Positions 1 to 64,000 of a DNA stretch of 64,000 bases are shown here, in pieces. The notes beneath the pieces were generated by a model. The model had not been told where the DNA came from. It ran no database searches and worked only from the letters and a program-made list of their open reading frames with translations. Source of the DNA: Shinella sp. PSBB067 (GTDB lineage Bacteria > Pseudomonadota > Alphaproteobacteria > Rhizobiales > Rhizobiaceae); contig NZ_CP069303.1 in NCBI RefSeq assembly GCF_016839145.1, forward strand, positions 4,145,001 to 4,209,000, in the 5' to 3' direction. Made by a program: the position numbers and the translations under genes. Numbering within the stretch: the stretch's first letter is position 1; the number at the start of each line of letters is the position of its first letter.

Positions 1-846
1 GCTCGGCCAGCGAAAGGCGGTAGTTCGGGAAGCGGAATTCGAAGCCCGCAGCCTTCAGTTTCGCGTTCGAGACGCGCTTGTTCTCGCCATAGAAAGACCG
101 GGCCATGGGAGAAAGTTCCGCCGTCTCGAAAGGAATGTCGGGCGGGCACGGCAGGCCCATCAGGCGGGCGGCCTCGCCCACCACGTCCTGCGGCGGGCCG
201 GGCTCGTCGTCGGTGATGTTCCAGACGCCGCCAAGATGCCGTTCGGCAAGGAAGAGGGCCGAGCGGCCGATATCCTCGACGCGGATGCGGTTGAACACCT
301 GGTCCTTCTTGATCAGGCGGCGGGCGGTACCTTCCTCCATGTTGCGCAGCGCGTTGCGTCCCGGCCCGTAGATGCCCGCGAGGCGCAGCACGGCCACGGG
401 CACGCCGGAGGCCTTTCCAAGGCCGAGCCAGCAGCCCTCCGCCTCCACCCGCTCGACGGAGCGGGCCGAAACAGGGTTCAGCACCGTTTCCTCGTCCACC
501 CAGCCGCCCTTGTGGTCGCCATAGACCCCGACGGTGGAGAGATAGCCGGCCCATTCGAGCCGCGGCATGAGCGCCGGGATGGCGGGCATCCCGGCGCGGA
601 ACAGCGGGTCGCCGTCCCGGCCGGGTGCGATGGACTGCACGAGATGGGTGGTGCGCGCCATGTCTGCGGCGAGCGCTCCTGAAATGGTGCCGCCGTCATA
701 GACGATCGGTTCGATGCCGCGCCGGCGCAGCGCCCCCGCCTTGTCCTCGGAACGCGTCGTGCCGGAGACCGTCAAACCGGCCTGCCTGAAAACATCGCCG
801 ATGGCCCTGCCGGAAAAGCCGGCGCCGAGGATCAGGAGGTGCTTCG

Positions 847-850
<4 letters not shown>
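1..850 (-). CDS. SDR-family NAD(P)-dependent epimerase (3' end outside window)
   Basis: About 283 codons are present; the C-terminus runs off the left edge. The protein opens with a Rossmann nucleotide-binding motif ([14 protein letters not shown], residues 5-18) and later has [14 protein letters not shown], which looks like the active-site stretch of extended SDR sugar epimerases. The substrate is not evident. The ATG at 848-850 overlaps the queG stop by 4 bases (ATGA type), so translation is probably coupled, and the gene is last in a GST-queG-SDR run. The family call is firm; the reaction is unknown. Confidence 0.8.
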
Positions 851-1989
<1,139 letters not shown>

Positions 1990-1999
1990 GGCGTCATCC

Positions 2000-2692
2000 T
2001 CAGAAGTCGAGGTCCGCGTAATGCGAGACCGGGGTCACGCCGCGCACGCGCTCGGCGAGCAGCGGGCGGAAGGAGGGACGGGATTTCAGCCGCTGGTACC
2101 AGTCCTTGGCCTGCGGCGCGTCCGTCCAGTTGATCTCGCCCATATAATCGAGGACGGAGACGGCGGCGGCGGCGGCAAGGTCGGCATAGCTGAGCCGGTC
2201 GCCGGCAAGATAGGTGCGCGAGCCGGCCAGCCAGGAGAGATACTTCATGTGCTGGCGGATATTGGCGCGCGAATTGCGCAGGATCTTGCTGTCCGGCGGC
2301 CCGCCGCCCTGGTCGGAGGTCATCTGCAGCTTGAAGATGCGCTCGCGCACCAGCGGCCGCGTGACGTCCTGCTCCATCTTCTGCAGGAACCATTCGGTAA
2401 GGCGGCGGATCTCGGCGCGCTGGAACGGATCCTCGGCGAGCAGCCGCCGGTCGCGCTTGAGGACGCCGTGCGTCTCGTCGAGATATTCCGAGATCACGCT
2501 CGCGCCGCAGAGCGCCCGCATGCTGTCGTCGACATAGACGGGCAACGTGCCGGCCGGGTTGAGCGCCAGGAAATCGCGCCGGTTCTCCCAGGGCTGCTCC
2601 TCGGCAAGCTCCGTCTGGAACCCGTATTCCGCGAGAATCAGCCGGACGAAGCGGGAAGCAGAGGACATCGGGTGATGATAGAGTGTGGGCAT
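2000..2692 (-). CDS. glutathione S-transferase family protein
   Basis: A 230-residue GST. The N-terminal thioredoxin-like half begins [17 protein letters not shown], with Ser/Tyr side chains where the family activates glutathione, and has the [10 protein letters not shown] turn holding the cis-proline. The C-terminal half (from about residue 85) is helical, with [16 protein letters not shown] typical of the GST C-domain. I chose the ATG at 2692 over an upstream start because the fold begins there and AAGGCAG precedes it. It heads the GST-queG-SDR run and diverges from uppP. The substrate is unknown. Confidence 0.88.
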
Positions 2693-2879
2693 GAACGCTG
2701 CCTTACTGGTCGTGCGGAAGGGGCTGCGCCGTGCCTGCCGCTTCATGCGGAACTGATTTGGTCACGGCCGATTTGACGAACCTATAGAAATTTGGTGGTA
2801 CAAACACAAGCGAATCGGGCGTTTTGCCGTATGCCCGCTTTCGTTTCGTGCTTTTCTTTCCCTCTCCCAAGGAACCCCC

Positions 2880-3686
2880 ATGGCAGACCAGTCCATCGTC
2901 AGCGCCCTCGTCCTCGGCCTCATCGAGGGCCTGACCGAGTTCATCCCGGTGTCCTCCACCGCCCATATCCTGCTGGCCGGGCATTTCCTCGGCTTCAAGT
3001 CGCCGGGCAACACCTTCGCGGTGCTGATCCAGCTCGGCGCCATCCTGGCTATCCTCTCCGTCTATGCGGCCAAGCTGCTGCGCATCGCCTTCGCGCTGCC
3101 GTCGAGCCCGGAGGCGCGCCGCTTCGTCGTCAGCATCCTCGTCGCCTTCCTGCCCGCCGCTGTCATCGGCGCGCTGGCGCACGATTTCATCAAGACGGTG
3201 CTCTTCGAGACGCCGATTCTGATCTGCGTCGTGCTGATCGTCGGCGGCGCCATCCTCTACGCGATCGACCGCATGCCGCTGAAGCCGCGCTATACCGACG
3301 CGATGAAGTATCCGCCCTCGCTCGCCTTCAAGATCGGCCTCTGCCAGTGCCTCGCCATGATCCCCGGCACGTCCCGCTCGGGCGCGACCATCGCCGGCGC
3401 GCTTCTGATGGGCACCGACAAGCGCTCGGCGGCGGAATTCTCGTTCTTTCTCGCCATGCCGACCATGGTCGGCGCCTTCACGCTCGATCTCTACAAGAAC
3501 CGCGACGCGCTGTCGTCCGACGACCTGCTGCTGATCGGCGTCGGCTTTGCCGCCGCCTTCGTGGCCGGCCTCTTCGTCGTGCGCTCGCTGCTCGACTTCG
3601 TCTCGCGCCGCGGCTTCACGCTGTTCGCGATCTGGCGGATCGTCGTCGGCGTGCTGGGCCTTGCGGCGCTTCTGATCTGGGGTTGA
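2880..3686 (+). CDS. uppP: undecaprenyl-diphosphatase UppP (BacA)
   Basis: This integral membrane enzyme removes a phosphate from undecaprenyl diphosphate so the lipid carrier for peptidoglycan and surface polysaccharides can be reused. The 268-residue sequence carries both signature motifs: [14 protein letters not shown] near residues 16-29, with the catalytic Glu/Ser/His set, and [10 protein letters not shown] near 162-171. Several hydrophobic helices span the rest, and loss of this enzyme normally gives bacitracin sensitivity. AAGGAACCCCC precedes the ATG. The gene stands alone on the plus strand and ends in a hairpin. Confidence 0.96.
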
Positions 3687-3696
3687 AAGACCCGGA

Positions 3697-3721
3697 ACGG
3701 CCGGCCCGCCGGGCTGGCCGT
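3697..3721. terminator. bidirectional hairpin between uppP and the small peptide gene
   Basis: An 11-bp stem with one G-T wobble (ACGGCCGGCCC / GGGCTGGCCGT) and a 3-base loop sits between two converging genes, 10 bases after the uppP stop and 2 bases after the peptide stop. Neither side has a strong T-run, so termination may be imperfect. Confidence 0.45.
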
Positions 3722-3723
3722 GC

Positions 3724-3873
3724 TTACTTGGCCGAAGCGGTCGTGCAGGGATCGACGCCGTAGGCCGGCGAGCAGCCGTGCTTGCTGGCGGAGACCGTCG
3801 AGGGCGCGGCAAAGGACCCGGCCACGATGATCAGAGCCGAAAATCCGAAGAAGATTGCAATTGCCTTGCCCAT
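3724..3873 (-). CDS. 49-residue small exported or membrane peptide
   Basis: A short gene read as MGKAIAIFFGFSALIIVAGS, then a linker and a cysteine-containing tail. Residues 4-23 form one hydrophobic segment that could be a signal peptide (possible cut near AFAAP/TVSA) or an anchor. The remaining ~25 residues hold two cysteines (C34, C43) and one His, which could make a disulfide in the periplasm. A purine-rich GAGAGG lies about 13 bases before the ATG. It stops right beside the hairpin shared with uppP. No function is recognised. Confidence 0.5.
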   Translation of the reverse strand: MGKAIAIFFGFSALIIVAGSFAAPSTVSASKHGCSPAYGVDPCTTASAK

Positions 3874-4069
3874 TTGCGCCGGAAGCCTCTCAAAGTGCTG
3901 AAATGCGCCGCTTCTGTCTCTTCGAATATGACGCGGCGGGGGCGGTGTTTATTCGCAGGTCCCGCGACAATCAATATCGCGACATGCTGAATCGCGCGTA
4001 AATGCCGCAATGCTTTTTTTAACCGCTGCATAAGTGCAACAGCGGGCCCGAAGCGCCTCTGGAAAAACG

Positions 4070-4107
4070 AACCGGCCGCCGCGGAAAGCCTCCCGCGGCG
4101 GCCGGTT
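4070..4107 (-). terminator. intrinsic terminator of the NDUFA9-like gene
   Basis: A perfect 15-bp GC-rich stem (arms 4070-4084 and 4093-4107, 8-base loop) is followed on the minus strand by CGTTTTT. It lies 20 bases after the stop codon at 4127. Confidence 0.85.
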
Positions 4108-4126
4108 CCCTATCCGGAAAAGGCGA

Positions 4127-5107
4127 TCAGGCCGCGCGGTCGATCTTCGTGAACTGGCCCTGCGGGCGGTAGCGCACGAGATAGCTCGGCAGGATCGCCT
4201 CGGCGAGGATCGGCTCGATACCGAGGCCTTCGAGCGTGCGGCCTTCCTTGCGGGCGGCCTCGGAAACCACGTTGTCCGAGCGCAGCAGCGTCACCTGGTC
4301 GGCCGTCAGCGGCGGCTTGACGAAGGGGATGAGCGAGGCGACGGAGCCGATCAGCGAGGCGATGGCGAAGGGCAGCGAGACGAGCGGGTTCTTGCGGTCG
4401 ACGATGCGCAGCATCGTCTCCAGACACTGGCGGAAGGTCAACACCTCCGGCCCGCCGAGCTCATAGATCCGGCCGCGCTCGACCGTGCCGTCCACGCAGC
4501 GCGCGACGGCTTCGGCGACGTCGGCGACATAGACCGGCTGCAGCTTCGTATGGCCGCCGCCGATCAGCGGCAGGGCCGGCGCATAGCGGGCCATGGTGGC
4601 GAACTTGTTGAAGAAGCCGTCTTCCGGGCCGAAGACGATGGACGGCCGCAGGATGACGGCATCCGGGAGGGTCCGCAGCACGGCGGCTTCGCCCCGCCCC
4701 TTGGTGCGGGCATAGGTCGAGGCGGCATTCTCGTCCGCGCCGATGGCCGAGATGTGGGTCAGCTTCGCGCCGACCGCACGGGCGGCTTCCGCCACCGCGC
4801 GCGCGCCGAAATCCTGGACCGCGTCGAAGGTGTTGCGGCCGGCCTCGAAGAGCACGCCGACGCAGTTGATGACATGGTCGGAGCCTTCGACCGCGCGGTC
4901 GACGGACTGGCGGTAGCGCAGGTTCGCCTGGACGAAGGAGATCTGGCCGACGCCGCCGATCGGCTGCAGGAAGCCGGCAAGGTCGGGACGCCGCACGGCG
5001 ACGCGGATGCGGTAGCCGCGCCGCGCCAGCGCGCGCACCACATGACGCCCGACGAAGCCCGAGCCGCCGAAGACGGTGACGAGCGGCGGAAGGTTGGACA
5101 AGGTCAT
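4127..5107 (-). CDS. complex I NDUFA9-family NAD(P)-binding protein
   Basis: A 326-residue atypical SDR related to the 39-kDa NDUFA9 subunit of mitochondrial complex I. The N-terminus has the NAD(P)-binding loop VTVFGGSGFVGRHVV (residues 10-24), followed by the family's ISAIGADENA and RPSIVFGPEDGFFNKFA stretches. In alphaproteobacteria the protein is proposed to help complex I assembly or stability, but a separate reductase role is possible. It is monocistronic, with its own strong terminator, and the nuo genes are not in this window. Confidence 0.85.
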   Translation of the reverse strand: MTLSNLPPLVTVFGGSGFVGRHVVRALARRGYRIRVAVRRPDLAGFLQPIGGVGQISFVQANLRYRQSVDRAVEGSDHVINCVGVLFEAGRNTFDAVQDFGARAVAEAARAVGAKLTHISAIGADENAASTYARTKGRGEAAVLRTLPDAVILRPSIVFGPEDGFFNKFATMARYAPALPLIGGGHTKLQPVYVADVAEAVARCVDGTVERGRIYELGGPEVLTFRQCLETMLRIVDRKNPLVSLPFAIASLIGSVASLIPFVKPPLTADQVTLLRSDNVVSEAARKEGRTLEGLGIEPILAEAILPSYLVRYRPQGQFTKIDRAA

Positions 5108-5226
5108 GAGGCTGCTCCTGAAGGATAGGATAGGTGGGTGAGGCCTACATAGCCGAAACGACCGGCAAGGTGAAGCGCGGCGAAGCGTCTCTCATGCCGG
5201 TTTTGAAAGGGCTGCGGCCTTGCCGG

Positions 5227-5514
5227 TCAAAGACCCTCGACGACCACCATTTCCGCGTCCGCGACTTCCTGGCGGATGGCGGCGGCGATCTGGTATTCCG
5301 GCGAGTTGTAACAGTCGACGGCGGCCTGCAACGAGGGGAACTCGATGATCACGTTGCGGGCGCGCACGCGGCCTTCCAGCTGCGCGAAGGCACCGCCGCG
5401 GGCGATGAAGTTCGCGCCGTATTTCTCGAAGGCGGGCCTGGCGGCGGCCACATAGTCCTTGTAGCGCTCGGGATCGCGCACATCGACCTGTGCAATCCAG
5501 TAACCCTTGGGCAT
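5227..5514 (-). CDS. DUF1330 domain protein
   Basis: A 95-residue protein of the DUF1330 ferredoxin-like (dimeric alpha/beta barrel) family, recognisable from MPKGYWIAQVDVRDPERYKDY at the start and the IIEFPSLQAAVDCYNSPEYQ stretch near residues 56-75. The family has no settled biochemical role. GGGAGA lies 5 bases before the ATG. It stands alone between the NDUFA9-like gene and pyrF, with a RIME-like repeat just upstream. Confidence 0.85.
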   Translation of the reverse strand: MPKGYWIAQVDVRDPERYKDYVAAARPAFEKYGANFIARGGAFAQLEGRVRARNVIIEFPSLQAAVDCYNSPEYQIAAAIRQEVADAEMVVVEGL

Positions 5515-5555
5515 CTCTGTCTCCCATTTTTTCCAGCGTTGCCGTCGGGATTCTC

Positions 5556-5651
5556 ACCCTCATCCGCCTGCCGGCACCTTCCCGCCTGTGGAGAGAAGGG
5601 CAAGATCGCCGGCATCCGTTTCCCTTCCTCCGAAGGGTCGGATGAGGGGGT
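5556..5651. repeat. RIME-like intergenic repeat
   Basis: The element is bounded by inverted ends CCCTCATCCG (5558-5567) and CGGATGAGGG (5639-5648) and contains CTGCCGGCACCTTC. The same building blocks recur at 21250-21462. This matches the Rhizobium-specific intergenic mosaic elements known from this group. Confidence 0.75.
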
Positions 5652-5671
5652 GTCCCGCAACGGTTGTTATT

Positions 5672-6370
5672 TCACGCCGCCAGCGCGCCGTCCATCTCGG
5701 CGAGGATCGCCTTTGCGGCGGCGAGCGGATCGGCGGCCTTGACGATGGGGCGGGCGACGACGAGGTGACTGGAGCCGGCCCTCAGCGCATCGGCCGGTGT
5801 CATCACGCGCTTCTGGTCGCCGGGCTCGGCGCCGGCGGGGCGGATGCCGGGCGTGACGATGGCCATGTCGGCACCGACGATCTTGCGCACGGCGTTCGCC
5901 TCCTCCGCCGAGCAGACCACGCCCCCCATGCCGGCGATGCGCGCCTGTTCGGCGCGGCGCAGCACCAGCGTGTGCGGATCGTATTCATAGCCGGCATCGA
6001 TGACGTCCTTGGCGTCCATGGAGGTCAGCACCGTGACGCCGAGGAGGCAGAGGTCCGAGCCCTTCGCGGCCGAGACGGCGGCGGCCATCGCCTTCGGATA
6101 GGCATGCAGCGTCAGCATCGACATGCCCATCTTGACGATGTTCTCGACGCCCTTGGCCACCGTGTTGTCGATGTCGAGCAGCTTCATGTCGAGAAAGACC
6201 TTCTTGCCGTCCCTGGCAAGGTCGCGGGCGAATTCAAGGCCGCCGGCAAAGACGAGCTGATAGCCGATCTTGTAGAAGAGGGCGGTGCTGCCAAGCGTCC
6301 GGACCACCTTTTCCGCCTCCGCGATGGTCGGGACATCGAGGCCAACGATCAGGCGGTCGCGCGCGGGCAT
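5672..6370 (-). CDS. pyrF: orotidine 5'-phosphate decarboxylase
   Basis: PyrF makes UMP from OMP, the last step of de novo pyrimidine synthesis. The 232-residue TIM barrel has the IVGLDVP strand at residues 8-14 and the catalytic [13 protein letters not shown] stretch (Asp-Lys-Asp charge network) near residues 59-71, then VTPGIRP near the phosphate site. The ATG at 6370 is chosen because GGAAGGAGC, inside the end of the upstream gene, sits ideally for it. It follows the histidine phosphatase gene by 2 bases, so they are cotranscribed. Confidence 0.95.
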
Positions 6371-6372
6371 GG

Positions 6373-6954
6373 TCACAGCTCCTTCCAGGATTCCATTGCC
6401 GTCCAGTCGCATGTGACGCTTCGGTCCGCAAGACGGAAAGCGAAAAGATTGCCGCCGCCCGCCGGCTGGTCGCCGTCGCGGCGGATGGGCGTGCCCGCAA
6501 GGTGGCACTTCAGCAGCGTGCCGACGCCGCCATGGCCGACGAAGGCGATGGGAACGGCGGGGTCATGGGCCGCGAGCACCCGCTCGACGGCCGCGACGAT
6601 GCGTGCCTGCGCATCCACCGCCCGCTCCCAGCCGTAAAAGCTGTCCTGCGGATGAGCGAAGAATTCGTTCGCTGCCGCCTCGAAGGCGTCGGGCGGCAGG
6701 AAGCCGGTGGCCGAGCGGTCGTTCTCGCCCATGGCATGGTCGGTCTCGACGGGAAGGCGTCCGGCGGCGAGGATCTCCGCCGTCTCGATCGCCTTGCGCT
6801 CGGTGCTCGCGACGATGCGGCCGATCCGCCCCGCCCACGGCGCGGCGGCCGCCAGCGCGGCACGCTCCCGCCCGCGCCCGGAAAGGCCCCAGTCGGGCAC
6901 CGGCACGGCGGGGTCGATGGCGACCTCGGGGTGGGTGATGTAAAGCGCGAACAC
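6373..6954 (-). CDS. histidine phosphatase family protein
   Basis: A 193-residue member of the phosphoglycerate mutase/histidine phosphatase superfamily. The usual catalytic RHG motif is replaced by ITHPEV at residues 6-11: the nucleophilic His8 is present, but the preceding Arg is Thr7. A later Arg-containing loop ([12 protein letters not shown]), an acidic MGEND and the second histidine motif FVGHGGVG (near 143-150) remain. It may be a phosphatase with altered substrate contacts. It sits 9 bases after pmtA and 2 bases before pyrF. Confidence 0.82.
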
Positions 6955-6963
6955 CGCCGCCGC

Positions 6964-7566
6964 TCAGTGCGTGCGGCGGTAGGTCCAGAGCTGCGCCGGC
7001 GGGATGTTGCGCACGACGAAGTCGAGATGGCTGATCTGGTAGCGGTCCGGCATGGCGACGACGGGCGAGAGGGGACCGTAGGAGATCTGCACCACCGGTC
7101 GACCGACGGGCACGCGCGAAAGAAGGTCCTCGATCAGCGCGACGCGCCGGTGCATGGGGAAGTTGAGCAGCGGCACGGCGGAGATGACGCTGTCGAAGGT
7201 CGCATCGCGCAGGTCGCCGAGCGTCCTGTCGAGGTCGAAGGCGTCGCCGTTGATGAAGTTGACGCCCTCGAAGCGCTCGACGAGATGATTGAAGAAGTCC
7301 GTCGAGAATTCCACCGACGTCAGTTTCTCGGGTGCGATGCCGGCCTTGAGGATCGCCTTGGTGATGACGCCGGTGCCCGGGCCGAGCTCTAGGACGGGAA
7401 GGCCGGAGGCGGGATCGACGATGCTCGCCATGCGCCGCGCGGTGACGGAGGATGTCGGGATGATGGCGCCGACCGCCTTGGTGTTGCTCACCCAGCCCTT
7501 GAAGAAGCGGATCTCGTCATCGAATTTCTTGCCGAGCCGTTCCTTCACCTTCACGCGCAACGTCAT
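6964..7566 (-). CDS. pmtA: phosphatidylethanolamine N-methyltransferase PmtA
   Basis: PmtA methylates phosphatidylethanolamine three times with S-adenosylmethionine to give phosphatidylcholine, a major rhizobial membrane lipid needed for host interaction. The 200-residue protein closely resembles the Sinorhizobium-type soluble enzyme: a basic N-terminus (MTLRVKVKERLGKKFDDEIRF), the conserved GAIIPTSSVTARRMAS and the SAM motif LELGPGTGVITKA near residues 59-71. Other family members methylate rRNA bases, but the N-terminal match argues for PmtA. It lies upstream of the histidine phosphatase and pyrF. Confidence 0.85.
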   Translation of the reverse strand: MTLRVKVKERLGKKFDDEIRFFKGWVSNTKAVGAIIPTSSVTARRMASIVDPASGLPVLELGPGTGVITKAILKAGIAPEKLTSVEFSTDFFNHLVERFEGVNFINGDAFDLDRTLGDLRDATFDSVISAVPLLNFPMHRRVALIEDLLSRVPVGRPVVQISYGPLSPVVAMPDRYQISHLDFVVRNIPPAQLWTYRRTH

Positions 7567-7725
7567 GCCGTCCCCCTTTGTGGTCGCCTGAGGCCGGCAG
7601 CGGGCATCGTCCCGTCCGCTTGTTTCGACCTTGGCGAATATGTGACGCGGTTTGCGTCAAAAACAAGTCTGATTGCGCCGCTGCCTGACGAAAACGACGG
7701 GCAGGCGGCGAAACCGCATAGACAA

Positions 7726-7748
7726 AACCCGCCGGCGGCCGGCGGGTT
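7726..7748 (-). terminator. terminator of dnaN
   Basis: AACCCGCC (7726-7733) pairs with GGCGGGTT (7741-7748) around a 7-base loop, and the minus strand continues with TTTTG. It lies about 30 bases beyond the dnaN stop. Confidence 0.7.
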
Positions 7749-7780
7749 CCTGAGCGTCTCCCGGCGCCGTGGAACGACGC

Positions 7781-8899
7781 CTACACGCGCATCGGCATCA
7801 GGACGTAAAGGGCGTCGTCGCCCGCAAGGTCGCGCACCAGCGTCGGCGAACCGGGATCGGCCAGCATGAAGACGGCTTCCGAGCCGGAAAGCTGCGCGGT
7901 GATGTCGAGCAGGTATTTCGCGTTGAAGCCGATTTCGAGCGGGTCGTTGTCGTAGCCGACCGCCAGCTCTTCCGTCGCGCTGCCCGAATCCGGGTTGTTG
8001 ACCGTCAGCGTGAGCTGGCCGTCGGTCAGCGCCAGCTTCACGGCGCGGCCGCGCTCGGAGGAAATGGTGGAAACGCGGTCGACGGCCTGCGCGAAGGACT
8101 GGCAGTCGATCTTCAGTTCCTTGTCGTTGTTGGTCGGGATCACGCGCTGGTAATCCGGGAACGTGCCGTCGATCAGCTTGGAGGTCAGCACGATCGAGCC
8201 GATGGTGAAGCGGATCTTGGCATCCGAGACTTCGACGGTGACGGTGAGCTCCGGATTGTCGACCAGCTTCTGGAGTTCGCCGACCGTCTTGCGCGGGATG
8301 ATGATGCCCGGCATGCCCTCGGAGCCCGAAGGGGCATCCACGTCGGCGCGTGCGAGGCGATGGCCGTCGGTGGCGACGGCGCGCAGTTTCAGTTCGTCCT
8401 TGCTCTCGATCGTGTGGATGAAGATACCGTTGAGGTAGTAGCGGGTCTCTTCCGTCGAGATCGCGAACTGGGTGCGATCGATCAGCATCTTGAGGTCGGT
8501 CGCCTTGAGGCGGAACGTGTGCGAAAAGCTGCCGGCGGTGAGGTCCGGGAAGTCGGACTGCGGCAGGCATTGCAGCGAGAATTTCGAGCGGCCCGAGGCG
8601 ACCGTCATCGATGCGCCGTCGGCGCTGGTGGCCAGCAGCACTTCCGAACCGTCGGGCAGCTTGCGCACGATGTCGTAGAGCAGATGGGCCGGAACGGTCG
8701 TCGCGCCGGCCTGCTCGACCTGCGCGGGCGTCGCCTCGGTGATCTCGAGGTCGAGGTCGGTCGCCTTCATGTCGAGGCTCGCGCCGTCGGCGCGCAGGAG
8801 CACGTTCGAGAGGATCGGGATCGTGTTGCGCCGTTCGACCACGCGATGGACGTGGTTCAGCGACTTCAGAAGGTTGGACCGCTCGAGAGTAATGCGCAT
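7781..8899 (-). CDS. dnaN: DNA polymerase III subunit beta (sliding clamp)
   Basis: DnaN forms the ring that tethers DNA polymerase III to the template and recruits repair enzymes. The 372-residue protein has the standard start MRITLERSNLLKSLNHVHRVVERRNTIP-type region and the C-terminal YVLMPMRV, part of the peptide-binding cleft. Three clamp domains of about 120 residues account for the full length. As in other rhizobia dnaN is not beside dnaA, which is about 25 kb away. It has its own terminator and diverges from rsmI. Confidence 0.97.
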   Translation of the reverse strand: MRITLERSNLLKSLNHVHRVVERRNTIPILSNVLLRADGASLDMKATDLDLEITEATPAQVEQAGATTVPAHLLYDIVRKLPDGSEVLLATSADGASMTVASGRSKFSLQCLPQSDFPDLTAGSFSHTFRLKATDLKMLIDRTQFAISTEETRYYLNGIFIHTIESKDELKLRAVATDGHRLARADVDAPSGSEGMPGIIIPRKTVGELQKLVDNPELTVTVEVSDAKIRFTIGSIVLTSKLIDGTFPDYQRVIPTNNDKELKIDCQSFAQAVDRVSTISSERGRAVKLALTDGQLTLTVNNPDSGSATEELAVGYDNDPLEIGFNAKYLLDITAQLSGSEAVFMLADPGSPTLVRDLAGDDALYVLMPMRV

Positions 8900-9130
8900 G
8901 AACTGTACCGCTTTCGACCGCTAGCACGCCGGAGCCCGGCGCGGCATTGCCTTGAAGGTCCGGCGGATGCCGGAAGATGTGGAGGGGCAAAATGGCAGAA
9001 GTTCCAGCAGGATTGCAAGTGCTAACGGTACGGGATGCGCGATAGTCAACCGCCGGACCTTGCGGGGGCATCCGCGCTCGCCCATAAGGGGAGAAAAGCG
9101 CGGGCATGCGCGGCTGAAAAGGGACTGACG

Positions 9131-10057
9131 ATGCGGGACGAGACTGCGGCAGGCAGGGCAGGGGACGGCGCGAAAAGCTTCCGCCTCCACAATGCCGTGA
9201 TCCCCGCCCGCCCGCTGGAGCCGGCGCTCTATCTCGTCGCCACGCCCATCGGCAACCTCTCCGACATCACGCTGCGGGCGCTGGAAACGCTGGCCGGCGC
9301 CGACGTGCTCGCCTGCGAGGACACCCGCGTCACCCGCGTGCTGCTCGACCGCTACGGTATCGTGAACCGGCCCTATGCCTATCACGAGCACAATGCGGAC
9401 GAGGCCGGTCCGCGCCTCATTGCCGCCCTCGAAGCCGGAAAATCGGTCGCCCTCGTCTCCGATGCCGGCACGCCGCTCGTTTCCGACCCCGGCTATCGCC
9501 TAGCCCTGCTCGCCATCGCCGCCGGCCACCGCGTCGTGCCCATCCCCGGCGCCTCGGCCCCGCTCGCCGCCCTCGTCGGCTCGGGCCTGCCGAACGATGC
9601 CTTCCTCTTTGCCGGCTTCCTGCCGTCGAAGGACAAGGCCCGCCGCGACCGTCTCGCGGAACTCGCCGGCGTTTCGGCGACGCTCCTCTTCTTTGAATCG
9701 CCGCACCGCATCGCCGCGACGCTCGCCGCCGCCGCCGACGTGCTGGGCGAGGGACGCGCGGCCTGCGTCTGCCGGGAACTGACGAAGACCTTCGAGGAAT
9801 TCCGCCGCGGCACGCTCGGCGAGCTCGCGGCCCATTACGGCGACGGGGCGACGGTGAAGGGCGAGATCGTCTTCGTCATCGGCCCGCCCGGCGCGGCGGC
9901 CGCGCCCGAGGCGGAGGACGTCGACCGGTTGCTGGCGATGCTCGCGAAGGACATGTCGACCGGCAAGGCGGCGACCGAGGCGGCGCGCCAGACGGGCCTG
10001 CCGCGCAAGGACCTCTACCAGCGCCTCCTCGCCCTGAAGGATGCCGATGAAGAATAG
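9131..10057 (+). CDS. rsmI: 16S rRNA (cytidine(1402)-2'-O)-methyltransferase RsmI
   Basis: RsmI 2'-O-methylates C1402 in the 16S rRNA decoding centre. The 308-residue tetrapyrrole-methylase-type protein has [20 protein letters not shown] near residue 33, [12 protein letters not shown] near 114, the SAM loop [18 protein letters not shown], and [10 protein letters not shown] near 181. The frame is open further upstream, but the ATG at 9131 has AAGGGAC at the right distance. It overlaps yraN by 11 bases. Confidence 0.94.
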
Positions 10058-10415
10058 GCCGGCGGATGCCAACCGGCTGAAAGCCTTCCGCCGGGGCCAT
10101 GTCTCCGAGTATCTCGCCGCGCTCTACCTCCTTGCCAAGGGTTACCGCATCCGCGCCATCCGCTATCGCACGAAACTGGGCGAAATCGACATCATCGCCC
10201 GGCGCGGCGATCTCGTCATCTGCGTCGAGGTGAAGGCCCGCCGCGATGTCGACAGCGCCGTCTTCGCCGTCACCGGAACGGCGCAGCAGCGCATCCGCGC
10301 GGCCAGCGGGATCTGGCTCTCCCGCCAGCCGGACGCCCATCGTCTTTCCTTGCGGTATGATATCGTCGCGGTCCTGCCCTGGCGGCTTCCGAAGCATCTT
10401 GCGGATGCGTTCTGA
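10047..10415 (+). CDS. YraN family protein (UPF0102, nuclease-like)
   Basis: A 122-residue protein with a restriction-endonuclease-like fold. The motif [22 protein letters not shown] (residues about 44-65, described here by its key residues E, D and E-x-K) carries the acidic and lysine positions of PD-(D/E)xK nucleases. Its cellular role is not settled. An ATG six bases upstream (10041) is possible, but GAAGG fits the 10047 start better. It overlaps the end of rsmI; in related genomes gshB follows directly, whereas here an Ntn-hydrolase gene comes between. Confidence 0.88.
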
Positions 10416-10831
10416 TCAGATGTCGCAAGACCGGAAGCGCAGCGCGCCCGTCATTGACGCCCCTTGGTGCATCCAGTGTCCGCGCTGCTTTCGCGTGCAG
10501 GTCTTACGCTCGCTGCTTCCGGCTTGCGGTTGGCTGTAATGGCGATAGCGAGGAAGCCGCTAGGGGTGGCAATGCTGCACAGCCGGCGCGCTCCGTCACG
10601 CCGGCTTCCCAAGGCACCAGCTTTCGCTTCCGGCATCGCCGCCTTCTACCCGGGCGAGCAGCCTGCGGGCCTTCAACGCGCCGGTCAGAACGCGCAAGAC
10701 CGCACCGCCATCGCCTGAAATCCAGGGTGGTATCGAAGCGGGACGATTTGCCGGAAAGCCCTGCTGAAACTTGCTTGTTGCGAATTTCCCGCCATGTTGT
10801 AGCGTGCAGATGCAACTGTGAGAGGTGAAGA
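10416..10831. other. gene-poor stretch after yraN with degenerate inverted repeats
   Basis: No convincing gene in 416 bases; the short open frames lack family signals or ribosome sites. An imperfect inverted pair, CGCAAGACCGGAAGCGCAGC (near 10426) and CGCTCGCTGCTTCCGGCTTG (near 10510), could fold into a long hairpin. GCTTCCGG-type words recur near 10600-10635. The stretch looks like decayed DNA bordering the Ntn-hydrolase insertion. Confidence 0.4.
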
Positions 10832-10990
10832 ATGGCGTTGCGACGGCTCTTTCTCACGGCGATCCTCCTGCCGGTCGTCGTGGGCGCCCTCAGTGCCCGC
10901 TGGACTCGCCTCAAGGCGATGCTCGATGCCGGCGTCTTGCGCACGACGAAGCGCGCCGACTGGACCGGTCCGTCGCCGGCCTGCGCATGA
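10832..10990 (+). CDS. possible 52-residue membrane peptide upstream of the Ntn-hydrolase
   Basis: A short frame begins MALRRLFLTAILLPVVVGAL, a basic then hydrophobic start like a signal anchor, and continues with a basic, Cys-ended tail. GAGAGGTGAAGA directly before the ATG is one of the better ribosome sites in this region. Its TGA overlaps an ATG (ATGA, 10987-10990) that is in frame with the downstream hydrolase. No family is recognised. It may be a leader peptide, a small membrane protein, or the broken start of a former gene. Confidence 0.35.
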   Translation: MALRRLFLTAILLPVVVGALSARWTRLKAMLDAGVLRTTKRADWTGPSPACA

Positions 10991-11256
10991 ACGCCGGCCT
11001 GAACGACCGCTGGATTCCCGATGCCGAAGCCGATGTCGGCGGCTTCGGTGCCCGCTCCAAGCTCAGCGTCGACGCCCCGGCCTATCTCGGCAGGCTGCCG
11101 GCCATCTTCCGGGCCAGCGACCGCATGCTCTCGCCGGACCGCGAGGGCGACGACTTTACCCGCAACACCTTCCGCAGGAATGTCGGGCAGCACGGGCCGG
11201 TCAGCGGCCTGTCCGTACGTTTCCAAGGCTGCGGGAAGGAAAAGAAGGAGAGCACC

Positions 11257-12330
11257 ATGCCACGCAAGACAGTACAGAAAGCAGGAGCGGTCCTCCTCGC
11301 GCTCGCGGCGGGCTGCATGGCGCTGGCGCCGGTTGCGCAGGCCTGCACCCGCCTCGTCTATCACGGTGCGGACGGCAACATCGTCACCGCGCGCTCCATG
11401 GACTGGAAGCTGGACGTGGCGACCAATCTGTGGGCCTTTCCGCGCGGCATGGAGCGCAACGGCGAGGCCGGCGAGAACTCTTTCAAGTGGACCTCGAAAT
11501 ACGGCAGCGTCATCGCCACCGGCTATGATGTGTCGACCACCGACGGCATGAACGAGCGCGGCCTCGTGGCCAATGTGCTCTGGCTGGTGGAATCGGACTA
11601 TCCGCAATTCGACCGGAAGAAACCGGGCCTGACGATCGCCGCCTGGGCGCAGTACGTGCTCGACAGCTACGCGACCGTCGACGAGGCGGTGCGCGCGCTG
11701 GAGGAGGAGCCCTTCACCATCGTGACGGACAGCGTGCCCGGCGAAACCCGGCTGACGACCCTGCACCTTTCCCTTTCGGATGCCTCCGGCGACAGCGCCA
11801 TCGTCGAATATATCGGCGGCAGGCAGGTCATCCACCACGACCGATCCTATCAGGTGATGACGAATTCGCCGGTCTTCGACCAGCAGCTGGCCCTCAACGC
11901 CTATTGGAAGCAGATCCGCGGGACGGTCATGCTGCCGGGCACGAACCGCGCCTCCGACCGCTTCGCCCGCGCCTCCTTCTATGTGAACGCCATTCCGAAG
12001 GCAGAGGACCCGAACCGGGCGCTCGCCAGCGTCTTCAGCGTCATCCGCAACGTCTCCGTTCCCTTCGGCATCACCACGCCGGACGAGCCGAACATCTCCT
12101 CGACCCGCTGGCGCACGGTGGCCGACCACAAGCGCGGCCTCTACTTCTTCGAATCCGCGCTGACGCCCAACACCTTCTGGCTGGACCTGAAGAAGATCGA
12201 TTTCTCGCCCGAAACGGGAAAGACGATGAAGCTCGATCTCGGCAAGGACCAGGATCACACCTATTCCGGCGATGCGACGGCGGCCCTCGTGCCGGCCGAG
12301 CCCTTCCGCTTCCTCGGCCCGCAGCCCTGA
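11257..12330 (+). CDS. linear amide C-N hydrolase (choloylglycine hydrolase family), exported
   Basis: This 357-residue Ntn-hydrolase resembles conjugated bile acid hydrolases and penicillin V acylases. A signal peptide (about 30 residues, ending APVAQA) precedes the cysteine of ACTRLVYHG, so cleavage would expose the N-terminal Cys nucleophile. The family's RSMDWK stretch and NERGLVANVLWL follow. AAGGAGAGCACC precedes the ATG at 11257. The frame stays open back to an ATG at 10987, but a longer product would bury the signal peptide. A likely role is hydrolysis of acyl amides such as N-acyl homoserine lactones or penicillin V, which is inference. It interrupts the usual yraN-gshB order. Confidence 0.85.
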   Translation: MPRKTVQKAGAVLLALAAGCMALAPVAQACTRLVYHGADGNIVTARSMDWKLDVATNLWAFPRGMERNGEAGENSFKWTSKYGSVIATGYDVSTTDGMNERGLVANVLWLVESDYPQFDRKKPGLTIAAWAQYVLDSYATVDEAVRALEEEPFTIVTDSVPGETRLTTLHLSLSDASGDSAIVEYIGGRQVIHHDRSYQVMTNSPVFDQQLALNAYWKQIRGTVMLPGTNRASDRFARASFYVNAIPKAEDPNRALASVFSVIRNVSVPFGITTPDEPNISSTRWRTVADHKRGLYFFESALTPNTFWLDLKKIDFSPETGKTMKLDLGKDQDHTYSGDATAALVPAEPFRFLGPQP

Positions 12331-12414
12331 CGGCCGCGCGCCCGTCTTTCTCCGGCCCGTTGCCTTCGTGCCCGCCGCATCCTAAATGTGTCGGGCACTC
12401 CCAGGGGATTTTTC

Positions 12415-13359
12415 ATGGCTGAGATCAAGAACGTCGCGGTCCAGATGGACCATGTGTCGACCATCAACATCGCGGGCGATTCCACCTTCGCCATGAGTTT
12501 CGAGGCGCAGAGCCGCGGCTACCGGCTCTTCCACTACACGCCGGACCGCCTGAGCCTGCGCGACGGCAAGGTCTACGCCACCGTCGAGCCGATGGAGCTG
12601 CGCGACGTCAAGGGCGATCACTACACGCTCGGCGCGCCCGAGCGTGTCGATCTGTCCACCATGGACGTGGTGCTGCTGCGCCAGGACCCGCCCTTCGACA
12701 TGGCCTACATCACCTCGACGCACCTGCTCGAGCGCATCCATCCGAAGACGCTCGTCGTCAACGATCCGGCCTGGGTGCGCAACTCGCCGGAAAAGATCTT
12801 CGTCACCGAATTCGCCGACCTTATGCCGGCCACCCTCATCACTCGCGATCCCGCCGAGATCCGCCGCTTCCGCGACGAGATGGGCGACATGATCCTCAAG
12901 CCGCTCTACGGCAATGGCGGGGCGGGCGTCTTCCATTCCACGAAGGACGACCGCAACCTCTCGTCCCTGCTCGAAATGTTCGGCCAGATGTTCCGCGAGC
13001 CCTTCATCGCCCAGCAGTACCTGCCGGACGTGCGCAAGGGCGACAAGCGCATCCTCCTCGTCGACGGCGAGCCGGTGGGCGCGATCAACCGCGTGCCCGC
13101 CGAGCACGACAGCCGCTCCAACATGCATGTCGGCGGCCGCGCGGAGGCCACGGACCTGACGGCGCGCGAAAGGGAAATCTGCGCCCGCATCGGCCCGGCG
13201 CTGCGCGAGCGCGGCTTCCTCCTCGTCGGTATCGACGTCATCGGCGATTACATGACGGAGATCAACGTGACTTCCCCGACCGGTATCCGCGAGGTCAGGA
13301 AATTCGGCGGTGCCGACATCGCCGCTCTCCTGTGGGACGCCATCGAGAAGAAGCGCTGA
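12415..13359 (+). CDS. gshB: glutathione synthase
   Basis: GshB joins gamma-glutamylcysteine and glycine with ATP to make glutathione. The 314-residue ATP-grasp protein has the N-terminal [19 protein letters not shown] substrate domain, [16 protein letters not shown] (glycine-rich nucleotide loop, near residue 160), and the C-terminal [15 protein letters not shown] metal and ATP residues. The start at 12415 is preceded by AGGGGATTTTTC. It ends in a strong hairpin, so it is probably transcribed alone or with the upstream hydrolase. Confidence 0.96.
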
Positions 13360-13367
13360 CGGCGCCT

Positions 13368-13397
13368 GGCGGGCCGTCCGTTCGCGAACGGCCCGCC
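13368..13397 (+). terminator. terminator of gshB
   Basis: GGCGGGCCGT (13368-13377) pairs perfectly with ACGGCCCGCC (13388-13397) across a 10-base loop, followed by TTCGTT. It begins 9 bases after the gshB stop. Confidence 0.75.
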
Positions 13398-13451
13398 TTC
13401 GTTCCGCGAATGCAACCGGGTGCAACCGTCGCGCGGAAAATTCCCTCGCAA

Positions 13452-13466
13452 GTTCTATGATTGTTC
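13452..13466 (+). promoter_or_regulatory. LexA (SOS) box upstream of comM
   Basis: The sequence reads GTTC, seven bases, GTTC, an exact match to the direct-repeat LexA operator of alphaproteobacteria. It lies in the gshB-comM gap, about 140 bases before the comM start, and comM homologues belong to the SOS regulon of this class. Confidence 0.75.
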
Positions 13467-13604
13467 TTGTTTCATTCCGTATTCCGTGCCAGATTTGCGG
13501 CTGCAACCCAGAGGCGGCGGCAGAGGCCGTCTTCGGCGAAAAAGTGTTTCGGTGTCCTGTGCGCCATGAGCGACGCATGATGCCGTGGAGCGGGTGGGGC
13601 GGTC

Positions 13605-15137
13605 ATGGTGGCACGGGTCGGTACGATTGCGTTTCAGGGTATCGAGGGCGTCCCGGTGGACGTCCAGGTCATGGTCGCGCCCGGCAAGGTGGGCATGCAG
13701 ATCGTCGGCCTGGCGGACAAGGCGGTGGCAGAGAGCCGTGAGCGGGTGCAGGCGGCCCTCCACGCCTCCGGCCTCTCGCTGCCGCCCAAGCGCGTGACGG
13801 TCAATCTGGCGCCCGCCGACCTGCCGAAGGAAGGCAGCCACTACGACCTCGCCATCGCGCTCGGCCTGATGATGGCGCTCGGTGCCGTGCCGGGCGATGC
13901 GCTGGACGATTACCTCGTCATCGGCGAGCTCAACCTCGACGGCACGATTGCCCCGGTTGCGGGGGCGCTCCCCGCCGCCATGGGTGCGAACGCGCTCGGC
14001 AAGGGCCTCGTCTGCCCGGCCGAGAACGGGGCGGAAGCGGCCTGGGCGGGCAGCGGCCTCGATATCCTCGCCCCGCGCAGCCTCATCGCGCTCGCCAATC
14101 ACTTCAAGGGCACGCAGGTCCTGTCGCGGCCGACGCCCGCCATCCGCGCCCCCGCCGCCGGCCTGCCGGACCTTGCCGATATACGCGGCCAGGAAAGCGC
14201 CAAGCGGGCGCTGGAGGTGGCGGCGGCCGGCAACCATAACCTCCTGATGGTTGGCCCGCCCGGATCGGGAAAGTCCATGCTCGCCGCGCGCCTCGCCGCC
14301 ATCCTGCCGCCGCTTTCCCCGGCCGAACTCCTCGAAGTGTCGATGATCCACTCCATCGCCGGCCAGCTTTCCGGCGGGCGCCTGTCGGACCGCCGGCCCT
14401 TCCGCACGCCGCACCACTCCGCCACCATGGCGGCCCTCGTCGGCGGCGGATCGCGGGCAAGGCCCGGCGAAGTCTCGCTCGCCCACAACGGCGTGCTCTT
14501 CCTCGATGAACTGCCGGAGTTTTCCCCGCAGGCGCTCGATGCGCTGCGCCAGCCGCTCGAGACCGGCGAATGCATCATCGCCCGCGCCAATCACCGCGTC
14601 AGCTACCCCGCCGCCCTCCAGCTCGTGGCGGCGATGAACCCCTGCCGCTGCGGCATGGCGGGCGAGCCGGGCCACACCTGCGCGCGCGGCCTGCGCTGCG
14701 TCAGCGAGTACCAGGCCCGCGTCTCCGGCCCGCTGATGGACCGCATCGACATCCGCATCGACGTGCCGGCCGTCTCGGCGACGGACCTCATCCGCCCCAT
14801 GGCGGCCGAAGCCAGCGAAACCGTCGCCCGCCGTGTCGCCCGGGCCCGCGCATTGCAGGTCGACCGCTTCGCCCGCCTCGGCATGGCATCCGTGACGAGC
14901 AATGCCCGGGCCTCGACCGCCCTCGTCGAGAAGGTTGCCGAACCCGATCCCGGCGGCCTCCAGCTCCTGCGCGACGCCGCCGAGAAGATGCGCTTCTCCG
15001 CCCGCGGCTATCATCGCATCCTCAAGGTCGCCCGCACGCTCGCCGATCTCGACGAGGCGTCCATCGTCGGCCGCATCCATCTTGCCGAAGCGATCTCCTA
15101 CCGCATCGCCGGCGACCGGCTGGTCGCCGCGGCCTGA
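13605..15137 (+). CDS. comM: YifB/ComM family Mg-chelatase-like AAA+ ATPase
   Basis: ComM is a hexameric AAA+ helicase that promotes branch migration during natural transformation and homologous recombination. The 510-residue protein has the Lon-protease-like N-domain (to about residue 165), a Walker A GPPGSGKS near residue 218, the Walker B region GVLFLDELPEF, then NPCRCG and further cysteines of a small metal-binding insert. The length is standard. GGGGCGG precedes the ATG, and an upstream LexA box suggests DNA-damage induction. Confidence 0.93.
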   Translation: MVARVGTIAFQGIEGVPVDVQVMVAPGKVGMQIVGLADKAVAESRERVQAALHASGLSLPPKRVTVNLAPADLPKEGSHYDLAIALGLMMALGAVPGDALDDYLVIGELNLDGTIAPVAGALPAAMGANALGKGLVCPAENGAEAAWAGSGLDILAPRSLIALANHFKGTQVLSRPTPAIRAPAAGLPDLADIRGQESAKRALEVAAAGNHNLLMVGPPGSGKSMLAARLAAILPPLSPAELLEVSMIHSIAGQLSGGRLSDRRPFRTPHHSATMAALVGGGSRARPGEVSLAHNGVLFLDELPEFSPQALDALRQPLETGECIIARANHRVSYPAALQLVAAMNPCRCGMAGEPGHTCARGLRCVSEYQARVSGPLMDRIDIRIDVPAVSATDLIRPMAAEASETVARRVARARALQVDRFARLGMASVTSNARASTALVEKVAEPDPGGLQLLRDAAEKMRFSARGYHRILKVARTLADLDEASIVGRIHLAEAISYRIAGDRLVAAA

Positions 15138-15255
15138 GCACCGGTGGTCGAGGGGCGAAGGGGTGCGTGTGGAAGACAGGCGTGCGGCCGTCCCGGTCGG
15201 TGGGGCTTGCGGATGGCCAGCGCTGGAAACGTTGCCGTGACGACGGGGCGCCGCC

Positions 15256-15651
15256 TCAGGCCGGGCCCTTGAACACGGCTTCCAGCCGGTGTCCGTCCGG
15301 ATCGATGACGAAGGCGGCATAATAGGTCGGGCCGTAGTCGTGTCGCAGGCCCGGCGGGCCGTTATCGCGCCCGCCAGCCGCAAGTGCGGCCTTGTGGAAG
15401 GCGTCGACCGCCTGGCGGTTCGGCGCGGCGAAGGCGATGTGAAAGCCGGGGCCGGGCGCTGCGGCATCGCCGTGCTGCTTGAGGGCGAGCTTGTCGCCGC
15501 CGCCGGGCGGCCCATAGCCGATGGCCTGGCCCGGCTCGCCCGGCCGGATATCCGACCAGACACGACCATAGCCGAGCGGCGCGAGGGCTGCGTCGTAGAA
15601 GGCCGCCGTGCGCGCGATGTCGCGGACGCCGAGGGAGAGGTGGTGGAGCAT
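15256..15651 (-). CDS. VOC family protein (glyoxalase/dioxygenase fold)
   Basis: A 131-residue single-unit vicinal-oxygen-chelate protein starting MLHHLSLGVRDIARTAAFYD, with H4 in the usual first metal-ligand position. GFHIAFAAPNRQAVDAFHKA in the middle and FVIDPDGHRLEAVFKG at the end complete two beta-alpha-beta-beta-beta modules. Such proteins are lactoylglutathione lyase-like enzymes, dioxygenases or binding proteins; the substrate cannot be told. It follows cysK on the minus strand, with a hairpin between. Confidence 0.85.
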   Translation of the reverse strand: MLHHLSLGVRDIARTAAFYDAALAPLGYGRVWSDIRPGEPGQAIGYGPPGGGDKLALKQHGDAAAPGPGFHIAFAAPNRQAVDAFHKAALAAGGRDNGPPGLRHDYGPTYYAAFVIDPDGHRLEAVFKGPA

Positions 15652-15679
15652 GGGCCGTGCCGGGTCTCCTTGGCGGGAG

Positions 15680-15709
15680 CCCGTCGCGCAGGCGGGCCTG
15701 CGCGACGGG
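15680..15709 (-). terminator. hairpin between cysK and the VOC gene
   Basis: A perfect 13-bp stem (CCCGTCGCGCAGG / CCTGCGCGACGGG) with a CGGG loop lies 7 bases after the cysK stop. No T-run follows on the minus strand, so it may instead stabilise the cysK mRNA 3' end or attenuate reading into the VOC gene. Confidence 0.55.
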
Positions 15710-15716
15710 TGCTTGT

Positions 15717-16685
15717 TCAGCCGCCGAGGCCCTCGAAGAGTGCGGTGGAAAGGTAGCGCTCGGCGAAGGAGGGGATGATGACGACGATGGTCTTGCCGGC
15801 GTTTTCCGGGCGGCTGCCGACCCTGGCGGCGGCGGCCAGTGCGGCGCCGGAGGAGATGCCGACCGGCACGCCCTCGAGCCGCGCGACGAGGCGGGCGGTT
15901 TCGAAGGCTTCGTCATTGGTCACGGTCACGACCTCGTCGTAGATCGCGGTGTCGAGGATTGCCGGCGCAAAGCCCGCGCCGATGCCCTGGATCTTGTGCG
16001 GGCCGGGATTGCCGCCGGACAGGACCGGGCTGTCGGCCGGCTCCACGGCGACCACCTTCACGCCGGGCTTCTTCGCCTTCAGCACCTGCCCCGCGCCGGT
16101 GATCGTGCCGCCGGTGCCGATGCCGGAGACGAGGATGTCGACCGCGCCCTCGGTGTCGTTCCAGATTTCCTCGGCGGTCGTCTTGCGGTGGATTTCCGGG
16201 TTGGCCGGGTTCTCGAACTGCTGGGGGATCACGGCGCCGGGAATGGTGCCCGCCAGTTCCTCCGCCTTGGCGATCGCGCCCTTCATGCCCTTCGGCCCCT
16301 CGGTCAGCACCAGTTCGGCGCCGAGCAGCGCCAGCATCTTGCGCCGCTCGATCGACATGGTCTCCGGCATGGTGAGGATCAGCCGATACCCCTTGGCCGC
16401 CGCCGCAAAGGCGAGCGCAATGCCCGTGTTGCCGGAGGTGGGTTCGACGAGCGTCGATTCGCCGGGCTTGATCCGGCCCTGCGCTTCCAGCGCCTCGATC
16501 ATCGCCACGCCGATGCGGTCCTTGACGGAGGCGATCGGGTTGAAGAATTCCAGCTTGGCAAGAAGATTGGCCTTCACGCCCTTTTCCTTCGCGAACTTGT
16601 CGAGCCGCACGATGGGCGTATCGCCGACGGTCTCGGTGATGGAGGCATAGATGCGGCCGCGGCCGGGCTTGCGGGGTTCGGTCAT
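15717..16685 (-). CDS. cysK: cysteine synthase A (O-acetylserine sulfhydrylase)
   Basis: CysK makes L-cysteine from O-acetylserine and sulfide with pyridoxal phosphate. The 322-residue protein has the PLP lysine K55 in [11 protein letters not shown], the substrate loop [11 protein letters not shown] near residues 81-91, and the phosphate-binding [12 protein letters not shown] near 188. GAGGGAG precedes the ATG at 16685; the open frame upstream is not part of the gene. Cysteine supply links it to gshB nearby, though the two are not in one operon. Confidence 0.95.
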
Positions 16686-16768
16686 TGGGGGCTCCCTCGA
16701 TTCACGTTGAACGAGAATGTAGGAGGGAATGCAGCCGGAGACGAGTCCGGATTTCGCGGTAAAAGCCC

Positions 16769-17416
16769 TCAAAGGGGAATATTCGGCTGGCGAACCGGCA
16801 AAAGCCGGCCCGGTCGAACCGCGTGCGTCGCGATCCAGGCCGCCGTTCCCGCAAGAATACCCGCCGCGCCGCGGTTGAGCCGCTTCAAGGCATCGGTTGC
16901 CTGAGAAGCAGCCGCGTGCGAGGCGAGCGCCATATGGGGGATGAGCACGCCTTCGAGCACCACGAAGGCCGCGGCGAGCAGCAGGCCGTAGTCCGTCGGG
17001 TCGATGGCGTTGGGGTCGATCAGCATTGGCACGGGCGCTCGGTCTTCGATTTGCCGGGCGTCACCGGCAGTCCGGACATGCCCCTGCCGGTCGAGCGCCG
17101 CGCCCCGATGTCCTGCGGCAGGAGGTCGGTCGTCCAGCGCTTCCAGGCGATCTGGCCGAGATAGCGCGCGCCGGTGATATCGAACGGCATGAGGTCAGGT
17201 GAAGGCCCGCGCGATGAAGGCAAGGCCGGGGATGACCGGTGTCGGGTAGAGCATATCGCCGAGGATTAGGCCGGGCCCCATGAAGAAGGTCGGGCCGAAC
17301 CGCGAGCCGAGCGCGCGACAATCGCCGTGATGCTGCGACCCGGGAATGACAGCGGCGATGAGAGCGAGCCGGCGAGAGGGACGCCAAGGGTGATGAAAAC
17401 TCCGGGAATTCGGCAT
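16769..17416 (-). pseudogene. LysE/RhtB family exporter pseudogene (several frameshifts)
   Basis: Three overlapping minus-strand fragments, in the right order but different frames, rebuild one LysE-type exporter. Fragment one (17416-17195) reads LALIAAVIPG and FGPTFFMGPGLILGDML; fragment two (17223-17020) reads ITGARYLGQIAWKRWTTDLL and [20 protein letters not shown]; fragment three (17032-16769) reads [20 protein letters not shown] and [20 protein letters not shown]. Within fragment one, ITAIVAR near 17311-17331 appears only in a shifted frame, so at least four indels have accumulated, including loss of residues after NPK. No intact start-to-stop reading exists. An intact LysE-family gene lies next door. 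Confidence 0.78.
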
Positions 17417-17567
17417 CTTCTACCGCCGCCGGCAGTTGCCGGTAGGGTCGCCGTCTTGCCGCGGGAGCGGACGCCGGATAGTGCTTGGCATCCGCCGGAG
17501 CGATTCCGGTACGGGCGCGAAGCGGCCTTGCGGCCGCGGGCACCGAAAAATCAGGAGATGGAGCGCC

Positions 17568-18200
17568 ATGCCCGATCCGGCCGGCCTCGCCGCCTTCGCC
17601 CTCATCGCGCTCGGCATGGTGCTGACGCCCGGGCCGAACATGGTCTATCTCGTCTCCCGCTCGATCTGCCAGGGGGCGGCAGCCGGTCTCGTCTCGCTCG
17701 GCGGCGTGGCGCTCGGCTTCGTCTTCTACATGCTTTCCGCCGCGCTCGGCATCACCGCGCTGCTGATGGCCGTTCCCTATGCCTATGATGCGCTTCGCCT
17801 TGCCGGCGCGCTCTATCTCGGCTGGCTCGCCTGGCAGGCGTTGCGTCCCGGCGGCCGCTCGGCCTTCGAGGTGAGGGCGCTGCCGCGCGACAGCCTGCGC
17901 AGGCTGTTCACGATGGGCTTGCTGACCAACCTCCTGAACCCCAAGGTCGCGGTGCTCTACCTGTCGCTCCTGCCGCAGTTCATCGATCCCGCCAGGGGCG
18001 GCGTCTTCCTCCAGTCGCTTGTGCTCGGCGGTGTCCAGATCGCCATCAGCGTCAGCGTCAACGCGCTGGTCGCCGTGTCGGCGGGCTCCATCGCGACGCT
18101 GCTCGCCGCCCGGCCGCGCTGGCTGCTCGTGCAGCGCTGGCTGATGGGCACGGTGCTCGCCGGCCTCGCCCTGCGCATGGCGACGCAAGCGCGTCCCTGA
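17568..18200 (+). CDS. LysE family translocator
   Basis: A 210-residue inner-membrane exporter of the LysE/RhtB superfamily, which usually pumps out amino acids or similar small metabolites. The N-terminal motif GMVLTPGPNMVYLVSRS (residues 15-31) and LLTNLLNPKVAVLYLSLLP (near 122-140) are diagnostic, and about six hydrophobic segments are present. The start at 17568 follows GGAG and AGGAG sites. Its TGA (18198-18200) directly abuts the stop of the converging GNAT gene with no spacer. The substrate is unknown. Confidence 0.9.
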   Translation: MPDPAGLAAFALIALGMVLTPGPNMVYLVSRSICQGAAAGLVSLGGVALGFVFYMLSAALGITALLMAVPYAYDALRLAGALYLGWLAWQALRPGGRSAFEVRALPRDSLRRLFTMGLLTNLLNPKVAVLYLSLLPQFIDPARGGVFLQSLVLGGVQIAISVSVNALVAVSAGSIATLLAARPRWLLVQRWLMGTVLAGLALRMATQARP

Positions 18201-19085
18201 TCAGAACTCGGCCGTGGGCGGCAGCGCGAAGGGCTTCGCGGGCCTGAGGCCGCGTTTCGTCCGAAGCATGAGGACCATGTCGCCCGTCCCGGCGACGGCC
18301 TTGCCCGCCCACGCCAGGCGGTCCGGCGCGAAATGGACGAGAACCCGCGCAGGGGCGATGCGAAGGCTGGCCAGAATATCCGCCAGATCGGGGATCTCCC
18401 CGCCGACGATGTCCAGCAGATCGAAGCCGCCATCCTGCCCGGCCTGCCAGGCGATGACGGTGTCTTCGTCCATCAGGTCGAGCCGCAGGTCCGGCATCAG
18501 CAAGGCATTGAAGAGAAACATCTCCGTCTGCCGGAGCGGGGCGAAACGATCGGATACCGGCCGGCGGCCGTCGAGCAGCCGGCGCAGCAGCGCGGCATCG
18601 GCCTTGCGCCCGACCTCCAGCCGCCGGACCGGCAGCGCCCGTCCGCCGGTCGGTGCGGCTCCGGCAAAACGGTGCTGCGCCAGCGGCTCGAACCGGTAGC
18701 GCGCATAGAGTTCGGGCGTATCGGTCAGCAGGACGACCGCCTCGAACCCTTCCGCGTCGCAATGCGCCAGCGCCGCCTCCATGACGTCGCGATAAAGCCC
18801 CCGGCCGCGATGGGACGGCCGCACGGCGCCCGATTGCAGGCCCGCCGCATGCACTACGGCGCCGTCCATGACGAGCGGCAGGTCGAAGGCGCTGATATTG
18901 GCGATGCAGGTGCCTGCCGCGTCGAACCAGGCGAAAGAAACGCCGGTTGGATCCGGCCCGCCGAACTGGTCGAGCACGGTCGCGTCGATTTCGAAGACGT
19001 CTTCCAGCAGGCCGGCGACCGCGCGCCATGTGACTGGGTTGGCGACGGGGCCGGAACGGAAGGAAAGACCTCGACGGCCGGGCAT
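18201..19085 (-). CDS. GNAT family N-acetyltransferase
   Basis: A 294-residue acyltransferase. The N-terminal half contains the acetyl-CoA binding motif QSGAVRPSHRGRGLYRDVME (near residues 83-102, R/Q-x-x-G-x-G/A type: HRGRGL) and DTPELYARYRFEPL, typical of GNAT proteins that modify peptides or small molecules. The C-terminal half (from about 150) resembles a second, degenerate GNAT or sterol-carrier-like domain without an obvious motif. It starts 4 bases after the dut stop, so it is probably cotranscribed with dut. The substrate is unknown. Confidence 0.83.
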   Translation of the reverse strand: MPGRRGLSFRSGPVANPVTWRAVAGLLEDVFEIDATVLDQFGGPDPTGVSFAWFDAAGTCIANISAFDLPLVMDGAVVHAAGLQSGAVRPSHRGRGLYRDVMEAALAHCDAEGFEAVVLLTDTPELYARYRFEPLAQHRFAGAAPTGGRALPVRRLEVGRKADAALLRRLLDGRRPVSDRFAPLRQTEMFLFNALLMPDLRLDLMDEDTVIAWQAGQDGGFDLLDIVGGEIPDLADILASLRIAPARVLVHFAPDRLAWAGKAVAGTGDMVLMLRTKRGLRPAKPFALPPTAEF

Positions 19086-19089
19086 CGCC

Positions 19090-19563
19090 TCAGCGAACGC
19101 CGGTCGAGCCGAAGCCGCCCGCGCCGCGCGTGGTCTCGCTCGCTTCGCTCGCCTCGCGCACCGCGACCTGCGTCACGGGGGCGATCACCATCTGGGCGAT
19201 GCGCATGCCGCGCTCGATGACGAAGGCCTCCTCGCCGAGATTGACGAGCAGCACCTTCACCTCGCCGCGATAGTCGCTGTCGACGGTGCCGGGCGTGTTG
19301 AGGCAGGTGATGCCGTGCTTGAAGGCAAGGCCGGAGCGCGGCCGGATCTGGCCCTCGCAGCCATGCGGGATCTCGAAGACGAAGCCGGTCGGCACCAGCG
19401 CGCGTTTTCCGGGCGCAAGCGTGAGCGGGCCGTCCGCCGCCACGGCGGCGCGAAGGTCCATGCCGGCGGCGCCTGAAGTCTCGTAGGCGGGTAGCTCGAT
19501 GCCGTCGCCATGGGGCAGGCGGACGAGGGAAAGCATGGGCTGGGAGGGAGTGTGCGCGTTCAT
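19090..19563 (-). CDS. dut: dUTP diphosphatase
   Basis: Dut hydrolyses dUTP to dUMP, keeping uracil out of DNA and feeding thymidylate synthesis. All five trimeric dUTPase motifs are present in the 157-residue protein: AAGMDLRA (I), RPRSGLA (II), [13 protein letters not shown] (III), GMRIAQMVI (IV) and [10 protein letters not shown] (V). In rhizobia dut often follows coaBC, but here coaBC is 6 kb away. The ribosome site before 19563 is weak; a second in-frame ATG lies nine codons in. Confidence 0.95.
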
Positions 19564-19656
19564 GCGCCCATAAGCCGGCGCGCCGCGCGCCTCGTCAATT
19601 GCGCTTTTTCGGCGGAGCCTGTAAAGACCCCGGCAACTCACAGGATATTGCAGAAA

Positions 19657-21237
19657 ATGGCCGAAACCCTTGCCGAGGCGGTCTCCCGCCGCCGCACCTT
19701 CGCGATCATCGCGCACCCGGACGCCGGTAAAACCACCCTTACCGAAAAACTGCTTCTCTTCGGCGGCGCCATCCAGCTCGCCGGCGAGGTGAAGGCGAAG
19801 AAGGACCGCATCCAGACCCGCTCGGACTGGATGAAGATCGAGCGCGAGCGCGGCATCTCGGTCGTGACCTCGGTCATGACCTTCGAATATGACGGCAACG
19901 TCTTCAACATCCTCGACACGCCCGGCCACGAGGACTTCGCGGACGATACCTACCGCACGCTGACGGCGGTGGACGCGGCCGTCATGGTCATCGACGCCGC
20001 CAAGGGCATCGAGCCGCGCACGCTGAAGCTCTTCGAGGTCTGCCGCCTGCGCGACATCCCGATCATCACCTTCGTCAACAAGATGGACCGCGAGAGCCGC
20101 GACCCGTTCGAGATCCTCGACGAGGTGGAGGAGAAGCTGGCGCTCGACACCGCCCCGGTCACCTGGCCGGTCGGCCGCTCGAAGACCTTCTGCGGCTCCT
20201 ATCACCTCGCCGACCGCACCTTCCGCGGCTCGGACACGCAGGTCCAGCCGGTGAAGATGGACGACGCCGCCGAGGTGGCGAAGCACCTGCCGGAAAACGA
20301 GCGGGACGCCTTCATCGAGGAGATGGAGCTTGCCCGCGAGGCCTGCCGCCCGTTCGACCGCGAGGCCTTCCTCGAAGGGCACCTGACGCCGGTCTTCTTC
20401 GGCTCGGCGCTCCGCAATTTCGGCGTGCGCGACCTCATCAACGCGCTCGGCGCCTTCGCGCCGCCGCCGCGCGACCAGGTGGCGGACGTGCGCAAGGTCC
20501 ACGCCTCCGAGGACAGGATGACGGCCTTCGTCTTCAAGATCCAGGCCAACATGGACCCCAATCATCGCGACCGCATCGCCTTTGCCCGCGTCTGCTCCGG
20601 CATGCTGGAGCGCGGCATGAAGGTGCGCCTTGCCCGCACGGGCAAGACCATCGGCCTCTCGGCCCCGCAGTTCTTCTTCGCCTCGCAGCGGCAGCTTGCC
20701 GACACGGCCTATGCCGGCGACGTGGTGGGCATCCCCAACCACGGCACGCTGCGCATCGGCGATACGCTGACGGAAGGCGAGGCGCTGGTCTTCGAGGGCG
20801 TGCCGAACTTCGCGCCGGAAATCCTGCGCCGCGTGCGGCTGGAAGACGCCATGAAGGCCAAGAAGCTGAAGGAAGCGCTCCAGCAGATGGCGGAAGAAGG
20901 CGTCGTGCAGCTCTTCTCGCCGGAGGACGGCTCGCCCGCCATCGTCGGCGTCGTCGGCGCGCTTCAGCTCGACGTGCTGAAGGAGCGGCTTTCGGCGGAA
21001 TACGGCCTGCCGGTCTCCTTCGAGATGTCGCGCTTCTCAGTCTGCCGCTGGATCTCGTCCGACAGCGCGGCGGAGCTCGACAAGTTCGTCACCCAGCGCC
21101 GCGGCGATATCGCCCGCGACCTCGACGGCGACCCGGTGTTCCTGGCGCAGGACGCCTTCTCGCTGCGCTACGAGGCGGAGCGCTATCCGGCGATCAGGAT
21201 GGTCGCCATCAAGGAGTATCACGTCACCAAGGCGTGA
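19657..21237 (+). CDS. prfC: peptide chain release factor 3
   Basis: RF3 is a ribosome-bound GTPase that recycles RF1/RF2 after termination. The 526-residue protein has G1 [15 protein letters not shown] near residue 18, G2 [11 protein letters not shown]3 DTPGHEDF near 88, and G4 NKMD near 141, followed by EF-Tu-like domain 2 and the RF3-specific C-domain. The length matches known RF3 proteins. The ATG at 19657 is taken because the conserved protein begins there; AGGA lies slightly far upstream. It diverges from dut. Confidence 0.95.
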
Positions 21238-21249
21238 CGGGCGGGGCAG

Positions 21250-21462
21250 CCCCTCATCCGACCTGCCGGCCACCTTCTCCCCGCAGGCGGGGTCACCATC
21301 GCATGTGGAAGGAAACCGTTGCCGCGTTCCCCTTCTCCCCAGCGGGGAGAAGGTGCCGGCAGGCGGATGAGGGGGATGCCGCCGACGGCAGAAAGAAAAG
21401 GCTCCCTGTGCCACCGCCCTCATCCGATCCTTCGGGCCACCTTGTCCCCGAGGGGAGAAGGG
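21250..21462. repeat. cluster of RIME-like intergenic repeats after prfC
   Basis: Three units of the same module occur here: CCCTCATCCG with CTGCCGGCCACCTTCTCCCC at 21251, its inverted copy GGGGAGAAGGTGCCGGCAGG ending near 21372, and a third direct unit from 21418 with CACCTTGTCCCCGAGGGGAG. The first two could fold into a long hairpin. They match the element at 5556-5651. Confidence 0.75.
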
Positions 21463-21587
21463 AAGAGCGGTAACGTCGAGTTCCATATACAATAGCCCTG
21501 CCACTTGCGTGGAGAGGTTGAGGATGAGGAGGGTCGCTCTCCCTCACTTTCGACGTGACACGCGCCTCCTCATTTGCGAAAACCATC

Positions 21588-21672
21588 CCGAGACAGGGGC
21601 GTCCGCCGGAAGGCGGGCTGAGAAGCACCCTTTGAACCTGAACCGGATCATGCCGGCGGAGGGAGTCGAACG
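21588..21672 (+). promoter_or_regulatory. TPP riboswitch (THI element)
   Basis: The conserved core is read directly: CTGAGA at 21618-21623, ACCCTTTGAACCTGA at 21627-21641, then GGATCATGCCGGCG and GAGGGAGTC closing the P1 side. These are the signature blocks of the thiamine pyrophosphate aptamer. It lies about 50 bases before thiD, so thiD should be turned down when thiamine pyrophosphate is plentiful. Confidence 0.93.
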
Positions 21673-21697
21673 GGCCTCAATTCCGCTGCCCGAAGAC

Positions 21698-21718
21698 CGC
21701 CTTCGCCCCAAGGAGGCG
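21698..21718 (+). promoter_or_regulatory. possible hairpin masking the thiD ribosome-binding site
   Basis: CGCCT (21698-21702) can pair with AGGCG (21714-21718), and the AAGGAGG ribosome site occupies 21710-21716. This is a plausible expression platform acting on translation, as expected for a riboswitch with no terminator T-run. Confidence 0.5.
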
Positions 21719-21720
21719 AA

Positions 21721-22524
21721 ATGGCCATCGCAAACATTCTCTCGATCGCGGGCTCCGACCCGTCGGGCGGGGCCGGCATCCAGGCCGATCTCAAGACCTT
21801 CGCCGCCCGCGGCACCTACGGCATGGCCGTGCTGACCGCGCTGACGGCGCAGAACACGCAGGGCGTCTCCGGCGTGCATCTCGTGCCGCCCGCCTTCGTC
21901 GCGGCGCAGATTGCAGATGTGTTCGGCGATGTCCGTGTCGATGCCGTGAAGATCGGCATGATCGGCTCGGCGGAGATCGCCGGGGCGGTGGCGGATGCGC
22001 TTCTCCCCCATCGCGGCACGCCCGTCGTGCTCGATCCGGTCATGGTCGCCAAGGGCGGGGCGTCCTTGCTGGCCGAGGCGGCCGTCGACTCGCTGATCCG
22101 CCGCCTCCTGCCGCTCGCGACGGTGCTGACGCCGAACCTGCCGGAGGCGGCAGCGCTCCTCGGGGAGCCCGAGGCCGCCGACCGGGCCGCCATGGAAGGG
22201 CAGGCGACGCGCCTGCTTGCGCTCGGCCCGAAAGCGGTGCTGCTGAAGGGCGGGCACCTGCCGGGCGGCGAAAGCCCGGACGTGCTGGCGACGCCGGGCG
22301 GGCTGCGTTGGTACGAGGGCGTGCGGGTGCTGACGCGCAACACCCACGGCACCGGCTGCTCATTGTCGAGTGCCATCGCCGCCGAACTCGGCAAGGGCAG
22401 GCCGCTTGCCGATGCAGTCGCGGCGGCGAAGAGCTTCATCGCCGGCGCGGTGCGGTCTTCGGATGCGCTGTCTGTCGGCGCCGGCCACGGGCCGCTCCAT
22501 CATTTCCATGCGCTCTGGACCTGA
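21721..22524 (+). CDS. thiD: hydroxymethylpyrimidine/phosphomethylpyrimidine kinase
   Basis: ThiD phosphorylates HMP and then HMP-phosphate to give the pyrimidine half of thiamine. The 267-residue ribokinase-fold protein begins with the family motif ILSIAGSDPSGGAGIQADLK and has VLDPVMVAKGG near residue 102 and NTHGTGCSLSSAIAAEL near 206-222, the anion hole and catalytic Asp/Cys region. AAGGAGG ideally precedes the ATG. It is the only thiamine gene here, and the riboswitch leader ties it to thiamine supply. Confidence 0.96.
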   Translation: MAIANILSIAGSDPSGGAGIQADLKTFAARGTYGMAVLTALTAQNTQGVSGVHLVPPAFVAAQIADVFGDVRVDAVKIGMIGSAEIAGAVADALLPHRGTPVVLDPVMVAKGGASLLAEAAVDSLIRRLLPLATVLTPNLPEAAALLGEPEAADRAAMEGQATRLLALGPKAVLLKGGHLPGGESPDVLATPGGLRWYEGVRVLTRNTHGTGCSLSSAIAAELGKGRPLADAVAAAKSFIAGAVRSSDALSVGAGHGPLHHFHALWT

Positions 22525-22527
22525 TCC

Positions 22528-23136
22528 TCAGCGTTCCGCCAGCGCGAGCCTGAGGCCCATCACGCCGAGGGCGGCGGCAAAGCCCCGCTGCGTCCAGGCC
22601 ATGATCCTCGGCCGGCTCAGCACCTGCTCGCGCAGGCCGGCCGCAAGCGCCGCATAGACGGCGAAGACGAGGAAGGTCAGCCCCATGAAGACGCCGCCGA
22701 GCAAGAGCATCCGCGCGGTGGCGCCGGCCGCATTCGCGGGAACGAACTGCGGCAGGAAGGCGAGAAAGAACAGCGAGAGCTTCGGATTGAGGATGTTCGT
22801 GAGAATGGCCTTGCGCACGATGCGCAGGGCCTTTTCCACCGGCTCCGTTCCGGGATCGAGCGTCCCGCTTTCCTTCAGCAGGCTCCAGGCGATGAAGAGC
22901 AGGTAGGCGACGCCGATAGTGCGCAGCACCTCGAAGGCGAGGGCGCTCGCATGCAGCAAGGCGGCAAGGCCGGCGACGCTGGCGAGGATATGCGGCACGA
23001 TGCCGAGCGTGCAGCCGAAGGCGGCGAGAAGGCCGGCGCGCAGGCCGCCGCTGATGCCGAGCGCCAGCGTATAGATCACCCCCGTGCCCGGAAGCAGGAT
23101 GACGACGAGCGAGGTGATCAGGAATTCAACGGTCAT
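22528..23136 (-). CDS. LysE family translocator
   Basis: A 202-residue LysE/RhtB exporter: the N-terminal SLVVILLPGTGVIYTLALGI has the family's P-G site (here PGTG rather than the commoner PGPN), and ILTNILNPKLSLFFLAFLP lies near residue 118. Six hydrophobic segments are likely. The ATG at 23136 is preferred over one four codons upstream because GGAG lies 7 bases before it. It follows the AraC gene on the same strand, suggesting that regulator controls this exporter. Confidence 0.88.
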   Translation of the reverse strand: MTVEFLITSLVVILLPGTGVIYTLALGISGGLRAGLLAAFGCTLGIVPHILASVAGLAALLHASALAFEVLRTIGVAYLLFIAWSLLKESGTLDPGTEPVEKALRIVRKAILTNILNPKLSLFFLAFLPQFVPANAAGATARMLLLGGVFMGLTFLVFAVYAALAAGLREQVLSRPRIMAWTQRGFAAALGVMGLRLALAER

Positions 23137-23212
23137 GACGGGCTCCATGCGGCTTGGGAACGGCAGGAGACACCGGAAGCCGGGTCCCGGTCTTGAACGA
23201 AATTGCGGGCGG

Positions 23213-24013
23213 TCAGGCGCGGGCGGCGCGCAGGGCGCCCGGCGTATAGCCGTAGCGCCGCGTGAAGTTGCGCGTCATGTGGCTCTGGTCGGCAAAGCCC
23301 GCTTCCATGGCCGCCTCGGCAAGCGGCGTGCCGGCGGTGACCAGCCGGCGGGCAAGCTCCGTGCGCCGCTGGAGCTGGTAGGCGTGGGGCGTCAGGCCCG
23401 TGGCGCGGGCAAAATCGCGCACCAGCCGGAAGCGCCCGATGCCGCATCCGGCGGCAAGCGTTTCGAGGCTGACGGCGGCCGCCGGGTCGCTGTCGAGCCT
23501 TTCGCGGGCGCGGGCCACGGCCGGCAGGGCCATGCCGTCGCGCCGCGGCGTCTCCTCCCGCAGGAGCGCGGCGAGCAGCAGGAAAAGCCGCTCTTCCGCC
23601 GCAAGCGGTGCGGCGGCGCGATAGATCAGCGCGGCGAGCGTTGCCGAGACGAGCCCGGCGATCCGCTCGTCCGCCAGCACCGGCGCGTGGAATTCCTCGC
23701 GCGGGCGGCCTTCGAAAATGTCCCGCGCCGCGGCCGCGACGACGGCGGGCTGCATGTAGAGCATGCGCCAGGCGCGCGGCGCATCGCCGATCGGCGCCCC
23801 GTCATGCACCTCGCCGGGATTGACGGTGATCGTGTTGCCGGCGCCGGCCTCGACCATGCCGCGCCCGCTCGCCGATCTCTGCGCGCCCCGCTCGATGACG
23901 CCGACGCCATAGGCGTCATGGCTGTGGCGGGCGAAGGAATGCCGGCTGTCGGCGAAGACGGCCTCGATGCCGGCAATGCTTGTGCTGAAAAGCTGGAAGC
24001 GTCCGGCCGCCAC
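23213..24013 (-). CDS. AraC family transcriptional regulator
   Basis: A 266-residue regulator with an N-terminal AraC-type cupin half (FARHSHDAYGVGVIERG; EVHDGAPIG) for ligand binding and a C-terminal double helix-turn-helix (from about residue 170). The tail AMEAGFADQSHMTRNFTRRY is the recognition helix and AraC signature. This architecture with a LysE exporter immediately downstream is a common pair, the regulator sensing the exported compound. It starts 3 bases after the GFA gene ends. Confidence 0.9.
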   Translation of the reverse strand: MAAGRFQLFSTSIAGIEAVFADSRHSFARHSHDAYGVGVIERGAQRSASGRGMVEAGAGNTITVNPGEVHDGAPIGDAPRAWRMLYMQPAVVAAAARDIFEGRPREEFHAPVLADERIAGLVSATLAALIYRAAAPLAAEERLFLLLAALLREETPRRDGMALPAVARARERLDSDPAAAVSLETLAAGCGIGRFRLVRDFARATGLTPHAYQLQRRTELARRLVTAGTPLAEAAMEAGFADQSHMTRNFTRRYGYTPGALRAARA

Positions 24014-24016
24014 GGC

Positions 24017-24421
24017 TCAGTCCCCCGGCACGCCGGGAAGCGCCGCGGTCCCGCCGACCCAATCCGCGGCGGACCTGCACCAGAACTGCCGTGTCGGCTT
24101 CAGCCCGGCGCGCTGGTTGATGCTTCCCCAGCGGATGCCCCAGGTCTTCGCGTCCTCGCCGGTGCCGGTTGTGAAGAGCGGCGAGCCGCATTCCGGGCAG
24201 AAATATTGCAGCCGCAGGCGGCCGTTCCCGGCGGTCTTGGTGTAGAGCTTCGGCGGGTTGCCGGTGAGCCGCACGGCCGTTTCGGGCACGATGGCGGTAA
24301 CGCGATAGGGCGAGCCGGTCAGCCGCTGGCAATCCGTGCAATGGCAGATCAGGATCTCGCCCGGGTCGATCTCCGCCTCATAGGTCACGAAGCCGCAATG
24401 GCATTGCCCGTCGATCCGCAT
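24017..24421 (-). CDS. GFA family protein (zinc-binding, CENP-V/GFA fold)
   Basis: A 134-residue protein of the glutathione-dependent formaldehyde-activating enzyme family. The zinc cysteines are visible: C7 and C9 (CHC), C26, C28 and C31 (CHCTDC), and C75 and C78 (CPEC). Many members do not act on formaldehyde, so the reaction is open. GGGAGGAAATCC precedes the ATG at 24421. It is the first gene of a GFA-AraC-LysE run. Confidence 0.88.
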   Translation of the reverse strand: MRIDGQCHCGFVTYEAEIDPGEILICHCTDCQRLTGSPYRVTAIVPETAVRLTGNPPKLYTKTAGNGRLRLQYFCPECGSPLFTTGTGEDAKTWGIRWGSINQRAGLKPTRQFWCRSAADWVGGTAALPGVPGD

Positions 24422-24503
24422 GGATTTCCTCCCGCCGCGAGACATCGGCGAAAGGATAGAGGCCTGCCGCCCCGCGTCAATGCGCTTCACTCGTTTACAT
24501 TCG

Positions 24504-24555
24504 TTAACGCATTTTTACCCATTTTCACCGAGAATCCGGCCCATGCCATGGTTAA
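24504..24555. promoter_or_regulatory. candidate CtrA-binding sites between GFA gene and glutaminase gene
   Basis: TTAA, seven bases, TTAC at 24504-24518 is one base from the full CtrA site TTAA-N7-TTAA, and ATGGTTAA at 24548-24555 is the reverse of the second CtrA motif TTAACCAT. They sit in the promoter gap of two divergent genes. Pattern match only. Confidence 0.35.
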
Positions 24556-24609
24556 TGCATCGTGTCCGGCAGCGGGTCGCGCCGGTCCTCTTAGAGCGGG
24601 AATAGCATC

Positions 24610-25431
24610 ATGTGCCGTTGGGCAGCCTATCGCGGAGAGCCGCTTTTTCTCGAGGAACTGGTGTCCTCGCCCGCCCATTCGCTGATCGAGCAATCCCACT
24701 GCGCCACCCGCGCCAAGACGGCCACCAACGGCGACGGCTTCGGCATCGCCTGGTACGGCGACCGCCCGGAGCCCGGCCGCTACCGCGATATCCTGCCTGC
24801 TTGGTCGGATTGCAACCTTCGCAGCATCGCCCGGCAGGTCCGCTCGCCGCTCTTCCTCGCCCATGTGCGCGCCTCGACCGGCGGCGGCACGCGGCGCGAC
24901 AATTGCCATCCCTTCGTCCACGGCATCTGGTCCTTCATGCACAATGGCCAGATCGCCGATTTCGAGCACCTGCGCCGCCCGCTCGAAACCATGCTGGACA
25001 ACGACCTCTACAATGCCCGCACCGGCTCGACGGATTCCGAGCTGCTGTTCCTGCTGGCGCTGCAATTCGGCCTGGAGCGCGATCCGCTCGGCGCCATGGC
25101 CGAGGCCATCGCCTTCGTCGAGCGCCTGGCCGCGCATCTGGAGCGCAAGGTGCTGGTGCGCTTCACGGCGGCCTTTTCCGACGGCAGGCAGCTCTATGCC
25201 GTGCGCTACGCGACGGACTATGCGGCCCCCACGCTCTATGCCGCGCCGATGGGCGAGACGGGCGGCTACTGCCTCGTTTCCGAGCCGCTGAACGACGACA
25301 CGGAAGCCTGGGTGGAAATCCCCGATGGCAGCGCCGTCGTGCTGGGGGAAAACGGGGTGGACGTGCGCATCTTCTCGCCCGCCGGCCGGCCGGCAAGCAC
25401 GATGGATGCGGGGCTCGCCCTCGTCAGCTGA
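24610..25431 (+). CDS. class II glutamine amidotransferase (YafJ-like)
   Basis: A 273-residue stand-alone Ntn-type glutaminase domain. Cys2 (MCRWAAYRGEP) becomes the N-terminal nucleophile after Met removal; NGDGFGIAWYG, FLAHVRAST and FMHNGQIADF are the substrate and oxyanion loops of GATase type 2. No synthase domain is attached, and the partner or acceptor of the ammonia is unknown. It overlaps the 3' end of the converging coaBC by 8 bases. Confidence 0.88.
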   Translation: MCRWAAYRGEPLFLEELVSSPAHSLIEQSHCATRAKTATNGDGFGIAWYGDRPEPGRYRDILPAWSDCNLRSIARQVRSPLFLAHVRASTGGGTRRDNCHPFVHGIWSFMHNGQIADFEHLRRPLETMLDNDLYNARTGSTDSELLFLLALQFGLERDPLGAMAEAIAFVERLAAHLERKVLVRFTAAFSDGRQLYAVRYATDYAAPTLYAAPMGETGGYCLVSEPLNDDTEAWVEIPDGSAVVLGENGVDVRIFSPAGRPASTMDAGLALVS

Positions 25432-26629
25432 GCCGTTCGGCGATCCAGCCGGCAAGGCGCCCGGCGACCTCGTCCTTGGAAAGGTCGGGCCATTCCTCGA
25501 TGCCGGCCGCGGTGATCAGCTTCACGCTGTTGCGCGTGCCGCCCATGATGCCCGTCTCGGGCGAGACGTCGTTGGCGACGATAAGGTCCGCGCCCTTCTT
25601 CCGGAGCTTCACCCTTCCGTTGTTCTCGACATCCTGCGTCTCGGCGGCAAAACCGACGACGACCTTCGGCCGATGTGCGTGGTGGCCGATGGTCTTCAGG
25701 ATATCCGGGTTCTCCGCCAGCATCAGCGGCGGCGGGCCTTCGCCCGGCGTCTTCTTGATCTTCTCGGTATTCTCCGTCGCCACCCGCCAGTCCGCGACGG
25801 CGGCGACCATGACGGCGATATCGGCCGGCAGCGCGCCGAGAACGGCTGCAAGCATCTCCTCCGCCCGCTCGACCCTGATCACCTTCACACCGCGCGGATC
25901 GGGCTGCGTCACGGGGCCGGAAACGAGCGTCACGTCGGCGCCGAGCTTCGCAAGAGCGGCGGCGATGGCGTGGCCCTGCCGGCCGGAGGAGCGGTTGGCG
26001 ATGTAGCGCACCGGGTCGATGGGCTCATGCGTCGGGCCTGATGTGACCACGGCCCTGCGGCCGGCGAGCGGCTTCCCGCCGCCGTCGAGCAGGTCTTCCG
26101 CCGCGGCGACGATTTCCAGCGGCTCGGCCATGCGGCCGAGGCCCGCCTCGCCGCCTTCCGCCATCTCGCCGGCATTGGGGCCGACGAAGGAGAGGCCGTC
26201 ACGGCGCAACGTCTCGACATTGCGGCGCGTGGCGGCATGGGACCACATCTTCGGGTTCATCGCGGGCGCGACGAGGACGGGCCGGTCGGTGGCGAGCAGC
26301 ACGGTCGAGGCGAGGTCGTCGGCAAGGCCGTTCGCCATCTTCGCCATCAGGTCGGCGGTCGCCGGCGCGACGACGATGAGGTCGCAGTCGCGCGCAAGGC
26401 GGATATGGCCGACATCCTGCTCGTCCTCGCGGGAGAAGAGGTCGGTGTAGACATGGCCCGAGGAGAGCGCGCCGACGGCGAGCGGCGTCACGAATTCGCG
26501 CGCGCCCGCCGTCATGACCGGCCGCACCTCCGCCCCGCGTTCGCGCAGGCGCCGAATGAGGTCGAGGCTCTTGTAGGCGGCGATGCCGCCGGAGATGGCG
26601 AGGAGGATGCGTTTTCCTGCAAGCGACAT
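25424..26629 (-). CDS. coaBC: bifunctional phosphopantothenoylcysteine decarboxylase/synthetase
   Basis: CoaBC joins 4'-phosphopantothenate to cysteine with CTP and decarboxylates the product, two steps of coenzyme A synthesis. The 401-residue protein has the flavin CoaC half first (LLAISGGIAAYKSLDLIRRL; APAMNPKMW near residue 122), then the CoaB half from about 190 with TSGPTHEPIDPVRYIANRSSG and the NDVSPETG motif near the end. Its stop lies inside the 3' end of the glutaminase gene on the other strand. Confidence 0.96.
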   Translation of the reverse strand: MSLAGKRILLAISGGIAAYKSLDLIRRLRERGAEVRPVMTAGAREFVTPLAVGALSSGHVYTDLFSREDEQDVGHIRLARDCDLIVVAPATADLMAKMANGLADDLASTVLLATDRPVLVAPAMNPKMWSHAATRRNVETLRRDGLSFVGPNAGEMAEGGEAGLGRMAEPLEIVAAAEDLLDGGGKPLAGRRAVVTSGPTHEPIDPVRYIANRSSGRQGHAIAAALAKLGADVTLVSGPVTQPDPRGVKVIRVERAEEMLAAVLGALPADIAVMVAAVADWRVATENTEKIKKTPGEGPPPLMLAENPDILKTIGHHAHRPKVVVGFAAETQDVENNGRVKLRKKGADLIVANDVSPETGIMGGTRNSVKLITAAGIEEWPDLSKDEVAGRLAGWIAERLS

Positions 26630-26715
26630 GGCGGATCCTCGTGAGGCGCATGGCAGGCCCGAAGGCCGTCAAATCCTCCTATCCCTTTGAAAGCGCTTTT
26701 CCAAGCCGTTTCGGC

Positions 26716-27519
26716 TCAGGCACCTTCGTCGGGAATGTTGAGGACATGGCCGCAGGCCTTGCAGTGCACGGCATCCGCATCGTGGCGGGAAAGGCCGCAT
26801 TGCGGGCAGGGGAAGGTCACCTTGTAGGGCCTGACGATCGCCTGCGCGAGCCGCACGAAGAGCGAGATGCCGATGATCATGGTGACGATGGCGGTGAGCT
26901 TGCCGAGCGTGCCGGGCAGCACGATATCGCCGAAGCCGGTGGTGGTGACGGTCGCCACCGTGAAATAGAGCGCATCGACGAAGCCGGCGAAGCCCTCCGC
27001 GCCGTAGAAGAAGTTGCTGTAGACGAAGCCGGCGACGAGGAAGAGGAAGACGAGGAAATTGGCGCAGGCCTGGATGATGTCCTCCTTGTCGCCGTTGCCC
27101 GTGCGGTACAGCATCAGCGTCACCAGCTTGCTCTGGCTGATCGCCCAGATGCGCAGGACGCGCAGGAACGCGAAATTGTGGAGGTGGCTCGGAACGAGCA
27201 GCGTGCCGAGGATGACGATATCCACCCAGGTCATCGGCCGCAGCAGCCAGTAGCGCAGGTTCGGCGCGATCAGCGCCCGTGCCGAGAGTTCGAAGGCGAT
27301 GATCGCCGCGATGAAATAGTCGACGATGACATAGGCCGGGCCGGTGCGAAGGTAGGGGCCGGCCACGAAGAAGGCGAGGATGGCGATATCGATGAGCAGC
27401 ATCGCCACCTGGAAGCGGATCGCCTCGCGGTCGCGCCCGAAATAGAGCCCGCGCAACTGCCGGCGCAGCCTTTCGATGAAGGGTCGCGGTTCGGTGGCGC
27501 TCAGCGGCTCGTCTGTCAT
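26716..27519 (-). CDS. potassium-channel-like ion transporter with C-terminal zinc ribbon
   Basis: A 267-residue six-helix membrane protein of the voltage-gated channel superfamily. The pore loop is TVATVTTTGFGD (filter 192-198, GFGD replacing the usual GYGD). The S4-like helix FLRVLRIW has only two arginines (R120, R123), so strong voltage sensing is doubtful. A cytosolic zinc ribbon follows the last helix (C238, C241, C253, C256). There is no Shine-Dalgarno at the 27519 ATG. It probably conducts K+; the zinc-ribbon tail may bind metal or another partner. Confidence 0.82.
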   Translation of the reverse strand: MTDEPLSATEPRPFIERLRRQLRGLYFGRDREAIRFQVAMLLIDIAILAFFVAGPYLRTGPAYVIVDYFIAAIIAFELSARALIAPNLRYWLLRPMTWVDIVILGTLLVPSHLHNFAFLRVLRIWAISQSKLVTLMLYRTGNGDKEDIIQACANFLVFLFLVAGFVYSNFFYGAEGFAGFVDALYFTVATVTTTGFGDIVLPGTLGKLTAIVTMIIGISLFVRLAQAIVRPYKVTFPCPQCGLSRHDADAVHCKACGHVLNIPDEGA

Positions 27520-27616
27520 GGAGGAGAGACTAGCGCCGGCCCGGCGCCGGTCAAGCGGCGCGCAATTCCAGCGCAAGTGCGAAGCGGTTTCGCGTCCGCA
27601 ATTGCGCCGGCTTGGA

Positions 27617-29191
27617 TTAGCTGAGCTTCCAGGCGATGTAGATCAGCGTGGCGGCGATCACCCAGAGCGCGAGACGGCCGGAGCGGCTGTGCCGCGCCTC
27701 GGAGCGGCCGATGGCCTCCGCCGTCTCCGCGTCGAAGCGCAGGCCCTTCTCGGCCATGGCGGTGAGGTCCTGCGAGAACTTCTCCGCCTTGGCGGCGATC
27801 TCGGGCGCCGCTTCCGCCAGCCTGAGGGCCGCGTGTGCGCCTTCGCGCAGGTCCGCCAGCAGGCGCTTGGGGCCGAGATTGTCGCGGATCCAGTCGCCGA
27901 CGACCCCCTCGGAAGCCTTCCACATGTTGAAGCGAGGGTTGAGCGTGCGCGACACGCCTTCCACCACCACCATGGTCTTCTGCAGCATGACCAGCTCGGT
28001 GCGGGTCTCCATGTCGAAGAGTTCCGTCACCTCGAAGAGCAGCGTCAGGAGCTTGGCCATGGAAATGGTTTCGGCCGGCTGGCCGTGGATCGGCTCGCCG
28101 ATGGCGCGGATCGCCTGCGCGAAGCTCGCCGTGTCGTGATGCGCGGGCACGTAGCCCGCCTCGAAATGCACGTCGGCGACGCGCTGGTAGTCGCGCGTGA
28201 TGAAGCCGTAGAGGATTTCCGCGAGGAAGCGGCGCTCCTTCCCGCCGAGCCGCCCGACGATGCCCATGTCGACAGCGACGATGACGCCTTGCGGATCGAC
28301 GAAGAGATTGCCCTGGTGCATGTCGGCATGGAAGAAGCCGTCGCGCAGCGTGTGGCGCAGGAAGGACTGGATCAGCGTGTCCGCCAGCCTGTCGAGGTCG
28401 TGGCCGGCGGCGTGCAGCCCCTCGACGTCGGACATCTTGATGCCGTCGATCCATTCCATGGTGACGACGTCGCGGCCGGTGCGCTCCCAGTCGACCGTCG
28501 GCACGCGGAAGCCCGGATCGTCCTTGGTGTTCTCGCCGAGTTCGGAAAGGGCGGCGGCCTCCAGCCGGAGGTCCATCTCGACCTTGGTCGTCTGCTCCAG
28601 CGTCCGCGTCACCTCGACGGGCTTGAGCCGTCGCGTGTTGGGCAGGATCTTTTCCTGCAGGCGCGAGGCCGCATACATGGCTTCGAGGTCATGGGCGAAA
28701 CGCTGGCGCACGCCGGGACGGATGACCTTCACCGCGACCTTCCGCTCGCCATTCGCGTCGCGCACCGTCGCGGGATGGACCTGGGCGATGGAGGCGGCGG
28801 CGATCGGATCGCCGAAGCTCACATAGAGATCGTCAAGCGGCCGGCCGAGCGAACCTTCCACCGTGGCGACGGCCGCTTCCTTCGGGAAGGTTGCCATGCG
28901 ATCCTGCAGGGCCGAAAGCTCGACGGCGATTTCCGCGCCGACGACGTCGGGACGGGTCGCCAGGAACTGGCCCATCTTCACATAGGAGGGGCCGAGCCGC
29001 TCGATGGCCCGGGCAAGGTTGTCGCCGCGCCCGCCCTTTGCGGCCTTGCGCCGCTCGAAAAGACCGGCAAAGGCATGGGCGGTGCGGGCAAGCGTCGGCA
29101 TGCCCTCGGTTGGCAGCGCGGAAACGACGCCCTCGCGCACGAGGACCCAGCCCACGCGGGCGAGGCGAAGATAGGCGCCGATGACGCTCAT
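27617..29191 (-). CDS. ubiB: ubiquinone biosynthesis protein UbiB (ABC1/ADCK kinase-like)
   Basis: UbiB is an atypical ATPase/kinase needed for ubiquinone synthesis, acting at the membrane on the lipid intermediates. The 524-residue protein shows the family-specific YVKMGQFLATRPD (KxGQ, near residue 70), AAASIAQVHPA in place of the usual P-loop, AVKVIRPG, and VDMGIVG near residue 310 as the metal-binding Asp. The C-terminus (ALWVIAATLIYIAWKLS) is a membrane helix. It follows ubiE by 37 bases on the same strand. Confidence 0.94.
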   Translation of the reverse strand: MSVIGAYLRLARVGWVLVREGVVSALPTEGMPTLARTAHAFAGLFERRKAAKGGRGDNLARAIERLGPSYVKMGQFLATRPDVVGAEIAVELSALQDRMATFPKEAAVATVEGSLGRPLDDLYVSFGDPIAAASIAQVHPATVRDANGERKVAVKVIRPGVRQRFAHDLEAMYAASRLQEKILPNTRRLKPVEVTRTLEQTTKVEMDLRLEAAALSELGENTKDDPGFRVPTVDWERTGRDVVTMEWIDGIKMSDVEGLHAAGHDLDRLADTLIQSFLRHTLRDGFFHADMHQGNLFVDPQGVIVAVDMGIVGRLGGKERRFLAEILYGFITRDYQRVADVHFEAGYVPAHHDTASFAQAIRAIGEPIHGQPAETISMAKLLTLLFEVTELFDMETRTELVMLQKTMVVVEGVSRTLNPRFNMWKASEGVVGDWIRDNLGPKRLLADLREGAHAALRLAEAAPEIAAKAEKFSQDLTAMAEKGLRFDAETAEAIGRSEARHSRSGRLALWVIAATLIYIAWKLS

Positions 29192-29228
29192 GCGGAAAGG
29201 CCGTTCTTGGCCGGGAAGAGGATCATGC

Positions 29229-30005
29229 TCAGAGCTTCCAGCCCGAATGCAGCGCCGCGATGCCGCCGGTATAATTGGTGTAGGACACGCGCGAGAAGCC
29301 GGCCTTGCGGATCATCGCCGCGAAGTCCTCCTGGTTGGGGAACTTGCGGATCGATTCCACGAGATACTGGTAGGGCTCGGCATCGCCCGTGATCATCTTG
29401 CCAAACTGCGGGATCGCCTTGAACGACCAGGTGTCATAAAACCTGTCGAGAAGCGGCATCTCCACCTCGGAGAATTCCAGCACGAGCAGCCGCCCGCCGC
29501 GCTTCAGCACCCGGTAGGCTTCGGACAGCGCCACGTCGATGCGCGGCACGTTGCGGATGCCGAAGGCGATCGTATAGGCGTCGAAGGTGCCGGCCTCGAA
29601 GGGCAGTTCCTCGGCATTGGCCTCGACGAAGTCGAGATTGGCCGAAAGCCCCTTCTTCGCCGCCCGGTCCGCCCCGACGCCGAGCATCGAGCCGTTGATG
29701 TCGAGCACGGTCGCATGGGCGAGGCGGTCGGAGGCTTCCACGATGCGGAAGGCGATGTCGCCCGTGCCGCCGGCGACGTCCAGCACCTTGTAGGATGCGT
29801 CCTTGCGCGGGTTGAGGCTCGCGATCATCGCGTCCTTCCAGGCCCGGTGGAGGCCGGCGGACATGACGTCGTTCATGATGTCGTAGCGCTTGGCGACCTT
29901 GTGGAACACGTCGTTGACGAGCGCCTGCTTTTCGCCCTGCGAAACCTCGCGGAAGCCGTAGGAGGTTTCCATGCCGCCGTCTGCGGATGTGCGCTGTTCG
30001 GTCAT
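29229..30005 (-). CDS. ubiE: ubiquinone/menaquinone C-methyltransferase UbiE
   Basis: UbiE C-methylates 2-polyprenyl-6-methoxy-benzoquinol with SAM during ubiquinone synthesis. The 258-residue protein has [17 protein letters not shown] (family signature near residue 40), the SAM loop [14 protein letters not shown] near 75-88 and the C-terminal [12 protein letters not shown]. The ATG at 30005 has GGAG 7 bases upstream, better than an ATG four codons earlier. It is the first gene of the ubiE-ubiB pair and diverges from mutM, an arrangement conserved in rhizobia. Confidence 0.96.
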
Positions 30006-30180
30006 CGTCGTCTCCATGGGCCGGTCTGTCGCAGCCGTAATGCTGCCAAGACCATAGCGAATTGGCTTTGGCCGCGCTATCTGAACGCTTCGCCGGGTAT
30101 ATAGGACATTGATGGCCGGGAGGGAAATGCCGGACCGCGGCAAATGCGCTCAAGGTTAAATCGTCTTCAAGGAGAACGGG

Positions 30181-31071
30181 ATGCCGGAATTGCCGGAAGT
30201 GGAAACGGTCAGGCGCGGCCTTGCGCCCGTCATGGAGGGAGCGCGCATCCGCCGCGCCGAGCTGCGCCGCCCGGACCTGCGCTTTCCCTTCCCGCCGGCC
30301 TTCTCCGAAGCGCTTCAAGGCCGCCGCGTCGTCTCGCTCGGCCGCCGTGCGAAATATCTGCTGATCGATCTTGAAGGCGGCGACGTCGTCATCGCCCATC
30401 TCGGCATGTCCGGCTCGTTCCGGGTGGAGGGCGCGCTTGAGGAGGAGACGCCCGGCGACTTCCATATGCCGCGCAGCAAGGACACGCGCCACGACCATGT
30501 CGTCTTCCATCTGGAGACGGCGGACGGCGAGCGCCGCGTCGTCTACAACGACCCGCGCCGCTTCGGCTTCATGGACCTCGCCCGCCGCGAGGATCTGGCC
30601 GCCCACCCCTTCTTCCGCGATCTCGGCGAGGAGCCGACCGGCAACACGCTCGATGCCGATTACATCGCGGCAAAGTTCCGCGGCCGCCAGACGCCGCTGA
30701 AGGCGGCGTTGCTCGACCAGAAGAATATTGCCGGCCTCGGCAATATCTATGTCTGCGAGGCGCTGTGGCGCGCCCATCTTTCGCCGGAGCGGCTGGCCGG
30801 AACACTGGTGACGGCGGCCGGCAAGCCGAAGAAGGAACTCGTCCTCCTGACCGAGGCGATCCGCCAGGTCATCGCCGATGCCATCGAGGCCGGCGGCTCG
30901 ACCCTGCGCGACCATATCCGCGCCGATGGCTCGCTCGGCTATTTCCAGCACTCCTTTTCCGTCTACGACCGCGAGAAGGAGCCTTGCCGCACGCCGGGCT
31001 GCACGGGCACAATCGGCCGCATCGTGCAGGGCGGCCGGTCGACCTTCCACTGCGCCGCCTGCCAGAAGTAA
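30181..31071 (+). CDS. mutM: formamidopyrimidine-DNA glycosylase (Fpg)
   Basis: MutM removes 8-oxoguanine and formamidopyrimidines from DNA and nicks the abasic site. The 296-residue protein has the catalytic N-terminal PELPEVETV (P2 nucleophile, E3), K58 in [10 protein letters not shown], the H2TH region [19 protein letters not shown] near residue 180, and a zinc finger at the end ([10 protein letters not shown]...FHCAACQK). AAGGAGAACGGG precedes the ATG. It is followed after 18 bases by the enoyl-CoA hydratase gene. Confidence 0.97.
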
Positions 31072-31089
31072 TTGAGAGGAGAGAGAAAC

Positions 31090-31863
31090 ATGGCCCATGA
31101 AACCCTGCTGGTCGAGACGCGCGGACGCGTCGGCCTCATCACGCTCAACCGGCCGCAGGCGCTGAACGCGCTGAACCGCCAGCTTCTCGACGAGCTGAGG
31201 GGCGTGCTCGCCGGCTTCGAGGCCGATGCCGGCATCGGCGCGGTCGTCCTCACCGGCTCGGAGAAGGCCTTCGCCGCCGGGGCCGACATCAAGGAGATGC
31301 AGCCCTACGGCTTCGCCGACGCCATGGTCGAGGACCTTGCCGCCGGCTGGGACCAGGTGGCCGCCTTCCGCAAGCCGATGATCGCGGCCGTCAGCGGCTT
31401 TGCGCTCGGCGGCGGCTGCGAGGTCGCCATGATGTGCGATTTCATCATCGCCTCCGAGACGGCGAAGTTCGGCCAGCCGGAGATCACGCTCGGCGTCATT
31501 CCCGGCATGGGCGGCACCCAGCGCCTGACGCGGGCGATCGGCAAGTCGAAGGCGATGGACCTCATCCTCACCGGCCGCATGATGGACGCGGCGGAGGCCG
31601 AGCGGTCCGGCCTCGTCGCCCGTGTGGTGGCGCCGGAAAAACTGCTGGAGGAGGCGCTGGCGGCGGCCGAGAAGATCGCCGGCTTCTCCCTGCCTTCGAC
31701 CATCATGGCCAAGGAGGCGGTGAACCGCGCCTACGAGACGGTGCTGTCGGAAGGCATGCGCGCCGAGCGCCGGCTGTTCCACGCGCTCTTCGCCACGGAA
31801 GACCAGAAGGAGGGCATGGCGGCCTTCATCGAGAAGCGCAAGCCCGCCTTCCGCCATCGCTAG
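31090..31863 (+). CDS. enoyl-CoA hydratase
   Basis: A 257-residue crotonase: it hydrates trans-2-enoyl-CoA in fatty acid or amino acid breakdown. [13 protein letters not shown] opens the fold, [11 protein letters not shown] forms the oxyanion hole, [15 protein letters not shown] lies near residue 100, and [15 protein letters not shown] carries the catalytic Glu. Both family glutamates appear present, so it is likely active. AGGAGAGAGAAAC precedes the ATG at 31090. It follows mutM as in other rhizobia; the physiological substrate is not shown. Confidence 0.92.
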
Positions 31864-31972
31864 GCGGGGCGCTTTCGCCGGGCGGCATGCGGGAATCGGA
31901 GTGCGAAGGCGTGGCCGGCCGATCCGAAGGGTCGCGACACGCTTTCGCGCGGCGTTTCTTGCAGAATCCGCG

Positions 31973-32001
31973 TTGACGCCATCGCGGTTTCCGGCTATAC
32001 G
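31973..32001 (+). promoter_or_regulatory. sigma-70 promoter of rpsT
   Basis: TTGACG (31973-31978) and TATACG (31996-32001) are separated by exactly 17 bases, 130 bases before the rpsT ATG. This is close to the rhizobial housekeeping pattern CTTGAC-N17-CTATAT. Confidence 0.65.
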
Positions 32002-32130
32002 CCGCCCACAGTTTGGAAAGCCGCACTCCAAGGTTTTCCGATATTGCTCCCGAATTGCTTTGATGACAGGTCGCAGTGACCCGGCACGGCGAGGGTGGAG
32101 TTTGTGTCAGATTTCTGAAGAGAGGCATAC

Positions 32131-32397
32131 ATGGCCAATACAACCTCGGCTAAGAAGGCGACCCGCAAGATCGCCGCGCGCACCGCAGTCAACAAGTCGC
32201 GCCGTTCGCGCGTCCGCAACTTCATCCGCAAGGTCGAAGAGGCGATCGCCTCGGGCGATCAGGCTGTCGCAGCCGCGGCCCTGAAGGCCGCCCAGCCGGA
32301 ACTGATGCGTGCCGCCACCAAGGGCGTCCTTCATTCCAACACGGCTTCCCGCAAGGTTTCGCGCCTTGCCGGCCGCGTCAAGGCGATGACGGCCTGA
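32131..32397 (+). CDS. rpsT: 30S ribosomal protein S20
   Basis: S20 binds 16S rRNA early in small-subunit assembly. The 88-residue protein is rich in Lys and Arg and begins [20 protein letters not shown], with the standard [19 protein letters not shown] and the [19 protein letters not shown] end. GAGAGGCATAC lies before the ATG. It has its own promoter and a strong terminator, and lies immediately upstream of the dnaA leader as in other rhizobia. Confidence 0.97.
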
Positions 32398-32429
32398 TTA
32401 GCCCGAAAGAGCTATGCAATTTGAGTAAG

Positions 32430-32458
32430 GCCCGGTGCTTGCACCGGGCTTTTTCTTT
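32430..32458 (+). terminator. terminator of rpsT
   Basis: GCCCGGTGC pairs with GCACCGGGC (9 bp, TT loop) and is followed by TTTTTCTTT, 33 bases after the stop. A textbook intrinsic terminator; it isolates rpsT from dnaA. Confidence 0.95.
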
Positions 32459-32586
32459 GCTTTTCCGCCCCTGCTATTGCTAAACCGCAAGGCTCGATCA
32501 TGGCAAAAGCGTGACGACAAAAATCGTTTAAATTCAGTTACTTGCGGGAGGTTGTCATCCCTGGGCCACCCTTTCGTGGACAGAGT

Positions 32587-32615
32587 TTGACAGCAATTTG
32601 AGTCAAGCGAATTTT
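32587..32615 (+). promoter_or_regulatory. candidate dnaA promoter
   Basis: A perfect -35 TTGACA (32587-32592) is followed 17 bases later by a weak AATTTT -10. A GANTC site (32600-32604) lies in the spacer, so methylation could affect use of this promoter. The start would give a leader of about 650 bases. Confidence 0.4.
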
Positions 32616-32726
32616 TATTTTTTTCGTTTTGCGGCCCTCCCGAAAGGCACCCGAAAACAAAGCCATTGATTCCTAATGGATTCTCCGGGAGGCGGCGATT
32701 CCGAGTCAAAAACGCCCCTCCGAGTC
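32600..32726. promoter_or_regulatory. cluster of six GANTC (CcrM methylation) sites upstream of dnaA
   Basis: GANTC occurs at 32600, 32668, 32679, 32697, 32703 and 32722 (start positions). In alphaproteobacteria CcrM methylates GANTC, and methylation state couples dnaA transcription to replication. A GC-rich sequence would carry well under one such site in this length by chance. Confidence 0.8.
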
Positions 32727-33266
32727 AACGGCTGCCCCTTAATATTGCGTAAAATTCGTGATTGATCTTGCTGCCTGATCCTGCCTAAATGCTTTCCACA
32801 GGGGGCACGGACACAGCCTTGAAGCGATCGTCGGCAAGACTGTCTCACGAGGCAGCGGCGGTTGTTTGTCCTCTGTGACGGAGCGGCTCCGCTTCGTAAA
32901 ATCATCCAATCGGCAACGCTTGCCCCAGGTGCCCAGCGGCACACTGGCAAGAGTTTTTGCGACCATCGGTTGCGCCGGTTGCGGGGCCGTGAGGGCGGCC
33001 GGATGATGGGGAGCATGCCCGCCGGACGCTCGACGAGGGAGCGGGCGGCGCGGCCACAAACGGGACTATCCGGCAGGGCATGACGCCCGATCGTTTGGAC
33101 CCGACTTGTGTTTGGAGAACAGGAACAGTGCCGGAAGTGGGGGCCGGCGCCGTTTGGGGCACCAGATCCCGGACCGGGCTATGGCTCGGCGCGGCCGGGT
33201 GATGGCAAACATGGAAGGCGCCGGCAGCGATGCCGGCGTGGCGAATTGAGCATGAAAGGCGGCAAG

Positions 33267-34826
33267 ATGCAGATGAATACGGCCAGGACGGCTGGTGCAT
33301 TCGCAAATGGGGAAAATACAAGACAGGCGCTCCCGCAAGAAGGGGCACAAGAGGCGGCGGGGGTTCCATCCGATATGAAGCATGACGCGCTTTTCGAACG
33401 GGTCAGTGCGCGCCTGAAGGCGCAGGTCGGTCCGGACGTCTTCGCGAGCTGGTTCGGTCGCCTGAAGGTCCACTCGGTCTCCAAGAGCGTCGTGCGCCTT
33501 TCGGTGCCCACGACCTTCCTGAAATCCTGGATCAACAACCGTTATCTCGATCTCATCACCAATCTCTTCCAGCAGGAGGATCCCGAGATCCTCAAGGTGG
33601 AGATCCTGGTGCGCACCGCCACCCGGGGCGTTCGCGCCGGCGCCGCCGACGAAGCCGCCGTCGCCGAGCAGCCCGCCCCGCAGGCCCAGCCGCGCCGCGC
33701 CTCCGCCGGTCCGCAGCCCGTGGCCAGTGCCGCCGCATCGGTTGCCGCCTCGGCCCAGCCGCGCGCCCAGCATTCCGGCCCGCTCTTCGGCTCGCCGCTC
33801 GACCAGCGCTACACGTTCGATGCCTTCGTCGAGGGCACGTCGAACCGCGTCGCCCTTGCCGCCGCCCGCACCATCGCGGAAGCGGGTGCCGGTGCCGTGC
33901 GCTTCAACCCGCTCTTCGTCCATTCCAGCGTCGGGCTCGGCAAGACGCATCTTCTCCAGGCGATCGCGCTCGGTGCCCTTTCGAGCGCCCGCAACCCGCG
34001 CGTCGTCTACCTGACGGCGGAATATTTCATGTGGCGCTTCGCCACCGCGATCCGCGACAACGATGCGCTCTCCCTCAAGGAAACGCTGCGCAACATCGAT
34101 CTCCTGATCATCGACGACATGCAGTTCCTGCAGGGCAACTCGATCCAGAACGAGTTCTGCCACCTGCTGAACATGCTGCTCGATTCCGCACGGCAGGTCG
34201 TGGTCGCCGCCGACCGCGCACCCTGGGAGCTGGAATCGCTCGATCCGCGCGTCCGCTCGCGTCTGCAGGGCGGTGTCGCCATCGAGATGGAGGCGCCGGA
34301 CTACGAGATGCGCCTCGAGATCCTGAAGCGCCGCCTTGCGGTCGCGCAGCAGGAAGACGCCTCGCTCGACATTCCGGTCGAGATTCTCAGCCATGTCGCC
34401 CGCAACATCACGGCAAGCGGCCGCGAGCTGGAGGGGGCCTTCAACCAGTTGCTCTTCCGCCGCTCCTTCGAGCCGAACCTGACGATCGAGCGCGTCGACG
34501 AACTGCTCGGCCATCTGGTCGCCGCCGGCGAGCCGCGCCGCGTGCGCATCGAGGACATCCAGCGCGTCGTCGCCAAGCACTACAACGTTTCGCGCCAGGA
34601 GCTGGTCTCGAACCGCCGCACGCGCGTCATCGTCAAGCCGCGCCAGATCGCCATGTACCTGTCGAAGACCTTGACGCCGCGCTCCTTCCCGGAAATCGGC
34701 CGCCGCTTCGGCGGACGCGACCACACGACCGTGCTGCATGCCGTGCGCAAGATCGAGGAGTTGATCTCGGGTGACACCAAGCTCAGCCACGAGATCGAGC
34801 TCTTGAAACGGCTGATCAACGAATAA
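33267..34826 (+). CDS. dnaA: chromosomal replication initiator protein DnaA
   Basis: DnaA opens the origin and loads the replisome, and also acts as a transcription factor. The 519-residue protein has domain I ([23 protein letters not shown], near residue 37), a variable Ala/Gln/Pro-rich linker, the AAA+ core with Walker A SVGLGKTH (near 225) and Walker [10 protein letters not shown] (near 280), and the C-terminal HTH with [14 protein letters not shown] (near 482). I chose ATG 33267 because AAAGG sits 6-7 bases upstream; ATGs at 33252, 33273 and 33375 are possible. Domain I is preceded by a 36-residue low-complexity extension. Confidence 0.95.
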
Positions 34827-34827
34827 A

Positions 34828-34849
34828 GAAGGGGCCATAAGGCCCCTTC
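34828..34849 (+). terminator. hairpin terminator of dnaA
   Basis: GAAGGGGCC and GGCCCCTTC form a perfect 9-bp stem with an ATAA loop, starting 2 bases after the stop codon. There is no T-run after it. Confidence 0.65.
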
Positions 34850-34881
34850 AGCTTGTTGAAGAATCTCGCTCTCGCCACTGT

Positions 34882-34968
34882 CGTCATCCTCCGGCCTGTC
34901 CCGAGGATCTGCTGGTGCATTGAAAAATCGAAGCGCCGCAGATGCTCGGGGCAGGCCCGAGCATGACG
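34882..34968. repeat. 31-bp inverted repeat between dnaA and hemW
   Basis: Arms 34882-34912 and 34938-34968 pair over 31 positions with about five mismatches; each arm has the form CGTCAT-CTC-GGCCTG-CCCGAG-ATCTGC. The pattern is typical of mobile palindromic repeats scattered between rhizobial genes. Confidence 0.75.
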
Positions 34969-35000
34969 AAAGAAAGGTTCTTACGCTTTGTCAGCAGTCT

Positions 35001-35023
35001 GAAGGGGCCTAAAGTCCCCTTTC
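35001..35023 (-). terminator. hairpin terminator of hemW
   Basis: AAGGGG and CCCCTT pair (6 bp, extended by inner CT/AG) just after the hemW stop at 35028 on the minus strand. The stem resembles the dnaA hairpin at 34828. Confidence 0.5.
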
Positions 35024-35027
35024 GTCT

Positions 35028-36221
35028 TCAGCAGGCGAGGTCGGCGACGACGGCGTCGAGGATCAGCATGCCGGCGGGCGTGCAGCGCAGGCGCGAATTG
35101 CCGAGCCGCTCGATGAAGCCGTGCTCGATGAGGAACTGCTCGCGGTCCGGATCCGGGTCGCGTCCGGAAAGGGTCTGCCAGCGGGCAAGATCGATGCCTT
35201 CCTTCAGGCGCAACCCCATAAGCAGCAATTCGTCCGCCTGCGCCTCACGCTCCAGCAGTTCCTGTTCGACCATGCCATGGCCCTCGGCCTCGACAAGCGC
35301 CAGCCAGCCCTCGGGCTTGCGCTCCGTCGCGGTGGCGATCTTCGCGCCGCCCGTCGTCAGGCGGCCATGGGCGCCGGGGCCGATGCCGACATAGTCGCCA
35401 TAGCGCCAGTAGGTCAGGTTGTGGCGGCTTTCCGAACCGGGCCTTGCATGGTTGGAGACCTCGTAGGCCGGCATGCCCTCGCGCTCGGTGATCTCCTGCG
35501 TCGCCTCGTAGAGCACGGCGGAGTGCTCGCCGTCCGGCACCACCAGCTTGCCGGCCTTGTGCAGGCCGTAGAAGGGCGTGCCTTCCTCGATGGTGAGCTG
35601 GTAGAGCGAGAGGTGGTCGACCGCATAGGACACGGCTTCCTTCAACTCCCGGTCCCACTCCTCCACCGTCTGGTTCGGGCGGGCATAGATGAGGTCGAAG
35701 GACATGCGCGGGAAGATGTCGCGCGCAAGGCGGATGGCCTTCAGCGCGTCGGCGACGTCATGCAGCCGTCCGAGGAATTTCAGGTCCCGGTCGTTCAGCG
35801 CCTGCACGCCGAGCGAGACGCGGTTGACGCCGGCGGCGCGGTAGCCGCGGAAGCGCTCGGCTTCCACGCTGGAGGGGTTCGCCTCCATGGTGATCTCGAT
35901 GCCGTCAGGCACATGCCAGTGGCGGGCGATGCCGTTGAGGATCGCGTCCACCGTCTCCGGCGCCATCAGCGAGGGCGTGCCGCCGCCCATGAAGATGCTG
36001 GTGACGGAGCGCGAGCCGGTCAGCCGGCGCATCGTCGCCATTTCCTTCAAAAAGGCCTGCACGAAGCGCGGCTGGTCGACCGGCTGGTGGCGCACATGGC
36101 TGTTGAAGTCGCAATAGGGGCATTTGGCGGCACAGAACGGCCAGTGCACATAGATGCCGAAGCCGGGATCGGAAAGGTCCGCTCCCATGCTCGGCCGGAT
36201 ATCGAAGGGCACTGCCGTCAT
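35028..36221 (-). CDS. hemW: radical SAM family heme chaperone HemW
   Basis: HemW inserts heme into respiratory enzymes and binds SAM and a [4Fe-4S] cluster. The 397-residue protein has C30, C34 and C37 in CAAKCPYCDF, which fits HemW or the closely related HemN-type CPO. The MGGGTPSLM stretch near residue 78, the HNLTYW motif and a C-terminal winged-helix-like part support HemW, as does the lack of the longer N-terminus of HemN. It lies 6 bases downstream of rdgB. Confidence 0.9.
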   Translation of the reverse strand: MTAVPFDIRPSMGADLSDPGFGIYVHWPFCAAKCPYCDFNSHVRHQPVDQPRFVQAFLKEMATMRRLTGSRSVTSIFMGGGTPSLMAPETVDAILNGIARHWHVPDGIEITMEANPSSVEAERFRGYRAAGVNRVSLGVQALNDRDLKFLGRLHDVADALKAIRLARDIFPRMSFDLIYARPNQTVEEWDRELKEAVSYAVDHLSLYQLTIEEGTPFYGLHKAGKLVVPDGEHSAVLYEATQEITEREGMPAYEVSNHARPGSESRHNLTYWRYGDYVGIGPGAHGRLTTGGAKIATATERKPEGWLALVEAEGHGMVEQELLEREAQADELLLMGLRLKEGIDLARWQTLSGRDPDPDREQFLIEHGFIERLGNSRLRCTPAGMLILDAVVADLAC

Positions 36222-36227
36222 CGAGCT

Positions 36228-36872
36228 TCAGGCCTTCAGGCAGGTTTCGACGAAGATCTTGAAGGCGCGGGCGCGGTGCGACAGCGCGCTCGCGTCGCCC
36301 GGCTTCCAGCCATGTTTTTCCTCCGCGCTCATCTCGCCGAAGGTCGTCTCAAAGCCCTCCGGCTGGAAGACGGGATCGTAGCCGAAACCCTTGTCGCCGC
36401 GCGGCGGCCAGATCACATGGCCCTCCACCTCGCCGCGGAAGAGTTCCGTATGGCCGTCCGGCCAGGCAAGGCAGAGCACGGAGACGAAGCGCGCGGTGCG
36501 GTCCGTCACGTCCGTCGCGCCCTTTTCGATAAGCGCCTTCTCGACCTTCTCCATGGCCATTGCGAAATCGCGCGTGCCGTCTTCCTTCTCCGCCCAGTTG
36601 GCGGTGTAGACGCCCGGCGCGCCGTCCAGCGCATCGATGACGAGGCCGGAATCGTCCGAAAGCGCCGGCAGGCCCGAGGCTTTCGCGGAGGCGAGCGCCT
36701 TGATCGTCGCGTTTTCCTCGAAGGTCGTGCCGGTCTCGTCCGGCTCCTCGAACCTCAGTTCGGCGGCGGACCTGGCGGAGAAGCCGAAGGGGGCGATCAG
36801 GTCCTCGATCTCGCGGATCTTGCCCGCATTGTGGCTGGCGACGATGATCGTCTTGGTATCGAGCTTGCGCAT
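36228..36872 (-). CDS. rdgB: non-canonical purine NTP pyrophosphatase (RdgB/HAM1)
   Basis: RdgB hydrolyses dITP, XTP and other deaminated purine nucleotides so they are not put into DNA. The 214-residue HAM1 protein begins [17 protein letters not shown], has [18 protein letters not shown] near residue 45, the acidic [12 protein letters not shown] near 70, and [12 protein letters not shown] near 155. AGGACCCCTT precedes the ATG at 36872. It is between the VOC gene and hemW, probably one operon starting at rph. Confidence 0.95.
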
Positions 36873-36880
36873 AAGGGGTC

Positions 36881-37297
36881 CTAAGCGATGTTCCAGAGGC
36901 CCGGCTCGGCACATTCGAGGCTGTTGCCGGCGGGGTCGCGGAAATAGATGGAGCGGGCGCCGTTCGGCCAGCGGAAATCCGCTTCGATGGCGATTCCGGC
37001 TTCTTCCAGCTTTTTCACCCAGAAATCAAGCTCCGGCCCCGGCACGCGGAAACAGGCATGGCCCGGCCCGCTCGCCCCGTGCGCCGGCACGGGAAAGGCC
37101 TGCGGCGGCGGGGGAACGGCGGTCTCCTTCGCATTGAAGATCAGGAGAACGCCGGGGCCGCAGCGAAAGAAGACGTGGCGGTTGCCCTGCCGCGTGATCT
37201 TTTCGAGGTCGAGGATGCCGCCGTAGAAGGCTTCCGCCGCGTCGAGGTCGTCCGCGTAGAGCGCGGTTTCGAGAATGCCTTCGATCGCGGCGGTCAT
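36881..37297 (-). CDS. VOC family protein
   Basis: A 138-residue vicinal-oxygen-chelate protein: [20 protein letters not shown] at the start, [20 protein letters not shown] in the middle and [19 protein letters not shown] at the end, with the conserved terminal Glu. It could be a glyoxalase, a ring-cleaving dioxygenase, or a metabolite-binding protein. Only the fold is firm. It is sandwiched between rph and rdgB, with short gaps of 8 and 13 bases. Confidence 0.88.
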
Positions 37298-37310
37298 GAT
37301 CGGGCCCCTC

Positions 37311-38027
37311 TCAGGCGATCGCCTGCTTCTGCAGGGCGACGAGGTCGGCGATGCCGCCCCGGGCGAGCGCCATCAGGCTGGAGAATTCCTCCTCCGTGAA
37401 CGGCTTGCCTTCCGCGGTGCCTTGGATCTCGACGATGCCGCCCGAGCCGGTCATGACGAAGTTGGCGTCGGTCTCGGCGGCGGAGTCTTCCAGATAGTCG
37501 AGGTCGATCACCGACTGGGCGGCGAAGATGCCGCAGGAGATCGCGGCGACGTGATCCTTCAGGACCTTCTCCACCTTGATCATGCTGCGTGCTTCCATCC
37601 ACTTCAGGCAGTCGTGAAGGGCGATCCACGCGCCGGTGATGGAGGCCGTGCGCGTGCCGCCGTCGGCCTGGATGACGTCGCAGTCGACGGTGATCTGGCG
37701 CTCGCCGAGCGCTTCCAGATCGACGACGGCGCGCAGCGACCGGCCGATGAGGCGCTGGATCTCCTGCGTGCGGCCGCCCTGCTTGCCGGCCGCGGCTTCG
37801 CGCCGCATGCGTTCGCCGGTGGCGCGCGGCAGCATGCCGTATTCGGCCGTCACCCAGCCCTTGCCGCTGTTGCGCAGCCATGGCGGGGTCTTGTCTTCCA
37901 GGCTTGCCGTCACCAGCACATGCGTGTCGCCGAACTTGACGAGACAGGATCCCTCGGCATGCTTGGAGATGTTGCGCTCGAAGGAAACCTTGCGCATCTG
38001 ATCGGTTTTTCTGCCGGACGGCCGCAT
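37311..38027 (-). CDS. rph: ribonuclease PH
   Basis: RNase PH trims the 3' ends of tRNAs using phosphate as acceptor. The 238-residue protein has the basic start [39 protein letters not shown] near residue 40, [20 protein letters not shown] near 95 and the active-site [19 protein letters not shown] near 117. AGGAG lies 6 bases before the ATG at 38027. It diverges from hrcA and leads the rph-VOC-rdgB-hemW run. Confidence 0.97.
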
Positions 38028-38119
38028 TGCGAACTCCTGTCTGAGATATGTGTGAGGCTGCTTTAGACCGTTTCGCCGGGCGAGGGAATGGCGGAGGGAC
38101 AAGGTGGGGGAAAATCCGT

Positions 38120-38148
38120 TTTGCGCCGGCCGGCGAAATCACTATATT
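38120..38148 (+). promoter_or_regulatory. candidate hrcA promoter
   Basis: TTTGCG (38120-38125) and TATATT (38143-38148) are 17 bases apart, 30 bases before the hrcA ATG. The -10 is good and the -35 is weak. Confidence 0.35.
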
Positions 38149-38178
38149 CCGGGCGGACAACAGGGTTGCAGTTCGAAG

Positions 38179-39261
38179 ATGGTTTTGAAGAATCCTCCGG
38201 GACCTGACATTCAGGCGGCGCTCGACGAGCGTTCGGGCGAGATCTTCCGCCGCATCGTCGAGACCTATCTGGAAAGCGGCGAGCCGCTCGGCTCGCGCAA
38301 CCTGTCGCGCATCCTGCCCATGTCGCTCTCGCCCGCCTCCGTGCGCAATGTGATGAGCGACCTGGAGGAACTCGGCCTCATCTATTCGCCGCATGTCAGC
38401 GCCGGCCGCCTGCCGACGCAGCTGGGCCTGCGCTTCTTCGTCGACGCCTTCATGCAGGTCGGCAATATCTCGGCCGAGGATCGCGCCTCCATCGAGCGCC
38501 ATGTGCGCCCGCACGGGCAGAAGCACACGGCCGTCGAGACGATGATGAACGAGGCGAGCCAGGCCCTGTCCGGCATGTCGCGCGGCGCGGGCCTCGTCAT
38601 CACCACCAAGAACGACGCCGTGCTGAAGCATGTGGAGTTCATCCGGCTGGAGCCGACCAAGGCGCTGGTGGTGCTGGTCGGCGACCACGACCAGGTGGAA
38701 AACCGCATCATCGAGTTGCCGGCCGGCGTCACCGGTTCGCAGCTCACCGAGGCGGCCAACTTCCTCAATGCCCATCTTGCCGGCAACACGCTCATCGAGG
38801 CGCGCTCGCAGCTCGAGCGCCTGCGCGGCGAGATCAGCCGCGAGCTCGACAAACTGTCGCAGGGCCTCGTCGAGCGCGGCCTCGCCGTCTGGTCCGGCGG
38901 CTTCGACGAAGCCAAACCGACGCGGCTCATCGTGCGCGGCCGGGCGAACCTGCTGGAAGGCCTCGCCGGCGCCGACGACATCGACCGGCTGCGCATGCTC
39001 TTCGACGACCTGGAGCGCAAGGACAGCCTGATCGAGCTTCTCAATCTCGCCGAGACCGGCCCCGGCGTGCGCATTTTCATCGGCTCGGAGAACAAGCTCT
39101 TCTCGCTCTCCGGTTCCTCTCTGATCGTCGCGCCCTACCGGGACAGCGACGAGAAGATCGTCGGCGCCGTCGGCGTCATCGGGCCGACGCGGCTCAACTA
39201 TTCCCGTATCGTGCCCATGGTGGACTATACGGCCCAGCTCATGTCGCGGCTTTCGCGCTGA
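38179..39261 (+). CDS. hrcA: heat-inducible transcription repressor HrcA
   Basis: HrcA represses groESL and related genes through CIRCE operators and is tuned by GroEL. The 360-residue protein has the N-terminal winged helix (RIVETYLESGEPLGSRNLSR, LSPASVRNVMSDLEELGLIY near residue 50), the HrcA-specific HVSAGRLPT and a C-terminal GAF-like domain ending VGAVGVIGPTRLNYSR. The chosen start has only a weak ribosome site. No CIRCE element is seen here. grpE follows 120 bases downstream. Confidence 0.95.
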   Translation: MVLKNPPGPDIQAALDERSGEIFRRIVETYLESGEPLGSRNLSRILPMSLSPASVRNVMSDLEELGLIYSPHVSAGRLPTQLGLRFFVDAFMQVGNISAEDRASIERHVRPHGQKHTAVETMMNEASQALSGMSRGAGLVITTKNDAVLKHVEFIRLEPTKALVVLVGDHDQVENRIIELPAGVTGSQLTEAANFLNAHLAGNTLIEARSQLERLRGEISRELDKLSQGLVERGLAVWSGGFDEAKPTRLIVRGRANLLEGLAGADDIDRLRMLFDDLERKDSLIELLNLAETGPGVRIFIGSENKLFSLSGSSLIVAPYRDSDEKIVGAVGVIGPTRLNYSRIVPMVDYTAQLMSRLSR

Positions 39262-39315
39262 AGTGTGCCTGATGGCGGCATGCGGCGCATCGAACAGCCA
39301 TTCCGACCATCGGCC

Positions 39316-39344
39316 CTTGATTTTTCAGGCCCAAAGCTCGATAT
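39316..39344 (+). promoter_or_regulatory. candidate sigma-32 (heat shock) promoter of grpE
   Basis: CTTGATT (39316-39322) and CTCGATAT (39337-39344) are 14 bases apart, resembling the RpoH pattern CTTGAA-N-CYTATNT. It lies 37 bases before the grpE ATG and after the hrcA stop. Confidence 0.45.
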
Positions 39345-39380
39345 CGGGCACAACCCCTAAAATGCAATTCGGAGTACGTC

Positions 39381-40004
39381 ATGACCGACGAGACCAAGAA
39401 ACACGGACCTGACGAAGCGGTCGAAAACAACGTCGCCGCGGAAGCATTCGCCCCGCAGGAGGCTGCCGCCGGCGCGGACGCTCCGGCAGAGCCCGACCCG
39501 GTCGAGCTTCTGAAGGCCGAGAACGCCGAGCTCAGGGACAGGTACCTGCGCCTGGCCGCCGAGATGGACAACCTGCGTCGTCGCACCGAGCGCGACGTGA
39601 AGGACGCCAAGTCCTATTCCGTCGCGGGCTTTGCGCGCGACATGCTGGCCGTCTCCGACAACCTGCGCCGCGCGCTCGACGCCATTCCGCCCGATGCCCT
39701 TGCCGGGAACGATACGGGCCTGAAGGCGCTGGCGGAAGGCGTCGAGATGACCGAGCGCTCCATGCTGGCCGCGCTCGAGCGCCACGGCGTGCGCAAGCTC
39801 GAGCCGATCGGCGAGAAATTCGACCCGAACTTCCACCAGGCGATGTTCGAGGTGCCGAACCCCGATGTCGCCAGCAACACGGTCGTCCAGGTCGTGCAGG
39901 CCGGTTACGTCATCGGCGAGCGCGTCCTGCGCCCGGCCATGGTCGGCGTCTCCAAGGGCGGCCCGAAGGCTCCCGCCGGCGAGGCGAACGCCGCACAGGC
40001 TTGA
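39381..40004 (+). CDS. grpE: nucleotide exchange factor GrpE
   Basis: GrpE releases ADP from DnaK in the Hsp70 cycle. The 207-residue protein has an acidic N-terminal tail, a long coiled-coil region ([20 protein letters not shown] near residues 43-62), then the four-helix and beta-domain with [16 protein letters not shown] near 150 and [14 protein letters not shown] near 180. The length fits the rhizobial protein. It has its own heat-shock-like promoter and a strong terminator; dnaK and dnaJ are not in this window. Confidence 0.95.
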
Positions 40005-40052
40005 GGCCGCCGTTCGACAGGGCCTCCAAGGCGGCAGGACTCGATGGACCGG

Positions 40053-40085
40053 CGCCCGCATCGACAACGATGCGGGCGTTTTCTT
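40053..40085 (+). terminator. terminator of grpE
   Basis: A perfect 11-bp stem (CGCCCGCATCG / CGATGCGGGCG, ACAA loop) is followed by TTTTCTTG, starting 48 bases after the grpE stop. Confidence 0.9.
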
Positions 40086-40100
40086 GTGCCGTAAACGCGA

Positions 40101-40134
40101 GAACCGCCGCAGGCCATGAGGTCTGCGGCGGTTC
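40101..40134 (-). terminator. hairpin after ptsN
   Basis: GAACCGCCGCAG (40101-40112) pairs perfectly with CTGCGGCGGTTC (40123-40134), about 30 bases downstream of the ptsN stop on the minus strand. No T-run is seen. Confidence 0.5.
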
Positions 40135-40165
40135 TTGCAAGCGATCGATCGGGTGTTTTTCAGCC

Positions 40166-40630
40166 TCAGGCCGCGTTGGACGCCTGTTCCTCGCTGAGGC
40201 AGGCATAGATCGCGCTCTCGGTGTCGGAGGCCCGCAGCTTGGCGACCATCCCGGGGTCGCGCAGCACGCGGGCGATCCGCGAGAGGGCCTTGAGGTGGTC
40301 GGCGCCGGCGCCTTCCGGCGCAAGCAGCAGGAAGACGAGGTCGACCGGCTGGTCGTCCAGTGCCTCGAAGTCCACGGGGGTCTCGAGCCTCGCGAAGAGG
40401 CCGGTGATCTGCGAAAGCTCCTTCAGCTTGCCGTGCGGGATGGCGATGCCGTTGCCCACGCCGGTCGAACCGAGCCGCTCACGCTGAAGGATGACGTCGA
40501 AGATCTCACGCTCCGGAATTCCGGTGATCTTTGCCGCTTTTAACGCCAGTTCCTGAAGCAGCTGCTTCTTGGAGTTGGCCTTCATCGCCGGAATAATCGC
40601 ACTCTGCTGCAGCAAACCTGCCAATGCCAT
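40166..40630 (-). CDS. ptsN: PTS IIA-like nitrogen regulatory protein PtsN
   Basis: PtsN is the EIIA-Ntr output of a regulatory phosphotransferase system that links nitrogen and carbon state to potassium transport, poly-beta-hydroxybutyrate and other functions. The 154-residue protein has the phosphorylated His66 in GVGNGIAIPHGKL and the LLLAPEGAGADHLKALSRIA helix. It is the last gene of the lpt-rpoN-hpf-ptsN run, 73 bases after hpf. Its partner PtsP/NPr genes are not in this window. Confidence 0.95.
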   Translation of the reverse strand: MALAGLLQQSAIIPAMKANSKKQLLQELALKAAKITGIPEREIFDVILQRERLGSTGVGNGIAIPHGKLKELSQITGLFARLETPVDFEALDDQPVDLVFLLLAPEGAGADHLKALSRIARVLRDPGMVAKLRASDTESAIYACLSEEQASNAA

Positions 40631-40703
40631 GCTCTTGTCCTCGTGCGCTGGGTGAAGGGTTTGAAGAAGCGTGGTGCCCGTCCCGGCACCACGCTCCCGT
40701 CAC

Positions 40704-41279
40704 TCAGCCTTTGATATTGGCTGCATCGATCCAGCCAATATTTCCGTCGTTGCGTCGGTAGACGATATTGAGCTGCTCCGATCCGGCGCTGCGGAAGAGA
40801 AGAACCGGCTCGTCCGTCATGTCGAGCGCCATGACGGCGCTGGCGACGGACATCGTCCTGAGTTTCTTCGTGCTTTCCGCGACGATGGTCGGCGCGTAGT
40901 CCTCGGGAAGCTCTTCGTCTTCGTCGGGGACCGAATCCATCACCGTGTAGGCCACTTCTGCAAAGGCGTCGTGACCGTTGCCGTTGTGGTGTGCCTTGAG
41001 TTTGCGCTTATACCGGCGCAGGCGCTTCTCGATCCGCTCGGAGGCTGCCTGGAAGGCGGCCAGCGGATCGTTTGCTTCGCCATTGGCCTGCAAGGCCGTC
41101 CCCGTATCCAGGTGGAGCTTGCAGTCCGCGCTGTACCGCGATCCCGCTTTTTCCACGGTGACCTGGCTCGAATATCCTCCGTCGAAATATTTGGTTACGG
41201 CTTCTCCCACCTGCTCTTCAATACGCTGTCGGAAGCTGTCGCCGATTTCCATATGTTTACCGGACACACGCACACTCAT
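40704..41279 (-). CDS. hpf: ribosome hibernation-promoting factor, long form
   Basis: The 191-residue protein is a long HPF that makes 100S ribosome dimers in stationary phase. The N-domain (MSVRVSGKHMEIGDSFRQRI to about residue 100) is the RaiA/YfiA fold that binds the 30S decoding area, and the C-terminal domain (EPVLLFRSAGSEQLNIVYRR) mediates dimerisation. The ATG at 41279 has AGAGGAAA upstream. It sits between rpoN and ptsN, the usual layout in rhizobia. Confidence 0.93.
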   Translation of the reverse strand: MSVRVSGKHMEIGDSFRQRIEEQVGEAVTKYFDGGYSSQVTVEKAGSRYSADCKLHLDTGTALQANGEANDPLAAFQAASERIEKRLRRYKRKLKAHHNGNGHDAFAEVAYTVMDSVPDEDEELPEDYAPTIVAESTKKLRTMSVASAVMALDMTDEPVLLFRSAGSEQLNIVYRRNDGNIGWIDAANIKG

Positions 41280-41528
41280 GGAGGTTTCCTCTCTTTCGTG
41301 ATTTGCGTGCAACAGTCTATTCCAACCTCATCCACGTTCCAAGCTTTTCACGCATGCGTCGTTTTGTGCATCGCACGTTGCAAAAAAGCGGGGAAACGTC
41401 TGGAATGCCGGGCTGCCTTCTCTTCAGAGTGGGGCGCGCATTAGCCCGTCCCGCTGGCAAAGTCAATTGGCGGATTCCGGCATCGTCCACTTCCCGCGGG
41501 CCGAAACGCCTCTGTCCCCGGCTTTGTT

Positions 41529-43088
<1,560 letters not shown>

Positions 43089-43234
43089 GCGGACGCTCTA
43101 CTCTCCCGGAAGGCGGCCCACGGCCGTCAGGGCCGGGGTGGCGAAATCCAACTGGCCCAAAAATTGCTTTTTATATCCGTTTGGTCAAGCGGCAGCCGCG
43201 AACTTGGTGAAGGTGTGGCGACGGCGCGCACAGT

Positions 43235-44044
43235 TCAGAGGCTGAAATTGTCGCCGAGATAGAGGCGGCGCACGTCCGGATTGGTCACGATGTCGTTGGC
43301 CCGGCCATGGGTCAGCACCTCGCCGGCATGGATGATATAGGCGCGGTCGATGAGCCCGAGCGTTTCACGCACATTGTGGTCGGTGATGAGCACGCCGATG
43401 CCGCGCGAGGTGAGATGGCGCACCAGCGCCTGGATGTCGGCGACGGAGATCGGGTCGACGCCGGCAAACGGCTCGTCGAGCAGCATGAAGGTCGGGTCGG
43501 TGGCGAGCGCCCGGGCGATTTCGAGGCGCCGGCGTTCGCCGCCCGAAAGCGCCACGGCCGGCGATTTGCGCAGGTGCGAGATCGAGAACTCGGCCAGCAG
43601 GCTGTCGAGCTTGTCCTCGCGCCGCGTCCTGTTCTTGTCGTGCACTTCGAGCACGGCACGGATGTTCTCCTCCACCGTCAGGCCGCGGAAGATCGAGGCC
43701 TCCTGCGGCAGGTAGCCGACGCCGAGGCGCGCGCGCCGGTACATCGGCATGGTGGTGACGTCGTGGCCGTTGATCTCGATCGAGCCCTCGTCGACGGGCA
43801 CGAGGCCGGTGATCATGTAGAAACAGGTCGTCTTGCCGGCGCCGTTCGGGCCGAGCAGCCCGACGGCCTCGCCGCGGCGCACGACCAGCGACACGCCGTC
43901 GACCACGCGCCTGTCGCGATAGGTCTTCGTCAGCCCGCGGGCGATGAGGGTCCCCTCGTAGCGCGACAGGTCGGCGCTGCGCTGGGGCTCCGGCGCGGCC
44001 TTCTTCGGGCGGCGCGTCAGGCGGGTGAGCAGGGAAGATGACAC
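43235..44044 (-). CDS. lptB: LPS export ABC transporter ATP-binding protein LptB
   Basis: LptB is the cytosolic ATPase that powers lipopolysaccharide transport from inner to outer membrane with LptFG. The 269-residue protein has Walker A GPNGAGKTT (65-73), the LSGGERRRLEIARALA signature near 165, LLDEPFAGVDP (Walker B) near 188 and the switch His in ITDHNVRETL. The extra N-terminal ~30 residues are a short basic tail. It follows lptA by 15 bases. Confidence 0.96.
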   Translation of the reverse strand: MSSSLLTRLTRRPKKAAPEPQRSADLSRYEGTLIARGLTKTYRDRRVVDGVSLVVRRGEAVGLLGPNGAGKTTCFYMITGLVPVDEGSIEINGHDVTTMPMYRRARLGVGYLPQEASIFRGLTVEENIRAVLEVHDKNRTRREDKLDSLLAEFSISHLRKSPAVALSGGERRRLEIARALATDPTFMLLDEPFAGVDPISVADIQALVRHLTSRGIGVLITDHNVRETLGLIDRAYIIHAGEVLTHGRANDIVTNPDVRRLYLGDNFSL

Positions 44045-44059
44045 GGGTGAAGCGCTATA

Positions 44060-44623
44060 TCAGTTCGTTTTCTGGCGGGATTTGGGGTCGAGCTGGATCA
44101 TGACGCGGCCGCCGCAGGCATCCAGCTTCGCTTCGCCGGTGCGCATGATGACGGAGAGCTGACAACCGACGAAGACGTTCTCGCCTTCCGAAAGCACCAC
44201 CTTCTTGCCCTTGAGGACCAGCGTCTCGTTGTCGAGGTTGAACGTGCCGGTATCGGCGGTCGCCTCCTGCGTCTGAGACTTCAGGTAGACCTTGTCGAAG
44301 ACGTCGATCTTCTCGATGTCGGCATTGCCGCTGGCGACGGAGCCCTTGCCGCCCGACTTGTAGTGGACGACCATGCGCCCTGCCTGCAAAGTCGTCGTGC
44401 CCTGCACGACCTTCACATTGCCGGTGAATTCGGCCTTGTTCTCCTGGTCGCGAATCTCCAGCGCGTCGCTCTCGATCTGGATCGGCTGGTCGTTCGAGAG
44501 CTGCACGCCCTTCATCTTGCTCGCCGTCTGCTGGGCGCCGGCATGGCCCGCGGCCAGTGCGAAGCCCGCGGCAAGAACGAAAAGGCTGGCGGCCCGGGCG
44601 GGGGCGGAGAGGGTGGCGAACAT
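44060..44623 (-). CDS. lptA: lipopolysaccharide transport periplasmic protein LptA
   Basis: LptA forms the periplasmic bridge that carries lipopolysaccharide from LptC to the outer-membrane translocon. The 187-residue protein has a signal peptide (residues 1-29, ending GHAGA), then an OstA/LptA beta-jellyroll with PIQIESDALEIRDQENKAEF, VVQGTTTLQAGRMVVHY and FVGCQLSVIMRTGEAKLDAC. The ATG at 44623 is 7 bases after the lptC stop. It belongs to the lptC-lptA-lptB operon. Confidence 0.92.
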   Translation of the reverse strand: MFATLSAPARAASLFVLAAGFALAAGHAGAQQTASKMKGVQLSNDQPIQIESDALEIRDQENKAEFTGNVKVVQGTTTLQAGRMVVHYKSGGKGSVASGNADIEKIDVFDKVYLKSQTQEATADTGTFNLDNETLVLKGKKVVLSEGENVFVGCQLSVIMRTGEAKLDACGGRVMIQLDPKSRQKTN

Positions 44624-44630
44624 GGCGCTG

Positions 44631-45299
44631 TTACTTTTCCCGGTTGCGGATTGCGGCAGGATCGACGTCGACGACGACCTTGCCCTCGAAGACGACGACA
44701 CGGCCTTTATCCGTCATTCGCAGCGACTGCGCAACAATGGATGCGCCGGGCGAGCGGATGGAAACGGGGTCCTTCGTCTCCATGGTCCCGCCGGTGATGT
44801 CGAGATGGGCCGAACGGAAGTCGGCGGCAAGGCCGGTATTGAGGTTGATGGTGAAGGGCCGGGTCATGTCGAGCTGGTTCTTGCCGCGGTCGTAGATGCC
44901 GGTCTCGGCCTTCACTTCCGCGGTGGTCGTGTCGTTGACCGGCATCTTCGCCGTGATGTTCTCGAGCGTGATGACGTCGGGCGTCTTCATGTCCTGCAGC
45001 GCCCGCTCGGCCTTCATCGAATAACTGATCCCGTCCTTGTTGCGGCCGGCGATCGCCGGATAGCGCATCACGATCTTGCCGTCCTCGATGGTCGCGCTCT
45101 CCACCTGCAGGTCCGAGGGAAGATAGGTGCGCACGATGGAGACGACGGCGAAGATCGCGGCGATGACCAGCGCGGCGACCGGCAGCGCGACCTTCAGGAT
45201 GCGCACGCGCGTGGAATGCCGTGCCGCGAGGCGGTAAGCCTCGGCGGATACGCCCATGCCCTGTGCACCGGTCGGTGCGTCTGTCACGCTGTCCAGCAT
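44631..45299 (-). CDS. lptC: LPS export ABC transporter periplasmic protein LptC
   Basis: LptC is a single-helix inner-membrane protein that hands lipopolysaccharide to LptA. The 222-residue protein has an N-terminal ~30-residue cytosolic part (SAEAYRLAARHSTRVR), a membrane helix LPVAALVIAAIFAVVSIVRT, and an LptC/YrbK beta-jellyroll with ENITAKMP, GIYDRGKNQL and the FEGKVVVDV end. The start is uncertain: an ATG at 45356 would add 19 residues but lacks a ribosome site, while GCAGGCAAG precedes 45299. Confidence 0.85.
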   Translation of the reverse strand: MLDSVTDAPTGAQGMGVSAEAYRLAARHSTRVRILKVALPVAALVIAAIFAVVSIVRTYLPSDLQVESATIEDGKIVMRYPAIAGRNKDGISYSMKAERALQDMKTPDVITLENITAKMPVNDTTTAEVKAETGIYDRGKNQLDMTRPFTINLNTGLAADFRSAHLDITGGTMETKDPVSIRSPGASIVAQSLRMTDKGRVVVFEGKVVVDVDPAAIRNREK

Positions 45300-45511
45300 C
45301 TTGCCTGCTTGAAGTTCCGGCCCCGGCCTTTCGCCGCTCGAAGTGACGGCCCGCATATACAACGGGGCCCATATGGCGATTATTCCTGAACAAACAATGG
45401 ATGTCCAAGAAAGTTCAGCGACGAATTGCCATTTGCGCGGGAAATGCCATATCGATAGGGCCTTCGGCAAGCCACCCCGACGAGGGCAGGCGCCAGCATC
45501 GAGGACAGGAC

Positions 45512-46462
45512 ATGGATCAATCCGCCATTGCAGACCGCCGGCAACTGCGCCGCAAGCTCACCTTCTGGCGCGTCGCAGCCGTGCTGATCGCGCTCGCGGC
45601 GATCTGGGCCACCGTCGCCTGGCGCGGGCCCGATATCGGCGCGGGCGACCATATCGCCCGCATCAGCATTTCCGGCATCATCCAGGACGACAAGGACCTC
45701 CTGGAGCGTCTCGACCGCATCGCCGCGAACGACCGGGCCAAGGCGCTCGTCGTGACGATCTCCTCGCCCGGCGGCACGACCTACGGCGGCGAGGTCATCT
45801 TCAAGGCGCTGCGCAAGGTGGCGGAGAAGAAGCCGGTCGTCTCGGACGTGCGCACGCTCGCCGCCTCCGCCGGCTACATGGTCGCCACCGCCGGCGATAC
45901 GATCGTGGCGGGCGAAAGCTCGATCACCGGCTCCATCGGCGTCCTGTTCCAGTATCCGCAGATGAAGGAGCTGATGGACAAGATCGGCGTCTCGCTGGAG
46001 GAGATCAAGTCCGCGCCGCTGAAGGCCGAGCCCTCGCCGTTCCATCCGGCCAGCGAGGACGCCAAGACGATGATCCGCGCCATGGTGATGGACAGCTACG
46101 ACTGGTTCGTCGATCTCGTCGCCGAGCGCCGGAAGCTGCCGCGCACGGAGGTGCTGCGCCTTGCCGACGGCAGCATCTTCACCGGCCGGCAGGCGCTCGC
46201 CGCCAAGCTGGTCGACACGCTCGGCGGGCCGGAGGCGATCCGCGCCTATCTCGACGGGCGCAAGGTGGCCAAGGACCTGCCCTTCGTCGACTACGAGCCG
46301 ACGCGGCGTTCGGGCATCCCCTTCATCGGCGGCAGCATCCGCGAATTGGCCCGTTCGGTGCTCGGCCTGTCGCTCGACCTTCAACCGACGATCGAAAAGC
46401 TGGCCGGCGAGAAGTTGTTTCTTGACGGTCTGGTCTCGGTTTGGCAGGTTGATCGCGATTGA
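45512..46462 (+). CDS. sppA: signal peptide peptidase SppA, 36-kDa type
   Basis: SppA digests cleaved signal peptides within the inner membrane. The 316-residue protein has one N-terminal helix (VAAVLIALAAIWATVAW), then a ClpP-like serine protease domain with VTISSPGGTTYGG, the SAGYMVATAGDTIVA stretch and SSITGSIGVLFQYPQ, consistent with the Ser/Lys dyad of short SppA proteins. AGGACAGGAC precedes the ATG. It leads to ihfB 27 bases on, in the same direction. Confidence 0.92.
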   Translation: MDQSAIADRRQLRRKLTFWRVAAVLIALAAIWATVAWRGPDIGAGDHIARISISGIIQDDKDLLERLDRIAANDRAKALVVTISSPGGTTYGGEVIFKALRKVAEKKPVVSDVRTLAASAGYMVATAGDTIVAGESSITGSIGVLFQYPQMKELMDKIGVSLEEIKSAPLKAEPSPFHPASEDAKTMIRAMVMDSYDWFVDLVAERRKLPRTEVLRLADGSIFTGRQALAAKLVDTLGGPEAIRAYLDGRKVAKDLPFVDYEPTRRSGIPFIGGSIRELARSVLGLSLDLQPTIEKLAGEKLFLDGLVSVWQVDRD

Positions 46463-46489
46463 AAAACAAGAATTTTTATGGGGGAAACC

Positions 46490-46789
46490 GTGATCAAGTC
46501 GGAACTGGTTCAGATCGTCGCAGCCCGCAATCCCCATCTCTATCACCGCGATGTCGAGAACATCGTCAATGCGGTGCTGGATGAGATCACGGATGCTCTT
46601 GCCGCGGGAAACCGCGTGGAGCTGCGCGGCTTCGGCGCCTTCTCCGTCAAGAACCGCCCCTCGCGCTCGGGCCGCAACCCGCGCACGGGCGATGCGGTCT
46701 TCGTCGAGGAAAAGTGGGTGCCGTTCTTCAAGACGGGCAAGGAACTGCGCGAGCGCCTCAATCCGGGCCAGGCCGACCAGGACGATTGA
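46490..46789 (+). CDS. ihfB: integration host factor subunit beta
   Basis: IHF-beta (HimD) is half of the DNA-bending heterodimer used in sigma-54 promoters, replication and recombination. The 99-residue protein has the HU/IHF fold with [20 protein letters not shown] and [19 protein letters not shown], including the DNA-intercalating Pro. GTG at 46490 is taken as the start because GGGGGAAACC precedes it perfectly; an in-frame ATG four codons upstream has no ribosome site. Confidence 0.94.
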
Positions 46790-46887
46790 AGCAATTCCGG
46801 CGGAAAGCATGAAGCAGCCTTGCGCCCGGAACTGTGAAGGCACGCGCGGGGCCTTTCGCCGGCTCTGCGCGCAAGAAAGGTGACGCA

Positions 46888-47232
46888 ATGGTCAAGAGAG
46901 TAGTCAACGTCCTCGTCCTCATCCCGGTCGCCATCGTGCTGATCGTGCTGTCGGTGGCCAATCGCCAGCCGGTGACGCTGGCGCTCAACCCCTTCCGCCC
47001 GGAAGACAGCGTGCTCTCCACGACCGCGCCCTTCTTCGTCTACCTCTTCCTCGCAACGATCTTCGGCCTCGTCCTGGGCGCTTTGATCACCTGGTTCACG
47101 CAGGGAAAATACCGAAAGCGCGCCCGCATCGAGGCGGGCGAGGCGGTGAAATGGCATACGGAAGCCGAAAAGCACCGCACCCGTGCAGAGGCGATCGCCT
47201 CGCAGGCCGTGGTGCCGGTTTCGGGGAAGTGA
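46888..47232 (+). CDS. LapA domain (DUF1049) membrane protein
   Basis: A 114-residue lipopolysaccharide-assembly-A-domain protein with two membrane helices (residues about 5-25 and 46-70) and a cytosolic, charged, helical tail of about 40 residues. VLSVANRQPVTLALNPF between the helices is the family motif. In other bacteria LapA works with LapB to control LpxC, but rhizobial partners are not shown here. AAAGGTGACGCA precedes the ATG at 46888. It converges on the CoxG-like gene, leaving 1 base between the stop codons. Confidence 0.85.
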   Translation: MVKRVVNVLVLIPVAIVLIVLSVANRQPVTLALNPFRPEDSVLSTTAPFFVYLFLATIFGLVLGALITWFTQGKYRKRARIEAGEAVKWHTEAEKHRTRAEAIASQAVVPVSGK

Positions 47233-47233
47233 T

Positions 47234-47683
47234 TCAGGCGGCCCCGCCGTTCAGCCGCGCGCCGAGATCGGAAAAGAACTGCGCCGCGAGCTTCTTCGAC
47301 GTCGAATCGACGAGGCGCGAGCCGAGCTGGGCGAGCTTGCCGCCGATCTGCGCCTTAACGTCATAGGCAAGGATCGTCTCGCCGCCGTCCTCGGCAAGGC
47401 GCACGTCCGCCCCGCCCTTCGCAAAGCCGGCGATGCCACCCTTGCCCTCGCCGGAGATCGTGTAGCTTTCCGGCGGGTTGAGGTTGGAGAGCGTCACCTC
47501 GCCGTTGAAGGTCGCCGAGACCGGGCCGATCTTGATCTTCACGACGGCTTCCAGCTCGGTCGGCGATTTCAGGGTGAGCGACTGGCAGCCCGGAATGCAG
47601 GCCCTGAGGATTTCAGGATCGTTGAGCGCGGCCCAGACGGCCTCGCGCGGGGCGGCAATGCGTTCTTCGCCGGACATGTCCAT
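47234..47683 (-). CDS. CoxG/SRPBCC family protein
   Basis: A 149-residue START-like (SRPBCC) protein of the carbon monoxide dehydrogenase subunit G group: MDMSGEERIAAPREAVWAAL, DPEILRACIPGCQSL and VKIKIGPVSATFNGEVTLSN. The C-terminus lacks the membrane helix seen in true CoxG, and no CO dehydrogenase genes are nearby, so its actual role is unknown. AGGAGGATCGAC gives a good ribosome site. It ends one base from the LapA-domain gene. Confidence 0.87.
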   Translation of the reverse strand: MDMSGEERIAAPREAVWAALNDPEILRACIPGCQSLTLKSPTELEAVVKIKIGPVSATFNGEVTLSNLNPPESYTISGEGKGGIAGFAKGGADVRLAEDGGETILAYDVKAQIGGKLAQLGSRLVDSTSKKLAAQFFSDLGARLNGGAA

Positions 47684-47819
47684 GTCGATCCTCCTCCTGG
47701 AACGGTTCCAAATTTATCGCAATCGGAAAGCGCTTTGCCAAGTGGGGGAGGGATGGTATGGGAGCCGCTTGTTTTCCGGCGCCGCCGGCCCAATTTCAAC
47801 CGACGACGGACGATCGATC

Positions 47820-48884
47820 GTGAAGGACAGACACCGCCGGCCGAAGAGCGGCCCCGCCGCGCCCGTCAAGGCCAAGGCACATGTCAGGCCGCAGGCCGCC
47901 CCGGCCCCGAAGAGGGAGCCGCGCCCCGCGCCCGAGGCGCCCGCCCGCCCGCTGATCCGCCGCGAGGGCGAAAAGCCCGCCGAGCGCGTGCCCGTCATCC
48001 TTGAAACCGCCGGCTCCGACCAGTACCGCCTCATCGACAGCGGCGCCGGCGAGAAGCTGGAGCAATACGGCCCTTATCGCATCGTCCGCCCCGAGGCGCA
48101 GGCGCTGTGGCAGCGGAGCCTCCCGGCCTCGCTCTGGGACAAGGCCGACGCCCTCTTCACCGGCGACACGGACGAGGACGGCATGGGCCGCTGGAAATTC
48201 CCGAAGGCCGCGCTCGGCGAGACCTGGCCGATGCAGCTCCTCGGCGTCGATTTCCACGGCCGCTTCACCGCCTTCCGCCATGTTGGCGTCTTCCCCGAAC
48301 AACTCGCCCACTGGCGCTGGATGAAGGAGAAGGTCGAGACGGCCGGCCGCCCCGTCAAGGTGCTGAACCTCTTCGGCTATACCGGCGTCGCCTCGCTGGT
48401 CGCAGCGGCCGCGGGCGCGGAAGTCACCCATGTCGACGCCTCGAAGAAAGCCATCGGCTGGGCGCGCGAGAACCAGGCGCTCGGCCGCATGGAGAAGCTG
48501 CCCATCCGCTGGATCTGCGAGGATGCGATGAAGTTCATCCAGCGCGAGGAGCGCCGCGGCAGCAAATACGACATCATCCTCACCGACCCGCCGAAATTCG
48601 GCCGCGGGCCGAACGGCGAGGTCTGGCACCTCTTCGACCACCTTCCGCTGATGCTCGACATCTGCCGCGAGATCCTGTCGCCCAAGGCCATCGGCCTCGT
48701 GCTGACGGCCTATTCGATCCGCGCGAGCTTCTATTCCATCCACGAGCTGATGCGCGAGACCATGCGCGGTGCCGGCGGCACGGTGGAATCGGGCGAGCTC
48801 GTCATCCGCGAGAGCGGCCCGGACGGCGGCGAGGCCGGCCGCGCCCTCTCCACCTCCCTCTTCAGCCGATGGATCAGCGTATGA
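47820..48884 (+). CDS. class I SAM-dependent (rRNA) methyltransferase
   Basis: A methyltransferase of the RlmI-related group; its target is not established. After a basic, Pro/Ala-rich N-terminus the protein has NLFGYTGVASLVAAAAGAE (SAM motif, near residue 184) and LTDPPKFGRGPNG (catalytic DPPK, near 257). The start is uncertain: the only plausible start after the CoxG promoter region is a GTG at 47820 with a weak ribosome site. The end overlaps the TrmH-family gene by 4 bases (ATGA, 48881-48884). Confidence 0.82.
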   Translation: MKDRHRRPKSGPAAPVKAKAHVRPQAAPAPKREPRPAPEAPARPLIRREGEKPAERVPVILETAGSDQYRLIDSGAGEKLEQYGPYRIVRPEAQALWQRSLPASLWDKADALFTGDTDEDGMGRWKFPKAALGETWPMQLLGVDFHGRFTAFRHVGVFPEQLAHWRWMKEKVETAGRPVKVLNLFGYTGVASLVAAAAGAEVTHVDASKKAIGWARENQALGRMEKLPIRWICEDAMKFIQREERRGSKYDIILTDPPKFGRGPNGEVWHLFDHLPLMLDICREILSPKAIGLVLTAYSIRASFYSIHELMRETMRGAGGTVESGELVIRESGPDGGEAGRALSTSLFSRWISV

Positions 48885-49735
48885 GCCACGACCACCATGG
48901 AGCCCGCCGCGTCGGTCAGGTGAAGGAGGTCACGAGCCTTTCGAACCCGATCGTCAAGGACATCAAGGCGCTGTCCGACAAGAAGCACCGCGACGAGACG
49001 AAGAGCTTCATGGCCGAGGGCCTGAAGCTCGTCATCGACGCGCTGGAACTCGGCTTCGAGATCAGGACGCTGGTCTATGCCAAGAACGTCAAGGACAAGC
49101 CGCAGGTCGTGCAGGCCGCGACGAAGACCGTGGCGCGCGGCGGGCTGGTGCTGGAGGTCAGCGAGAAGGTGCTCTCCTCGATCACGCGGCGCGATAACCC
49201 GCAGATGGTCATCGGCATCTTCACCCAGCGCTGGACCAGCCTCCGGGACCTGAAGCCGAAGGCCGACGAGACCTATGTGGCGCTCGACCGCGTCCGCGAT
49301 CCCGGCAATCTCGGCACGATCATCCGCACTGCGGACGCGGCCGGCGCGAGCGGCGTCATCCTGATCGGCGAGACGACCGATCCCTATTCGATGGAGACGG
49401 TGCGCGCCACGATGGGCTCGGTCTTCGCCCTGCCTTTGGTGAAGGCGAGCCCGGCCGATTTCCTCGCCTGGAAGAAGGGCGCCGGCGTTTCCGTCGTCGC
49501 CACGCATCTTGCCGGCGCGGTCGATTACCGCACCATCGACTACGGTAAGAAGCCCGTCGTCCTCCTCATGGGCAACGAGCAGGCGGGCCTGCCGGACGCG
49601 CTCGCCCGCGAGGCCGATGCGCTCGCCCGCATCCCGCAGGCCGGCCTTGCCGATTCGCTGAACCTCGCCATCGCCACCGGCATCATGCTCTTCGAGGCGC
49701 GCCGCCACCTCCTGACGCTGGAAGACCGCGCATGA
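48881..49735 (+). CDS. TrmH/SpoU family RNA methyltransferase
   Basis: A 284-residue SpoU-type 2'-O-ribose methyltransferase. An N-terminal substrate-binding domain ([20 protein letters not shown]) precedes the trefoil-knot SPOUT domain with [19 protein letters not shown] near residue 142, [10 protein letters not shown] near 228 and [17 protein letters not shown] near 256. It is similar to 23S rRNA or tRNA Gm enzymes; the base is not known. It overlaps its neighbours on both sides by 4 bases, so all three genes are translationally coupled. Confidence 0.88.
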
Positions 49736-50223
49736 ACGACCGCATACCGCTTTTCTCCCGGCCGGTGCCGGTCGTCGTCTTCATCCTTTTTGCACTGCTG
49801 CTCGACCAGGCGGTGAAGTTCGCCGTGGAAAGCTGGCTTCCCTTCCAGGAAGCCGTGCATGTCGTGCCCATGCTGGCGCTCTACCGCACCTACAATTACG
49901 GCGTCGCCTTCTCCATGCTGTCGGGCATGGAGGGCTGGGTCATCGTGACGCTCCGGCTCTTCGTCGTCGCCTTCGTCGCCTGGCTCTGGCGGCAGACGCC
50001 GAAGGAGCGGGGCCTTGCCCATGCCGGCTATGCCTTCATCATCGCCGGCGCCTTCGGCAATCTCATCGACCGCGGGCTCTTCGGCTACGTGATCGACTAT
50101 GTGCTCTTCTACACCGAGACCTGGTCCTTCGCCGTCTTCAACCTTGCCGACAGCTTCATCACCATCGGCGCGGGCCTCGTCATCCTTGACGAGCTCGTCG
50201 TGCTGCTTCGCGCGAAACGCTAA
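49732..50223 (+). CDS. lspA: lipoprotein signal peptidase (signal peptidase II)
   Basis: LspA cleaves signal peptides from prolipoproteins in the inner membrane. The 163-residue protein has four predicted membrane helices, NYGVAFSML in the conserved loop and the two catalytic aspartates in GNLIDRG and [11 protein letters not shown]. The length is standard. Its ATG overlaps the TGA of the RNA methyltransferase gene by 4 bases. Confidence 0.95.
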
Positions 50224-50279
50224 AATTCGAACGACTTGCTGAAGCGGTTTTGAACGGTCGCTATGCTATGCGGGCTCTC

Positions 50280-52568
50280 ATGAGCGAACCCGTCAAGCTA
50301 CAGAACCGGCTCAAGGCCGAATTTGCCGAAGCACCGCGCCATCAGGCCCGCACACGGCCCGGAAAGGACGCGGCACGAAACGCCCGTGCCGCCGAAACCG
50401 CGGGCACCGCCAGCGCGCCCGCGGTGGAAAGCCCTGCGGCGATCCGCAGCGCCATTGCCGGCCTCGGCCTGTTGTTCGCCGCGCTGGTGCTCGCCACCGG
50501 CATGGCGGCCGGCTTCTATGTCGCCGCCGCCGGCCTCGGCTTTGCCGGTATCGCCGGAGCCGCCTTCCTCCTGCGGCGCCCGCCCGCCGCCGCGCAGGAG
50601 AAGGATGACGACCGCTCCTGGGAGCACAGCGAGACCTCGCAGATCCTCTCGGCCATCCACGACGTCCTCGGCGACATCGTCGTCATGCGCACGCTCGACG
50701 GCCGTATCCTCAATGCCAATCCCGTTCTCGGTGAGCTCACGGGTGTGGCCGATTTGGAGGGCAGGACCTGCGAGGCGCTCGGCCTTGCCTTCCGCTCGCA
50801 GGCCATGGCCCACCGCTATGACGTCGACGTGAACACGCCGGCCGGCAAGCGCATCTATTCCTGGCACGACGTCACCGTTCGCGATCCGGCCTCCGGCGAG
50901 CTCGTCGTCCATTCCATCGCCCGCGACGTGACGGAGGAGCGCCGGGCCGAGGGCGAGCGCGAGCGCGCCCGCCAGCGCGCTGAGGAGGCGAGCGCCGCCA
51001 AGTCGCGCCTGCTGGCGACCGTCAGCCACGAGATCCGCACGCCCCTGTCCGGCATCCTCGGCATGTCGCACCTCATCGGCCAGACGCGGCTGTCGGCCGA
51101 GCAGAAGAACTACCTCGCCGGCATCCGCCAGTCCGGCCACGCGCTGGTGCAGCTCGTCGACGACCTCCTCGATTTCTCCACCATCGAGGCCGGCCGCTTC
51201 CAGCTCCGCCCCTCGGAGGAGCCGGTGCGCCCGATGCTGGAGAGCGTCGTGGAAATGCTCTCGCCGCGCGCCCATGAAAAGGGCATCGAGATCGGCTCTT
51301 TCGTCTCCCCCGACGTGCCGGGCCTGCTCATCTACGATGCGCCGCGCCTTCGCCAGGTGCTCTACAACGTGGTCGGCAATGCCGTGAAGTTCACCCATGC
51401 CGGCGGCGTCTCGCTAGACACCACGCTGGATCGCGGCGCGGTCGTCGTCCGTGTCACCGATACCGGCCCCGGCATGAGCGTCGAGGAACAGGCCCGCATC
51501 TTCGAGGAGTTCGAGCAGACCGGCAGCGCCGCCCAGCGCAGCGGCGGCACGGGGCTCGGCCTTGCCATTTCCGCCCGCATCCTCCGCGAGGCCGGCGGCG
51601 CGCTGACGCTGGAAAGCACGCCCGGCAAGGGCAGCACCTTCACCATCCGCATGCCGGTCGACATGCGCACGGCGAAGGCCGCGCGCGGCTCGCGCAAGGG
51701 TATCCTCGCCGGCAGCCTCGTCTTCGTGCTCGCCCCCGCGGGACCGGCCTCGGCGGCGCTCGTCCGCACCATCGATGCGCTCGGCGGCGTGTGCCATCTC
51801 GCCACCTCGACGGACGAGGCGTTCGACCTTGCCCAGCGCCTTGCCGGCCGCAGGGCGGTGCTCACCGACATCATCGTCGACAACCGCCTTGCCGGCGCCT
51901 TCCGCCGCGACTTGGCCGATCTCGGCTTCTTCCGCGACGCCGGCGCCCGCCGCATCTATCTCGTCAACCCGGAAGAGCGCGGCGGACGGGCCATCGGCAA
52001 CGGCGAGGGCTTCGATTCCTGGCTCATCCGGCCGCTGCGCGAGCGCTCGCTCGTCGAGGTCCTGCGCGGCCGCATGAAGGGCATCGAGGTTCGCGACGCC
52101 ATCAACGACAACCGCCCGGTCCTCAAGGACCTGCCGCAGCAGGCCGCCGCGCCCGCGGCGGAACCCGTCACGGGGGCCCGCATCCTGCTTGCCGAGGACG
52201 ACCCGGTGAATGCCATGCTGGTGCGCTCCGTGCTGGAGCGGGCGGGTCATGTCGTGCGCCATGTGCCCGACTATCCGGGGCTTGTCGCCGCGCTGGCCGG
52301 CGCCACCGAGGCCGGACCCTTCGCGGCGGACCTCATCGTCACCGATTTCGGCATGCCCGGCGGCGACGGCAGGGAGATGATCGCGCGCATCGTCCAGCGG
52401 GACTACGGCAATGCCCCCATGCCGGTCGTGGTGCTGACGGCCGACAGCCGCGCCGGCCTTCGCGAGGAATTGCTGGCCGTCGGCGCCGATGCGGTGCTGG
52501 CGAAACCGGCCGATCCGGCGCGGCTCATCGGGGAAATCGCCCGGCTGGTGCGGCGCGCCAGCACATAG
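50280..52568 (+). CDS. hybrid sensor histidine kinase/response regulator
   Basis: A 762-residue inner-membrane hybrid kinase. Order: short cytosolic N-tail, two close membrane helices (about 55-100), a PAS-like sensor segment (about 125-215), HisKA with His250 in TVSHEIRTPLSG, HATPase with NAVKFTHAGG, DTGPGM and GGTGLGLAIS, then a degenerate receiver-like segment (about 470-610) and a C-terminal receiver with Asp689 in TDFGMPGGDG and the AKPAD lysine. The start is not certain: a TTG at 50250 and ATG at 50268 are in frame. The signal and partner are unknown. No regulator gene is adjacent. Confidence 0.88.
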   Translation: MSEPVKLQNRLKAEFAEAPRHQARTRPGKDAARNARAAETAGTASAPAVESPAAIRSAIAGLGLLFAALVLATGMAAGFYVAAAGLGFAGIAGAAFLLRRPPAAAQEKDDDRSWEHSETSQILSAIHDVLGDIVVMRTLDGRILNANPVLGELTGVADLEGRTCEALGLAFRSQAMAHRYDVDVNTPAGKRIYSWHDVTVRDPASGELVVHSIARDVTEERRAEGERERARQRAEEASAAKSRLLATVSHEIRTPLSGILGMSHLIGQTRLSAEQKNYLAGIRQSGHALVQLVDDLLDFSTIEAGRFQLRPSEEPVRPMLESVVEMLSPRAHEKGIEIGSFVSPDVPGLLIYDAPRLRQVLYNVVGNAVKFTHAGGVSLDTTLDRGAVVVRVTDTGPGMSVEEQARIFEEFEQTGSAAQRSGGTGLGLAISARILREAGGALTLESTPGKGSTFTIRMPVDMRTAKAARGSRKGILAGSLVFVLAPAGPASAALVRTIDALGGVCHLATSTDEAFDLAQRLAGRRAVLTDIIVDNRLAGAFRRDLADLGFFRDAGARRIYLVNPEERGGRAIGNGEGFDSWLIRPLRERSLVEVLRGRMKGIEVRDAINDNRPVLKDLPQQAAAPAAEPVTGARILLAEDDPVNAMLVRSVLERAGHVVRHVPDYPGLVAALAGATEAGPFAADLIVTDFGMPGGDGREMIARIVQRDYGNAPMPVVVLTADSRAGLREELLAVGADAVLAKPADPARLIGEIARLVRRAST

Positions 52569-52667
52569 GCTCTCGCCACTTTGGGGTGTTCAACGCAGCG
52601 TCGCGTCATTATCTTGTTGCAGAAACGTGGTTAAAGCCACGAAGCTTCGCTGAACAGGTATACCGCC

Positions 52668-53543
52668 ATGACGCTCGATCTCGCCCAGACCATCGCTCCG
52701 GTGGAAGCCGCCCAGAAGCCCGCCGCGGCGATCGCCGCGGGAACGGACGTGCTCGGCCGCATCGGCAATCTCGAGACGCGCACCGCCCGCTCCGTCTCGG
52801 AGATCGATGCGGCGCAGGCCGTGCGCTACCGCGTCTTTGCCGAGGAGATGAATGCGCGGCTCTCGCCCGACGCCGTGCGCCGCAAGCGGGACTTCGACGC
52901 CTGGGACATGGTCTGCGACCACCTTCTCGTGCTCGACACCTCCATCGAGGGCGATGCCGAGGAGCAGATCGTCGGCACCTATCGCCTGCTGCGGCAGGAA
53001 GTGGCGGCCGTTTCCGGGGGCTTTTATTCCCAGTCGGAATTCGACGTCGACACGCTGGTCGCCCGTCACCCGGACAAGCGCTTCATGGAGCTCGGCCGCT
53101 CCTGCGTGCTGCCGGCCTACCGCACCAAGCGCACGGTCGAGCTGCTCTGGCAGGGCGCCTGGGCCTATTCGCTGAGGCACGGCATCGACGTGATGTTCGG
53201 CTGCGCCTCCTTCCACGGCACCGTACCGGAGGAACACGCACTGGCGCTGTCCTTCCTGCACCACAATGTGCTGGCGAAGGACGAATGGCACGTTACGGCC
53301 CGCCCGGAACTCTTCCGCACCATGGACCTGATGCCGTCCGAGGGCATCGACGCGCGCAAGGCGCTCACCGCCATGCCGCCGCTCGTCAAGGGGTATCTGC
53401 GCCTCGGCGCGGCGATCGGCGAGGGCGCCGTCGTCGACCATGGCTTCAACACAACGGACGTGCTGATCGTCCTGCCCATCGGCAAGATTTCCGGCCGCTA
53501 TCTCAATTATTACGGTGCGGATGCGGGGCGTTTCGCGAGCTAG
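52668..53543 (+). CDS. olsB: ornithine lipid synthesis N-acyltransferase OlsB
   Basis: OlsB attaches a 3-hydroxyacyl chain from acyl-carrier protein to the alpha-amino group of ornithine, the first step of ornithine lipid formation. The 291-residue GNAT-like protein has AVRYRVFAEEMNARLSPD near residue 50, DHLLVLD, FMELGRSCVLPAYRTKRTVE near 140 and FGCASFHGT near 180. In Sinorhizobium olsB sits beside tme, as here. OlsA, the second enzyme, is not in the window. Ornithine lipids replace phospholipids when phosphate is low. Confidence 0.88.
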   Translation: MTLDLAQTIAPVEAAQKPAAAIAAGTDVLGRIGNLETRTARSVSEIDAAQAVRYRVFAEEMNARLSPDAVRRKRDFDAWDMVCDHLLVLDTSIEGDAEEQIVGTYRLLRQEVAAVSGGFYSQSEFDVDTLVARHPDKRFMELGRSCVLPAYRTKRTVELLWQGAWAYSLRHGIDVMFGCASFHGTVPEEHALALSFLHHNVLAKDEWHVTARPELFRTMDLMPSEGIDARKALTAMPPLVKGYLRLGAAIGEGAVVDHGFNTTDVLIVLPIGKISGRYLNYYGADAGRFAS

Positions 53544-53587
53544 ATAGGAATTAGGCAGTAGCCAATAGACAGTAGGGATGTTTTTCC

Positions 53588-55909
<2,322 letters not shown>

Positions 55910-55935
55910 GCTCCCCCCTCACACTCCTGTGGGCG

Positions 55936-55955
55936 ATAGGCCCGGATGGGCCTAT
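55936..55955. promoter_or_regulatory. palindrome in the tme-mutS divergent promoter region
   Basis: ATAGGCCC-GGAT-GGGCCTAT is an 8-bp perfect inverted repeat with a 4-base centre, in the 113-base gap between the start codons of tme and mutS. It could be an operator or a leader hairpin; no regulator is known for it. Confidence 0.4.
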
Positions 55956-56022
55956 GGCGGTTGTTTTCTATATCGCCGCATGGCTAGGGTGACACCTCTT
56001 TTTTAGGAAGAACAGACTCTCC

Positions 56023-58758
56023 GTGAACGATCAGATCGCGCGCCACAACGATATCTTGTCGACGGCCGAGCTCGCCAGCGGCGAAAGCCGCGCGTCGGCG
56101 ACGCCGATGATGGAGCAATATATCGAGATCAAGGCGGCCAACCCCGACAGCATGCTGTTCTACCGCATGGGCGATTTCTACGAGCTGTTCTTCCAGGACG
56201 CCGTGGATGCCTCCCGCGCGCTCGGCATCACGCTGACCAAGCGCGGCCAGCATATGGGCCTCGACATTCCGATGTGCGGCGTGCCGGTCCATGCGGCGGA
56301 CGATTATCTCCAGAAGCTGATCGCCGTCGGCTTCCGCGTCGCCGTCTGCGAGCAGGTGGAAGACCCGGCGGAGGCCAGGAAACGCGGCTCGAAGTCGGTG
56401 GTGCGCCGCGATGTCGTGCGCCTCGTCACGCCCGGCACGCTGACCGAGGAAAAGCTGCTCTCGCCGTCCGACGCCAACTACCTGATGGCCGTCGCGCGCA
56501 TCCGCGGCGGGGGCGAGCCCGCCATGGCGCTCGCCTGGATCGACATTTCCACCGGCATCTTCCGCCTGTCCGAGACGGCGCAGGGCCAGCTCCTCGCCGA
56601 TATCCTGCGCATCGACCCGCGCGAGCTGATCGTGCCGGACACGCTGTTCCACGATCCCGAATTCCGCCCGGTGCTGGACGTCGTCGGCCGCGTCGCCGTC
56701 CCGCAGCCGGCCGTGCTCTTCGACAGCGCGACGGCCGAGGGCCGTATCGCCCGCTATTTCGGCGTCTCGACGCTCGACGGCTTCGGCACCTTCTCGCGCG
56801 CCGAACTGGCCGCCGCCTCCGCCGCGATCTCCTATGTCGAGAAGACGCAGATCGCCGAGCGCCCGCCGCTCGGAAGGCCCGAGCGCGAAAGCTCGGCCTC
56901 GACGCTCTTCATCGACCCGGCGACGCGCGGCAATCTCGAACTGGTGCGCACCCAGTCCGGCGACCGCGCCGGCACGCTGCTGAAGGCCATCGACCGCACC
57001 GTCACCAGCGGCGGCGCGCGCCTGCTGGCCGAACGGCTGATGTCGCCGCTGACCGAGCCGGAAGCCATCAACGCCCGGCTCGACTCGATCGCGACGCTCG
57101 CCGGCCGCCCCTCCTTCTGCGAGGACCTGCGCCGGACGCTGAAGCAATTGCCCGACATGCCGCGCGCCCTCTCGCGCATCGCGCTCGGCCGCGGCGGCCC
57201 GCGCGACCTCGGCGCGATCCTGCAAGGTCTTTCGACGTCCGCCGATATCGCCCAGTTGATGGTGGTGGAAGACCTCGAAGGCGAGCTTGCGAGCGCGCGG
57301 GCCGCCATCGCCGCGCTGCCGATCGACCTGTCGCACCGCCTTGCCGTGATGCTGGCCGACGAACTGCCGCTCTTGAAGCGCGACGGCGGCTTCATCCGCG
57401 AAGGGGCGGATGGCGAGCTGGACGAGATGCGCGCGCTGCGCGACCAGTCGCGCCGTGTCATCGCCGGCCTGCAACTGCAATATGCCGAGGAGACCGGCGT
57501 CAAGTCGCTGAAGATCAAGCACAACAACGTGCTCGGCTATTTCATCGAGGTCTCCGCCGGCAATGCCGCGGCGCTGACAGAGGGCGACGAGGCCAAGGCC
57601 CGCTTCATCCACCGCCAGACCATGGCGGGCGCGATGCGCTTCACGACGACGGTGCTCTCCGAGCTCGAAACCAAGATCGCCAACGCCGCCGACCGGGCGC
57701 TCGCCATCGAGCTTGCGGCCTTCGACGGGCTGGTCGAGGCGGTCGTGGCGGAGGCCGAGGCCATCAAGGCGGCGGCTCGCGCACTTGCCGTCGTCGACGT
57801 GTCGGTCGGCCTTGCGGCGCTTGCCGAGGAACAGGCCTATTGCCGGCCGGTGGTCGACAATTCCACCATGTTCGCCATCGTCGGCGGCCGTCATCCTGTC
57901 GTGGAGCAGGCGCTGCGCCGCCAGCAGGCCGCCGCCTTCGTCGCCAATTCCTGCGACCTCTCGCCGACGGACGGCAAGGGCCACGGCGCGATCTGGCTGC
58001 TGACCGGCCCCAACATGGGCGGTAAGTCGACCTTCCTGCGCCAGAACGCCCTCATAGCCATCCTCGCGCAGATGGGCGCCTACGTTCCGGCCGAAAGCGC
58101 CCATATCGGCATCGTCGACCGCCTCTTCTCGCGCGTCGGCGCCTCGGACGACCTTGCCCGCGGCCGCTCCACCTTCATGGTGGAGATGGTCGAGACGGCG
58201 GCGATCCTCAACCAGGCGACGGAGCGCTCGCTGGTCATCCTCGACGAGATCGGCCGCGGCACCGCCACCTTCGACGGCCTTTCCATCGCCTGGGCCGCCG
58301 TCGAGCACCTGCACGAGGCGAACCGCTGCCGCGGTCTCTTCGCCACGCATTTCCACGAGCTGACGGTGCTGTCGGAAAAGCTCGCCCGCCTTTCCAATGC
58401 CACGATGCGCGTCAAGGAATGGGACGGCGACGTCATCTTCCTGCACGAGGTCGGCCCCGGCGCGGCGGACCGCTCCTACGGCATCCAGGTGGCGCGCCTT
58501 GCGGGCCTGCCGCCCTCGGTCGTGGCGCGGGCGAGGGACGTGCTTGCCAAGCTCGAGGATGCCGACCGCAAGAACCCGGCGAGCCAGCTCATCGACGACC
58601 TGCCGCTGTTCCAGGTCGCGGTGCGCCGCGAGGAGGCGCAGCGCAGCGGCCCGTCGAAGGTCGAAGAGCTGGTCAAGGGCCTCAACCCGGATGACATGAC
58701 GCCGCGCGAGGCGCTCGATGCGCTCTACGTGCTGAAGAAAGAACTTGGCAAAGCCTAG
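56023..58758 (+). CDS. mutS: DNA mismatch repair protein MutS
   Basis: MutS recognises base mismatches and small loops and starts repair with MutL. The 911-residue protein has the mismatch-binding [11 protein letters not shown] (Phe-x-Glu, near residue 46), connector and clamp domains, and the ABC-type ATPase with Walker [15 protein letters not shown] (near 661-674), then [19 protein letters not shown] and ATHFHEL. The GTG start has no good ribosome site, and an ATG at 56107 is possible, but the N-terminal extension resembles that of other rhizobial MutS. It leads to glnD. Confidence 0.95.
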
Positions 58759-58801
58759 CACCTCGGATCATTGTCCTCGCGTGCTGAAAGGGTCTATAGG
58801 C

Positions 58802-61696
58802 ATGCGAACCGAACGGGCGATGGAAGACAGGCGGGACGCAGGCCGGCATCCGATGGAAAAGAAGCTTCTGGCACCGGCCGAGTCCGGACTTCTCGACGTT
58901 CCGGCGCTGCGCGCCCGCTGCGAGTTCATCGCCAGCACCAATGCCGACTACCGCGACCGCATGCGACGCGAGCTTCTGGCCGAGTTCAAGACGGTCAATG
59001 CGGCGGGCCGCGAGCGCGCCCGCGAACTGCTCTTTGCCGACGGCAGCGGCCTGCAATGCGCCGCACGCATCTCCTGGCTGCAGGACCAGCTCATTGCGGT
59101 CCTCCACGATTTCACGCTCAACCATGTCTTCAGCGCCGGCCAGGCCCCGCCCGCCGCCCGCATCACGGTGACCGCCGTCGGCGGCTACGGCCGCGGCACG
59201 CTGGCGCCGGGCTCGGATATCGACCTGCTCTTCCTGCTGCCGGCAAAGCCGGCCGCCTGGAGCGCGCCGGCCATCGAGTTCATGCTCTATATCCTGTGGG
59301 ATCTCGGCTTCAAGGTCGGCCACGCCACGCGCAACCTGGAGGAATGCATCCAGCTCTCCAAGGGCGACATGACCATCCGCACGGCGATCCTGGAGGCGCG
59401 CTACATCTGCGGCTCGGTGGCGCTGTTCGAGGAGATGGCGGTGCGCTTCGACCGCGAGATCGTGCGCGGCACCGGTCCGGAATTCATCGCGGCGAAGCTC
59501 GCCGAACGCGACGAGCGCCACCGCAAGGCCGGCGATACGCGCTACCTCGTCGAGCCCAACGTCAAGGAAGGCAAGGGCGGGCTTCGCGACCTGCACACGC
59601 TGTTCTGGATCGCCAAGTATTTCTACCACATCCGCGATCCCGCCGAACTGGTGAAGCTCGGCGTCCTGTCGCGCCAGGAATACAAGCTCTTCCAGAAGGC
59701 GGACGATTTCCTCTGGGCGGTGCGCTGCCACATGCATTTCCTGACCGGCAAGGCGGAGGAGCGGCTTTCCTTCGACATCCAGCGCGAGATCGCCGAATGC
59801 CTCGGCTACCAGCCGCATCCCGGCCTTTCCGCCGTCGAGCGCTTCATGAAGCACTATTTCCTCGTGGCCAAGGACGTCGGCGACCTGACGCGCATCTTCT
59901 GCGCCACGCTGGAGGACCAGCAGGCCAAGGAAGCGCCCGGCATCACCGCCGCGATCAGCCGCTTCACGCGGCGCGCGCGCAAGATCGCCGGCACGCTGGA
60001 TTTCCTGGAGGACCGCGGCCGCATCACCATCGCCGGCCCCGATGTCTTCAAGCGCGACCCGGTCAACCTCATCCGCCTCTTCCACATCGCCGACATCAAC
60101 GGGCTGGAATTCCACCCCGACGCGCTGAAGGAGGTCACCCGCTCGCTGAAGCTCGTCAACGCCGCGCTGCGCGAGGACGAGGAGGCGAACCGCCTGTTCC
60201 TCTCCATCCTCACCTCGCCGCGCGATCCGGCGCTGATTCTCCGCCGCATGAACGAGGCGGGCGTGCTCGGCCGCTTCATTCCGGATTTCGGCAAGATCGT
60301 CGCGATGATGCAGTTCAACATGTATCACCACTACACGGTCGACGAGCACCTGATCCGCTCCGTCGGCGTGCTGGCGGACATCGACCAGGGGCGCGAGAAG
60401 GAAGCCCACCCCCTCAGCTTCCAGGTGATGCCGAGCATCGAGGACCGCATCCCGCTCTATGTCGCGGTGCTGCTGCACGACATCGCCAAGGGCCGGCCGG
60501 AGGACCATTCGGAGGCGGGCGCCAAGGTCGCGCGAAAACTCTGCCCGCGCTTCGGCCTTTCGCCCAAGCAGACGGAGCTGGTCGTCTGGCTGATCGAGGA
60601 ACACCTGACCATGTCGATGGTCGCCCAGACCCGCGACCTCAACGACCGCAAGACCATCGCCGATTTCGCCGACAGGGTGCAGTCGATGGAACGGCTGAAG
60701 ATGCTGCTGGTGCTGACGGTCTGCGACATCCGGGCGGTCGGCCCGGGCGTCTGGAACGGGTGGAAGGGCCAGCTCCTGCGCACGCTCTACTACGAGACCG
60801 AACTGCTCATCTCCGGCGGCTTTTCCGAATTGTCGCGCAAGGAGCGGGCGCAGGCCGCCCGCGAGATGCTCTCCGAGGCGCTGCCGGCCGACTGGAGCCA
60901 GAAGGATCGCAAGACCTATACACGCCTCAACTACGAGCCCTATCTCCTGACGGTCTCGCTGGAGGACCAGGTGCGCCACGCCGCGTTCATCCGCGAGGCG
61001 GACAGGGCCAAGCAGACGCTGGCGACGGCGGTGCGCACGCACTCCTTCCACGCCATCACCGAGATCACGGTCCTGTCCCCCGACCATCCGCGCCTGCTGA
61101 CGGTCATCGCCGGGGCCTGCGCGGCGGCGGGCGCGAACATCGTCGACGCGCAGATCTTCACCACCTCCGACGGACGCGCGCTGGACACGATCCTCGTCAA
61201 CCGCGAATTCCCCAATGACGCGGACGAGACGCGCCGCGCCGGCACGATCGGCCGCATGATCGAAGACGTCCTGTCGGGCCGCAAGCGCCTGCCCGAGGTG
61301 ATCGCGACGCGCACGAAGAGCCGCAAGCGCAGCCGCACCTTCACGGTCTCGCCGGCCGTCACCATCTCCAACACGCTGTCGAACAAGTTCACCGTCATCG
61401 AGATCGAGTGCCTCGACCGCCCCGGCCTTCTCTCCGAGGTCACGGCCGTGCTCTCCGACCTCTCGCTCGACATCGCCTCGGCGCATATCACCACCTTCGG
61501 CGAGAAGGTCATCGACACCTTCTACGTCACCGACCTCGTCGGCCAGAAGGTCACCAACGAAAACCGGCAGGCCAACATCGTCGCGCGGCTGAAGGCCGTC
61601 ATGGCCGACGAGGCGGACGAGCTGCGCGACCGCATGCCGCCGGGCATGATCGCGCCGGTTCCCGCCGTCGCGAGAAGGATCAGGGCAGAACAATGA
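58802..61696 (+). CDS. glnD: bifunctional uridylyltransferase/uridylyl-removing enzyme GlnD
   Basis: GlnD senses glutamine and uridylylates or deuridylylates PII proteins (GlnB/GlnK). The 964-residue protein has a nucleotidyltransferase domain with [19 protein letters not shown] (near residue 126), the PII-uridylyltransferase region, an HD domain with [14 protein letters not shown] (near 505) for the removing activity, and two C-terminal ACT domains near 753 and 863 that bind glutamine. The start is uncertain (58802 chosen; 58820 and 58853 possible). It follows mutS and overlaps murJ by 4 bases. Confidence 0.95.
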
Positions 61697-63291
61697 GTCT
61701 CGTCAGGAAATTCGCGACCGTCGGCGGTGCGACGCTCGGCAGCCGCGTGCTCGGCTTCGCGCGCGAAACGCTGATGGCCGCCGCCCTCGGCACCGGGCCG
61801 ATGGCCGACGCCTTCTACGCCGCCTTCCGCTTCCCCAACCTTTTCCGCCGCCTCTTCGCCGAGGGCGCGTTCAACGCCGCCTTCGTGCCGCTCTTCGCCA
61901 AGGAGATCGAGGCCGGCGGCCTCGACGGCGCCAAGCGCTTTTCCGAGGAAGTCTTCGGCGTCCTCTTCACCGTGCTCCTGATGCTGACCATCGCGATGGA
62001 ACTGATGATGCCGCTCATCGTCGCCTGGGTCATCGCGCCGGGCTTCGTCGGCGATACGGAGAAGTTCGACGTGACGGTGAAGCTCGCTGTCGTCATGTTC
62101 CCCTATCTCATGTGCATGTCGCTGACGGCCATGCTCTCGGGCATGCTGAATTCGCTGCACCACTATTTCGCCGCCGCCGTCGCCCCGGTCTTCCTCAATG
62201 TCGTGCTGATCGGCGCGCTCGGCTACGGGCTCTGGCAGGGCGCCTCGCCGCTGGAGACGGCCTGGTATCTCTCCTGGGGCGTGCTCGCCGCCGGCCTTCT
62301 CCAGATGGCCGTGCTCTACGCGGGCGTGCGCCACGCGGGCATGCGCATCGGCTTCCGCCGCCCGCGCATGACGCCGAATGTCAGGCGCCTGCTGTGGCTG
62401 GCGCTCCCGGCCGCTGTGACCGGCGGCATCACCCAGATCAACCAGCTCATCGGCCAGATGATCGCCTCCACCAAGGACGGCGCCATCGCCGCCCTGCAAT
62501 ATGCCGACCGCGTCTACCAGCTTCCCCTCGGCGTCGTCGGCATCGCCGTCGGCGTGGTCATGCTGCCGGAATTGGCGCGGGCGCTGAAGGGCGGCCACGA
62601 GCGCGAGGCCGGCTACCTGCAGAACCGCTCGATGGAGTTCGTCCTGTTCCTGACGCTGCCGGCCGCCGGCGCGCTCTGGGTCATTTCCGACGAGATCGTG
62701 CGCGTCCTCTACGAGCGTGGCGCCTTCAGCCCTGGCACGACGTCCATCGTGGCGGGCACGCTCGCCATCTACGGCCTCGGCCTTCCCGGCTTCGTGATGA
62801 TCAAGGCGCTCAACCCCGGCTTCTTCGCCCGCGAGGATACGAAGACGCCGATGCGCATCACGCTGTTTTCGGTCGTCGTCAACTGCGTGCTGGCGGTCTC
62901 GCTCTTCCCGTTCTTCTACGAGCGCGGCATCGCCACGGCCGAGGCGGTTTCCGGCTGGCTGACGGCGCTGATGCTCTTCGTCACGCTGGTGCGCCGCGGC
63001 CACTGGCCGCTGGAAAAGGCGCTCGCCTGGCGCGTCGCGCGGCTGCTCGTCGCGACCGTCGTCATGGCGGTCACGCTCAAATATGCCTCCGGCTATCTCG
63101 CCGATCGTCTTGGCCCGGCCGCCCGCCTCTACGAGCAGGTGATGGCGCTCGGCATGCTGGTCGTGCTCGCCATGGTCGTCTATTTCTCGGTCGCCTTCCT
63201 CATCGGCGGGGCGAATCTCGGCATGATCCGCCGCAACCTCGGGCGCAAGGCGCAGGCCAAGGCCGCGCCGACGGACAGCTCCGCGGAATAG
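61693..63291 (+). CDS. murJ: lipid II flippase MurJ (MviN)
   Basis: MurJ flips lipid II across the inner membrane for peptidoglycan synthesis. The 532-residue MOP-superfamily protein has about 14 hydrophobic helices, the [20 protein letters not shown] start and [37 protein letters not shown], all typical of MurJ. Its ATG overlaps the glnD stop (ATGA, 61693-61696), so the two are translationally coupled. In other rhizobia trpS follows; here a converging M15-type gene does. Confidence 0.95.
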
Positions 63292-63301
63292 GCGTCTCCC
63301 G

Positions 63302-63778
63302 TCAGCGCGCGGCGAGCCTTGCGCGCCGGCTCAGGCGTGCAAGCCCGCTGCAATAGTGCCATGCGCGCCGCGGCCCCACGTCGACATGCACGATGCCGTT
63401 GCAATAGGTGCCGATGCCGCCGACGGCGGGCGCCGAGCGCGCCGCGGCGACGATCCGCTTCACCGAAACGCCGGGCACGCGGATGTCGGCCGCAAGGCAC
63501 TTGCGATGATAGGAACCGCGCCTGCCGTTCGAGCGATGGCCGGATGTGACGAGCGGCCGGCGGCCGACATGCCGGGCGATGTGGGCCAGGATCGCCTGCA
63601 ACCTGCCCGGAAAACATCGGTGCCGCACGCGCGCGGTCTGGATGGAATAGGTCCTCGCCACGGCCGACTTGTCGGTCCGGGACGCATGCTTGTGGCTGCG
63701 GCCTGCGGTGGTTTCGGTCGCGAAGAGCGATGTCAGCGCGACGACGCAGGCAAGCAGGATGGAACCGTTCTTTCGCAC
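63302..63778 (-). CDS. exported M15/YcbK-like peptidase domain protein
   Basis: A 158-residue protein with a signal peptide (about residues 1-25, ending TTAG) and a short D-Ala-D-Ala carboxypeptidase/endopeptidase-like domain. The zinc ligands are readable as H91 (GSYHRKCLAADIRV), D98 and H131 (GIVHVDVGPR), the M15 pattern. The basic content is high. It probably trims peptidoglycan in the periplasm. A GTG start is used, with AAGGGAGCTGACCC giving a good ribosome site. It converges on murJ with a 10-base gap. Confidence 0.83.
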   Translation of the reverse strand: MRKNGSILLACVVALTSLFATETTAGRSHKHASRTDKSAVARTYSIQTARVRHRCFPGRLQAILAHIARHVGRRPLVTSGHRSNGRRGSYHRKCLAADIRVPGVSVKRIVAAARSAPAVGGIGTYCNGIVHVDVGPRRAWHYCSGLARLSRRARLAAR

Positions 63779-64000
63779 GGGTCAGCTCCCTTCGTGCCCT
63801 TTCGTCACAAAATCCCCAGGATCCCCGCGGGGAGGGAACAACCGGAAAGTGTCTTTTATAAGGATTTGCTTATGAAAGTGGGCACCGCAGGGACGCCCTC
63901 TTGATCGAGACCCCGGCGCCGTGCATAAGCGCGGCGTATTTTCGATACGCAGTTCCACCCCGGAATTGCTCGTGCAACAGGGACCAGGCCCTCCACCCGC
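63779..64000. other. right-edge intergenic stretch
   Basis: No gene of useful length is visible in the last 222 bases, only a short open frame at 63870 with nothing behind it. The next gene, whichever strand, begins outside the window. Confidence 0.4.

Follow-up and report, generated by a model that had tools for sequence, protein, structure and literature searches.

The DNA that we analysed, hereafter the window, is a 64,000-nt stretch (C2:4145001-4209000) of contig C2 of a four-contig genome. In a comparison of DnaA proteins, the nearest named relatives were Shinella (Rhizobiaceae). The locus of interest runs from rpsT through a terminator-like hairpin and an intergenic leader of 854 bp to dnaA, with these features:

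32131..32397, + strand: rpsT (30S ribosomal protein S20), an ORF matching NCBIfam TIGR00029 at 94.2 bits (cut-off 33)
32427..32452, + strand: terminator-like hairpin with a T tail, 3' of rpsT, found by a scan (11 pairs)
32600..32607, + strand: site A, GAGTCAAG, with GANTC at 32600-32604 and then an A/T tract; in 95/98 Rhizobiaceae leaders
32610..32624, no strand: A/T tract AATTTTTATTTTTTT adjoining site A, conserved in leader alignments
32666..32672, + strand: site B, TTGATTC, with GANTC at 32668-32672; in 98/98 Rhizobiaceae leaders
32679..32684, + strand: site C, GATTCT, with GANTC at 32679-32683; in 95/98 Rhizobiaceae leaders
32697..32701, + strand: fourth GANTC site, not conserved; in 12/98 Rhizobiaceae leaders
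32703..32707, + strand: fifth GANTC site (GAGTCAA), mostly in near relatives; in 21/98 Rhizobiaceae leaders
32722..32728, + strand: site F, GAGTCAA, with GANTC at 32722-32726; in 97/98 Rhizobiaceae leaders
32739..32753, + strand: CtrA-like box TTAA-N7-TAAA, a weak lead from reading the sequence; partly conserved, absent in several relatives
32762..32790, + strand: predicted core promoter, TTGATC-N17-CTAAAT, with a start predicted near 32797
33252..34826, + strand: dnaA, matching TIGR00362 at 485.6 bits (cut-off 343.9)

The start codon of dnaA was placed at 33252 by conservation in an alignment of starts (33267 is possible). The stem of the hairpin after rpsT is kept in an alignment of 86 leaders. 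A search of the leader for known RNA families gave three weak matches, all to unlikely families and each scoring less than half to two thirds of the gathering score. (The CtrA consensus, for comparison with the box at 32739, is TTAA-N7-TTAA.)

The initial annotation of this DNA claimed six GANTC sites, at 32600, 32668, 32679, 32697, 32703, and 32722, along with three copies of GAGTCAA. All six sites are at these positions, and GAGTCAA is found at 32600, 32703, and 32722. On the + strand, every one of the six reads GAKTC. Relative to the start predicted near 32797, they begin at -197, -129, -118, -100, -94, and -75, so that the array lies 75-197 bp 5' of the predicted start and 530-652 bp 5' of the dnaA start codon. 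The annotation also held that their density is far above chance, and the composition of the 127-bp block does predict just 0.48 GANTC where 6 are observed. The window as a whole has 59 GANTC, and shuffles predict more (mean 334.6; we suspect that both strands of the palindrome were counted here, which does not remove the depletion). Depletion of GANTC in the window matches what is known for CcrM genomes (PMC3973325).

We took a census of 2,460,385 bases (5,000 of them N) of the 4.61 Mb chromosome C2, or 53% of the contig, and found 2,543 GANTC (1.04 per kb). Six GANTC within 127 bp occur at just two places in these 2.46 Mb: 4177600, which is the dnaA leader, and 4309708, which is just upstream of a GcrA family match at 4309031-4309564 and so lies in the gcrA leader. 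With uniform random placement, 2,000 simulations gave a mean of 0.0 six-in-127 starts; even if GANTC stood at 4 per kb in intergenic DNA, taken to be 12%, 0.18 would be expected. Five GANTC within 127 bp are found at three more places in the census (708904, 863200, and 2473751). The last of these precedes, by 262 bp, an ORF whose match to the CtrA profile exceeds the cut-off, so the five densest places include the leaders of three cell-cycle master genes. (The ctrA leader, at C2:2473751-2473910, has five GANTC in 127 bp and six in about 160 bp. At C2:708904-709031, the ORF list shows no obvious cell-cycle gene.) As a control, we considered seven pentamers of the same design in our first sample of 2.06 Mb. 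None of them reached six within 127 bp (the maximum was five), even though GANTC is rarer in that sample than six of the seven. The longer word TTGANTC is rare in the sampled 2.46 Mb, with 115 hits (a palindromic site counts twice), and the only group of at least four within 200 bp is in the dnaA leader. The second-best group has three copies, at C2:4464329-4464515, adjacent to ORFs.

We found 135 dnaA leaders, or 130 distinct ones once identical leaders were merged. In a first pass over 86 distinct leaders, conservation was concentrated in islands. For the Rhizobiaceae, we used the 98 leaders that have rpsT and whose DnaA is at least 74% identical (another close leader lacks rpsT and was excluded); related strains remain among these, with 93 groups at 95% identity. 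Conservation in relatives, which the annotation had named as a check, holds for the sites at 32600, 32668, 32679, and 32722 (95-98 of the 98 leaders each) but not for those at 32697 (12/98) and 32703 (21/98). All four of the conserved sites, A, B, C, and F, are in register in 92/98 leaders and in 87 of the 93 groups (leaders at least 95% alike merged), and 92/98 leaders have at least four GANTC within 127 bp. The spacing is nearly invariant, although these counts omit leaders in which a pattern was not found. A to B is 68 bp in 88 of 92 measured leaders, and 67 or 69 bp in the other four; B to C is 11 bp in all 95 leaders in which the joint pattern was found; C to F is 42-44 bp in 95/95 measured leaders; and F to a -35-like TTGAT is 40 bp in 82 of 83 measured leaders (range 40-41 bp). 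When the 320 five-column windows of the leader alignment were ranked by conservation, those at B, F, C, and A ranked 1, 5, 11, and 13, and the windows ranked between them overlap these same sites, except for the -35-like TTGAT at rank 2. Even N hardly varies at the four sites: for instance, it is G in 97/98 leaders at site A, and at site B it is T in 96 and A in 2. Other family members have extra GANTC elsewhere, such as GAATC at 32658 in 55/98. Overall, GANTC is over-represented in the 98 leaders (612 versus 241.2 +/- 14.2 in shuffles). The observation made in the initial annotation is right, and it is stronger than could be known from one sequence.

We also considered 51 distant leaders: 31 from the first collection and 20 added later, from 20 added families. 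(In eight of the 51, rpsT was not detected and the boundary of the leader is therefore unsure.) GAGTCAAG is found in 20 of the 51, while its 1,120 anagrams average 0.48 leaders. It ranks first; the next-best anagram, which overlaps it, is in 9 leaders and the remainder are in at most 5. With family labels assigned by hand, it is in 12 of 31 families. It is missing from 31 of the 51 distant leaders, and just 4 of the 20 added families have it (L327, L333, L335, and L343). In other orders of the class, it was found in 1 of 28 loci, several of which have short leaders (29 loci were examined, and one belonged to the same order). In L029 and L136-L138, GAGTCAAG is close to the promoter and occupies the position of F, not that of A. 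As for N, the G form is in 20 distant leaders, versus 0, 1, and 1 for the other three letters. Furthermore, an A-like element could be located in 25 distant leaders, and in 10 of them its GA is replaced (by CT, AG, AA, TA, GG, or TG).

Our search for site A in the distant leaders used GTCAAG, which fixes N (other N were examined separately). GTCAAG is in 34/51 distant leaders, and its anagrams average 6.9 leaders. GANTC follows it by 66-84 bp in 20 of these 34 leaders, which gives 24 sites. TT precedes 17 of the 24, and N is G in 9, A in 7, C in 6, and T in 2, with GA..TC fixed. TTGANTC is found at this distance in 17/34 leaders, while ten other bins of equal width have 0 or 1 each. Among the 20 distant leaders with GAGTCAAG, 13 show GANTC at 66-84 bp. 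In 19 leaders a TGTGTAT-like element could serve as an anchor; it is preceded by GTCAAG at a distance of 183 or 193-195 bp in 12/19 and by GANTC at 113-116 in 16/19 (L123 and L135 lack both). In the 28 distant leaders that have rpsT and less than 74% identity in DnaA, the top 8-mers are CTGTGTAT and GAGTCAAG, in 15/28 each, and GANTC is again over-represented (128 versus 70.7 +/- 7.4 in shuffles). CTGTGTAT looks like a core promoter in distant dnaA leaders (L119-L138; 15/28). The spacing from A to B is 67-69 bp in the host's family (92 leaders, and also L031 and L113-L115) and 79-83 bp in L030 and 15 leaders of other families, a difference of about one helical turn. Site B looks like a methylation site preceded by TT, since families differ in its N but share GA..TC. 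Site A is more like a protein site, since its N is nearly always G and its GA is lost in 10/25 distant leaders; judging from these letters, it is not merely a methylation site.

In summary, the alignments show that A, B, C, and F are conserved at nearly fixed spacing ahead of a promoter-like element, and that counterparts of A and B are found across many other families of the order. The array is very probably a real, selected control element of dnaA.

We predict that the dnaA promoter is TTGATC-N17-CTAAAT at 32762-32790, by comparison with the rhizobial consensus. TTGAT-N18-CTAA is found in 85/98 leaders, five-letter windows within GATCCTGCCT keep 92-96%, and the exact pattern TTGATC-N17-CTAAAT occurs once in the host genome. 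Because this conserved promoter-like element is downstream of the array, the array would lie upstream of the predicted start and outside the core promoter. The initial annotation had instead proposed TTGACA as a -35 box, with the first GANTC site in the spacer. The letters TTGACA are indeed at 32587-32592, but they are not supported as a promoter: TTGAC is within 16 nt before A in 17/17 Shinella leaders with GAGTCAAG and in just 1/79 other close leaders. As it is nearly confined to Shinella and is absent from our scan with the sigma-70 consensus, we reject this promoter beyond the genus. The scan lists two matches in the leader (versus a mean of 0.4 in shuffles) and includes neither TTGACA nor TTGATC-N17-CTAAAT. 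Its only forward match, GTGACG-N16-TAAAAT at 32875-32902 (+ strand), is in a stretch that is poorly conserved in the 86-leader alignment, and we set it aside. Its other match is leftward, TTGACT-N18-GAGAAT from 32709 to 32680, and overlaps GANTC sites within the array. We also rejected a DnaA-box-like TTTCCACA at 32793, which is present in near relatives but is lost in the wider set. In Sinorhizobium meliloti, -10 boxes are described as poorly conserved (PMC3616915). The main text of the S. meliloti TSS paper does not mention dnaA. The EcpR1 paper describes a long putative 5'-UTR for S. meliloti dnaA and uses probes that extend to -222; this is consistent with a distant start but does not place it.

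How might the array work? We think that the block most likely forms the central part of a control region that lies upstream of the dnaA promoter and is read through CcrM methylation. The methylation control is our inference, and we give a probability of roughly 0.5 that CcrM methylation of these sites affects dnaA transcription. Specifically, we propose that CcrM would methylate A, B, C, and F late in S phase. The origin is presumed to lie near hemE, about 420 kb away, and a fork coming from it would leave the sites hemimethylated as it passes. A reader of GANTC methylation, with GcrA as the first candidate, would then bind the array in its fixed geometry and alter dnaA transcription until CcrM returns; the sequence gives no direction (activation or repression). 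The annotation went on to infer that the array times dnaA expression to fork passage. We view this narrower claim as plausible but doubtful.

The host encodes CcrM: the RAMA domain matches above its cut-off. The CcrM profile NF050803, whose model name points to Caulobacter-type CcrM, scores 629.9 bits, which is the best of its table but is below the curated cut-off of 830. The host also encodes GcrA, by a profile match to the gene on contig C2 that has the cluster upstream. (A second GcrA-family gene is at C3:457205-457687, with 160.4 bits.) In Caulobacter-type promoters that are co-activated by GcrA and sigma70, GANTC lies within or next to the -35 and -10 boxes. If our predicted promoter is right, then dnaA does not fit this type: unlike the gcrA leader, the predicted core promoter has no GANTC in this genome, and the marks would thus not act on RNA polymerase directly. 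F, the last conserved site, begins 40 bp before the -35-like box, and GATTC is found at the box in 4/98 leaders. The GcrA motif in Caulobacter is given as YGAKTCK (PMC8725594). By our reading, none of the six host sites fits this motif, and site C fits it in relatives that have CGATTCT. One paper, under a heading about methylation-dependent DNA binding, tests the GcrA orthologues of S. meliloti and B. abortus (PMC3667746). The main text of a paper on CcrM from A. tumefaciens mentions dnaA six times, and none of these mentions reports a change in expression (PMC11514494). The core promoter free of GANTC, the poor fit to YGAKTCK, and the silence on dnaA expression in A. tumefaciens count against methylation control, as do the nearly constant N within the Rhizobiaceae and the lack of GAGTCAAG in 31/51 distant leaders and in 27/28 loci of other orders. 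The likeliest description seems to be a nucleoprotein array that is read by a methylation-sensitive protein. More speculatively, and with odds that we consider rather poor, this could be an old fixed-geometry epigenetic switch of the Rhizobiales, in which a reader (perhaps not GcrA) of TTGANTC and GAGTCAAG, in one helical arrangement, would couple the level of the initiator to the replication of its own gene. By analogy, such a switch would be Dam/SeqA-like logic that evolved on CcrM.

We also considered that the sites might bind a transcription factor that is indifferent to methylation, and whose motif (TTGANTC, or GAGTCAAG with the A/T tract) happens to contain GANTC. This is a serious alternative, although we think it somewhat unlikely. 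It would explain why, within the Rhizobiaceae, N and the neighbouring letters are constant at A and hardly vary at B, C, and F, why GTCAAG and GAGTCAAG persist in 34/51 and 20/51 distant leaders, why GA gives way to other letters in 10/25 distant A-like elements, and why TTGANTC is grouped at dnaA despite being so rare (115 hits in 2.46 Mb). However, a plain motif would not predict that N at site B varies among A, C, G, and T between families while GA..TC is kept. Also, extra GANTC come and go around the core, and the excess of GANTC is general in the leaders. And some of the 34 leaders with GTCAAG must be due to chance, as its anagrams average 6.9 leaders. A different protein, of the MucR type, might sit on the A/T tract and shield GANTC, which would create a locally hypomethylated region that is silenced or buffered. 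MucR keeps CcrM off GANTC in Caulobacter and S. meliloti (PMC5172544), and a conserved A/T tract does adjoin site A. (Allowing up to 3 mismatches, the host genome has a single copy of GAGTCAAGNGANTTTTTATTTTT, from this tract.) But dnaA is not among the MucR examples in the passages of that paper that we covered, and we consider shielding to be unlikely.

Site A might instead be the -35 box (CTTGAC) of a leftward promoter, with the A/T tract as its UP element and with GANTC modulating transcription towards rpsT. The minus strand at A does have the A/T tract and then CTTGACTC, and the sigma-70 scan found the leftward match from 32709 to 32680. However, no -10-like letters are found at the expected place for A; across 96 leaders, the letters most often seen there are rich in G/C, and most are weakly conserved. 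And the leftward match begins at the site at 32703, which is present in just 21/98 leaders. Leftward promoters therefore seem very unlikely. We give still less credence to the idea that the block is part of the replication origin, even though it adjoins dnaA, carries an A/T tract, and, in a few relatives (L030, L031, and L113-L115) but not in Shinella, has DnaA boxes just upstream of site A. Allowing one mismatch to the DnaA box, there is none in the leader, and 99 close leaders average 0.11 each. Also, hemE, which marks the origin region of S. meliloti, is 420 kb away from the block. GC skew is too flat to place the origin. (Near hemE, at L292:2784-2840, there is a candidate origin, in which GANTC at 2784 and 2820 are accompanied by DnaA-box-like words at 2789 and 2832.) Finally, CcrM and the intergenic enrichment of GANTC in these bacteria are well known (PMC8725594, PMC3973325), and chance or simple enrichment might have produced the cluster. 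The simulations and the conserved spacing already refute this, and we give it almost no weight.

In the open-licence literature that we searched, we found no description of an array at dnaA, and a text search for GAGTCAAG listed unrelated matches. Three surveys used promoter windows of 200 bp (PMC11514494, and the conservation column in PMC3973325) or 400 bp (PMC2877005) upstream of the start codon. Since the array is at 530-652 bp, these surveys could not see it, which exposes a blind spot of short-window promoter surveys. The array also provides a multi-site and strongly conserved test case, in laboratory rhizobia, for the contested control of dnaA by GANTC. That its layout is kept in relatives suggests that cells may use the marks to adjust the amount of DnaA.

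The array has parallels in several known systems. In E. coli, Dam and SeqA sequester oriC and the dnaA promoter. The host resembles E. coli in having a cluster of methylation sites before dnaA, but the methylase and the site are different, and SeqA is not expected in these bacteria. The dnaA promoter of Caulobacter is similar in that the same gene has the same methylation site, with a proposed role in timing by fork passage (PMC3973325). But a single CcrM site is described for Caulobacter dnaA (PMC3885167) instead of a fixed multi-site array, and whether GANTC methylation sets dnaA expression there is contested, with mixed evidence (PMC3885167, PMC3973325) that includes a mutation result which counts against our reading. 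Promoter P1 of Caulobacter ctrA also shares the logic of fork passage through GANTC, as hemimethylation of an upstream GANTC is needed (PMC8116508). It differs in having one P1-associated site, and in its gene and arrangement. In the Rhizobiaceae, the leaders of the replication initiator genes repABC also have clusters of GANTC, but this is a plasmid-type initiator, and the sites are in promoters, the origin, and the promoter of the antisense RNA (PMC11514494, PMC6090056).

Another parallel is gcrA. In A. tumefaciens, which is from the same family, gcrA has 6 GANTC in the 250 bp upstream, is repressed by CcrM, and rises 2.8-fold upon depletion of CcrM (PMC11514494). This is likewise a cluster of six GANTC before a cell-cycle master gene, and our census, which is topped by the leaders of dnaA and gcrA, recalls it. 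The host's own gcrA leader (C2:4309597-4309981) has an array as dense as that of dnaA, and gcrA leaders keep a spacing of 10-9-13 in 25/30 relatives (26/30 if 10-9-14 is counted). But the main sites of host gcrA are 37-253 bp before the start codon and overlap the core promoter, given the S. meliloti start at -122 as we read it in PMC4414408. In contrast, the dnaA array is upstream of the predicted core promoter and has other flanks and another spacing.
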